Part shown: positions 1-42,181 of the stretch, piece by piece
Numbering within the stretch: position 1 is the stretch's first letter
Layout: every line of letters begins with the position of its first letter
IMG/VR virus record: IMGVR_UViG_3300008107_000153
Span: 1 to 42,181 of that record
From: a virus
Length of the DNA: 42,181 nt
Reading direction: 5' to 3' (one strand)
The notes under the pieces: model-generated
Seen by the model: the letters and a program-made list of their open reading frames with translations, nothing else
Database searches by the model: none
Told to the model about the DNA's origin: nothing
Translations under genes and position numbers: made by a program

Positions 1-683
1 TCAGTAAGTTCTACATACGTATTAGAAACTTGTACAAGTGTCCCTAAACTATTTCTATAATTTAATTGTAATCTTCTTCTATCCACTTGTGCTTCAATAG
101 CATAATCAACATAACCTTTATTTGGCACATCATCTGGATTTGAACGAGTAAGAATACGTTGAGTGTAGTTAACAACTCCATCTAATGTTACAACTGCGCT
201 GGCATTTTCAGCGCCAAGTAAACTTAAATCAGTATTTGCTGATCCTGTTCGAATAGCATTTAATATCGCGCCTGAATGTGTACCAACGCCGCCTGTTGGA
301 GGTCCAATGATAGCTTCCCACATTCCGCTTGTGAGTGTTCCGTCATAACTCCAATTTTTATTTTGATTAAAAAACCAATTGGCATTTTCTGCTGGGTCGT
401 TTGGACCTCCTCTACTAATGCTTATTCCTGAAATACCATCTACGCTTACGCCTGCTTCAGTGCCACCAGCTATTCCTGGTTCACCTTTGTTTAAAACTAA
501 AACTTTATCGCCAATACTAAGATCATTAGATTCAATAGTAGTAGTATTACCTCTTACCATTAAATTGCCATAAACATATACAGTACCATTGTTTCCATTT
601 AGATACTGAGTTTCTAGGTGCAGATCTTGCGTGGCTTGCACGTGCCAATCACCTGTTGTTCGTATGACTTCTCTTGTAGACAT
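1..683 (-). CDS. Tail-fibre-like structural protein, N-terminal part (3' end outside window)
   Basis: Open frame of 227 codons beginning MSTREVIRTTGDWHVQATQD and running off the left edge with no stop. It is rich in Gly, Asn, Thr and beta-type residues (GNLMVRGNTTTIESNDLSIG, then GISISRGGPNDPAENANWFF), as in phage fibre or tail-associated proteins. No catalytic motif is visible. The start at 683 is supported by an AAGGA ribosome site and a GATAAATA late-promoter motif 18 nt upstream (702-709). It is the last gene seen on the minus strand, downstream of the capsid gene, and has its own promoter. Style resembles the fibre gene at the other end of the window (Asn/Gly-rich beta segments), but I cannot assign a T4 gene number. 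Structural role is likely; exact position in the virion is unknown. Confidence 0.75.
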   Translation of the reverse strand, partial: MSTREVIRTTGDWHVQATQDLHLETQYLNGNNGTVYVYGNLMVRGNTTTIESNDLSIGDKVLVLNKGEPGIAGGTEAGVSVDGISGISISRGGPNDPAENANWFFNQNKNWSYDGTLTSGMWEAIIGPPTGGVGTHSGAILNAIRTGSANTDLSLLGAENASAVVTLDGVVNYTQRILTRSNPDDVPNKGYVDYAIEAQVDRRRLQLNYRNSLGTLVQVSNTYVELT

Positions 684-701
684 GTATTTTTCCTTATATG
701 A

Positions 702-709
702 TATTTATC
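702..709 (-). promoter_or_regulatory. Late promoter motif GATAAATA
   Basis: The minus strand reads GATAAATA, one base from the T4 late consensus TATAAATA, 18 nt before the ATG at 683. The same motif and spacing recur before the gene at 15725. Confidence 0.6.
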
Positions 710-724
710 TGTATCTAAAAAACA

Positions 725-1003
725 TTAGCTATGCGTCATAAGAGCCATTATGTAAAATTTATTGAAATTCTTTATTTGTTGATTAACTATGTCTAATTGT
801 GCTTGCGCACGGTCTAGACTAGACTGGCTTTTATTGTTTCTTGCGGTGATTTCTAAATTACCTAGTTTAATTATTTCAACATCAATACCTTTTAATAGTC
901 TATCAATATCGCGTTTAAATATGCCCAAGTTGTCTTTACTCTTAGACATCCTAGATCTGACCTGTTGCCAGTCTAAACTATTAGTTATAGAATACTCTTG
1001 CAT
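725..1003 (-). CDS. Small coiled-coil protein of unknown function (92 aa)
   Basis: Begins MQEYSITNSLDWQQVRSRMS. It is charged and helical (RDIDRLLKGIDVEIIKLGNL, SSLDRAQAQLDIVNQQIKNF), consistent with a coiled coil; there is no signal peptide or membrane segment. I chose the ATG at 1003. A GTG one codon upstream extends the frame but has nothing in its favour. No clear ribosome site precedes the ATG, and a late-type AGTAAATA lies 8 nt upstream, so the message may be nearly leaderless. It sits between the terminator behind the capsid gene and a fibre gene, which suggests a late virion or assembly accessory role. I do not recognise the family. Confidence 0.65.
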   Translation of the reverse strand: MQEYSITNSLDWQQVRSRMSKSKDNLGIFKRDIDRLLKGIDVEIIKLGNLEITARNNKSQSSLDRAQAQLDIVNQQIKNFNKFYIMALMTHS

Positions 1004-1011
1004 CACAAGTA

Positions 1012-1019
1012 TATTTACT
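1012..1019 (-). promoter_or_regulatory. Late-type promoter motif AGTAAATA
   Basis: Minus strand AGTAAATA just downstream of the gp23 terminator and 8 nt before the ATG at 1003. It matches the TAAATA core shared by the other candidate late promoters here. Weaker than the GATAAATA copies. Confidence 0.4.
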
Positions 1020-1022
1020 CAC

Positions 1023-1049
1023 AAAAAAGCCCCATTGCTGGGGCTTTTT
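1023..1049 (-). terminator. Rho-independent terminator after gp23
   Basis: A perfect 10-bp stem, AAAAAGCCCC (1024-1033) and GGGGCTTTTT (1040-1049), encloses a 6-base loop. On the minus strand it starts 23 nt beyond the gp23 stop codon and ends in a T run, the expected arrangement for ending the head operon. The flanking A and T runs could let it work in both directions. Confidence 0.9.
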
Positions 1050-1072
1050 GTTTTTCTTCTAATCTCTTAAGA

Positions 1073-2260
1073 TTATTGGAAGCTAACGTTGGCAGCGGTA
1101 ATAGATACCTTGCTTAGATAGTCAGCCGCGTTACCTAGAGAAGAAGCAGTGTTGTTTAACTCTACATAACCATAACGTGTCATGAAGCCAACTACTGGTT
1201 CAAAAGTAGCTGGATCTAGAACAACACCAGAACTCATTAGAGGAATATATGGGCAATAGAACGCGGCAGCATCTGCCTCGCTAGGACCTTTATAACCAAC
1301 TAATACTTGGTTGTCATTGATAGTTTGGCTACCACTGTCTGCTAAGTATGTATCAACATACACACGCATAGCACCGTTCAATGTACCAACAAACTTAGTG
1401 TTTGTAGGAGCTTCGAAAGTACCTTCTGTTGTACGTGCAAACGCACTTGTTGTTGCAGATTGTAGAATTGTCAATGCCTGGTTAGACACAACAGCCCAGT
1501 TACCTGCACCACGACGTGTACGCTGAGCGATTTGGTTAGCAACACGGTTGATTTGAACTGCCAATGCGGCATGCTCGTCACCAACGAATGTAGCTGTACC
1601 AGATACGGCAGCTTGGTCGTAAGTTTGACCAACGCTTGCTAGACCACGTAGGCTAGAAAGAATTTCTTGGTCAATTTCAGCTGTAATTTCTTGTGCTAGA
1701 GCAGCCATAATTTCAGCTTCGATATCAATACCTTGCTGAGCTTGTGCATCTTGAGCAGCTTCAAAAGTCCAACGAGCACTTAGCTTACGTGTCTTGGCTT
1801 CTACAGCTTGTTTCAAGATTTGGATACTCATACGCTTACCTGGGTTGCCTTCTAGGCTAGCAGTACTACTTGCACCTGGTGTAGCGTCTGTGTTGTTACC
1901 AGAATAAGCAGCCGCAATCTTGAATGGGCTTAGTGCTTCATCTCCAGCTGTTACGCCATCACCACCATCTGCGTAACGAATACGTAGTGTGTGGATTTGA
2001 CCAACTGGACCAGTCATTGGTTGTACGCCAACGATTTCGTTAGCAATGACTGTTGGCATTACACGGCGGATTACTGGAAGAATCACGCGGTTTAGTGTTG
2101 CAACGTTACCTGCACTGGTTGAACCAGCTGTTGCACTTTCTGCAAGATACCTACGAGTGTTTTCAAGGGTCACACCCATGACACTACGCTTGTGGCCTTG
2201 TAGGCCTTCTAGTAGGGCCTCTTTTGTATCTTGCCATTTTTCATTTAGCAATACGGACAT
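1073..2260 (-). CDS. 23: Major capsid protein gp23
   Basis: Forms the hexameric shell of the T4-type head. At 395 aa it is shorter than T4 gp23 (521 aa). The family-typical segment MPTVIANEIVGVQPMTGPVG follows an N-terminal arm of about 65 residues. RYLAE at residues 37-41 is a candidate gp21 cleavage point, because this protease cuts after an (I/L)-X-E motif, so the first 41 residues may be removed in the mature shell. Last gene of the head operon, 13 nt after gp22, with an AGGAG ribosome site and a strong terminator after its stop. The identity rests on family sequence and on the 20-21-22-23 order, and is nearly certain. Confidence 0.97.
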   Translation of the reverse strand: MSVLLNEKWQDTKEALLEGLQGHKRSVMGVTLENTRRYLAESATAGSTSAGNVATLNRVILPVIRRVMPTVIANEIVGVQPMTGPVGQIHTLRIRYADGGDGVTAGDEALSPFKIAAAYSGNNTDATPGASSTASLEGNPGKRMSIQILKQAVEAKTRKLSARWTFEAAQDAQAQQGIDIEAEIMAALAQEITAEIDQEILSSLRGLASVGQTYDQAAVSGTATFVGDEHAALAVQINRVANQIAQRTRRGAGNWAVVSNQALTILQSATTSAFARTTEGTFEAPTNTKFVGTLNGAMRVYVDTYLADSGSQTINDNQVLVGYKGPSEADAAAFYCPYIPLMSSGVVLDPATFEPVVGFMTRYGYVELNNTASSLGNAADYLSKVSITAANVSFQ

Positions 2261-2273
2261 TTGTTTCTCCTAA

Positions 2274-3368
2274 TTATTTTAGACCCGCTAGTTTGCGGAT
2301 GTCAATTAAATTATCAATACCTTCCTCGGCAGTGATCTTGGTTGGCTTGTCGCCTGTAACCTCTTTACTCTCATTTAGTGCCTGTTTTGGTGCCTTAGTG
2401 TGTGCCTTGCCTTCCATCACCGCTGGTAAGTACTTGTCGAAAGCATCAGCTAATTTGAAAGTTTGTACACCTTCTAAAAGTTGATTCATAACTGCTTTCT
2501 TTTCACCACTTAGCGGAGCTAGTAATTCTTGCATTGCTTCTTTACGCTTCATCATGTCGTTAGCAATACGGATTTCACGTTCTTTGCTTTCAACAATTTG
2601 CTGTACTTCTGCAATAGTTTTTTGTGCTTCTGCTAGTTCTGTTTCTTTCTTATCTACAATCTTCAACAAACGTGAAGTTGTGGATTTTTCATTAACATGA
2701 CTAGCCATATATTCTGCATTAAAGGCTTCGAAAATCTTGCGTCCAAAGTTATTTTGGCGTGCGCTATCAATATCTTCACGTAATTGCGAAATCTCTTTTG
2801 TAAGATTTTTTGTAATTGCGTTCTCAACAATTGTTGCGCTCTTAGCGATAAATTGTTGTTTGATTTCAGCAAATTTTTCTTTTGCTTCGCGAACTAATTT
2901 AACTTTAGTTTCTGCAAGGTCTTTCTTATCTTCTGCGAATTCTTTAATCTCACGAGCAAGTGCTTCAACTACGAAAGCTTCTAGCTTTCCGAAGTTTTCT
3001 GCAACTTTCTGACGATCGCTTTGGAATTCACCTAACTCTCTAGCTAAATTCTTAACAACAAAAGCTTCTAATACTTCAGAATCTTTTGAAATTTTTGCTT
3101 CATACTGGGCTCTTGCTTCTGCAAGGCTTTGTTTGTCAGCAACGAATTCAGCAATTTCGCTTTCTAACTGTTCACCAATCATCTTGTCAAGTGACTCAAC
3201 AATAGTTGCACGATCGTGCTCATAACGTTGAGCGAACTCTTCACGAAGTTCAGCTGTTAGTACATCGCGAGTTTCTTGAAGTTTGGCGTTCCAAGCTGTT
3301 TCGACTTCGGCTTTGATTTCCTCAGAAATCATTCCGCTTTCGAAAAGTTTTTTGAATGCGTCCAACAT
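2274..3368 (-). CDS. 22: Prohead core scaffold protein gp22
   Basis: Highly charged, helical 364-aa protein that would form the internal prohead core and be degraded by gp21 during maturation. T4 gp22 is 269 aa. Two adjacent 29-residue repeats are clear, residues 100-128 (LEAFVVKNLARELGEFQSDR...) and 129-157 (LEAFVVEALAREIKEFAEDK...). More divergent copies lie near residues 56-88 and 173-205, so the rod appears to be built from a repeated helical unit. The C-terminal third is less repetitive and ends DIRKLAGLK. It lies between the protease and capsid genes, the usual place. A GAGGAG ribosome site supports the start. Confidence 0.92.
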   Translation of the reverse strand: MLDAFKKLFESGMISEEIKAEVETAWNAKLQETRDVLTAELREEFAQRYEHDRATIVESLDKMIGEQLESEIAEFVADKQSLAEARAQYEAKISKDSEVLEAFVVKNLARELGEFQSDRQKVAENFGKLEAFVVEALAREIKEFAEDKKDLAETKVKLVREAKEKFAEIKQQFIAKSATIVENAITKNLTKEISQLREDIDSARQNNFGRKIFEAFNAEYMASHVNEKSTTSRLLKIVDKKETELAEAQKTIAEVQQIVESKEREIRIANDMMKRKEAMQELLAPLSGEKKAVMNQLLEGVQTFKLADAFDKYLPAVMEGKAHTKAPKQALNESKEVTGDKPTKITAEEGIDNLIDIRKLAGLK

Positions 3369-3386
3369 CTCTTTTTCTCCTCGGGC

Positions 3387-4013
3387 TTATTTTAGACCTT
3401 GAATAATATTAAGGATACTTTCCTTAAGATATTTTTGGGCCTTTGGATCTTCTCTAACTTCATGTGCCACTTGTATAGCTCTATTACCACCACGAGAATT
3501 CATAAAATGCTCATAAATGGCTGTAGGATACGCACCTGGCGCACTTGGTTGTGCTACTACATCTACCGTAATGATTTCAAAGTCTGATACTTCGCCATTG
3601 CCATCATTAACGTTGCCGCTACCACGACTCGATACTCCTAGCTTAACGCCGGACTCTAACATGGTGCGTACTAAATTTCCCATTGGTGTTGGTAAGATTT
3701 TAAACTTACCGTAACCGTTAGGACCGTCCATCCACATATCTGTAATCATGTGACTTACGCGGTCCAAATTAACTTTCAAATCGTCTGGATGGTCAACTTC
3801 GCCTAATACGCTGTATCCGTTCTTAATTTGATCAATTAACGTGTTGACAGCATTACCTATTTGATCAACAGGATATATACGCTGATTCGCATTACGAATC
3901 CCGCCTTGGATACAAATTCCCTTCATATAAAGGTTCTTGCCGTCTTTGTCGTCTGATTCAACGACACAACGTGCCTGATCAAACGACAAACTTTCGCGCA
4001 ATAAAAAGCTCAT
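3387..4013 (-). CDS. 21: Prohead maturation serine protease gp21
   Basis: A 208-aa protease of the T4 prohead protease (U9/herpesvirus assemblin-like) family, which cleaves core and shell proteins before DNA packaging. The expected catalytic histidine is H75 in VLGEVDHPDD, and the serine is in GVSSRGSG (S128 or S129). The N-terminal segment GGIRNANQRIYPVDQI is also typical. Length matches T4 gp21 (212 aa). The start has an AGGATAAG ribosome site. It sits between the acidic core protein and the scaffold, so protease, scaffold and capsid would be made together. Confidence 0.96.
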   Translation of the reverse strand: MSFLLRESLSFDQARCVVESDDKDGKNLYMKGICIQGGIRNANQRIYPVDQIGNAVNTLIDQIKNGYSVLGEVDHPDDLKVNLDRVSHMITDMWMDGPNGYGKFKILPTPMGNLVRTMLESGVKLGVSSRGSGNVNDGNGEVSDFEIITVDVVAQPSAPGAYPTAIYEHFMNSRGGNRAIQVAHEVREDPKAQKYLKESILNIIQGLK

Positions 4014-4028
4014 TAACTTATCCTAAAA

Positions 4029-4865
4029 TTACTTAGAACCTAGTGGGCTCTTAGTATTACCTGCTTGCTCACCAGCGCCTTTCTTCTCTGCACCGTGACC
4101 AGGTTCTTTCTTCTTGAACGCTGTCTTACCAGCATTGCCGCCTGGAACATTGATGTTGCCAGCACTTTCTTCTTTAGCACTTGGGTTTAACAAACCACCC
4201 TTTGTGCCTTCGCCTTTAGCTTCACCGCCTTGTGCAATGTTGCTAGCTGTGCCACCCATGTCGTTCTTTCCAGCAACGATAGACTTTGTGTTTTGTCCAT
4301 TGTCACCCATTTTACCATATTGGTTATACTGCTTTCCACCAACTTGTTCTGTGTATTCGCGAAGTACGTCTTCTTCATCTTCGCCTTCTTCTTCGCCTTC
4401 TTCACCTTCTTCTTCGCCTTCTTCAGATTCCATATCAGAACCTTCACCAGCGATTAGAGCTTCAAATTCTGCTTTAAGTGACTCTAGCTCGTCTTCTAAA
4501 TCTTGAACGCGGTCTTCTACATCACCGTCACCGCCCATTTCTGAATCATCGCCAAATTCTGCATCCATGGCCATTTCATCTTCTTCACCTTCATCGTCGT
4601 CACCCATTCCAACGTCTGTCATTAAGTCGTCTGCTGGTTCTCCGCCGATTTCAATAACTTGTTCGCCGCTGTCAAAACCAAAATTCTCATCAGTTTTTTC
4701 AACGTCATCTTCCTTGTCATCTTCTTCTTTCTTTTCTTCTTCAGAAATTAAGCTCTCGTAGATGCCGCGGCTTTTTTCAACAACGATCTGATGGAACAGT
4801 TCGTTGGCTTTTTGTGTTTCTTCGTTAATTAGATAATCTAATAATTGTTCAAATTTATTTTGCAT
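4029..4865 (-). CDS. Acidic prohead core protein, gp67-like
   Basis: The N-terminal 45 residues (LLDYLINEETQKANELFHQI..., then EKSRGIYESLISEEE) look like the helical start of T4 gp67. An acidic stretch follows to about residue 165, with runs of Glu/Asp/Gly and a short coiled coil (VQDLEDELESLKAEFEALIA). The last 110 residues are Gly, Asn and Lys rich and end in a basic tail. T4 gp67 is only 80 aa, so this 278-aa version is much extended and may cover the roles of both gp67 and gp68. Its place between portal and protease genes fits. AAAGGAG precedes the start. The acidic run also creates many long antisense open frames, which are artefacts. Confidence 0.75.
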   Translation of the reverse strand: MQNKFEQLLDYLINEETQKANELFHQIVVEKSRGIYESLISEEEKKEEDDKEDDVEKTDENFGFDSGEQVIEIGGEPADDLMTDVGMGDDDEGEEDEMAMDAEFGDDSEMGGDGDVEDRVQDLEDELESLKAEFEALIAGEGSDMESEEGEEEGEEGEEEGEDEEDVLREYTEQVGGKQYNQYGKMGDNGQNTKSIVAGKNDMGGTASNIAQGGEAKGEGTKGGLLNPSAKEESAGNINVPGGNAGKTAFKKKEPGHGAEKKGAGEQAGNTKSPLGSK

Positions 4866-4907
4866 TGCGAAATTCTCCTTTGATTATATAGGCAAGGCTG
4901 TCGAGTA

Positions 4908-4915
4908 TATTTACA
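4908..4915 (-). promoter_or_regulatory. Possible late promoter TGTAAATA
   Basis: Minus strand TGTAAATA, 42 nt before the ATG of the gp67-like gene, in the only sizeable gap of the head operon. It shares the TAAATA core and the following TA with the motif before the 92-aa gene. Confidence 0.4.
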
Positions 4916-4945
4916 GCGTAGATAATATATATAGCGAAAATATGC

Positions 4946-4963
4946 CAAAAAGACGTCTTTTTG
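4946..4963 (-). terminator. Palindrome, possible weak terminator
   Basis: An 18-bp perfect inverted repeat, CAAAAAGACGTCTTTTTG, lies 31 nt beyond the stop of the 86-aa gene and before the next late promoter motif. The stem is mostly A-T, so termination would be weak. It could instead bind a protein. Confidence 0.3.
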
Positions 4964-4994
4964 ACAAGATTTTATTTAAATGTTAAGAATTTTA

Positions 4995-5255
4995 TTAAGC
5001 AGGAGCCTGAACTGGCGTAGCATACTGAGCTTGTATCAACTCAGATTCTTCAGCCATCTCAGAAACATGTGCTTCATGATTCTTGCGCATTTGATTAATT
5101 TGTTTTAAGGACAAGCGAGTTTTACGTGTATCTGACAATGTAAGAACATCCTTATCATCGTCTGAGTTATACCTTTTATCTTCCAAAGGTTGATTATCGT
5201 ATTCATCTTGACCAAGAGAATCTTTATTAAAATAAATGAATTCGCGTAAGAACAT
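4995..5255 (-). CDS. Small head-operon protein of unknown function (86 aa)
   Basis: Begins MFLREFIYFNKDSLGQDEYD and ends ELIQAQYATPVQAPA, with an acidic middle and a charged helical second half (RLSLKQINQMRKNHEAHVSE). The frame is open upstream to 5363, but I reject that start: the extra 36 residues are low-complexity and overlap what looks like the out-of-frame portal C-terminus. The ATG at 5255 follows AATAAATA by 7 nt. The position between portal and gp67-like genes is where T4 carries its small core proteins, so a prohead core role is possible. The family is not recognised with certainty. Confidence 0.7.
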   Translation of the reverse strand: MFLREFIYFNKDSLGQDEYDNQPLEDKRYNSDDDKDVLTLSDTRKTRLSLKQINQMRKNHEAHVSEMAEESELIQAQYATPVQAPA

Positions 5256-5262
5256 AGTAATG

Positions 5263-5270
5263 TATTTATT
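5263..5270 (-). promoter_or_regulatory. Possible late promoter AATAAATA
   Basis: Minus strand AATAAATA 7 nt before the ATG at 5255. With T4 late spacing the transcript would begin one or two bases before that ATG, giving an almost leaderless message. Confidence 0.35.
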
Positions 5271-5394
5271 GCGATGGCGCTGGACTTGCTGGTGCACCTG
5301 CTCCACCGCCCCCACCCGCTTCGCCTGTGGGTTCTGCGCCTGGTGGTGGGACTCCTGAATCACCTTCGTTATCGGTAAATTCGTCTAAGTAAGT
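5266..5394 (-). pseudogene. Out-of-frame C-terminal tail of gp20
   Basis: In the +1 frame relative to gp20 the minus strand encodes TYLDEFTDNEGDSGVPPPGA followed by a Gly-, Ala- and Pro-rich end and a stop at 5266-5268. This looks like a normal flexible C-terminus for a T4-type portal protein and ends 10 nt before the next gene. Otherwise this would be an unexplained 113-nt gap in a tightly packed operon. I infer that it is the original end of gp20, cut off by an indel or an assembly error. Confidence 0.5.
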
Positions 5395-6760
5395 TTTGTG
5401 GAGGATTAAACTTTAAATCAAATAAGTTTGGATCAATGTTGATTCCACAGTTTTTAAGATATAATTTAAATTCTAAATCAAATGCTTCTGTGAATAAACT
5501 TTGTAAACGTTCACAATAAAAGTTAAAACGTAGCTCTTGTATATAGGCTGTGCCTACACGTCCATCACTAAAACTTGCATTTGAATCGTCTGGACCTGTT
5601 GGCAAGTAGCTACTTGGTATACGCAATGCACGGAATAATTTGTTAGTAAAGAAGCGTAAATCTTCAATTTCACCTAAATTACTTCCGCCTGGAAGTACTT
5701 CAACTTTACTTCCACGACCTTCTGCTGTCTGTGGGAAGAAGTAATCTTCGTTGATGGCTAGCGGGTTAAATCCGCTGTCAATAACACTTTGTCCACCGCC
5801 TGTAACACTGGGAATACGTCTTTGATTTACTTCGTTTTTAACTCTTTCAACAAAGCTCATGGCCAAGTGACTAGGCATATTACCCACGTCAACATAGAAC
5901 ACACGTCTTTCTGGAGCTCTCATCACACGATAGATAATGATCGCATCTTCTAATAATTCTTTTTGCTTGTAGACTTTGAAACACATTTCAAGCAAACTGT
6001 TACCAAATGGGAAGTTGCTATCAAGTCCTTCACTCAGACTTAAATGTATCACATGATTAGCATCAATAGCCACTTGCTCTTGGCTATTACTGAATCTACT
6101 GCCTGTTAACTGTGGATATCCGCCAACCATACCACGCTGAAATCCTCCACCAGTAACGTATGCCGCGTTACCAGGAGTTGCATTAGGTGCATTTGGATTA
6201 ATTTGTGTTACTGTTAATGATTGTAGGTTAATGTTTAAGTCACGAATAACATACTGCTCAGGCTCTTTGCCCTCACTTTCGTTAACAATTATCTTGTCAA
6301 CCTTACTAGGGTCTATGTAAACCCATTTTTGAGTTTCTGGATCTCTAACAAAAAAGCAATCACCAAACTTGAACAGATTACGAATAGTTTTAAAAATTCT
6401 TACATCAAACTGATTTAACTTGTGCCACTGTTGTAGACATTTTTTTAGTAATTTAACTTCAGTATTTGTTGCTTGCTCTCTATAATCAATGTTGAAAGCA
6501 GTGCCGTTATCTTTATTCTTTTGTGTGCAAAACTCAGCTAATATGTCCAATGCCGCATTGACTTCACTGTCTGCATCCATGGTATTGTACTGCTGATATC
6601 TTTCTAATCTATTTGGATGTCCTGAATAAACATCAGGGAGAAAGCTGGAATAGTTACTTCTAAATGCGTTATAGTTTGATCCACCTGATCCTGAAATGAG
6701 ACTCTTAGAACCCCCGTCATTATTAACCTTAACTGGTGTAAAATATTTTTTCCAAGCCAT
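5369..6760 (-). CDS. 20: Portal vertex protein gp20 (C-terminus apparently truncated)
   Basis: Dodecameric portal through which DNA enters the head and to which the neck attaches. Family segments are clear: PDVYSGHPNRLERYQQYNTM, MDADSEVNAALDILAEFCTQ, the central VMRAPERRVFYVDVGNMP, and LRIPSSYLPTGPDDSNASFS. The start at 6760 has an AAGGAT ribosome site and is 10 nt after the tape-measure gene. The protein is 463 aa against 524 in T4. It stops right after DLKFNPPQN with LLRRIYR, where homologues continue with a conserved helical region of some 60-90 residues. A plausible tail remains in another frame (5266-5394). A frameshift with deletion, or an assembly error, is likely. Confidence 0.95.
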   Translation of the reverse strand: MAWKKYFTPVKVNNDGGSKSLISGSGGSNYNAFRSNYSSFLPDVYSGHPNRLERYQQYNTMDADSEVNAALDILAEFCTQKNKDNGTAFNIDYREQATNTEVKLLKKCLQQWHKLNQFDVRIFKTIRNLFKFGDCFFVRDPETQKWVYIDPSKVDKIIVNESEGKEPEQYVIRDLNINLQSLTVTQINPNAPNATPGNAAYVTGGGFQRGMVGGYPQLTGSRFSNSQEQVAIDANHVIHLSLSEGLDSNFPFGNSLLEMCFKVYKQKELLEDAIIIYRVMRAPERRVFYVDVGNMPSHLAMSFVERVKNEVNQRRIPSVTGGGQSVIDSGFNPLAINEDYFFPQTAEGRGSKVEVLPGGSNLGEIEDLRFFTNKLFRALRIPSSYLPTGPDDSNASFSDGRVGTAYIQELRFNFYCERLQSLFTEAFDLEFKLYLKNCGINIDPNLFDLKFNPPQNLLRRIYR

Positions 6761-6769
6761 TCTTAATCC

Positions 6770-9178
6770 TTAACTCATTGGTATTGACATCTTGATAGAA
6801 GCTGTCAATGATTCTAATTTATCAATCACTCTTGTGGTATTTGCATTATTATTCTGAAGCAACCTATCAAATGCATCAGAACCTGATTGTAATGTAGCCA
6901 CTTGTGTTCCGTTATTAGTATTTACCGGAGTTTGCGATGCTACAGCACTAGAAGTGGCTACTTGTACTGGTGACTCTGCTGGCTGAGTATTTGGGTTAGT
7001 TGCACCTGTTTGTACTACAGCACTTGTCACAGGTTTTGGAGCAGATGCTACGGGTGCTGGAGGTGCTGGTGGATTTTTTATTTTTGAAGCCACTTCTGCA
7101 AATTTATTTGCGGCTTCTGTTGACATAAACTCAACACCAATTTTGCCGGTATTACCATCATATTGGCTAGCCAATTTAAAATCAGTACCTTCTTTTAAAT
7201 TGGCTTGTGCCATTAATGTTTTAATTTGATCAACTTGTTTAGATACTTCTTCACCTTTGTTAATCTTATAATCAAATTTTATTCCACCACGATTTTTTTT
7301 ATCTTCTGTTGCATTAGCATTAAATCTTTGAACTCCTTCAATTGCGCCTAACAGTTCGTTTGCCGCTGGCCCTAAATTAGTTCTTGCAGGGGTTGCCGCA
7401 TTTGCTGAAGAGGGCGACTGTGCTGACGACTGTTGTGCGCCACCAGTGGTGCTTGATGCTGGACGTGCGTTAGTAGCATTATTTGAGCCACTGGTAGTTC
7501 CACCTGCTTGTCTAGAACTTGCAGTTGCTTCTTTAAACGCTTTGATTTGTTCTTTATTTAGAAGACCAGTACTTTCCAATATTTCTAAAGCAGACGCTAC
7601 AGTAGCGTCCATATCTTTGCCAACGCCATCGGCAAGTTTATTAATATAATCAGTAGCAGTTTTGTTTACTGAATTCATTTGGTTGACTAGCCCATCTACT
7701 AAAGGATCTGCTTGAACTCCAATTTCTCTTGCAATCCTACTCATTGCAGTTGTAATCACTTGTGACCCTAAAGCAATACTCAATCCAAAATTATTCAAAG
7801 TCTTGTTTGCCATGGACATTGAAATTGCCATTTTAATATTTTCTCTTTGGAATCGACCTAATGCGTCTAAATTTGTTCCTTGTTTATCTGTTAGACTATT
7901 TGTAGAATCTTCTAATCTTTTCTGAACAGCTGGCATATCGCCAAACATTTGCTGTAACGTTAACAATGCATTAGCCGCAATGCCAGGAGCTCCAGCATTA
8001 TCTAAAAATCCTTGTGCTAAATCATTTGACTGATTTTCTATCCTTGCGAACGTAGGACCTAAATCAACTTGTTTGATAGCATCCATTACTGGCACACCTT
8101 TAGCTACTGCTGCCGAAAGAGCTTTCATCTTTTGCATTAGGTCAGGGGCCATGCCAGCAAGCACAGCAGATTGCTCATCAAAGCGTCCAGTATAAGCCGC
8201 AATGGTAGCTCGCATGCCTTTTTGCGCATCTCCGCCAAACATACCAGTCATTAGAGATAGCATCTGTTGCTTACCTTCTTCTCTAATGTTATTAAAAATT
8301 GTTCTATTACGAGCATCTTGTAATGCTTCGTTGGCAGCTTTCATAACAACTTCTCTATTGAACCCAAACGCATCACCTAACTGAGTAACACTTTTTGTGG
8401 TCAGCAACAGTTTGTCTCTAAAATCTTTACTTCCTGCACCTTCAGCTTGTCGCAATCCTCCAAGAAGAGTAGAGTTTTGTAAAATAACTTTGCCATAGTC
8501 ATTAGCGCCAATGCCTAATCGCATAAATTCATTATTAAATACTTCGCCTGATTCGCGTATATCTTTTGCAATACCTGTAACAGTTCCCATAGCAACTCTA
8601 GCACTACGTCCACCTAATCTTAAATTAAGGAAATTTTCTTCCATTAATCCGGCGTACTCTTGCATGTTGACACCTAATGCACTGGCATTAATTCGTAAAT
8701 TGTCAAAATCTCCAGCAACTACACCACCAATATTGCTTAATTTTTTATAAACATCAAATTGTTCTTCTAACTGACCAATACCTTCTGCGGCAAATTTATA
8801 TATTTTACTAGTAGCTTTACCTATTGCAGAGTCAGTCATGGCAGTATTGGCAGCTAATATTCTAAGATTTGTTCCGCTTTGTCTTATACCACTGTCTGCA
8901 ACACGTATCTGGTCAACTAAACTGTCAAGTCCACCTGTAACAGCTTTCAACGTGTCGGCCAAAATTCCGCCAGCTTTAGTAATAATACCTATGACTTTAC
9001 TAGCTCCTCCAAACTTGCTGCCAAGTTCTTTTGCTTCATCCCCCACTGCTCCAAATATGCCTTTCGATTGTCCAGCGGTTTTAGTAATAGCCATGAGTAT
9101 TTGTCGTTGCGTTTCTTCCAGCGCCATACCACGCAGTCTAACGCTTTCGCTACCTATTGATCCTGTGACTTCAGACAT
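6770..9178 (-). CDS. Probable tail tape-measure protein (802 aa)
   Basis: Long helical Ala/Gly-rich protein with several hydrophobic stretches (VIGIITKAGGILADTLKAVT, NFGLSIALGSQVITTAMSRI), as in phage tape-measure proteins, which set tail length and are coiled inside the tube. Low-complexity Ser/Thr/Ala/Pro linkers lie near residues 559-603 and 701-757, with a short structured C-terminus. If fully extended as a helix, 802 residues span about 120 nm, suitable for a T4-like tail; T4 gp29 has 590 aa. It is divergent from gp26/gp51 and lies directly upstream of the portal gene. The call rests on composition, length and neighbours. A tail or neck protein of another kind is the alternative. Confidence 0.6.
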   Translation of the reverse strand: MSEVTGSIGSESVRLRGMALEETQRQILMAITKTAGQSKGIFGAVGDEAKELGSKFGGASKVIGIITKAGGILADTLKAVTGGLDSLVDQIRVADSGIRQSGTNLRILAANTAMTDSAIGKATSKIYKFAAEGIGQLEEQFDVYKKLSNIGGVVAGDFDNLRINASALGVNMQEYAGLMEENFLNLRLGGRSARVAMGTVTGIAKDIRESGEVFNNEFMRLGIGANDYGKVILQNSTLLGGLRQAEGAGSKDFRDKLLLTTKSVTQLGDAFGFNREVVMKAANEALQDARNRTIFNNIREEGKQQMLSLMTGMFGGDAQKGMRATIAAYTGRFDEQSAVLAGMAPDLMQKMKALSAAVAKGVPVMDAIKQVDLGPTFARIENQSNDLAQGFLDNAGAPGIAANALLTLQQMFGDMPAVQKRLEDSTNSLTDKQGTNLDALGRFQRENIKMAISMSMANKTLNNFGLSIALGSQVITTAMSRIAREIGVQADPLVDGLVNQMNSVNKTATDYINKLADGVGKDMDATVASALEILESTGLLNKEQIKAFKEATASSRQAGGTTSGSNNATNARPASSTTGGAQQSSAQSPSSANAATPARTNLGPAANELLGAIEGVQRFNANATEDKKNRGGIKFDYKINKGEEVSKQVDQIKTLMAQANLKEGTDFKLASQYDGNTGKIGVEFMSTEAANKFAEVASKIKNPPAPPAPVASAPKPVTSAVVQTGATNPNTQPAESPVQVATSSAVASQTPVNTNNGTQVATLQSGSDAFDRLLQNNNANTTRVIDKLESLTASIKMSIPMS

Positions 9179-9202
9179 TTAATTTCCCCAGAAATATACG
9201 CA

Positions 9203-9210
9203 TATAAATA
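9203..9210 (+). promoter_or_regulatory. Late promoter TATAAATA for gp26
   Basis: An exact match to the T4 late consensus, 30 nt before the gp26 ATG, with a CGGAG ribosome site at 9229-9233 in between. Confidence 0.75.
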
Positions 9211-9221
9211 ATGCAGTATAT

Positions 9222-9229
9222 TATTTATC
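9222..9229 (-). promoter_or_regulatory. Late promoter GATAAATA for the tape-measure/head operon
   Basis: Minus strand GATAAATA, 43 nt before the ATG at 9178, with a GGGGAAA ribosome site close to the start. It lies downstream of the opposing gp26 promoter, so the two transcription units point through each other. Confidence 0.6.
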
Positions 9230-9240
9230 GGAGTTAAAAA

Positions 9241-10104
9241 ATGGAAAGTTCACGTAAAAATCCCCTGTCTTCATTTATGAGAAGACCAAAATTATTTCTA
9301 AAATTGCCCAGCCAAGGACGCTTTTGGCCTGAGGGCAGTTTGGAAATGCCAGACAACGGCGAGTTTCCAGTTTATGGATTAACAGTCAAAGACGAACTGT
9401 TGATTAGAACTCCCGATGCCTTGTTCAACGGACGTACCACAGTAGATGTGATTAAAAGCTGTGTTCCAAATATTTTAGATCCTTGGAAATGTCCAAGTCT
9501 AGATTTGGATGCAATATTAATTGCTATACGTATTGCCACATATGGTGAAAAGATGACCATGGATGTGAGTATTCCAGGCACGAATGAGAAAGAGCCGTTT
9601 GAAATTGACCTCAGACCACTTTTAGATCAGATCGTAGAAAATACTTACTGGGAAGAAGAAGTAAAAGTAAGCAACGATATGACCATATTCATCGAGCCAG
9701 TTACCTACAAAGTGTTAACTGACTACAGCTTACTAAGTTTTGACAGTAACCGTGTGTTACAAACTATTATACAAAACGAAGATTTAAGTGAAGAACAGCG
9801 TATTGACATGGCAGCAAATGCCATGGGACGCCTAGCAGATGCTACTCTAATGCAAATGTTGAACGGAATTAAACGCATTGATACCACTGAAGGTAACACT
9901 ACTGATCCATTACAAATTAAAGAGTTTTTAGAAAATTGTGATAAAGAATTCTTTGATGTTGTGGCCAAAGCGTTTAGAACTCTTAATGATAGAAACAACA
10001 AACGTTTCATGACCATACAGACTCCACAGCAGTATGTGGATCTAGGATCACCTGCACAGATGGAAATTCCTTTTGAGTTTGATTATTCAAATTTTTTCGT
10101 CTAA
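9241..10104 (+). CDS. 26: Baseplate hub / tail assembly protein gp26
   Basis: 287-aa protein of the T4 baseplate hub gp26 family. It opens RRPKLFLKLPSQGRFWPEGS, followed by TVKDELLIRTPDALFNGRTT and a CVPNILDPWKCPSLDLDAIL segment typical of the family. T4 gp26 is 208 aa. The start has CGGAG seven bases upstream and an exact late promoter. It ends FDYSNFFV, with the slippery run AAATTTTTTC four bases before its stop. A -1 slip there would carry ribosomes into gp51. Together with the neighbouring tape-measure gene this looks like a tail-assembly chaperone pair, although the hub role is the accepted description. Confidence 0.85.
   Translation: MESSRKNPLSSFMRRPKLFLKLPSQGRFWPEGSLEMPDNGEFPVYGLTVKDELLIRTPDALFNGRTTVDVIKSCVPNILDPWKCPSLDLDAILIAIRIATYGEKMTMDVSIPGTNEKEPFEIDLRPLLDQIVENTYWEEEVKVSNDMTIFIEPVTYKVLTDYSLLSFDSNRVLQTIIQNEDLSEEQRIDMAANAMGRLADATLMQMLNGIKRIDTTEGNTTDPLQIKEFLENCDKEFFDVVAKAFRTLNDRNNKRFMTIQTPQQYVDLGSPAQMEIPFEFDYSNFFV
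10089..10098 (+). promoter_or_regulatory. Candidate -1 ribosomal frameshift site (gp26/gp51)
   Basis: AAATTTTTTC contains two overlapping slippery heptamers in the gp26 frame, A_AAT_TTT (10089-10095) and T_TTT_TTC (10092-10098), four bases before the gp26 stop. The -1 frame is open from 10083 through gp51 to 10328. A slip at TTT TTC would make a 362-aa fusion. No strong downstream hairpin is seen. Confidence 0.5.
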
Positions 10105-10109
10105 GGCTT

Positions 10110-10328
10110 TTGTCTAAAACTCTTCCTGAAATTGTTGAGATATCAGCAGGACTCGACAAAGAAGCAAAAGCCATTGAGAAAGATACATTCAGGTTAGCAT
10201 GGTACATGCGTGGTGGCCTTACCACTGATGAGGCATTTCAGTTGACCTACGAGCAGAAACAAGCCATCAATGAAATCGTAAAGGAAAATATGGAGTGGAC
10301 CAAAGAGTCCGGTATGCCTTTAATCTGA
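10110..10328 (+). CDS. 51: gp51-like hub assembly factor / tail-assembly chaperone domain
   Basis: Small helical protein with the pattern FRLAWYMRGGLTTDEAFQLT followed by YEQKQAINEIVKENMEWTKE, resembling T4 gp51-type proteins and the T domain of tail-assembly chaperones. It is in the -1 frame of gp26. The first suitable start in its own frame is the TTG at 10110, with AAGG only three bases before it; there is no ATG until residue 33. The poor start and the open frame reaching back into gp26 suggest it is mainly translated by -1 frameshifting, as the end of a gp26-gp51 fusion. T4 gp51 is larger, so the gene number rests on family resemblance and adjacency to gp26. Confidence 0.65.
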   Translation: MSKTLPEIVEISAGLDKEAKAIEKDTFRLAWYMRGGLTTDEAFQLTYEQKQAINEIVKENMEWTKESGMPLI

Positions 10329-10371
10329 GTTATCCTTAAAGTATAAGTTGATATCAGTAGTATGATTTATC

Positions 10372-10389
10372 AGTGAGCTAACGCTCACT
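10372..10389 (+). terminator. Hairpin after gp51, possible terminator
   Basis: Perfect 7-bp stem AGTGAGC / GCTCACT with loop TAAC, 43 nt beyond the gp51 stop. The following sequence TGTTCGTTATTTC is T-rich but not a clean T run. Confidence 0.35.
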
Positions 10390-10485
10390 TGTTCGTTATT
10401 TCATAACTAACAATTTATTTCATTTAATAATAAGAACAATTATAAAACACGAAGTGTTTACGATATTATCCAGATTAATCAGCCA

Positions 10486-10509
10486 CACTTCGCCCTGGCG
10501 GGCGAAGTG
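10486..10509. repeat. Strong GC-rich inverted repeat
   Basis: Perfect 10-bp stem CACTTCGCCC / GGGCGAAGTG around the loop TGGC, by far the most stable hairpin in this intergenic region. No T run on either side, so it is more likely part of a structured RNA or a protein-binding site than a terminator. Confidence 0.7.
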
Positions 10510-10701
10510 AAATGGTCTACATTATCCGAGTAGCACAACCACTTAGCGTTACAACATTACAGAGGCGGTCATCCGGTACCTCGAGTTGCGTCTTCATTAT
10601 GACGGCAGTTTGCAAATGTACGCTAACACACTTACAAACGTAGGGTTTTTCTCCCTTCTTTTTGCCTTTTTTGACTCTATTCAAACAACTAAACAGCAGG
10701 C

Positions 10702-10749
10702 GTGCTTGCTATCGTGGTCCTGTTAAGGATACTAGTTGAGTGCTTGCTA
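10702..10749. repeat. Direct repeat pair GTGCTTGCTA
   Basis: Identical 10-mers at 10702-10711 and 10740-10749, 38 bp apart start to start. The second can pair its CTTGC with GCAAG at 10755-10759 as a short hairpin. Function unknown. Confidence 0.5.
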
Positions 10750-10820
10750 CAGCGGCAAGGCTTCCGTCCCCCTTATTATCGGGTTGTCTCTAGGCACATG
10801 ATATTAACCTGTGCGAGTCA

Positions 10821-11267
10821 TTAACTGTTAAGTTGAGCCTTAAATTTTTTGATTATGTGTGAGCCGTGGACGCGAACTTGAATGTGGCCATTGTAATACT
10901 CATCAGTTTCCAATACCTTACGTTCAAATTGCTCTTTGGCTTCTAGATATGAAGTTTCTGCCTTACTCGTGCAATAGTGGAGAATTTCACGTTTGAAGTT
11001 TTCTTTGCCTAATGTCTCTATGTCTTTGTTTAGTTCGTCACTTGAGCCATAATATTCTTGCCAGTCGCTATCTACTTTGCTTCTAATTCGTTTTTTCTTC
11101 TTAGTACCATTTTTTAATTTTTGTACTCTGTAAGTAGTTTTTGCGAACTTAGCTAATTTTTTGCCTATGTATTTGCGACCAGTGAGTGTGTTGGTTATAA
11201 TATATACAAACCCAACACACTCTTCTGGAAGCTGATCAACAGTGATCCCTTCGTGCAACCATGTCAT
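10821..11267 (-). CDS. GIY-YIG family endonuclease-like protein
   Basis: 148 aa. The GIY-YIG core appears as GFVYIITNTLTGRKYIGKKL at about residues 19-38. A basic loop follows (KNGTKKKKRIRSKVDSDW), then YYGSSDELNKDIETLGKENF and the helix SYLEAKEQFERKVLETDEYY, whose Glu residues could supply the metal-binding acid. This compact single-domain form occurs in many T4-like marine phages and lacks an obvious DNA-recognition extension, so it may be a resident nuclease rather than an active homing enzyme. Its ATG overlaps the stop of the 54-aa gene (ATGA), so translation is coupled. Last gene of the gp55 operon, next to the structured intergenic region. Confidence 0.8.
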   Translation of the reverse strand: MTWLHEGITVDQLPEECVGFVYIITNTLTGRKYIGKKLAKFAKTTYRVQKLKNGTKKKKRIRSKVDSDWQEYYGSSDELNKDIETLGKENFKREILHYCTSKAETSYLEAKEQFERKVLETDEYYNGHIQVRVHGSHIIKKFKAQLNS

Positions 11268-11428
11268 TGCTTTCTAAGGATCCCTGCAATGTGATTTATA
11301 TCAGTTTTGATTCGTTGACGTTCACGCTCAAAATAATTAATCCTTTGAGCTAGTTGTGCAACTTGAAACTCTAATCGTTTTACAGTTTGTTCAAGTTGAA
11401 GTATTTTCTTAACGTCAGCATCAGACAT
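11264..11428 (-). CDS. 54-aa coiled-coil protein, unknown function
   Basis: Begins MSDADVKKILQLEQTVKRLE and ends HIAGILRKQ. It is nearly all one amphipathic helix with leucines at heptad spacing (LQLEQTVKRLEFQVAQLAQR), so a coiled-coil dimer is likely. Its ATG overlaps the stop of the 64-aa gene (TAATG) and its stop overlaps the GIY-YIG start (ATGA). Such exact junctions on both sides support a real, translationally coupled gene. No family recognised. Confidence 0.75.
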   Translation of the reverse strand: MSDADVKKILQLEQTVKRLEFQVAQLAQRINYFERERQRIKTDINHIAGILRKQ

Positions 11429-11622
11429 TAGGACGCCTTAGCTTCTTTGCGAGCGTTCTTCTCTGCTGTGATTTCATTACGGCGAACTTTAACTGCTTTT
11501 GCTAGTTCTGCCAATGCCTTACGAGCTCTTGTACCAGCGGCACTGTTGCCCTTGACGAATTTTTCGTCCTCAGCCTTCCATTGTGCTAGTGAATCTTCAA
11601 TTAATTTAATAGTATCTGACAT
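11428..11622 (-). CDS. Small basic histone H1-like protein (64 aa)
   Basis: Sequence MSDTIKLIEDSLAQWKAEDE, then GNSAAGTRARKALAELAKAV and a lysine/arginine-rich end (KNARKEAKAS). The GTRARKAL.EL pattern matches small histone H1-like proteins common in T4-like phages and their hosts, thought to bind DNA or nucleoid. One helix, no signal peptide. AAGGAAAA lies upstream of the ATG. It follows a 75-nt gap with an inverted repeat and precedes the 54-aa gene with a one-base overlap. Confidence 0.75.
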   Translation of the reverse strand: MSDTIKLIEDSLAQWKAEDEKFVKGNSAAGTRARKALAELAKAVKVRRNEITAEKNARKEAKAS

Positions 11623-11650
11623 TTTTATTTTCCTTTTTATAAGCTGAAGT

Positions 11651-11674
11651 GCGTATTACTTAATTCTAATACGC
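11651..11674. repeat. Inverted repeat before the H1-like gene
   Basis: GCGTATTA (11651-11658) and TAATACGC (11667-11674) form an 8-bp stem with an 8-base loop, in the 75-nt gap between two minus-strand genes. No T run follows on the minus strand. It could be a processing site or operator. Confidence 0.5.
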
Positions 11675-11697
11675 TGTAGTTGTGAAGAAATTGATTA

Positions 11698-11946
11698 TTA
11701 TACTTTTGGCCTTCTTCTTGTAACAAAAGTACCTCCGTTTTCACGCATTTTCTTATTTTCCTGCCATCTATCGTGCTGTGCTTCCATCACGATATCAGAC
11801 ATCTCTTTAGTTAACCTGCTTAATTCTTTCAGAACTTTACGGTACGCAATGGTGTGATTGCGTGTGCCGTTTTCTAACCAGTTCTCTTTGCAGTTGTAAT
11901 ATGCAATAATAAGTTCTAGAAATCGTTCATGCTTTTCTTTAAACAT
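11698..11946 (-). CDS. 82-aa charged protein, unknown function
   Basis: Begins MFKEKHERFLELIIAYYNCK and ends in a basic tail TFVTRRRPKV. The middle, YRKVLKELSRLTKEMSDIVM, faintly resembles the RARKALAELAKAV helix of the 64-aa neighbour, so the two may be distant paralogues. It starts 2 nt after the gp46 stop, showing that it belongs to the same operon. Possibly a small DNA- or nucleoprotein-binding factor; that is inference only. Confidence 0.65.
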   Translation of the reverse strand: MFKEKHERFLELIIAYYNCKENWLENGTRNHTIAYRKVLKELSRLTKEMSDIVMEAQHDRWQENKKMRENGGTFVTRRRPKV

Positions 11947-11948
11947 AG

Positions 11949-13742
11949 TTATACTGGTGTTTCAATAACATCTGTATCAGTTGAGTAGCTGGTAAACCCG
12001 TTTTCTTTAATAACTCTTAGAATACTGTTTACTCGACCTGCAAGTTCATCTTTGTGACTGATCAAATAGATATTTTTATCTCGTTCCCTAGCCATCTTTT
12101 TAAGGATTGCTAGAGCACCCTCAACTCCTGCAGAGTCCATACCTGCATCAATCAATTCATCAATGAACAACAAGTTGATTGGATGATATAAACTTTCCCA
12201 TACATCACGGAACGCCCAGCTTAGACTTAAAATAAGTCTATTGCGTTCACCTCTACTGAGATTATCAAAGTCTAAATCCTGCCCGAGCTGTGTAATCTCG
12301 ACGTTTAGATCGTTTAAAAACTTAACTTGATGCGGCAGTCCTGCTTTATTTAGATAGTAACTAAGGCGTTTATTTAGATATGCAAGATTCTGATCAATAA
12401 TTTTCTTACGGATAAAGCTATCCTTGCTGGTTAACAGTTTGTGTAAGAACTCCATATGGTCTTTGACACTTGTTAATTCATTAACTGTGTCCCACGTAAT
12501 CTCTTGCAAAGCAGTTTTTCTTAACTCGTCCACTTGTTCAGTGTAAGGATTTAATTCTACTTGCTTGTCAGCAAGTGCTTTGCTCAAACTTTCAACATTG
12601 TTTTTATGATTGTACGCTTGTTCTGCACTATCATAATAGGTAGAAGGTCTTCCATTGATGTCGCCAATGTCAGATAATTCTTTTAAAACTAGATTAAGGT
12701 CTGCTAACACTTTGTCTTGATACAATATTGAATCAGTCAAGTGCTTGGCAGCAGTTTCTTTCATCTCATCATGCTTGTGATCATGCAGTTCTTGTTCACA
12801 TGCGGGACATTTTTTACTATCAAGTTGTTCTAACTCTCTAGTATACTTCCCAACAGTCTTTTCTGCTTGCCCAACAGCAGTCTCAAGTGTTGCTTTTTGT
12901 TTGTTTAAGGAACTAATTTTAGCTGTTAGTTCGTTATACACCTTGAGTCTAGAATGTTTTTCAATTTCTCCTTCGATATCAACAGAGCGCAATTCGGCAA
13001 TCGCTGACTGATAGCCGGCGCAATCTTGTTCTCGTTTGGACTCCCATGCTTTACTTTTAGTAGAGAGGCTGTCAATTGATTGTTGGACTTTTTCATTACT
13101 ACTCCTTATACTGTCGATTTTAAAAGTTTCTGCTTGAATTTGATCTTTAATTTCTTTTACTTGAACTTTAAGTAATTCTGCTTTCTCACTTAACAACGTA
13201 ATGCCAAGCAATTGCTCGATAACTTCTCGTTGATCGTTTGCTCGCATACTTAGAAATGGTTCAGTATATGTGTTTAAGGCCACTAGGTGCTTAAACATTG
13301 TTTGACTCATGCCCAATAAGGATTCAATCGCCTTTTGCGTTTCACGACTGTCCCCTTGTGCGTCATCATCTGCTTGTGAATCGTCTTTGATCTCTACGTG
13401 GTCAACATAAAATTTTAAGAAGTTTGGTCTTCGACCTCTTTCAATTTTATATTGTCTTCCATTAATTTCAAATTCACATGTGACAACTAGATTTTTACCG
13501 TTTGTCTTGTTGATTAGATTTTCTTTTTTGATCTTGGTCAACGCTTCGCCATACAATGCATAGCATAAAGCATTGATGATTGTTGTTTTTCCAGTGCCAT
13601 TACGACTACCACTGTCATCGCCGCCCAAGTCTACGTTCTCACCCAACACCAAAGTTAAATGATTCTTATCAAAATCCACGGCTTGAGTCTGGTTGCCCAC
13701 ACTCATAAAGTTTTTTACTGTTATTGTTTTTAGTTTAAACAT
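11949..13742 (-). CDS. 46: Recombination endonuclease subunit gp46 (Rad50/SbcC-like ATPase)
   Basis: SMC-like ATPase that with gp47 resects DNA ends for recombination-dependent replication. Walker A is GSRNGTGKTT at about residues 45-54, with the T4-type insertion after GEN (34-36). Two coiled-coil arms flank a zinc-hook motif CPAC at 312-315. The signature LSRGERNRLILSLSWAF is near residue 494, and Walker B NLLFIDELIDAG near 527, followed by an ISHKDEL switch. Length (597 aa) is close to T4 gp46 (560 aa). Its start overlaps the end of gp47 by 8 nt. Confidence 0.97.
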   Translation of the reverse strand: MFKLKTITVKNFMSVGNQTQAVDFDKNHLTLVLGENVDLGGDDSGSRNGTGKTTIINALCYALYGEALTKIKKENLINKTNGKNLVVTCEFEINGRQYKIERGRRPNFLKFYVDHVEIKDDSQADDDAQGDSRETQKAIESLLGMSQTMFKHLVALNTYTEPFLSMRANDQREVIEQLLGITLLSEKAELLKVQVKEIKDQIQAETFKIDSIRSSNEKVQQSIDSLSTKSKAWESKREQDCAGYQSAIAELRSVDIEGEIEKHSRLKVYNELTAKISSLNKQKATLETAVGQAEKTVGKYTRELEQLDSKKCPACEQELHDHKHDEMKETAAKHLTDSILYQDKVLADLNLVLKELSDIGDINGRPSTYYDSAEQAYNHKNNVESLSKALADKQVELNPYTEQVDELRKTALQEITWDTVNELTSVKDHMEFLHKLLTSKDSFIRKKIIDQNLAYLNKRLSYYLNKAGLPHQVKFLNDLNVEITQLGQDLDFDNLSRGERNRLILSLSWAFRDVWESLYHPINLLFIDELIDAGMDSAGVEGALAILKKMARERDKNIYLISHKDELAGRVNSILRVIKENGFTSYSTDTDVIETPV

Positions 13743-14757
13743 GAAGTCCGTTATAAATGCTTAATAGAGTATTGTTATTATATGTGCCAGTCTCTAAGGC
13801 AACAATCTGTTCAGCGACAATTTGATCTACACTTTCAAATTTAACATCGGTGTTTTCATCAATTAGTCCTTCCAAGTTATCCTTCTCTGTTATCAAACTT
13901 AGTTCTCGAATATCATGCTCTTTCATAAAAGTTTCTTTGATGAAGTTAGCTTCCTCAAAGGTAATATCAATGTCAAGAGTAACACGTAAGTACATCTTAC
14001 CCTTCATTATACTATCTTTTTCATCAAGAAGTCTACTTAATTTTACAGAACGATATTTAGGACAGTCAGGCCAATCAATATATTCAGGAGGCTTATCCCA
14101 TTCCAACAACATCATACCACGCATGTCATCCCAACTGTCAGCATAGTTGTGCGGAAATGCATTGCCAATGTAATGAACTTTGTCTTTGCTTTGTCTTTTA
14201 TGGAAGTGACCACTAAAAACATAGTCCTGATGTTTAAAGTGAGTGGGCTGTAGTTCTCCATGGTCAGGCATTTGCACCATAGCGTTCATATAAAACAACG
14301 GTAGTTCAAAGTGCCCAAATATGTATTTGCTTTTGATTTTCTCAATGCTCTTCCACTCGTCGCCCACTAGCCAGGGAAGTATAGTAACATTTCCTTCTGT
14401 GAAAGCATGATTAACCATGTTGATATTTGGAAACAGTCTGCCATATTCTAAACTATGTAGATCTCGTTTGTCCTTATAATATTGATCATGATTGCCTGTA
14501 ATAATGTGTACAGTATCAAATGCACTGTTAAGTTTTTCTAGTGCATTTACTGTATAATTCATTGTACTAACGTCAGTTGTTGAGCGATTATGATGCCAAT
14601 CTCCTAAGAAAATGCAAGTTTCTGCACCCTTTTCCTTAGCAGTAGCAATAAACCAATCAACAAAATCAGCACAATCTTCATTGTGTGTACGACTATTACT
14701 CTTCAACCCAAAATGGATATCAGTAAAACAGGCTGCTTTCTTAAAAAGATTTGTCAT
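13735..14757 (-). CDS. 47: Recombination endonuclease subunit gp47 (Mre11/SbcD-like nuclease)
   Basis: Metallophosphoesterase nuclease partner of gp46. The metal-binding motifs are in order: DIHFG (D13, H15), GDWHHN (52-57), GNHDQ (88-92), FGHFELP and SGHFHKRQ. 340 aa, as in T4 gp47 (339 aa). It overlaps gp55 by ATGA at the start and gp46 by 8 nt at the end, so the nuclease subunits are translationally coupled to each other and to the late sigma factor. All active-site residues appear intact. Confidence 0.97.
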   Translation of the reverse strand: MTNLFKKAACFTDIHFGLKSNSRTHNEDCADFVDWFIATAKEKGAETCIFLGDWHHNRSTTDVSTMNYTVNALEKLNSAFDTVHIITGNHDQYYKDKRDLHSLEYGRLFPNINMVNHAFTEGNVTILPWLVGDEWKSIEKIKSKYIFGHFELPLFYMNAMVQMPDHGELQPTHFKHQDYVFSGHFHKRQSKDKVHYIGNAFPHNYADSWDDMRGMMLLEWDKPPEYIDWPDCPKYRSVKLSRLLDEKDSIMKGKMYLRVTLDIDITFEEANFIKETFMKEHDIRELSLITEKDNLEGLIDENTDVKFESVDQIVAEQIVALETGTYNNNTLLSIYNGLHV

Positions 14758-15644
14758 TCAGCTTCTTCCTCTGGAGTATCTTCACTTTTTGCTTGTCGCA
14801 TTCCCTTATACAAGGCAGCTTGACGTGCCGTTTCTTCTGCATATTCTTGTTGATTCTGTCTTGTAAAGCTAGGAGTTAACCCACTTTCTTCTAACATATC
14901 GTCACGAATATTTTGCATACGTTTCTCAATATTGAGCACACGGGTAAAGCTATTTGTTACTGCGGCAGTGTAGTAGGCAAATGGATTTTCAGACTTGGAT
15001 TCATCAAACTGTAAGCCAATTTGACTTAGCTGTAGAATAGCCTGTCCTTTCATTTCTTCAACATACGTATACCCACGCCAATTGCTTCTTTGAGCATATC
15101 TATCAGCTAGCATTAGATACATTTTGCCAAGCTCTTCAGTAATTCTTCCGTGTTCTTTGGAAAACGTTCCAGTCTGTAAAGGACCCTTCCAATGACTTTT
15201 TCCTACACATATCAGTACATCATTAGCATCGAATGCCCAATGTTGATAGGGAGGAAAATTGCATCTTTCATGAGCGTCAGCTGTGCTTTTTACCGTCTTC
15301 TTGCGTCCAGGCGCAAGCGGAACATGTTCATGAGTCATGATTCTAAAAACTAAATCAGTTTTTGGAACTTTTTTGTAATCAATTATGCAGTCAACTAGTT
15401 TAACGTCCTTAATACCTTGGGCTTTATTTTGTTGATATAACCTAGTGCCTAATCGTTTGGCCCTATTACGCTTGGCTTCTGCAACAGTTCTTACATTGAT
15501 TTTATCAACAGAAGGTAAAATTAAGTCGTAATCTTCATATTCTGGACCCATAAATGATCCGTATGTGTTCTTGCTCTTGTGTATCTGTAACAGTAGGTCT
15601 TTGTTGTTAAGATATTTGTTTCTCTTTACAGTCGTTATTATCAT
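14754..15644 (-). CDS. 55: Late transcription sigma factor gp55 with N-terminal extension
   Basis: Directs host RNA polymerase to the NNTAAATA late promoters. The gp55 core is at about residues 165-262: SNWRGYTYVEEMKGQAILQL, FDESKSENPFAYYTAAVTNS, then MQNIRDDMLEESGLTPSFTR, a sigma region 2-like segment. About 165 extra residues precede it (YLNNKDLLLQIHKSKNTYGS near 11-30; LPSVDKINVRTVAEAKRNRA at 43-62; a Cys/His-containing ADAHERCNFPPYQH at 122-135). T4 gp55 is 185 aa, so this 296-aa form is enlarged. I recall similar extended forms from marine T4-like phages. First gene of its operon, with AGGAG and a consensus sigma70 promoter upstream. Confidence 0.93.
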   Translation of the reverse strand: MIITTVKRNKYLNNKDLLLQIHKSKNTYGSFMGPEYEDYDLILPSVDKINVRTVAEAKRNRAKRLGTRLYQQNKAQGIKDVKLVDCIIDYKKVPKTDLVFRIMTHEHVPLAPGRKKTVKSTADAHERCNFPPYQHWAFDANDVLICVGKSHWKGPLQTGTFSKEHGRITEELGKMYLMLADRYAQRSNWRGYTYVEEMKGQAILQLSQIGLQFDESKSENPFAYYTAAVTNSFTRVLNIEKRMQNIRDDMLEESGLTPSFTRQNQQEYAEETARQAALYKGMRQAKSEDTPEEEAE

Positions 15645-15670
15645 TATTGTTATAGACTCCTAATAACTAT

Positions 15671-15699
15671 ATTATAAACTACCTACATAATTTTGTCAA
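15671..15699 (-). promoter_or_regulatory. Consensus sigma70 promoter for the gp55 operon
   Basis: On the minus strand TTGACA (15694-15699) and TATAAT (15671-15676) are separated by exactly 17 bp, a perfect host housekeeping promoter, 27 nt upstream of the gp55 ATG and its AGGAG site. It would allow transcription of gp55, gp47 and gp46 by unmodified host polymerase. Confidence 0.9.
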
Positions 15700-15706
15700 A
15701 TAAATA
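15699..15706 (+). promoter_or_regulatory. Late promoter AATAAATA for the baseplate operon
   Basis: AATAAATA 18 nt before the ATG at 15725, with GGGAGA at 15711-15716. It begins on the last base of the -35 box of the divergent gp55 promoter. Confidence 0.6.
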
Positions 15707-15724
15707 TGTAGGGAGAATATTCAA

Positions 15725-16498
15725 ATGAGTGATTTCAGTTTTACTAATCTTGCGGCATCGGCCCAGGAAATATGGGGTTCCGGACAACTTACTAACGGAC
15801 AGTCTATTATTAGGACTGCCGCGGCAGATAAGGTGTTGAACTCTACGGTCAAAGTTAGTTTTACCTCCCAAGAAAGACAAGCGAGTTTAGAAAGTAGAGT
15901 ATATTTGAAAATTCCTAATCAGTATTGGCCTGTCGGATCTATTACTCAAGTTTTAGATAGTAACCCAACAGGGTCAAATCCAGGTGCATGGGCAGGAATT
16001 TATTTTCCAGTAACTCCTACTGTAAAACAAGACACCAAAGTAAATTGGAATCCAGCTACCATACAACATAGTAATTATGCAGTTTATTCTTATCAGAACA
16101 CAGATGTTGGAACCATAAGTGTGTCTGGACAATTTCCAGTACAAAATAGACAAGAAGCAGTTTATTGGCTAGCAACTGTGCATGCCTTGAGAGCTATTAC
16201 AAAAATGCGTACAGGCAATGACTCACTATCTGGATCACCACCTCCAGTTTGTCGATTTAATGCATACGGAGCAAACGTTTATGAAAACATTCCTGTGGTA
16301 GTAGGTGGATTTAGTATTGACTTACCCAATGATGTAGATTATATTACTGGATTTAACTTTGGCAATAGAGTTAACAAAGTTCCTACATTAAGTACAATAT
16401 CAATGACATTAATTCCTGTTTATAGTAGACGAGAAATGTCCAACTTTAGTGTGGACCAGTTTATATCTGGAGCGTTGGATGGAAGAGGATATCTATAA
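15725..16498 (+). CDS. 48: Baseplate tail-tube cap protein gp48-like
   Basis: 257-aa protein, first in the plus-strand baseplate operon. Begins MSDFSFTNLAASAQEIWGSG; then IYFPVTPTVKQDTKVNWNPA, YAVYSYQNTDVGTISVSGQF and a C-terminal TLSTISMTLIPVYSRREMSN, a pattern of tube-like beta proteins at the baseplate-tube junction. It directly precedes gp53, as gp48 does in marine T4-like phages. T4 gp48 is 364 aa. A related possibility is gp54, the tube initiator, which shares the fold. GGGAGA and a late promoter support the start. The stop codon overlaps the gp53 ATG (TAATG). Confidence 0.75.
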   Translation: MSDFSFTNLAASAQEIWGSGQLTNGQSIIRTAAADKVLNSTVKVSFTSQERQASLESRVYLKIPNQYWPVGSITQVLDSNPTGSNPGAWAGIYFPVTPTVKQDTKVNWNPATIQHSNYAVYSYQNTDVGTISVSGQFPVQNRQEAVYWLATVHALRAITKMRTGNDSLSGSPPPVCRFNAYGANVYENIPVVVGGFSIDLPNDVDYITGFNFGNRVNKVPTLSTISMTLIPVYSRREMSNFSVDQFISGALDGRGYL

Positions 16499-16806
16499 TG
16501 AATGAATACAAATATGGTGAATATTCACCATATAAAAATACACAGCTAACTGATTTTTATCTTGATGTTTGGACACCAAGGGAAATAACAATGGCACTTG
16601 ACGATACACTGGTTGAACTGCCATCTCAGTACGAGTATCGTCCAGACTTGTTGGCTAATGATGCATACGGGGATCCTAAGTTGTGGTGGGTGTTTGCCAT
16701 GAGGAACCCTGAAGTAATTAAAGATCCAATTTACGATTTAGTTGCTGGAATAAAAATTTATATTCCACAAAGATCACAACTGTTCAAAGACTTAGGAGTT
16801 GCATAA
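16498..16806 (+). CDS. 53: Baseplate wedge protein gp53
   Basis: 102-aa protein with the family hallmark YEYRPDLLANDAYGDPKLWW followed by VFAMRNPEVIKDPIYDLVAG and a LysM-like end KIYIPQRSQLFKDLG. T4 gp53 (196 aa) joins wedges into the hexagonal baseplate; this short form keeps the conserved core and is typical of marine relatives. It overlaps the gp48 stop and the next gene's ATG by one base each, so the three are coupled. Confidence 0.87.
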   Translation: MNEYKYGEYSPYKNTQLTDFYLDVWTPREITMALDDTLVELPSQYEYRPDLLANDAYGDPKLWWVFAMRNPEVIKDPIYDLVAGIKIYIPQRSQLFKDLGVA

Positions 16807-18818
16807 TGTCTCTTCAACGAGCAACAACTGGTTCAACACTAAAAGAGCTTGGCACCAATCTTTTAAACAATATAATTAGAAGCGCATCCTATCCAGGAGA
16901 AAATATACTGCATGATTATAGAACGTTTAATTATAGAGTAACATTTGCAGTAGTAAGTCCTGAAGAATTAAAATCAGGATCTTACAAGACTGCTGGATTT
17001 ACTAATGTTATATTTTCTAGCCACGGAAAAGGAACCGGTGCACCAAAAGGTTCAAAGTCTCAAACACTTAATAATTTGCAAAATATTATTAACACGCTTA
17101 ATCAATCTGCTAATGCAAACTATGATTATTATTTAGAAGACTTGTATATTAAAAACTTTGTAGGCAAGTCAAGAGATTGGACTACTGAAATACGATTAAA
17201 AATTGTTGAGCCATATAGTCTTGACACTTTTTTAACAAATATTATTACCGCGTTAACTGTTAAAGGATATAAGAATTTTGACAAATCAAATGCTTTTGTT
17301 TTAAAAATTGATTTTGTTGGATATCACGAAGATTCTACACAACCAGAATTAATACCTTATACAACAAGATATTATCCAATGATTATTACACACATGGAAG
17401 CCAAGCTAACACAGCAAGGTACCACGTGGGAGATTAAAGGAGTTCCAGTCAATCAAACAGGAACTTATGACGATTCTAATAAAATAAATCAAGAAATAAA
17501 TGTGCAAGGAGTAACTGTTGGGGAAGTTATAAAAGACTTAGAACTTTCATTAGAGAATATACAAAAATCAGCCGAAGAAAAAACTAAGTACAAACTCAAT
17601 CGATATAAAATTGTATTTCATGATGAAAAAGGAAACGTAACTGACAATAGTGAGTTCGCCAAAGCCCAAATGTTTGACATTTTTAAAGATGCGGCAAATA
17701 AAGAATTTACTAAAACATCATATATAACTGGCACTGTGCAAGTAGGAGAACAACCTGAAAATCTTAAAGCAACATTGACCATACCAGGGTCCTTAGGCTT
17801 AACAAAAATAATTGATGCAATTATTCAAGATAGTTTATACGTTACTGAAAAAATTAAAACTCAATTCCAAGGTGACTTTAATAAAGGCGGATGGATTAAC
17901 TGGTGGAGAGTAGTGACTAAAGTAGAAAATCAACCGGATGATCGGCATGACACTGCTAGAAATATCACTCCTAAGATAATAACATTTCAAATAATTCCTA
18001 GGAAAGTACACTACACAAAACTGTCATCAATCTTTGTTCCAACATACAAGCCGCCTGCATCTGATTATGAAGGTATGACTGCTAGAAGATATGAATGGCA
18101 GTATACTGGTAAAAATAAAGACATATTGTCTTTCAATTTAAATTTTAATCAAATGTGGACAAAAATTATTACAGGTAATTATGTAAGTACAGACGTACCA
18201 GGTGCCGCTGGCGGACAGCAAACTGAGCAAAAAGTAGTTAGTCCTGTTGCTATCGCTACTGGTACGTTAGTTCCAACCCCTGCTGATGGAATTTCCAGCA
18301 ATACAACACCAAATCCAAATAGTGATAGACAAGAGATTGCAGTTAAAGGTGCTAATCAGCCTGATCCTTTGTTTACTTTGGCAAGAGATATAAACTCCTT
18401 GATGAATAATCCGTATGAGAACGTTGAACTTAATATGGAAATATTAGGAGACCCAATGTGGTTAGGAACACAATACATTGATGATGGAAACAAAATAGAT
18501 GGTGAAAGCACATTGTTTACTGTTGATGGCGGAATTGCGTTACGATCAGTAGATCCTGTTTTGCGAGTTATTGCTTACGCACCAAAAGATTTTAATTCTC
18601 AAGGATTTTTAACATCGGGAGAAGCCAACGAAGACAAGGCTCTATCAAGATTAAGTGCATACTACACTGTGAGAGAAGTAGAAAGTACTTTTTCAAATGG
18701 AATCTTTAAACAAAAATTAATTGGTACAAGGAACGTTTCACAAGACTTGGCTGCATCACAAAAAATACAGTCTTTTACAGATAGGTTCACGTTGAACCAA
18801 ATTAACTTGACAATATAA
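16806..18818 (+). CDS. Large baseplate hub-type structural protein
   Basis: 670-aa protein beginning MSLQRATTGSTLKELGTNLL. Two mixed alpha/beta parts (LPYT-like segment IPYTTRYYPMIITHMEAKLT, then TWEIKGVPVNQTGTYDDSNK) resemble the barrel domains of hub proteins. A central charged helix (ELSLENIQKSAEEKTKYKLN) follows, then YTGKNKDILSFNLNFNQMWT and ENVELNMEILGDPMWLGTQY near the C-terminus. It lies between gp53 and gp5. T4 gp27, the partner of gp5, is not otherwise found in this window, so this may be the gp27 analogue, enlarged. The function is inferred from place and style; no firm family assignment. Confidence 0.6.
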   Translation: MSLQRATTGSTLKELGTNLLNNIIRSASYPGENILHDYRTFNYRVTFAVVSPEELKSGSYKTAGFTNVIFSSHGKGTGAPKGSKSQTLNNLQNIINTLNQSANANYDYYLEDLYIKNFVGKSRDWTTEIRLKIVEPYSLDTFLTNIITALTVKGYKNFDKSNAFVLKIDFVGYHEDSTQPELIPYTTRYYPMIITHMEAKLTQQGTTWEIKGVPVNQTGTYDDSNKINQEINVQGVTVGEVIKDLELSLENIQKSAEEKTKYKLNRYKIVFHDEKGNVTDNSEFAKAQMFDIFKDAANKEFTKTSYITGTVQVGEQPENLKATLTIPGSLGLTKIIDAIIQDSLYVTEKIKTQFQGDFNKGGWINWWRVVTKVENQPDDRHDTARNITPKIITFQIIPRKVHYTKLSSIFVPTYKPPASDYEGMTARRYEWQYTGKNKDILSFNLNFNQMWTKIITGNYVSTDVPGAAGGQQTEQKVVSPVAIATGTLVPTPADGISSNTTPNPNSDRQEIAVKGANQPDPLFTLARDINSLMNNPYENVELNMEILGDPMWLGTQYIDDGNKIDGESTLFTVDGGIALRSVDPVLRVIAYAPKDFNSQGFLTSGEANEDKALSRLSAYYTVREVESTFSNGIFKQKLIGTRNVSQDLAASQKIQSFTDRFTLNQINLTI

Positions 18819-18827
18819 GGAAATACA

Positions 18828-19943
18828 ATGGTAGGTCCAAATAAATTATTTGAATGGAGAGTTGATGATCGTGCATCATTATATTCTGCATCATATCAAC
18901 GAGCTAACGTTGGAAAATTTTTAAATTTTTCTATACAAGCAGATGGCAACTTTGCAATTAACGTTAACGGCGCGGCAGCAATTGTGCCGCAGTTGGCGCA
19001 AGTTGCGGCAATTATACAAGGCATATTAGGAATATTTGGTTTAGAAACAGACAGACCAGAACCAGCACCACAATTAAAAACCATCACAATTGATCCAGGC
19101 GTGACATTGGCAACACTTTTTGGAGCAAGTCAAGGAGTTAATATACTAGTACAAATTTTAAAAGGCAAGATACAGGCAATTAAAAATTATGTTGAATCAG
19201 CAGTTACTAGTATACAAAATTTAATACAGTGTGTTTTAAAGAATCCTTTACTGGCTGCGGCACTCCTAGCAAAAATTATTAGACAAGGTTGGATACCGTT
19301 TCCTGAACCAATTAAGAAAGCACTGATTGCGGCAAGAGATGCCATTAATAAAATTTTAGGATTAAATTTAATAATTTACAATCCGTTGGCTGAGTACATA
19401 AAAAGATTGGTTGAGTATTTGAAATTTAAATTCCCACCACCAATATTGTTACCGTTTATTCCATTCATACCTGGATGTAGTCCTGCATTCTATTCAGGAA
19501 GACCACCGTTGTCGTTGTTAAATCAAGAACCAATTGATGTGCAAGTACAGCCACAGACAATTACTACTCCTAATGGGTTTACGTCTAAAATTAATTTGAA
19601 TGTTCCAACATTTGCACTTGATGTCGGCCCAGGAGGAAATCCAGACCTAGCATTAACAGAAGACCAAGTACAAAATTTATTAGGAGGATATGATCCTTAT
19701 AATTTGTTTACGGCAGGAATACCAGCAGTTGAACTTGACTCAGGTTTGAATGTGGTAAACTTTCCAACTCAAACTTCAAATAATTCTGCTACAAGACAAG
19801 TTCAGGATCAGTTAATTTCTGCAAGTAATAAAGTTGCAAATGACATCACAGTACTGAACAAAGATTTATCTAGAGCAGGATTTATACCAAGACCTAGTCC
19901 GTTAGATGACTTGCTGTGTGCTCCAGGAGAAAGTGGTAGATAA
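18828..19943 (+). CDS. Hydrophobic baseplate-operon protein of unknown function
   Basis: 371 aa. The first half contains long apolar stretches (IVPQLAQVAAIIQGILGIFG; NPLLAAALLAKIIRQGWIPF; FPPPILLPFIPFIPGCSPAF), unusual for a baseplate component and reminiscent of a membrane-active or internal tail protein. The second half is Asn/Pro/Gln-rich and looks unstructured, ending DDLLCAPGESGR. It sits immediately before gp5, one base overlapping its ATG. It may ride on the hub or act on the cell envelope during injection; that is inference. AAGGAAA lies before its ATG. Confidence 0.6.
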   Translation: MVGPNKLFEWRVDDRASLYSASYQRANVGKFLNFSIQADGNFAINVNGAAAIVPQLAQVAAIIQGILGIFGLETDRPEPAPQLKTITIDPGVTLATLFGASQGVNILVQILKGKIQAIKNYVESAVTSIQNLIQCVLKNPLLAAALLAKIIRQGWIPFPEPIKKALIAARDAINKILGLNLIIYNPLAEYIKRLVEYLKFKFPPPILLPFIPFIPGCSPAFYSGRPPLSLLNQEPIDVQVQPQTITTPNGFTSKINLNVPTFALDVGPGGNPDLALTEDQVQNLLGGYDPYNLFTAGIPAVELDSGLNVVNFPTQTSNNSATRQVQDQLISASNKVANDITVLNKDLSRAGFIPRPSPLDDLLCAPGESGR

Positions 19944-21712
19944 TGGAACTAAAAAATAGTACGCAACAACCTTCAATATCTGGTTTAAGTAATGGACCAT
20001 ATATTGCTCGTGTAGTAGGTCACAATGATAGTACTCGAATGGGAACATTAGAGTGTGTGATTTTGCGAAAAGGTGGAGCCGGCCAAGAAATAGCAGACTC
20101 TGTTAGGGTGTATCCTAGATATGCCCCACACTTTTTTGGCTATACTGCGTATGAAGCAACAGATGGAAATCTACGTAACGCTTCAAGCTCACAACAAAGT
20201 TATGGCATGTGGTTTGTGCCGCCAGACATTGGTACAAAGGTCATTATTATTTTTATTGAAGGTGACAGGGAACAATGTTTTTGGCTAGCATGTGTTCCTG
20301 AGCCAGGCGTTAATCAAATGGTTCCAGGCATTGCCGCAAGTCAGTACGCAGAATTAACGCCACAAGAAAAAACTAAGTTAGGTTTTACTAGTGACACCGC
20401 AATCGTTCCTGTAGTTGAAGTTAACAAACGTGTTCAAGGTAGAGACAATTCTAAGCCTGATATTGTAAAAAAGGCTATGCATCCTTTTACACTTCGACTT
20501 GCTACACAAGGTTTATTAAAAGATCCTATAAGAGGAACAACAACTAGCAGTGCAAGACGCAGTACAATCAGCAATGTATACGGAATTTCAACACCAGGAC
20601 CTGTTGTAGTGGGTGGTAAACAGTATCGATTTGGAACTGAAAAAGATCCAATACCCGCCTACGTTGAACGTGAAGGCGGAACACAGTTTGTAATGGATGA
20701 CGGATACATTGGTAAAGATGAAAAAACTAAAAAAGAAGGTATTATTGACGAGTTAGTTAGACTTAGAACCCGTACTGGACATCAAATACTTTTACACAAT
20801 TCTAGTGATTTAATTTACATTTGTAATAGTAGAGGAACTGCTTGGTTAGAATTTACTAGTGATGGAAAAATTGATATCTATGCTGCCGATAGTATAAGCA
20901 TACACAGTGAAAATGATTTTAATTTTAGAGCTGACAGAGATATCAACTTTGAGGCAGGCAGTAATGTTAACATAGTTGCGGCACAAGGCTCTATGCATTT
21001 TGAAGCATCAGGATTGATTGAAGGGTTTGCTGGATTAGATTGTAACTGGACAGCGGCTAATCACTTCAATGCTAGTGCGCTAGGACGTGTTCGTTTAACT
21101 TCAACTGGCGCAAGTACTAATCCAACACAAGCTGGACCATTATCAGGCATTGATTTATATTCAGTACTTGGTAATATCAACATGTATGCAACGACTGAAC
21201 TTAAGATGCAGACACTCACCGAGTTTGATGTAAAATCAGGAGTAGCAACTAATTTTATTTCTGGTGCAAGTACAACATTTAAGACAGCAGGATCTTTTAA
21301 CGTGGACACTGTTGGTGGTAACTTTATTAACGCTGGCGGAGCAAACGTGTTCACCGCAATTGGCAGTCACATTGAAAGAGCTACGTTGATAGATATGAAC
21401 GGTCCAACGCCTGCCCCAATATCTCCTTCTGCCGCAACTGATTTAGCATTTGCTTTAGATGCGCTATCAATACTGCCAGAGGCGGCAACCAGTGTGGTCA
21501 CACTGGATAGATTTTCTCTTTCAGGAAGAACTGCTGATAAGAACGCAACCAGTGACATGCAAAAGGGTTGGGAAAATAATAATTTTTATGCTGGCACTAA
21601 GATTAGTAGTATAATGCGTCGTGTTCCAACACATGAACCATGGGACGATCATGAAAATATTAACCCAACGGCTTATAAGCCTGAAAAAACAGGAAGGGAT
21701 GGACCAATATAA
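19943..21712 (+). CDS. 5: Baseplate hub and spike protein gp5 (no lysozyme domain)
   Basis: 589 aa. Residues 10-130 look like the gp5 OB-fold (SNGPYIARVVGHNDSTRMGT, YGMWFVPPDIGTKVIIIFIE). A middle linker reaches RTRTGHQILLHNSSDLIYIC near residue 273. The rest is a triple beta-helix spike with repeats such as KIDIYAADSISIHSENDFNF. T4 gp5 carries a lysozyme domain after the OB-fold; no comparable Glu/Asp/Thr catalytic segment is visible here. It therefore resembles a VgrG-like spike. It overlaps gp25 by one base at its end. Punctures the outer membrane; host cell-wall digestion would need another protein. Confidence 0.82.
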   Translation: MELKNSTQQPSISGLSNGPYIARVVGHNDSTRMGTLECVILRKGGAGQEIADSVRVYPRYAPHFFGYTAYEATDGNLRNASSSQQSYGMWFVPPDIGTKVIIIFIEGDREQCFWLACVPEPGVNQMVPGIAASQYAELTPQEKTKLGFTSDTAIVPVVEVNKRVQGRDNSKPDIVKKAMHPFTLRLATQGLLKDPIRGTTTSSARRSTISNVYGISTPGPVVVGGKQYRFGTEKDPIPAYVEREGGTQFVMDDGYIGKDEKTKKEGIIDELVRLRTRTGHQILLHNSSDLIYICNSRGTAWLEFTSDGKIDIYAADSISIHSENDFNFRADRDINFEAGSNVNIVAAQGSMHFEASGLIEGFAGLDCNWTAANHFNASALGRVRLTSTGASTNPTQAGPLSGIDLYSVLGNINMYATTELKMQTLTEFDVKSGVATNFISGASTTFKTAGSFNVDTVGGNFINAGGANVFTAIGSHIERATLIDMNGPTPAPISPSAATDLAFALDALSILPEAATSVVTLDRFSLSGRTADKNATSDMQKGWENNNFYAGTKISSIMRRVPTHEPWDDHENINPTAYKPEKTGRDGPI

Positions 21713-22146
21713 TGGCTATTAAAAAATTAGTAATAAAACCAACTGCTACAACTATGAATTATGGGGTGCGTACTGCACACATTTATAAAGGATTCAGCAG
21801 TGCAAAAGCTTCACAAAATTTTAAAACTTACGACATTGAATGTATTAGACAGGACATCATAAATCATTTTAATACAAGAAAAGGTGAACGAGTGATGAAC
21901 CCAAACTACGGTACTATCATATGGGACGCCATTTTTGAACCATTAACTGAAGACCTTAGAAATTCAATATCAGATGATATCAAACAGATTATTCAAAGCG
22001 ATCCGAGAGTCATTGCTGAAGATATCAAGGTTGATGAGTTTCAAAGTGGAATATTATTAGAAATAACATTGAGATATCAAACAAATAATTTGTCATCTGT
22101 TCTTAAACTGACCTTTGACAAAGAATTAGGTTTGATCACTGAGTAA
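21712..22146 (+). CDS. 25: Baseplate wedge protein gp25
   Basis: 144 aa of the GPW/gp25 family, the sheath-initiating wedge component with a lysozyme-like fold but no lysozyme activity required. The hallmark IINHFNTRKGERVMNPNYGT is at about residues 49-68 and the C-terminal LKLTFDKELGLITE fits. Length matches T4 gp25 (132 aa). It is followed by a 54-nt gap holding the gp6 late promoter. Confidence 0.95.
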   Translation: MAIKKLVIKPTATTMNYGVRTAHIYKGFSSAKASQNFKTYDIECIRQDIINHFNTRKGERVMNPNYGTIIWDAIFEPLTEDLRNSISDDIKQIIQSDPRVIAEDIKVDEFQSGILLEITLRYQTNNLSSVLKLTFDKELGLITE

Positions 22147-22169
22147 TTAAGTAAGCATATTTTAATTAC

Positions 22170-22177
22170 GATAAATA
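22170..22177 (+). promoter_or_regulatory. Late promoter GATAAATA for gp6
   Basis: GATAAATA 23 nt before the gp6 ATG, with CGGAGA at 22185-22190. It would start a second late transcript inside the baseplate operon for gp6 and the giant gene. Confidence 0.6.
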
Positions 22178-22200
22178 TGAATATCGGAGATTGACGAAGA

Positions 22201-25200
22201 ATGGCTAGCACAGAAAGACAAAATAATTTATTAGTTGGCGAGGATTGGACGAAGATTTATCAAACGTTCCAAAATGCCGACTTTAAATCCTACGATTTTG
22301 AGACGATTCGTCGTAGTATGATTGAGTACCTTCGTCAAAACTTCCCTGAAAGTTTTAACGACTACATTGACAGCAGTGAATATGTTGCTCTAATAGACAT
22401 GATTGCGTTTCTAGCGCAAAGTTTGAGCTTCCGCATTGACTTAAATGCACGTGAAAACTTTTTAGACACTGCACAAAGACGAGACAGTATTTTAAAACTG
22501 GCAAAGTTGATTAGTTATAATCCTAAAAGAACGCAATCTGCTAAGGGATTATTAAAAGTCAACTCTGTAAGTACAACAGATAATCTTGTTGATTCTAACG
22601 GAACAAACCTTGCAAATAGAGTTATTTCTTGGAACGACACAACAAACAGAGATTGGTATTCACAGTTTACATTAGTGATGAACTCTGCAATGGATACTGC
22701 TGTTTTTGGAAAGCCAAATGCTAGCAGATCAATTAATAGTATCCCTACAGAACAATATAATTTAAGAACAAATACAACAGATGTGCCATTGTTTACATTT
22801 AGTAAAACAATTGGAGGAATTCCAATGTCATTTGAACTTGTAAGTTCTAGCATTATTAATAGAACTGACATTGGAGAAGAGCCCCCAACATTAGGCGGGA
22901 CGTTTGGTGTAATGTACAGAAATGATAACAAAGGAAGCTCTAGTGCCAACAGTGGTTGGTTTGTTATGTTTAAAGAAGGTACACTACAAAATTCTGACTT
23001 CTCTTTAACAAACCCAGTAGCTAATGAAATAGTGGGCGTTGATATTCAAAATATTAACGATACAGATGTTTGGCTATATGAAATTGATGCCAATAATACT
23101 TTGTCAAATTTGTGGACAAAATTAGATAGCGTTACAGGCACTAATGCAATTTACAACAGTGTAAAAAATAAAGTTAAAAGTTTTTATAGTGTTAATACAA
23201 GAGAAAACGATCAAATTGATCTAAACTTCAGCGATGGCGTTTTTGGTAAACTTCCTAACGGAAATTTTAGACTCTATTATAGAACAAGTAATGGTTTAAG
23301 TTATGTGATTAGTCCACAAGATTTAGACAATGTACAAATTAGATTCCCTTTTATAAACAGAGATGGTCAAGCACAAACATTGACTATGAATTTAGGACTG
23401 AAGGGCAGTGTATCAAATAGCGCCGCATCAGAAACTAATGACAGTATTAAACAAAAGGCTCCACAAGTATACTATACACAAAATAGAATGATTACTGGGG
23501 AAGATTATAATATTGTTCCTTTAACAAACAACCAACAAGTTGTTAAAGTCAAAGCAGTTAACAGAACATCTTCTGGCATCAGTAGATATTTTGAATTAAC
23601 TGATCCAACAGGTCGTTCTAGCTCAATTAATTTGTTTGGTACAGATGGCGCACTGTATAGGAATGATTATACAACAAGCTTCAACTTTAAATTTAATACT
23701 AAAAACGAAGTGTTTGGTATTATGAAAACTGTTATTGAACCGTTGCTTGCAAAAGAGTCAACAAGAGATTTCTATTATCAACAATTTGATAGATTACAAA
23801 TAGGTGAGATTGGAGCCAGCTGGCAGAACGTGTCAGTGTTGCCTAACCTTGCAACAGGTTATTTTAAAAGCAATGCAACATTACAAGCAGTTGGTATTGG
23901 ACAATACACACAATCAACATTGCGTTATATTAAATCAGAAGCACTTGTAAAATTTGCCCCTCCAACAGGAAAATATTTTGCCCCTAATAATACTATAACA
24001 TCAATTAAGACTAAGAATACTAAAGATTATATTTGGACTGAAGTATCTTATACATCTGGTGACGGTAGCAATTTAGGCACAGGCACTGATGATCTTGGAG
24101 TAGGACTTATTGGAATTACTACGCCAGTACCAAGTGGTGCTATTCCCGTAGAAGTCATTCCTGTATTTGTTACAGATATTCCGTTTGCTTTTGAAACTGA
24201 AATAGTTAATCAAATTTCTTTAAGAAGAGATTTTGGATTAAGATATGATAGAACTCTTGGTGAGTGGAAAATTATTAATTCTAATAATCTTGATTACTCT
24301 AGCACTTTTAGCCCAACTTACTCAGGCGACATTAGTAATTTAGGTTTAGATGCTAGTTGGTTAATTGCTTTTAAAAATGATGGTGATAACGTAATTGTAT
24401 ATTACCGAGGATTAGAATACATATTTCAAAGTGAAAAAGAAATAAGTTTTTATTTCAATGAACAGGATAAAAAATATACCAGTAAGTTGGGCGGCAATGC
24501 AACTGATTATATTTCAGTGATGTCAATCAATGAAGATCTTGAAACAGGCTTAGCATTGGGTTCAGATTTTAAATTTGAAATTACTAATATGATTTCAAAT
24601 GCTGATGGATATTTAGATAACAATCGAATCAATATTTCCTTTTCAGATGAAACTGGAGACGGAATTGTTGATGATCCAGATTCCTTTGATAATGTTGTTA
24701 AACCTGATCTAATTGACCCAATTATTGGAACTAAACGCTCTTTTGTGTTTATCCAAAGTGTACAACTTAATGATCAAATTTACAAAAAAATTCTTGATAG
24801 TTCGTTAGTTGCAACATTTAATAGTGAATTAGATGTTGCTAATTTAAACAATTATCAACCAGGACAAGTGTTTTATTTCTATTCTATTACAGAAAATGTT
24901 GTTAAAGTTTTAGATAGCTCTTACAGCTTAGTATTAGATAATAGTATAGTTGCTTATCCAGGACGATCAGGATTAACATTCCAATATGTACACACTGCAA
25001 GTCAAGATTTTAGAATTGATCCTTGTAAGACCAACATTATTGATGTATATTTGCTAACAAAAAATTATGATGATCTATTACGTTCTTGGTTGCTAACTCA
25101 AGATGGCGAGCCACCAAAAGCTCCTAGTTCAAACGAATTATTTGAACAGTTTAGTTCAGGTATAAACTCAGTTAAGTCAATCAGTGACGAGGTAGTTTAT

Positions 25201-25611
25201 CATCCAGCCAAATACAAGTTATTGTTTGGTACTGGCGCTAACGTAGATTTGCAAGCAAAATTTTTCATCGTTAAAAATCCAAGATCTGTAACTAATGACA
25301 ACGATATAAAGTCTAGAGTTATTGTTGCAATCAATGAATACTTCAGTTTAGACAACTGGGATTTTGGAGATACATTTAACTTTGGTGAATTGAGCGCATA
25401 CGTTATTAAACAATTAAGCCCAGATGTGGTTAACTTTTTAATCGTACCAAGTGCCCCAGAAAAATATTTTGGTAGTTTATTTCAAGTATTTTGTCAAGCT
25501 GATGAAATATTCTTAAGTACAGCTGACGTAGGTGAATTAGAAATAATTAATACAGTAACATCAGGACTTATTAAAACTAATGGCCCAATTGTCGTTTCTA
25601 GTAATGGATAA
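22201..25611 (+). CDS. 6: Baseplate wedge protein gp6
   Basis: 1136-aa wedge protein forming the inner baseplate ring. The N-terminal region is typical: FKSYDFETIRRSMIEYLRQN, then YIDSSEYVALIDMIAFLAQS, SFRIDLNARENFLDTAQRRD and KLAKLISYNPKRTQSAKG. KAPQVYYTQNRMITGEDYNI near residue 419 is the second conserved block. The C-terminal part (DLQAKFFIVKNPRSVTNDND, FGELSAYVIKQLSPDVVNFL) fits baseplate-J-like wedge proteins. T4 gp6 is 660 aa; marine relatives are larger, with inserted beta domains. The giant gene begins 4 nt later. Confidence 0.95.
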   Translation: MASTERQNNLLVGEDWTKIYQTFQNADFKSYDFETIRRSMIEYLRQNFPESFNDYIDSSEYVALIDMIAFLAQSLSFRIDLNARENFLDTAQRRDSILKLAKLISYNPKRTQSAKGLLKVNSVSTTDNLVDSNGTNLANRVISWNDTTNRDWYSQFTLVMNSAMDTAVFGKPNASRSINSIPTEQYNLRTNTTDVPLFTFSKTIGGIPMSFELVSSSIINRTDIGEEPPTLGGTFGVMYRNDNKGSSSANSGWFVMFKEGTLQNSDFSLTNPVANEIVGVDIQNINDTDVWLYEIDANNTLSNLWTKLDSVTGTNAIYNSVKNKVKSFYSVNTRENDQIDLNFSDGVFGKLPNGNFRLYYRTSNGLSYVISPQDLDNVQIRFPFINRDGQAQTLTMNLGLKGSVSNSAASETNDSIKQKAPQVYYTQNRMITGEDYNIVPLTNNQQVVKVKAVNRTSSGISRYFELTDPTGRSSSINLFGTDGALYRNDYTTSFNFKFNTKNEVFGIMKTVIEPLLAKESTRDFYYQQFDRLQIGEIGASWQNVSVLPNLATGYFKSNATLQAVGIGQYTQSTLRYIKSEALVKFAPPTGKYFAPNNTITSIKTKNTKDYIWTEVSYTSGDGSNLGTGTDDLGVGLIGITTPVPSGAIPVEVIPVFVTDIPFAFETEIVNQISLRRDFGLRYDRTLGEWKIINSNNLDYSSTFSPTYSGDISNLGLDASWLIAFKNDGDNVIVYYRGLEYIFQSEKEISFYFNEQDKKYTSKLGGNATDYISVMSINEDLETGLALGSDFKFEITNMISNADGYLDNNRINISFSDETGDGIVDDPDSFDNVVKPDLIDPIIGTKRSFVFIQSVQLNDQIYKKILDSSLVATFNSELDVANLNNYQPGQVFYFYSITENVVKVLDSSYSLVLDNSIVAYPGRSGLTFQYVHTASQDFRIDPCKTNIIDVYLLTKNYDDLLRSWLLTQDGEPPKAPSSNELFEQFSSGINSVKSISDEVVYHPAKYKLLFGTGANVDLQAKFFIVKNPRSVTNDNDIKSRVIVAINEYFSLDNWDFGDTFNFGELSAYVIKQLSPDVVNFLIVPSAPEKYFGSLFQVFCQADEIFLSTADVGELEIINTVTSGLIKTNGPIVVSSNG

Positions 25612-25614
25612 AAA

Positions 25615-28600
25615 ATGAGTAAAAGAAAATCAGTAGACTTACTTCCAGTAATCTTTAGAACAGATGCAAACGAAAAATTCTTAACTGGAACGATAGACCA
25701 ATTAATTGAGAAACCAACATTAAAGAAGGTTGACGGATTTATTGGTGATAAAATTATTGGAAACTATAAGCCAGCTAGTGACTCCTATATCAATGAGGGT
25801 ACTGATTTAAGAAACCGCTATGAGTTAGAACCAGGTATTGTAATAAAAAATTCAGTAACAGATCAAGTAGAGTTTAACAAAACTTTTGAAGACATTATCA
25901 ATAGTTTAAAGTACTTTGGTGCAGATATTCGTAACCAAGATAAGTTGTTTAGACAACAGAGTTATACTTGGAATACCTTTATTGATTTAGACAAGTTTGT
26001 TAATTTTAGAAATTATGTTTGGTTACCTAGCGGTCCAGCGACAGTTAGAATTAGCGGAAAAGAAAAAGAAGTTACTAGTACAATTAAAGTAAAAATTGTT
26101 GATGACAATTGGAATTTTAGCACAAATGAAATTGCAGTTAATCCTACAATTACTTTGTACAGAGGATTTACTTACATCTTTGAAGTTGATACAGTTGATC
26201 AGTCTTTCTATATTAAAAATAAAAGAAGCAGTGGAGATGTTGATTCTTGGGATGGAGTACAAAATAACGGAGCAACATCAGGTTCAGTTATTTTCAATGT
26301 AGTAGAAAGCACACCAAGTACACTGTTTTATGTCAACGGAAATGACAACACTCTTTTTGGCAGATTTTTAATTAGAGACCAAAAAGAGAATACAGAGCTA
26401 GATGTTGAAAATGAAATTATAGGTAAAAAGACCTACGAAATTAAAGACGGAATACACTTGTCAAATGGAATGAAGATTGTTTTTTCAGACACAGTGTTTC
26501 CTGAAAAATATCGAGATAAAACTTATATTGTTGAGGGAGTAGGAAACAGTATCACTCTGGTTGACTACAATAGTCTACTTACAATCGAAGGCTATTCAAC
26601 AATCGTTGAAACATCTTTTGATGATACTGGATTTGATGAGTTACCTTTTGATGAGGTTTCAGAATATCCTGTTAACCCTGATTATATCTTGATTAATCGA
26701 GCAAGTGAAGATAAAAACCCATGGAGTAGATATAATAGATGGTTCCACATTGATGTGGTGAACACTAGTTCCCTATTGAATAATACTGATCCAACATTTA
26801 CATCATTTGATAGAGCTCAACGTCCTATTATTGAGTTTCGTCCAAATATGCAACTGTTTAATTTTTCTAAAATAACAAAGTATGTTAATTTTTTAGATGA
26901 CACAGTTACTGACGCTTTTAGCAATATTGAAGGCTCTTTAGGCTATTATATTGACGGAAAAGCACTAGAAGACGGCAATAGAATTGTATTTCTTTCAGAC
27001 ACTGACTTAGATGTAAAGAATAAAATTTATCAAGTACAGTTTATTGACATCAACGGAGTTAAGAAACTTCACTTAGAAGAGGCAGAAGACTCACTACCAA
27101 ATTTAGATGATGGACTACTTGTTATTAGCGGTATTAAAAATGGTAGAACATCTTGGGTTTTTAAAAATGGTGAATGGATAAAGTCACAACAAAAAGAACA
27201 TATTAATCAATCACCATTGTTTGATATCTTTGATTCAAATGGTGCAAGTTTCTCCAATAGCGATATCTATAAAGATACAAACTTTTCTGGTTCTAGAGTA
27301 TTTGGCTATCAAATTGGTGTTGGTAACAATGACAGTATTTTAGGCTTTCCTCTTGTTTACAAAACTGTGTCAAACGTTGGCGGTTACACATTTGAAAATT
27401 GTTTATCAGAAGATGCGTTTGAATATTTTGTTGATGGACAAGTGGTAGTAGGCAATACTAAAAACGGATTTTTAAAAGAAAACAACAACTATGTTAATGG
27501 TTGGGTAAAGTGTAATAAACTATCAATCCAAGAAATTATCGATCAACGTATTGCAATTGGCGGCGAAGATGCATTTGAGTTTGACAGTATTGATATTAGA
27601 ACTCCCAAAGAGAATGTACGAGTTTTTAAGAACGGAAAAAAACTAACCGCTACTGAATTTGACGTTAGAATTGATACAGCATTTGACTCTTTCTTTATCA
27701 CGTTAGCAACTGTATTAGTCAAAAACGATGTTATAGTAGTCAAAGCTCTACCAACGTACGACAAAAAAGAAGATGGGTATTATGAAACCCCAATAAATTT
27801 AGTAAACAATCCAACCAATGAATTCCCAGGATTTTTAAGCTATGCTGAAATCAATGATCATTTAAACTCTATTATTTTAAATGCATCAAAAGATTTAAAC
27901 ACTGCCATTGATAGAAATAATTTACGTGATTTAGAAAACTTGGACAAATACGGAAGAAGATTTGTTCAACACGACGGTCTGGTTGCAATGGCAGGCGCAC
28001 TAATAGCTAATAAAGATTATAATCTAATACATTCTATTCGTTGGTCTGCATTGGAATATCAAAGATATAAAATTTTAGTATTACAAAAATTTACAGAATT
28101 AGCAGAGTATGCTAATATTCCAGATGCATTAGATAAGATAATTTTAAGTATTGCTAAAGATAAAACTCCTGCTTCTATGTTTTATTATAGTGATATGTTG
28201 CCGTATGGCTTAAACAAGCGAGATTATACATACACTGTTAACGATACAAATATTAAGGCGTATGCATATGGATCAGAAATTTACGATAGATTTTTGTTTG
28301 GCAAAAAGGCAATATTAGTATATGTTAACGGAGAGCAGTTGACCATTGATAAAGATTATTCTTTTGATGTAAACAATCCGTTAGTTAGATTCGTTAATAC
28401 ACTATCAGTAAGTGATGAGATTTTAATTAGAGTTTTTAATAATATTCATGGTGCAGTGATGCCTATGTCACCAACAAAACTAGGACTATATCCTAGTTTT
28501 GAGCCAGCAATTTACTTAGATGACACGTATATTGAACCAACGTCAGTTATACAAGGACATGACGGGTCAGTTACAGTTTGCTTTGGCGATGACAGAGATC

Positions 28601-31600
28601 AACTATTATTAGAGTTAGAAAAACGAATTTACAACAATTTAAAAGTTGAATACGATCCAAGAATTTTAGATGTAAATGAAATTTTGCCTAGCATATTTAG
28701 AAAAACTGGATACACGTCTGAGCAATTTGACCAATCTATTGAAGATGAATTTTTAAAATGGGTTGGTATCTATAGTATTGACTATACAGCAAACGAAAAT
28801 GAAATTTACCTAAACAACTTTGGATTCAAATACGTAAATTCAAATGGCATAATTGATAGAAATGCATTTATCACCGGCTCTTGGAGAAAAATTTACAAAC
28901 AGCATTACGATACAGATAGACCACATACCTGCCCTTGGGAAATGTTAGGCTTCTATAAAAAGCCAACTTGGTGGGAAACTGAATACGGCCCTGCTCCGTA
29001 TACATCTGGTAATGATGTTATGTGGAAAGATTTGGAATATGGATATATTCGAAATGGAGTTAGAAAAGGCTATGATGAAAAATATGCAAGACCAGGACTG
29101 TCTAATATTATCCCTGTAGATTCATACGGCAGTTTAAAAGATCCTTTACAAGTCAATGCTGTAAAAGATTTTGATTATTCTGCAAGATATACTAACTGGT
29201 CATTTGGTGATATGGGTCCTGCAGAAACTGCTTGGAGAAGAAGTGATATCTATCCTTTTGCAGTGCAAATAGCAATGGCGCTAATAATGCCAGCTAAGTA
29301 TGCAACTTTAGGATTTGACACTTCACGAAATGTCTTTAATATTGCTAATCAGATCGTATATAAAGATTCTTTAGAAAGACTGAGTCCGTCTGCACTAAAG
29401 GTTTTTTCAAATACAATAGATAATAATTTTGTTTATGCAACAGGTTATCATCCTTACATTGTTGAAAATTTAAGACAGAGATTTTCTAATCCAGCATTTA
29501 GATTACAAAACTACCTAAATAGAATTCAATCAAACTTAATTTATAAAGTTGGCGGATTTACAAGTAAGGATAAGTTTAGAGTTGCATTGGAAACAGTAAC
29601 ATCTTATAAAACAGTTGACAAAGTGTATGTCCCAGAAGAAAACTATCAATTAGTTCTTTCTACAGGGTCTCCTACTAAAACTTTAACAATGTCTGGTATT
29701 ATTGTTGAAAGAACAGAAGCTGGATATATGGTGAGAGGATATGATTCTAACTCTCCTTATTTTACAATTAAAAAAGCAATCCATGCTACTAATGATCCTG
29801 TAATATCTGTAGGCGGAACAACTGAACCATTTATATATTGGTCTGCAAACGCCACTGTAAATGCTGGACTAGTAGTTGCTAACGGCCAACAATATTATAG
29901 AGCAATTTCAACTCACTTGACTAAGCAGGCATTTGATCCAGGATTATATTATCCACTTCCTTACCTTCCAGCAATTGGTGGTGTTGAAGCATTTGTACCA
30001 AATTCTTTTGAAGACGTTGATACAATTGTGCCTTATGGAACAAAATATAATTCTATACAAGATGTATTTGATTTTATACTTGGTTACGGCGAACAAGTTA
30101 AATCCTTAGGATTTAAATTTGAAAATCTTTTACCAGAGCTAGATGTAATTGCAGATTGGAAATTAGCAGGAAAAGAGTTTTTATTCTGGAGTCTACAAAA
30201 TTGGTCTACCAGTTCAGTAATCAGTCTTTCTCCTTTTGCAGAAAAGATTTATTTTACAAGTGAAGATTCTGTCGTTGATGATCTATACGATAGTTTTTAT
30301 GATTATACTCTACTAAAAGCAGATGGTACTACTATTGATAGAACCAAAGTAAGAATTTCTAGACAAGAAGGTTCTTTTGTTATTGATACTGCTGGCACGG
30401 CTGATGGTGTTTATTTTGTAAAAATTAGTCTAGTACAAAAAGAACACGTTGTAGTTTTTGACAATAAAACAATTTTTAATGATCTAATTTACGAACCAAC
30501 TTCTGGATATAGACAGAAGAGATTCAAAATTAAAGGGTTCATGACAGACGGCTGGAAGGGTGATTTTTACATTCCAGGATTTGTATATGACAGCGCCAAG
30601 ATTAATGATTGGGAACCTAACATTGATTATGAAATTGGAAATGTTGTTAGATACCAAACAAAATATTATCAAGCTAAAGCTCGCACATTAGCTAGAGAAC
30701 TTTTTAATTATGAAGATTGGACACTACTAGGCAAGCAACCAGTTGCACAGTTGTTGCCTAACTTTGAATATAAGATTAGTCAGTTTGAAGAATTCTATAG
30801 TTTAGATAGTGTTAACTTTGATAACAGTCAACAAAAATACGCACAAAAATTAATAGGTTATGTTCCAAGAACATATTTAAATTCTTTGATACCTGACGAG
30901 TCAAGTCAGTATAAATTTTATCAAGGATTTATTAGAGAAAAAGGAACTACACTTCCATTAGAGAAGTTTGCAGTTGCTAATAATACTGCAACAGGCGCAC
31001 ATATTAGTTTACAAGAAGAGTGGGCTATTAGATTAGGAACATTTGGTGGAGAAAATTCTTATGAAGAAATAGAATTTACTCTAGACCAAAATAAAATTAA
31101 TCAAGATCCTCAAATCTTTGAATTTGAATATAACAATCTAAAGTCATCTTTAGATAAAGCATACAAAGTTTCATTATCTGATATGCAGATTCGTCCAGCT
31201 GATTATAATGGACAACCTTGGCCAACTCTTGATGTATCTCCAGTTAATGGTAATGGATACAGCCAATATCAAAAAATACCAACTGCGGGCTATGTAAGAT
31301 TAGATGATGTTGTATTCACTGGATTATATGAAAACAACATACTAACATTGTCTTCTTCTGCTTCTTTGAGAGAAGGTGATACTGTTTGGTTAGCAATTGA
31401 TAATTCAGGAAATTGGGGAGTTAAAAGATACACGCTGTCCCCTGTGACAATTATTAATTATACAGTTGATAACGCAAATAATTTAATCAGTTTTAATACT
31501 GACGTTGCGCATAAACTAAAATTGCGTGATTTTGTATCAATTTCTAGACTAGATGATCCACTAAATGGTGTTTACGAAGTATTAGGTATTCCTGATGGAA

Positions 31601-34600
31601 CAACATTTGTAGTCAAAACAGCATTTAACGATATACCAACTGCTGGTGAAATACTAAACGGGTCAATGTATTATTTTGCTTCATCAAGATTTGCTAACCT
31701 AGATGATTTAGCATCTATTCCAGGACTTGCAAGATGGCAAAATTGCGAGTTTGTTTGGGTTGATAATGTTGGTGACGGCACATGGGCAGTTTTAGAAAAA
31801 GAAGCAAACACAAAAGCATTACCAATACGACCAAGAATTAATCAGTCTGGACAAAAATTTGGTAATACTACAATAATTGCTCCAGTGTCTAAAAATATTA
31901 TTGTTTCTGCTACAGAATTAGAACGTGGCAGAGTGTATGTATATGAAAGAAACGCACTTGGATCTGAAGATGTTATCTTACATCAAAGCTATTTGTTAGA
32001 AGAAAACTTCAGTGATATATTAACTATACAAGATGTAAAAAATGGAGTTGCAATACCAGAAATACAAAGACTCCACGGGGCAAGTTTAGATTGCTGGGAA
32101 AATACATCTCTTACTATACGATATATTGTTTCAGGAGCTCCAAATTCTTCTAATGCAAAATGGAAAGTTTTAGGTCAGGCATTAGATCCAATTAAAAAAG
32201 TTTTAGACTTTAATAAGTCTTCGTCCGAGTTGTTTGACGAGGGTGCAATTAAGATTGTTAAATTTAATAATGATCTTGATGAGTATAGAACTGAAGTTGT
32301 TTTAGCTAGTCCTATAGCACAAGAAGGTGCAAACTTTGGTCACAAAGTAAAATTTGTAGGATCTGACAAACCAACCTTATTGGTATCATCACCAGGACAA
32401 GATGGCGGCATTGGCGCAATATTTGTTTATTATTTGGACAGTAGCAATGTGTGGCAAGTGTATACTGTTGGCGGAAATCCATACAATCTACGCTCTGCAG
32501 TCACTGATGTAAATTCAAAGTCTAACTTTGGTAGTGACATTGTATCTAATAAAAATGGAACAGTGTTGGCAGTATCAGCACCTGGACACTTAAAAGATAG
32601 AACACAAGTTCACTCAGGTGCAGTGTTTATTTTTAGAAAAGATCCAGGTTCTTACAGCTATCAATTAACACAAACAATATATGCAGATGACTATTTAGAA
32701 TCAAATGACTTGTTGTTAAAAGGGGTAATAAAATCCTACAACACTATTGCGCAAATTATTTCATTCCAAGCATCAGATAATTCAATAGTTAGAAACAATG
32801 GAAGTTTTATTGCAGATGGTTTTAGAATTGGACAATCTGTTATTATTGCTGGATCAACAAATGCAGGTAATAGTGGAGAATTTGTAATCAGTGAATTGAG
32901 TGTATTACGTATGGCATTTAAACCATTGCGTTCACTAACAGACGAAACTGCTACAACAACTATTACTATCACAGGTCAAGGTACAATTAGAAACGATAGA
33001 TTTGGTGACAAACTAGCTATGTCAGCAGATGGCACAGCACTACTAATATCTAGCGATCATTCTTCTACAGAGAAATTAGATGCAGGTTTGGTCTATGTAT
33101 TAAAATTACAAACAAACGCTTCATACGCCTTGGATCAAAAAATTACTTCACCAGCAACTGAAACAGGCGAACTATTTGGAAGTAATCTAGCGTTAAGTGA
33201 TGACGGTAAAACATTATTAGTCACTGCTATTGGCGGTGGTCAAGCAACACCTGTTGCATTTGACACTTACACTGAACGATATACTGACTCTGCACAAAGA
33301 TATGGATCAGAATATGTATTGAACCCAACATCTGCGGCTGCGCCCTTAAGAACAACATTTGATACTGGCAGCACTAGATTTGTAAGCAAAGCACAATCTA
33401 GTGGAGCAGTTTATTTGTATCAAAAATTAGGAAACAAATATGTTTTTGGTGAATCGTTAATTAGTGGCGACAGTGCGTCCTTTGACGGATATGGTACTGG
33501 AATTGCAACAGACGGTGAGTTCATGCTTGTTGGCGCACCAAAATATGATTTAAAAGTTATTGGAACTTTAGAAGATTCTAATCAGTTGACAACATATACA
33601 GATTCTGGAACGGTTGTAATTTTTGACAAAAAGCGTGATATAGATCAGGCATGTGGCTGCGGCTCTTCTTGGTCATGGTCAAAAGTTAGAGTGCAGGAAG
33701 CAATAATTGATGTTGATAAAATTAAAAAAGTTATCAGCTATAACAACAGTACATTAGAAATTATTGATCATTACGAAATTTACGATCCAATAAAAGGTAA
33801 GTTGCCATCTAAGGTATTGAATGAAATCAAATACATTCAACCATTCGACCCAGCAGTTTATACTGTTGCATTAGAAACTTCAGCAAAAGTAAGAGTTGAT
33901 AATAAAACAACTTGGTTAGACGACCATGTTGGTGAGGTTTGGCTTGATACTAGCACCTTAAGATTTGTTTGGTATGAACAAGGAAATAATGAGTTTAGAG
34001 CAAACAACTGGGGCAAGTTGTTCCCAGGATCAACTGTTGATGTATACGAATGGGTTAAGAGTGATTTTAGACCAAGCGAGTGGGCACAGTTAGCTGACAC
34101 CACTGATGGATTAGCATTAGGAGTAAGTGGTCAGCCACTAAATCCAGATAATACGGTCCTTTCAATTAATCAATACTATGATCCTGTTGTCAATGACTTT
34201 GTTAACGTTTATTACTTTTGGGTCAGAAACAAAATTACTCTTCCAGATTTAGCATTTAGAAATTTAAGTTCTTTTGATTGTGCAAGAATAATTGAGGATC
34301 CTAAAGGTCAAGGTATTAAATTTGCTAGCTTCTTAGCAACAAACTCACTGAGTTTAACCAATGCTAAAAAGTCTTTGAATGGTGATAAAATTAATATTGA
34401 TGTGTACTATCAAACATCTGAAAAAGAAATTAATCGTCACAGTCATTGGCAGCTAGTGAATGAAAATGTTACCTATTTAAATTTAGATCCTAGCATTGAA
34501 AATAAACTTATTGATAGTCTTGTTGGTCAAGATGTTGCTGGAAATCCAGTACCTGATCCAACATTGTCTCCAAAATTACGTTACGGTACTTCATATAGAC

Positions 34601-37600
34601 CAAGACAGTCTTGGTTTAAAGATAGAGACTTGGCATTAAAAATTATGATTGAGTATGTCAATGAAGTGTTACGTAAACATGATATTGTTGGCAAGTCTAA
34701 TATAACCAGTTTAGAAGAAGTTGAAGATTACCCGTCTATTAGTTTAGGACATTATGATGAAGTCATTGAATTAAGTGATGAAATATCACTGATAGGCACC
34801 AACGGAAAAGCACAAACTAAATTAAGTGCTGAAGTAATCAACGGTAGGATTGTTAGCGTAAACATTGACGACCCTGGTAATGGTTATAAAGTTGCCCCTA
34901 CAGTTAGAATTTATGGTGATGGGCAAGGAGCAACAATACAAACTGCTATTGACTTAAATGGCCGTGTTGTTTCTGTTAGAATTGTAAATCAAGGTTATGG
35001 ATATACTCAAATACCAAAATTAATAGCTCGACCATACGCAGTATTAACTATACTTGATACAGAAATTGACAAGTGGGCAATCTATCAATACAAAAACAAA
35101 GCATTTGTTAGAGAGTCTACGCAAACAGTTAATGTACCCAAATACTGGAGTTATATTGATTGGGTTGATCCCTCTTATGCAGTTGATGTTCCTGCCACAT
35201 ACGCAATTAATTTTATTTCAGATTTAGAATCGTTTATTTTTGAAACAGGGTCAACAGTTGAAATTAGAACACCAGGAGACGGTAGAAAAATTATTCTACG
35301 TAAGACAGCACCAGGTATTGGCAATTATCTTGATGACTATGATCTAGTGTTTAGAGAAAACGGAACTGTACAATTTAACAACAAGTTGTATGATAAGGCC
35401 GCTGCCGGACTTGGATTTGACAACGTAACTAGATATGACCAAGGTGGATTTGATGAAACAAATACTACTGAATTACGTATTATTTTGAATGCAATTAAAG
35501 ACAATATTTTTACAGGTGACCTAGCGTCCTATTGGAAAAAGTTTGTATTTGTTGCTGTAAGACATGTTTTAAGTGAGCAGTTGTTTGTAGATTGGGTATA
35601 CAAGACTAGTTTTATTACACCTCTTGTGGATGCCGGCACACTAGATCAAGATGATGTTTATCGTTTTAATGACTTCAGCTACGTTGAAGATTTTATTAAA
35701 GAAATTAAACCATATAAATCTAAATTTAGAGAATCAACAGTTAGCTATAACACTACTGAAAAGATGGGTGTAGGCGTAACTGATTTTGATTTGCCTGCGT
35801 ATGTTGATAGTGTAACTGGTAAGATTAAATTGCCAACTAGCTCTATGATTAACAATGTTTATCCATACAAGCACTGGGGTGAAAATTATGGATTTACTGT
35901 ATCAGATATTAGAGTTGGATTGGCTGGAGAAAATTATATAACTCCTCCAATAGTTACAATTGTGCCTGTTAGTGGCGACACTGGTACTGGTGCTACAGCA
36001 ATTGCTAAAATTAGTAATGGAAAACTATCAAGCATCATTGTTACAAATCCTGGAAGCGGATATTTAACAACTCCTAGAGTTATTTTAACTGGCGGATCAA
36101 ACTACTTAACAAATTTTGTAAATGGTTCTGCGTATGCTGTGTTATCAAACAGCAAGGTAAGAACTAATCAAATACAGATGAAGTTTGATAGAACTTCAGA
36201 TAAAGGTCTATACACTGGGGAAATTCTTAACAGAAATCTTGACACAGATGGAATAACATTAAATTATGTATTGGCTTATCCATCTACTAGTACAGACACA
36301 AACTATCCTGCATTACAGGATGAATCAACTATTAAGTTGTTTTTAAATGATGCAGAAATTAGTGCTGATAATTACAGAATAACTTTTAGAAATGATTTGT
36401 CAACAGTGATTACATTTAATCTTGCACTGCCTGCAAGACAGAATTTAAGAATACAATATATTAAAAACACATTGTATACTGTTGATACGTTTACTCAATC
36501 TTCTGGAGAAAGCTATACTGACACGTTCAAATTAACTTTCCCTCCAGAGTTAGATACTGATAAAATCATTGTACGTGAATTAAATTCAAGTACCAATACT
36601 GGTTCAGAAATCATAACTAGCGACTATTTGATTCAACTAAGACAAGTTGTTGAAACTGGATTTACAAAGTATGTTGGATACATTAACTTTAAAAACATAC
36701 CAACTCCGGGATCAACAATTACAGTTCAGTATGCTAAAAATATTAACATACAAAATGCAGTTGATAGAATTATTACCAGTTACTACCCAACTGCAAATAT
36801 GCCAGGAAAAGATGTCACCCAACTAATAAAGGGTGTGGAGTTTGGTGGAGTTGAAATACAAGGACTTAACTTCTCAGTTAGTTCAGGTTGGGACGGCCTA
36901 CCTTGGTTCACACAAGGATGGGATACGTTTGTCAATAGCTACAAAGACTTGTTAGTAATTTCAAACGGAACTACATCTACATATGAATTAGGGTATACTC
37001 CTTTATTAGGAACAAAAATTAACGTTTATTTTGACGGCGTTAGAGTTGATGATGAAAACTATGGTACTGTAAATCAAACTAACAATGACGCATTGTTCAA
37101 TACGATTACAACTAACGGATCTACTAGTACATTGACTCTTCCACAAGTTCCAGTTACTGGTACAAAAATTGAAATACGTCAAGAATTAAGTGACGGAGTA
37201 AACCTACCAACTGATGATATCGTTCTTGATACAAATATTACAGGCGGTGATTTCTCAACAATTTCAGATGCGGGTGAAATACGATTTAGAACTGCAACTG
37301 GACTAAGTGCAACTGATATTAGTCTAGACGGTGGCGAATTTTTATCTGTTGAACACAGCCCTTCAACAGAAGAATTAGTCAAAGGTGAGATTTTTGACAC
37401 GTTGTCAATGACAGTGTTTAACAGTCCTGGTGCTGGCAGTAATTTGATTTCTACTAAACAGTTTATAATGGATGGGTCTACAATGCAATTTGTGATCCAA
37501 GATACAATTGGTAGCGGGCAAGAAATATTTGTTTTAATTGGTAACTTTGTTGCTAAAGAAAATACTGATTACACATTAACAGCAAACAGTAATGGAACAA

Positions 37601-39858
37601 CCACTGTTGAAATTATTACTACTGAATATGGAGTTGACCAGCTGTCAACCACTAATACACTTGCTCTTACAGTTCAAAAGACAACAATTGGTGGAAATAG
37701 TATTTTAAGTAGATTTAGTTACACTGTGACTAGTGCAAATGCAGGCGCAAGTTCTTTTGAAATATTATCAGAAGTTAATTATCAAGATATTGGTAGCTAT
37801 TATATTTCAATTTCAAATACTAGTTCTTTAACAAAAGTAGCAGGTAGATCAAAACGTGCTAAGATTATTATCACTAACACGCCTACTTTAACAGCAGGAA
37901 CAGTGATCAACATATTGTTATTTGGATCTACAGTTAAAACTTATAGTGAAATTTATAATCAAGAAATCGTAATTGATAATAATACAACATATACTCTAAC
38001 GAAGCCACCTGGCAACATTGCGCCATTACACGTTATGGCAGCAGTAACTAGACTAACTTCTTCTACAGAAGACTGGAAAGGTCCTTGGGAAGAAAATGTC
38101 TACTATGTAATAAATGACACTGTTTTGTACAACAATGTTTCCTATATTTGTAAAATTGGACATACGAGTACGCAAACTAATTCAAACTTAGAATTCTCAG
38201 CATGGGCAAGCACAACTTCTTATGACGTTAATGACATTGTTTCTTTCAGTGGTCAATATTATATTTGTAAAGTTACACACACTTCAAATACAACAACATT
38301 AACTCCTGATAATATTGTATATTGGGGTGCGCATATTACTAACCGTCCTGATGAAGATACAGCTAGAATTTATTGGGGTCTTGCTCCAACGCAAAGAATG
38401 ATGCCGCCTGAAACTGAATATTATGAAGTTACACAAAACTCTCAAACATTTAGACTAGGTGAAAATATTCCTTACTTGACAAGAACGTTATCAATATCTG
38501 ATATTGAAGTATATAAGAACGGAAAAATCATAGTAGTGGGACGAGATTACGAATTTGATACAATTGATAACACAGTTACAATGAGCTCAGGAGTTGCACA
38601 AGTGGGCGATGTAATTGCAGTATGTATACTGCGTGATTCAGACTATGTAATTTTTGGAAATCAAATAACATTTAGATCTCCTTCTAAAATACAAGCTGGT
38701 CAAAGAGTATCTGTAGTTACCTATACAAATCATGATGAGAATTTAATTAGAAGAGAAGTATTCAAAACTAATCCTAATAGGAATGAATATAAACTTAGCA
38801 GACCTGTTTATAACATTAATAACGTTTGGGTCGATGTTAACGGCCGTCCACTAATTCCAAATTACGATTATCAAGTGGTTGATCGTGACTACATACAAAT
38901 ATCAAACAGATTTAATTTAGGAAACAATGACAGGGTTGTTGTGACAAGCATTAGTGACATTGTATCAAGCGAAGCAGTTTCTTATAGAATGTTCAAAGAT
39001 ATGACTAACGCTGTACAATTTAAGAGATTATCAAAGAACAGCACAGTGACTTTAACAAAGGCTCTCTTATCAACTGATAGAGAAATTGAAGTCAGCGATA
39101 CAAGTATATTTGGTGTGGTTAATGTTAATAATCCAAAACCTAGCTCAATCTTTGTTGCTGGAGAAAGAATTGAATTCAGATCTATTGTTGGTAATAAACT
39201 AACAAATCTAACTCGAGGAACACTTGGAACAGGGGTAGCTGATAGCTATCCTATTGGGACAAAAGTATTCAACGTTGGAAATAATGAAACTATCCCTTAC
39301 AGAGAAGGATATACTATAAAAACGTATAAAACTCCTGAAAATTACAAATTTAATCAAACTACCAACAGATATCAGCAATATGTAAACGGTAATTGGGTAA
39401 ACGTAACCACAGTAGCTTCTTATACTTTAACTGATTTCAGCTTCAATGAAGCGATTGGTCTTGAAGATCAAGTAACGGTCTACATGGCAGGCAAGATTCT
39501 AACTAAACCAGTTAGAGGAACTAACCAGCTGATCAGACATGATTTTAGCATTACTCATAATTCGAACGAAGTGAACAGCCAAAATCAAACTGGAGATTTA
39601 ATAGTTGCGCCAGATTTTACCATTACAAAAGTTGGTAATAACTATGTGCTAACGGTAAATCCTAGTGTGCTAAACTTGGCCGATGATTCTACAGTGATAT
39701 CAAATGTTGACATCAAAGTAGTACAAAAAATTGGTAAAATTTGGTATACCCTTGGCGGAACAACTACAATACAACAAGAGTCGACTCCACAGGCTAGATT
39801 CCTGCAAGAGTTCACAGCAGAGTTGCCCGATAAGTATTACTATGGCAAACTGTCTTAA
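25615..39858 (+). CDS. Giant multidomain baseplate/tail-fibre protein (4747 aa)
   Basis: A single frame of 14.2 kb, about a third of the window, in the place of T4 gp7-gp8. The N-terminus (LLPVIFRTDANEKFLTGTID, then YTWNTFIDLDKFVNFRNYVW) is a family I recall from marine T4-like phages and probably anchors it to gp6. Visible modules: a Trp-rich block at about 1103-1130; CBM5/12-like W/Y modules near 1404-1449, 1663-1710 and two in tandem at 4154-4239; five FG-GAP-like blades at 2235-2645 (NFGSDIVSNKNGTVLAVSAP); and Gly-Tyr repeats (PGNGYKVAPTVRIYGDGQGA) at 3072-3142 and 3431-3496. The carbohydrate and propeller modules suggest surface binding. No frameshift was seen. The gp7 label is positional. 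Confidence 0.85.
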   Translation: MSKRKSVDLLPVIFRTDANEKFLTGTIDQLIEKPTLKKVDGFIGDKIIGNYKPASDSYINEGTDLRNRYELEPGIVIKNSVTDQVEFNKTFEDIINSLKYFGADIRNQDKLFRQQSYTWNTFIDLDKFVNFRNYVWLPSGPATVRISGKEKEVTSTIKVKIVDDNWNFSTNEIAVNPTITLYRGFTYIFEVDTVDQSFYIKNKRSSGDVDSWDGVQNNGATSGSVIFNVVESTPSTLFYVNGNDNTLFGRFLIRDQKENTELDVENEIIGKKTYEIKDGIHLSNGMKIVFSDTVFPEKYRDKTYIVEGVGNSITLVDYNSLLTIEGYSTIVETSFDDTGFDELPFDEVSEYPVNPDYILINRASEDKNPWSRYNRWFHIDVVNTSSLLNNTDPTFTSFDRAQRPIIEFRPNMQLFNFSKITKYVNFLDDTVTDAFSNIEGSLGYYIDGKALEDGNRIVFLSDTDLDVKNKIYQVQFIDINGVKKLHLEEAEDSLPNLDDGLLVISGIKNGRTSWVFKNGEWIKSQQKEHINQSPLFDIFDSNGASFSNSDIYKDTNFSGSRVFGYQIGVGNNDSILGFPLVYKTVSNVGGYTFENCLSEDAFEYFVDGQVVVGNTKNGFLKENNNYVNGWVKCNKLSIQEIIDQRIAIGGEDAFEFDSIDIRTPKENVRVFKNGKKLTATEFDVRIDTAFDSFFITLATVLVKNDVIVVKALPTYDKKEDGYYETPINLVNNPTNEFPGFLSYAEINDHLNSIILNASKDLNTAIDRNNLRDLENLDKYGRRFVQHDGLVAMAGALIANKDYNLIHSIRWSALEYQRYKILVLQKFTELAEYANIPDALDKIILSIAKDKTPASMFYYSDMLPYGLNKRDYTYTVNDTNIKAYAYGSEIYDRFLFGKKAILVYVNGEQLTIDKDYSFDVNNPLVRFVNTLSVSDEILIRVFNNIHGAVMPMSPTKLGLYPSFEPAIYLDDTYIEPTSVIQGHDGSVTVCFGDDRDQLLLELEKRIYNNLKVEYDPRILDVNEILPSIFRKTGYTSEQFDQSIEDEFLKWVGIYSIDYTANENEIYLNNFGFKYVNSNGIIDRNAFITGSWRKIYKQHYDTDRPHTCPWEMLGFYKKPTWWETEYGPAPYTSGNDVMWKDLEYGYIRNGVRKGYDEKYARPGLSNIIPVDSYGSLKDPLQVNAVKDFDYSARYTNWSFGDMGPAETAWRRSDIYPFAVQIAMALIMPAKYATLGFDTSRNVFNIANQIVYKDSLERLSPSALKVFSNTIDNNFVYATGYHPYIVENLRQRFSNPAFRLQNYLNRIQSNLIYKVGGFTSKDKFRVALETVTSYKTVDKVYVPEENYQLVLSTGSPTKTLTMSGIIVERTEAGYMVRGYDSNSPYFTIKKAIHATNDPVISVGGTTEPFIYWSANATVNAGLVVANGQQYYRAISTHLTKQAFDPGLYYPLPYLPAIGGVEAFVPNSFEDVDTIVPYGTKYNSIQDVFDFILGYGEQVKSLGFKFENLLPELDVIADWKLAGKEFLFWSLQNWSTSSVISLSPFAEKIYFTSEDSVVDDLYDSFYDYTLLKADGTTIDRTKVRISRQEGSFVIDTAGTADGVYFVKISLVQKEHVVVFDNKTIFNDLIYEPTSGYRQKRFKIKGFMTDGWKGDFYIPGFVYDSAKINDWEPNIDYEIGNVVRYQTKYYQAKARTLARELFNYEDWTLLGKQPVAQLLPNFEYKISQFEEFYSLDSVNFDNSQQKYAQKLIGYVPRTYLNSLIPDESSQYKFYQGFIREKGTTLPLEKFAVANNTATGAHISLQEEWAIRLGTFGGENSYEEIEFTLDQNKINQDPQIFEFEYNNLKSSLDKAYKVSLSDMQIRPADYNGQPWPTLDVSPVNGNGYSQYQKIPTAGYVRLDDVVFTGLYENNILTLSSSASLREGDTVWLAIDNSGNWGVKRYTLSPVTIINYTVDNANNLISFNTDVAHKLKLRDFVSISRLDDPLNGVYEVLGIPDGTTFVVKTAFNDIPTAGEILNGSMYYFASSRFANLDDLASIPGLARWQNCEFVWVDNVGDGTWAVLEKEANTKALPIRPRINQSGQKFGNTTIIAPVSKNIIVSATELERGRVYVYERNALGSEDVILHQSYLLEENFSDILTIQDVKNGVAIPEIQRLHGASLDCWENTSLTIRYIVSGAPNSSNAKWKVLGQALDPIKKVLDFNKSSSELFDEGAIKIVKFNNDLDEYRTEVVLASPIAQEGANFGHKVKFVGSDKPTLLVSSPGQDGGIGAIFVYYLDSSNVWQVYTVGGNPYNLRSAVTDVNSKSNFGSDIVSNKNGTVLAVSAPGHLKDRTQVHSGAVFIFRKDPGSYSYQLTQTIYADDYLESNDLLLKGVIKSYNTIAQIISFQASDNSIVRNNGSFIADGFRIGQSVIIAGSTNAGNSGEFVISELSVLRMAFKPLRSLTDETATTTITITGQGTIRNDRFGDKLAMSADGTALLISSDHSSTEKLDAGLVYVLKLQTNASYALDQKITSPATETGELFGSNLALSDDGKTLLVTAIGGGQATPVAFDTYTERYTDSAQRYGSEYVLNPTSAAAPLRTTFDTGSTRFVSKAQSSGAVYLYQKLGNKYVFGESLISGDSASFDGYGTGIATDGEFMLVGAPKYDLKVIGTLEDSNQLTTYTDSGTVVIFDKKRDIDQACGCGSSWSWSKVRVQEAIIDVDKIKKVISYNNSTLEIIDHYEIYDPIKGKLPSKVLNEIKYIQPFDPAVYTVALETSAKVRVDNKTTWLDDHVGEVWLDTSTLRFVWYEQGNNEFRANNWGKLFPGSTVDVYEWVKSDFRPSEWAQLADTTDGLALGVSGQPLNPDNTVLSINQYYDPVVNDFVNVYYFWVRNKITLPDLAFRNLSSFDCARIIEDPKGQGIKFASFLATNSLSLTNAKKSLNGDKINIDVYYQTSEKEINRHSHWQLVNENVTYLNLDPSIENKLIDSLVGQDVAGNPVPDPTLSPKLRYGTSYRPRQSWFKDRDLALKIMIEYVNEVLRKHDIVGKSNITSLEEVEDYPSISLGHYDEVIELSDEISLIGTNGKAQTKLSAEVINGRIVSVNIDDPGNGYKVAPTVRIYGDGQGATIQTAIDLNGRVVSVRIVNQGYGYTQIPKLIARPYAVLTILDTEIDKWAIYQYKNKAFVRESTQTVNVPKYWSYIDWVDPSYAVDVPATYAINFISDLESFIFETGSTVEIRTPGDGRKIILRKTAPGIGNYLDDYDLVFRENGTVQFNNKLYDKAAAGLGFDNVTRYDQGGFDETNTTELRIILNAIKDNIFTGDLASYWKKFVFVAVRHVLSEQLFVDWVYKTSFITPLVDAGTLDQDDVYRFNDFSYVEDFIKEIKPYKSKFRESTVSYNTTEKMGVGVTDFDLPAYVDSVTGKIKLPTSSMINNVYPYKHWGENYGFTVSDIRVGLAGENYITPPIVTIVPVSGDTGTGATAIAKISNGKLSSIIVTNPGSGYLTTPRVILTGGSNYLTNFVNGSAYAVLSNSKVRTNQIQMKFDRTSDKGLYTGEILNRNLDTDGITLNYVLAYPSTSTDTNYPALQDESTIKLFLNDAEISADNYRITFRNDLSTVITFNLALPARQNLRIQYIKNTLYTVDTFTQSSGESYTDTFKLTFPPELDTDKIIVRELNSSTNTGSEIITSDYLIQLRQVVETGFTKYVGYINFKNIPTPGSTITVQYAKNINIQNAVDRIITSYYPTANMPGKDVTQLIKGVEFGGVEIQGLNFSVSSGWDGLPWFTQGWDTFVNSYKDLLVISNGTTSTYELGYTPLLGTKINVYFDGVRVDDENYGTVNQTNNDALFNTITTNGSTSTLTLPQVPVTGTKIEIRQELSDGVNLPTDDIVLDTNITGGDFSTISDAGEIRFRTATGLSATDISLDGGEFLSVEHSPSTEELVKGEIFDTLSMTVFNSPGAGSNLISTKQFIMDGSTMQFVIQDTIGSGQEIFVLIGNFVAKENTDYTLTANSNGTTTVEIITTEYGVDQLSTTNTLALTVQKTTIGGNSILSRFSYTVTSANAGASSFEILSEVNYQDIGSYYISISNTSSLTKVAGRSKRAKIIITNTPTLTAGTVINILLFGSTVKTYSEIYNQEIVIDNNTTYTLTKPPGNIAPLHVMAAVTRLTSSTEDWKGPWEENVYYVINDTVLYNNVSYICKIGHTSTQTNSNLEFSAWASTTSYDVNDIVSFSGQYYICKVTHTSNTTTLTPDNIVYWGAHITNRPDEDTARIYWGLAPTQRMMPPETEYYEVTQNSQTFRLGENIPYLTRTLSISDIEVYKNGKIIVVGRDYEFDTIDNTVTMSSGVAQVGDVIAVCILRDSDYVIFGNQITFRSPSKIQAGQRVSVVTYTNHDENLIRREVFKTNPNRNEYKLSRPVYNINNVWVDVNGRPLIPNYDYQVVDRDYIQISNRFNLGNNDRVVVTSISDIVSSEAVSYRMFKDMTNAVQFKRLSKNSTVTLTKALLSTDREIEVSDTSIFGVVNVNNPKPSSIFVAGERIEFRSIVGNKLTNLTRGTLGTGVADSYPIGTKVFNVGNNETIPYREGYTIKTYKTPENYKFNQTTNRYQQYVNGNWVNVTTVASYTLTDFSFNEAIGLEDQVTVYMAGKILTKPVRGTNQLIRHDFSITHNSNEVNSQNQTGDLIVAPDFTITKVGNNYVLTVNPSVLNLADDSTVISNVDIKVVQKIGKIWYTLGGTTTIQQESTPQARFLQEFTAELPDKYYYGKLS

Positions 39859-39868
39859 TTAAGCACTG

Positions 39869-39876
39869 GATAAATA
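39869..39876 (+). promoter_or_regulatory. Late promoter GATAAATA after the giant gene
   Basis: GATAAATA only five bases before the first ATG (39882). With T4 late spacing, transcription would start at about 39882, so that ATG would have no leader; this favours the ATG at 39906. Confidence 0.6.
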
Positions 39877-39905
39877 TTACTATGGAAAATAATAAGGTTG
39901 AGGAA

Positions 39906-40556
39906 ATGAACGAAAATACCCAAGAAAATGCTCAAGAATCAGGCATAAAAGAAAATGCAGGCTTCCATATTGAAGGTCATATTAAAATTTTTGATCCTGA
40001 AACAAATGAAGTATTTGAGGACAAAAGAAATGCTATTCACTATGAAAATATGAGTGTTGCTCTTGCCGCTAGTCTAGCAAATCAAGGCTATGGAATTATT
40101 GAAGGCATGAGTTTTGGTAACGGTGGTAGCACTGTAGATCCTAATGGTCTTATAACATATCTTACTCCTAATAATATAGGGGTAAATTCAGGGCTTTATA
40201 GCCAAACATATTATAAGATTATTGATCCAAAAAACTTGTCAAATATTGATCCTACTAGAAATTTCTTAGAAATCCGTCATGTACGTGGAACAGTTTATAC
40301 TGACATTTTTTGTAGTGTATTATTAGATTACGGCGAGCCTAACGGACAAGCCGCTTATGATAACGCACAAGATATGAACAGTGATTTCGTATTTGATGAA
40401 ATTGGTCTTAGAGCCAGTAGCGAAGATGGGATCGCTGGAAACGGTAGATTATTAACTCATGTTATTTTTCACCCAGTTCAAAAGAGTCTGAATAGGTTGA
40501 TTCAAATTGATTATACAGTTAGAATTCAGACACTAACAACATTTAGCGAGACATAA
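39906..40556 (+). CDS. Conserved virion structural protein (216 aa)
   Basis: Contains EGHIKIFDPETNEVFEDKRN, AIHYENMSVALAASLANQGY, GMSFGNGGSTVDPNGLITYL and the C-terminal HVIFHPVQKSLNRLIQIDYT, which I recall from conserved virion proteins of marine T4-like phages. Placed between the giant protein and the collar-domain fibre, it is likely a baseplate or fibre-attachment protein in the gp8-gp9 position; no T4 number is claimed. An ATG at 39882 adds eight residues, but it falls on the predicted transcription start, while the 39906 ATG has AAGG eight bases before it. The stop is followed directly by the next gene. Confidence 0.75.
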   Translation: MNENTQENAQESGIKENAGFHIEGHIKIFDPETNEVFEDKRNAIHYENMSVALAASLANQGYGIIEGMSFGNGGSTVDPNGLITYLTPNNIGVNSGLYSQTYYKIIDPKNLSNIDPTRNFLEIRHVRGTVYTDIFCSVLLDYGEPNGQAAYDNAQDMNSDFVFDEIGLRASSEDGIAGNGRLLTHVIFHPVQKSLNRLIQIDYTVRIQTLTTFSET

Positions 40557-40557
40557 G

Positions 40558-42181
40558 ATGCCGTATTCAATTTCTTTTAGTGATCCAGGGAAGAGTTCTA
40601 ATCCTATAACAGTTAATGATTTAACTGAAAATAATACCAGTACCAGTCTAAGTCTTGTTGGTAGAAATTATTCTAATTATGGCGTTGCTGTTGCAAAGAA
40701 TTTTGTACATCTTTTAGAAAATTTTGCTAGCCCACTGTCCCCTAGTAACAGTATTGAAGGTCAGCTATGGTATAACAACAGTACTAAAAGATTGTATATT
40801 AACGACTCCACAGGTGGCACAAATAATTGGAGACCTGCAGGGGGAACTCACGTTGCCCCTACTCTAGGTAGACCAACTAATGCACTATTAGGTGATCTTT
40901 GGGTTGACACATTAACTCAACAATTAAACTTGTACAACGGTACAGATTGGGTACTAGTTGGTCCATCAGCACTGTCAGGTAAAAAATCTGGAGTGTACGT
41001 TGAAGCTATATTAGATAGTTCAGGAGTTGAACATTTTGTAACTATTGAATACAACAATGATAGTGCTATAAAAATTATTGCAACTGAAAGTTTTATTCCG
41101 CAAAAAACAATTGAAGGATTTAATCAATTAAATCCTGGTATCAATATTACTAGCAAAAAATTTATAGGTCCTGGAGACACTATAACACCTACAACAGGTG
41201 CAAAAATTCATGGAACATCAACTTCAGCAGACGCATTAAACGTTCTAACACCAAGTTTAGAAACAGTGTCAGCTGATAATTTTGCTCGAAGAGATACGTC
41301 AAACTTATTTTATGGCCAACAATCTATATTAAATGATGCAGGAGTTACAATTGGAACTGCAAATAATTTAAGTTTAGCAGTTGTTCAAGGAGCTGGAGTA
41401 ATTAAGAATACTTCAGACGGCGGCTCAATTGATATGGTAATTGCATATCAAGGATCTAACAACGTCATTTTAAAAATTGACGGAAAGAACAAACGAGTTG
41501 GTATTAATCACCCGTTACCAAATGCAGAATTGGATGTTAATGGTGATGCATTCATTAGTGGACATTTAATTACAACTGGCATATTGGATAGTACAAGTGC
41601 TACCAGCGGCTCCTTACAAATTAGAGGCGGCGCTGGTATTGCAAAAAATTTATATGTTGGTAAAAATATTACTTCCAGCGGACACTTGCGTGTAGGTGAG
41701 TTAGATGAATTTGGTGGAACAATTACTGGTCCAGCAATTATACCGCAAGCAAATAATCTCTATGATATTGGTACACCTACTAATAGATTTAAAACTATAT
41801 ATGCAAACACATTTAGCGGTGCATTTAGCGGTGCGTTCACAGGTACAGTTACTGGTACAGTAATTGGTGCAGCCAGCTCTTTAGCGGCATCAACGAATTT
41901 TCAACTTGGTGGCGACTTAACAAGTCCTGCTCCTGTAAGCTTCAACGGAACAGGCGGAACACTAACAATTGGTGCTACACTTGCTGACTCTGCAATTAGA
42001 GGAAAACCAGAAGTATTAGACAACAGAACAGACGACACTATCTTAATACATAGATCTAACGTTGGATTGCGTAGAGTGACACGTACAAGTTTCTTATTAG
42101 GCGAAGCATTTGTTCCAATTGGAAGTATTTTTCCGTTTGCGGCAACCGCAGTTCCTTTAGGATACTTACTATGCGACGGTG
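40558..42181 (+). CDS. Tail fibre with phage collar domain (3' end outside window)
   Basis: 541 codons, open at the right edge. N-terminal part: MPYSISFSDPGKSSNPITVN, then the fibre-type motif GQLWYNNSTKRLYINDSTGG and LGDLWVDTLTQQLNLYNGTD. The middle has beta-repeats (AELDVNGDAFISGHLITTGI, LYDIGTPTNRFKTIYANTFS), and the end, FVPIGSIFPFAATAVPLGYL followed by LCDG, is the start of a phage tail collar domain as in T4 gp12. Short-fibre or receptor-binding role is likely. The ATG follows the previous stop by one base, with AAG but no strong ribosome site, so it is probably coupled. Confidence 0.85.
   Translation, partial: MPYSISFSDPGKSSNPITVNDLTENNTSTSLSLVGRNYSNYGVAVAKNFVHLLENFASPLSPSNSIEGQLWYNNSTKRLYINDSTGGTNNWRPAGGTHVAPTLGRPTNALLGDLWVDTLTQQLNLYNGTDWVLVGPSALSGKKSGVYVEAILDSSGVEHFVTIEYNNDSAIKIIATESFIPQKTIEGFNQLNPGINITSKKFIGPGDTITPTTGAKIHGTSTSADALNVLTPSLETVSADNFARRDTSNLFYGQQSILNDAGVTIGTANNLSLAVVQGAGVIKNTSDGGSIDMVIAYQGSNNVILKIDGKNKRVGINHPLPNAELDVNGDAFISGHLITTGILDSTSATSGSLQIRGGAGIAKNLYVGKNITSSGHLRVGELDEFGGTITGPAIIPQANNLYDIGTPTNRFKTIYANTFSGAFSGAFTGTVTGTVIGAASSLAASTNFQLGGDLTSPAPVSFNGTGGTLTIGATLADSAIRGKPEVLDNRTDDTILIHRSNVGLRRVTRTSFLLGEAFVPIGSIFPFAATAVPLGYLLCDG

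Follow-up and report, generated by a model that had tools for sequence, protein, structure and literature searches.

The window, by which we mean the whole 42,181-base stretch of viral DNA analysed here, carries T4-like genes, including one for the portal protein (PF07230, E = 3.7e-90). Its nearest named relatives by BLAST are phages of 287-490 kb, which suggests that the DNA comes from a jumbo phage. The portal gene and an 802-aa ORF share one strand, and a gp26-like gene on the + strand is divergent from the 802-aa ORF. The gp26-like ORF (9241-10104, +) encodes 287 aa, the putative short form (TAC-N), and matches PF12322 (E = 6e-07) and the baseplate hub family phrog_150 (E = 2.9e-10). Its 3' end reads GAT TAT TCA AAT TTT TTC GTC TAA.

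An earlier, sequence-only reading of this DNA had described two in-frame slippery heptamers at this junction, and direct reading confirms both them and their coordinates. The run AAATTTTTTC at 10089-10098 contains T_TTT_TTC (10092-10098, +), a perfect X_XXY_YYZ heptamer in the gp26 frame, and the overlapping A_AAT_TTT (10089-10095, +), which is common in jumbo-type loci and not universal. Three bases (GTC) lie between T_TTT_TTC and the zero-frame stop TAA (10102-10104, +), at which the short form terminates. The −1 frame is open from 10083 to 10325 and closes with a stop at 10326-10328, again as that reading had it. A slip at 10098 would join 286 residues to a −1 extension of 76 codons plus stop (10098-10328, +), giving a predicted long form (TAC-NC) of 362 aa; the proposed product sizes of 287 and 362 aa were thus right. 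The small −1 ORF had also been said to lack a nearby ATG and to offer just a poorly placed TTG. Its first ATG is indeed codon 37, and the sole start codon (ATG, GTG or TTG) in codons 1-36 is the TTG at codon 5 (10110-10112, +), with AAGG 3 nt upstream.

The non-coding gap after the −1 ORF holds a Polynucleobacter-1 RNA (RF01718; 10683-10819, −; 83.9 bits against a cut-off of 37) and a perfect 10-bp hairpin, CACTTCGCCC/GGGCGAAGTG, at 10486-10509. The RNA was also found in 6 of 20 related loci scanned (L011, L023, L060, L070, L088 and L100), so this RNA family recurs beside the gp26-like gene in jumbo-type contigs. Near the gp26-like gene, too, lies an ORF for a SegE-type GIY-YIG endonuclease (PF19835, E = 1.4e-33; 10821-11267, −), possibly a homing endonuclease. 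Elsewhere in the window, a single ORF of 4747 aa (25615-39858, +) with CBM_5_12 and FG-GAP matches perhaps encodes a giant surface or fibre protein, and a 589-aa ORF (19943-21712, +) with Phage_base_V and DUF2345 matches below the cut-offs is a candidate gp5/VgrG-like spike.

Conservation of the heptamer and the −1 extension

We compared the junction in two sets of IMG/VR loci: 86 of jumbo type (6 from a first scan and the best 80 of about 600 candidates) and 80 of cyanophage type (the best 80 of about 600 candidates). These 166 loci represent 165 contigs, because L009 and L022 are one contig, and since the loci are related, their counts are not counts of independent events. Dereplication by a 90% ungapped rule dropped 25 near-duplicates and left 141 loci (66 jumbo-type, 75 cyanophage-type); loci truncated by contig ends were excluded from length, fold and start-codon counts.

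T_TTT_TTC stands in the gp26 frame near the stop in 166/166 loci examined and in 141/141 after dereplication. In the other ORFs of the dereplicated loci, which served as a control, 26 of 340 Phe-Phe pairs have this spelling. Of the 141 dereplicated loci, 135 have a complete −1 frame beyond the stop, and in these it runs on for 58-75 codons; in control ORFs the corresponding run was shorter than 55 codons in 178 of 195 cases (median 10) and reached 55 or more in 17. The sequence-only reading had suggested aligning related loci to see whether the slippery run and the −1 relation persist, and both are kept throughout the 166 loci. Measured from the slip site, 60 of the 62 complete dereplicated jumbo-type loci have an extension of 76 codons and the other 2 have one of 75, and the cyanophage-type extension is 59-69 codons long. 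Length is thus nearly constant, although the zero-frame stop sits 1, 3, 4 or 6 codons past the slip site.

The extension also evolves as a protein. Among pairs at least 75% identical, substitutions at −1-frame positions 1/2/3 numbered 238/104/547 in the jumbo type (22 pairs) and 884/455/1923 in the cyanophage type (94 pairs), and this third-position excess indicates that the extension is read as protein. A chance origin is untenable, given the retention of the heptamer in every locus together with this pattern of substitution. The earlier claim that the locus bears the signals of −1 programmed frameshifting therefore has the support of the heptamer, the open −1 frame and their conservation.

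The gp26 junction was also read in 21 named genomes fetched besides that of T4. Fifteen have T_TTT_TTC with a −1 ORF (Phosso, Atu_ph07, PA5oct, Vibrio 2.275.O, 121Q, GAP32, Hallingskeid, S-CAM8, Bakedbeans, AS-szw, Moby, DLP6, D490, P-TIM68 and KVP40), and HTVC008M and RL38J1 have a −1 ORF after T_TTT_TTT and T_TTT_TTG, respectively, so that 17/21 combine a slippery run with an open −1 extension. The slippery run and the −1 relation are thus features that the window has in common with the gp26 and 'baseplate hub assembly catalyst' genes of KVP40, cyanophages and pelagiphages. The four phages that do not conform are S-SCSM1, Cygsa01, CBA120 and Kuja. The heptamer is absent from the junctions of the last three, and Cygsa01 has TAATG there with no slippery run. 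S-SCSM1 does have the heptamer, but three codons beyond the gp26 stop its −1 frame is closed. By eye, against P-TIM68, S-SCSM1 (L017, 3660-3874) carries about 11 extra bases after the stop, which put the annotated gp51 in the +1 frame; this could be either an assembly error or a genuine switch of mechanism.

RNA structure around the junction

In the window, a possible 9-bp stem follows the heptamer after a 6-nt spacer, with its 5' arm, GGCUUUUGU, at 10105-10113 (+) and its 3' arm, GCAAAAGCC, at 10164-10172 (+). Seven per 1000 shuffles score as high, and the stem also appears in the minimum-energy fold of 89 nt. The stability of the junction's own minimum-energy fold is unremarkable, with z = −0.31 for 65 nt and z = −1.47 for 89 nt, so for the window genome the stem is suggestive only.

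Across relatives the signal is stronger in the jumbo type. A strong continuous stem with its first pair 5-9 nt after the heptamer was found in 42 of 63 jumbo-type loci, against a mean of 2.3 in dinucleotide shuffles; the same test gave a modest excess in the cyanophage type (19/74 vs. 4.3 in shuffles). Likewise, the stretch downstream of the heptamer was paired in the minimum-energy fold of 45 of 64 jumbo-type loci (14.8 in shuffles) and of 26 of 74 cyanophage-type loci (17.7 in shuffles, maximum 25). One relative (L023) keeps the window's stem at equal distance with a one-sided change from U-A to U-G. Another (L070) has a like stem, GGCUUUCGA/UCGAAAGCC, with C-G for U-A and the 3' arm 21 nt nearer, so that the change is not compensatory in the strict sense.

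Across the jumbo set the distance of the 3' arm has two preferred values, which may explain the lack of a single consensus structure. RNAalifold returned no shared pairs on alignment A4, which holds 64 of the 66 jumbo-type rows with the window standing for L009, or on alignment A5, which holds 59 of the 74 cyanophage-type rows of sufficient length, 14 S-CAM8-like rows and L185 being omitted. On A4, one near stem that was specified beforehand pairs in 66.6% of cells, compared with 61.2% in shuffles and at most 49.4% in slid versions, and is absent in many rows. Its covariation score was 0.207 vs. 0.151, but double-sided changes were not in excess (9 vs. 8.6).

Upstream of the heptamer, a Shine-Dalgarno-like element occurs in 75/75 cyanophage-type loci and in 3/66 jumbo-type loci. 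In the cyanophage type the element is forced, because a conserved Glu-Gly pair (GARGGN) always contains AAGG or GAGG. GAG is used at the conserved Glu in 52 of 75 loci, against 603 of 1894 Glu codons in the same genes, and this excess hints at an upstream Shine-Dalgarno-like stimulator in the cyanophage type.

Relation to T4 gp26 and gp51 and the putative chaperone role

The short form belongs to the family of T4 gp26 and gp51: it scores 29.8 bits against PF12322, above the curated cut-off of 24.5. Its predicted structure has a mean pLDDT of 85.5, and the best match of this model in BFVD is a T4-like hub assembly protein (E = 3.1e-20). T4 gp26 and gp51 both match PF12322 (E = 8.8e-64 and 3.9e-52), and their genes are divergent neighbours; gp51 is a paralogue of the whole of gp26, extended by a C-terminal tail. 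The T4 record accordingly contains two PF12322 genes, of which 51 is the long one, and the records of the 21 other named phages contain one each. The window thus shares with T4 the PF12322 domain, and the short form ends in NFFV where T4 gp26 ends in EFFELL, but T4 encodes its two forms in two divergent paralogous genes.

The sequence-only reading had called the small ORF gp51, a separate gene. This assignment did not hold, as the small ORF corresponds to the tail of T4 gp51 by position only. The name is in keeping with cyanophage-style annotation, in which the small −1 ORF is labelled 'baseplate hub assembly catalyst'. When extensions were compared by hhalign with 7 T4-like gp51 tails (an eighth row, L198, was empty), those of cyanophage type, which are shorter than the jumbo-type ones, proved to be related to them in sequence (95%, E = 3.5e-8), and the KVP40 record itself describes the small ORF as similar to the C-terminus of T4 gp51. 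In contrast, jumbo-type extensions showed no detectable relation to T4-like gp51 tails (E = 0.16) or to cyanophage-type extensions (E = 0.19). The window's own 76-codon extension had no Pfam or PHROG match at E ≤ 0.05.

Searched by sequence against the PDB, T4 gp51 had no match, and all matches of the gp26 profile were at E = 0.39 or worse; Foldseek against the PDB returned no match at E ≤ 0.001, and a T4-like gp51 model reached no Z of 5 or more. Fold comparison with the HK97 chaperone 2ob9 gave Z = 6.3 (rmsd 4.6, 102 aligned, target 107), at rank 35 among unrelated helical chains.

The gene organization resembles that of lambda G/GT. A passage of PMC5009743, which cites Xu, Hendrix and Duda (2004), describes lambda gpG/gpGT as a −1 frameshift of tail-assembly chaperones, and calls the tail-chaperone frameshift widely conserved 'except T4'. 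As in lambda, a −1 heptamer ends a short ORF, a −1 ORF overlaps it, the predicted products are N and N+C, and the setting is one of tail genes. In contrast to lambda, the gene belongs to PF12322, and no common family was found by sequence.

In lambda-type arrangements the chaperone pair accompanies the tape-measure gene, and the earlier reading had placed a tape-measure-like gene divergent from gp26. The divergent 802-aa ORF is there, but it is at most a candidate tape measure, with no significant Pfam or PHROG match; among five jumbo counterparts, one (GAP32) has a weak tape-measure match (0.028). Of five non-jumbo phages tested, three have a large ORF after the pair with a match to tape-measure families, directly next to the pair in P-TIM68 and D490 and one ORF further on in HTVC008M. 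The ORF after the pair in KVP40 and AS-szw gave no tape-measure match.

On the best reading, 9241-10328 is one gene that very probably yields a short and a long version of a tail-assembly chaperone through −1 programmed ribosomal frameshifting. A chaperone of G/GT type in two forms had been proposed for this locus before, and the frameshift signals together with the PF12322 family support that proposal. Our confidence is not higher because tape-measure adjacency was seen in just 3/5 non-jumbo phages and a minority of extensions have early starts preceded by Shine-Dalgarno-like motifs. We infer that most ribosomes would terminate at 10104 and release the 287-aa short form, and that some would slip back one base on U_UUU_UUC, probably helped by the downstream stem, and add 76 codons to make the 362-aa long form. 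Family membership and the analogies with lambda G/GT and T4 gp26/gp51 suggest that the two products are the N and NC forms of the chaperone; on the model of lambda gpG/gpGT, coating of the tape measure would fall to the short form and recruitment of tail-tube subunits to the long one.

An alternative that accepts the frameshift would make the products structural parts of the hub and not transient chaperones. Database names do say 'baseplate hub', and PMC3004832 notes some genetic support for gp26 as a component of the T4 hub. However, the same source tabulates T4 gp26 and gp51 as hub assembly chaperones and describes gp51 as an essential protein whose function is unknown and which the finished particle lacks. 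The PA5oct record notes mass spectrometry for the portal and a neighbouring structural protein and not for the hub gene, which is weak evidence in the same direction. We regard structural hub parts as unlikely.

It is considerably less probable that the −1 ORF is a separate protein with its own start codon, translated by coupled re-initiation at the gp26 stop. An annotated ATG does overlap the gp26 stop in Phosso, 121Q, D490 and KVP40, an ATG falls within the first 25 extension codons in 71 of 74 cyanophage-type loci, and an early start with a Shine-Dalgarno-like 4-mer is found in 23/64 jumbo-type and 14/74 cyanophage-type extensions; the TAATG of Cygsa01, at a junction that has no slippery run, would also fit re-initiation. 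Yet re-initiation leaves the invariant T_TTT_TTC unexplained, and start codons are often scarce: up to codon 36 the window offers nothing but the TTG at 10110, and among 64 jumbo-type loci of sufficient length 31 lack an ATG within the first 25 codons of the extension and 18 lack any ATG, GTG or TTG within the first 20. Moreover, the residues right after the slip site are already conserved among jumbo relatives. An independently started gp51 as the sole route is rejected on this scarcity of start codons, and re-initiation and frameshifting could coexist in some phages.

Less probable still is a fusion mRNA made by transcriptional slippage on the T run. Six Ts precede the junction in every IMG/VR locus examined, but polymerase slippage usually requires longer runs. 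In the 141 dereplicated loci the run is exactly 6, never longer and always in heptamer phase, and a downstream stem at frameshift spacing is enriched; transcriptional slippage is rejected on the fixed length of the run. Finally, the split could in principle reflect faulty sequencing or the decay of a gene broken by a frameshift mutation, but nothing speaks for this beyond the split itself. It is refuted by conservation, since 166 loci (165 contigs) share the arrangement and selection acts on it at the protein level, and it has practically no probability left.

Evolution and significance of the putative frameshifting gene

A midpoint-rooted tree of 30 proteins was built without the gp26 of L195 and L196, and the rows of alignments A6 (32 rows) and A7 (12 rows) were hand-picked. 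Frameshifting phages fall on both sides of the midpoint root, and three of the four non-conforming phages lie in one small group with the frameshifting phage Bakedbeans (96/95). T4 gp26 and gp51 group together with weak support (84/58). On this evidence frameshifting probably came first, and the T4 pair would have arisen later by duplication.

These observations can be joined in a broader, tentative scenario, which as a whole we would lean slightly against. Frameshifting would be ancestral to the whole T4 superfamily and would predate the split between jumbo and T4/cyanophage lineages. T4 would have replaced it by duplication, with 26 as the short and 51 as the long gene, and the Ackermannviridae and a few others would have lost the slippery run, with re-initiation apparently taking over in at least one of them (Cygsa01). 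The C-terminal 'T' part of the jumbo-branch protein would have been swapped or have drifted beyond recognition, driven by its own frameshift RNA, with the 3' stem arm at two preferred distances.

The 2022 study by Vladimirov et al. is said to find frameshifting kept in several T4-like groups and to name genes 26 and 51. A shallow literature search found no paper on this pair, and traced the general principle through a passage of the PRFect paper to Vladimirov et al. (2022). According to that passage (PMC10885494, citing Vladimirov, Gautam and Davidson, 2022), some T4-like phages have one short gene and one longer fused gene in place of frameshifting. The window resembles the systems described there in its predicted short and long chaperone forms. 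Because the general principle is already in print, the addition made here is the jumbo branch, for which heptamer, extension length and stem were measured, and Vladimirov et al. (2022) may already cover that branch.

Many genomes of T4-like phages, cyanophages and jumbo phages present the extension as a separate 'hub assembly catalyst', call it hypothetical or leave it unannotated, and the finding would correct such entries. For jumbo phages, T_TTT_TTC followed by a stem would provide a single signal for probing how their contractile tails are started and measured.
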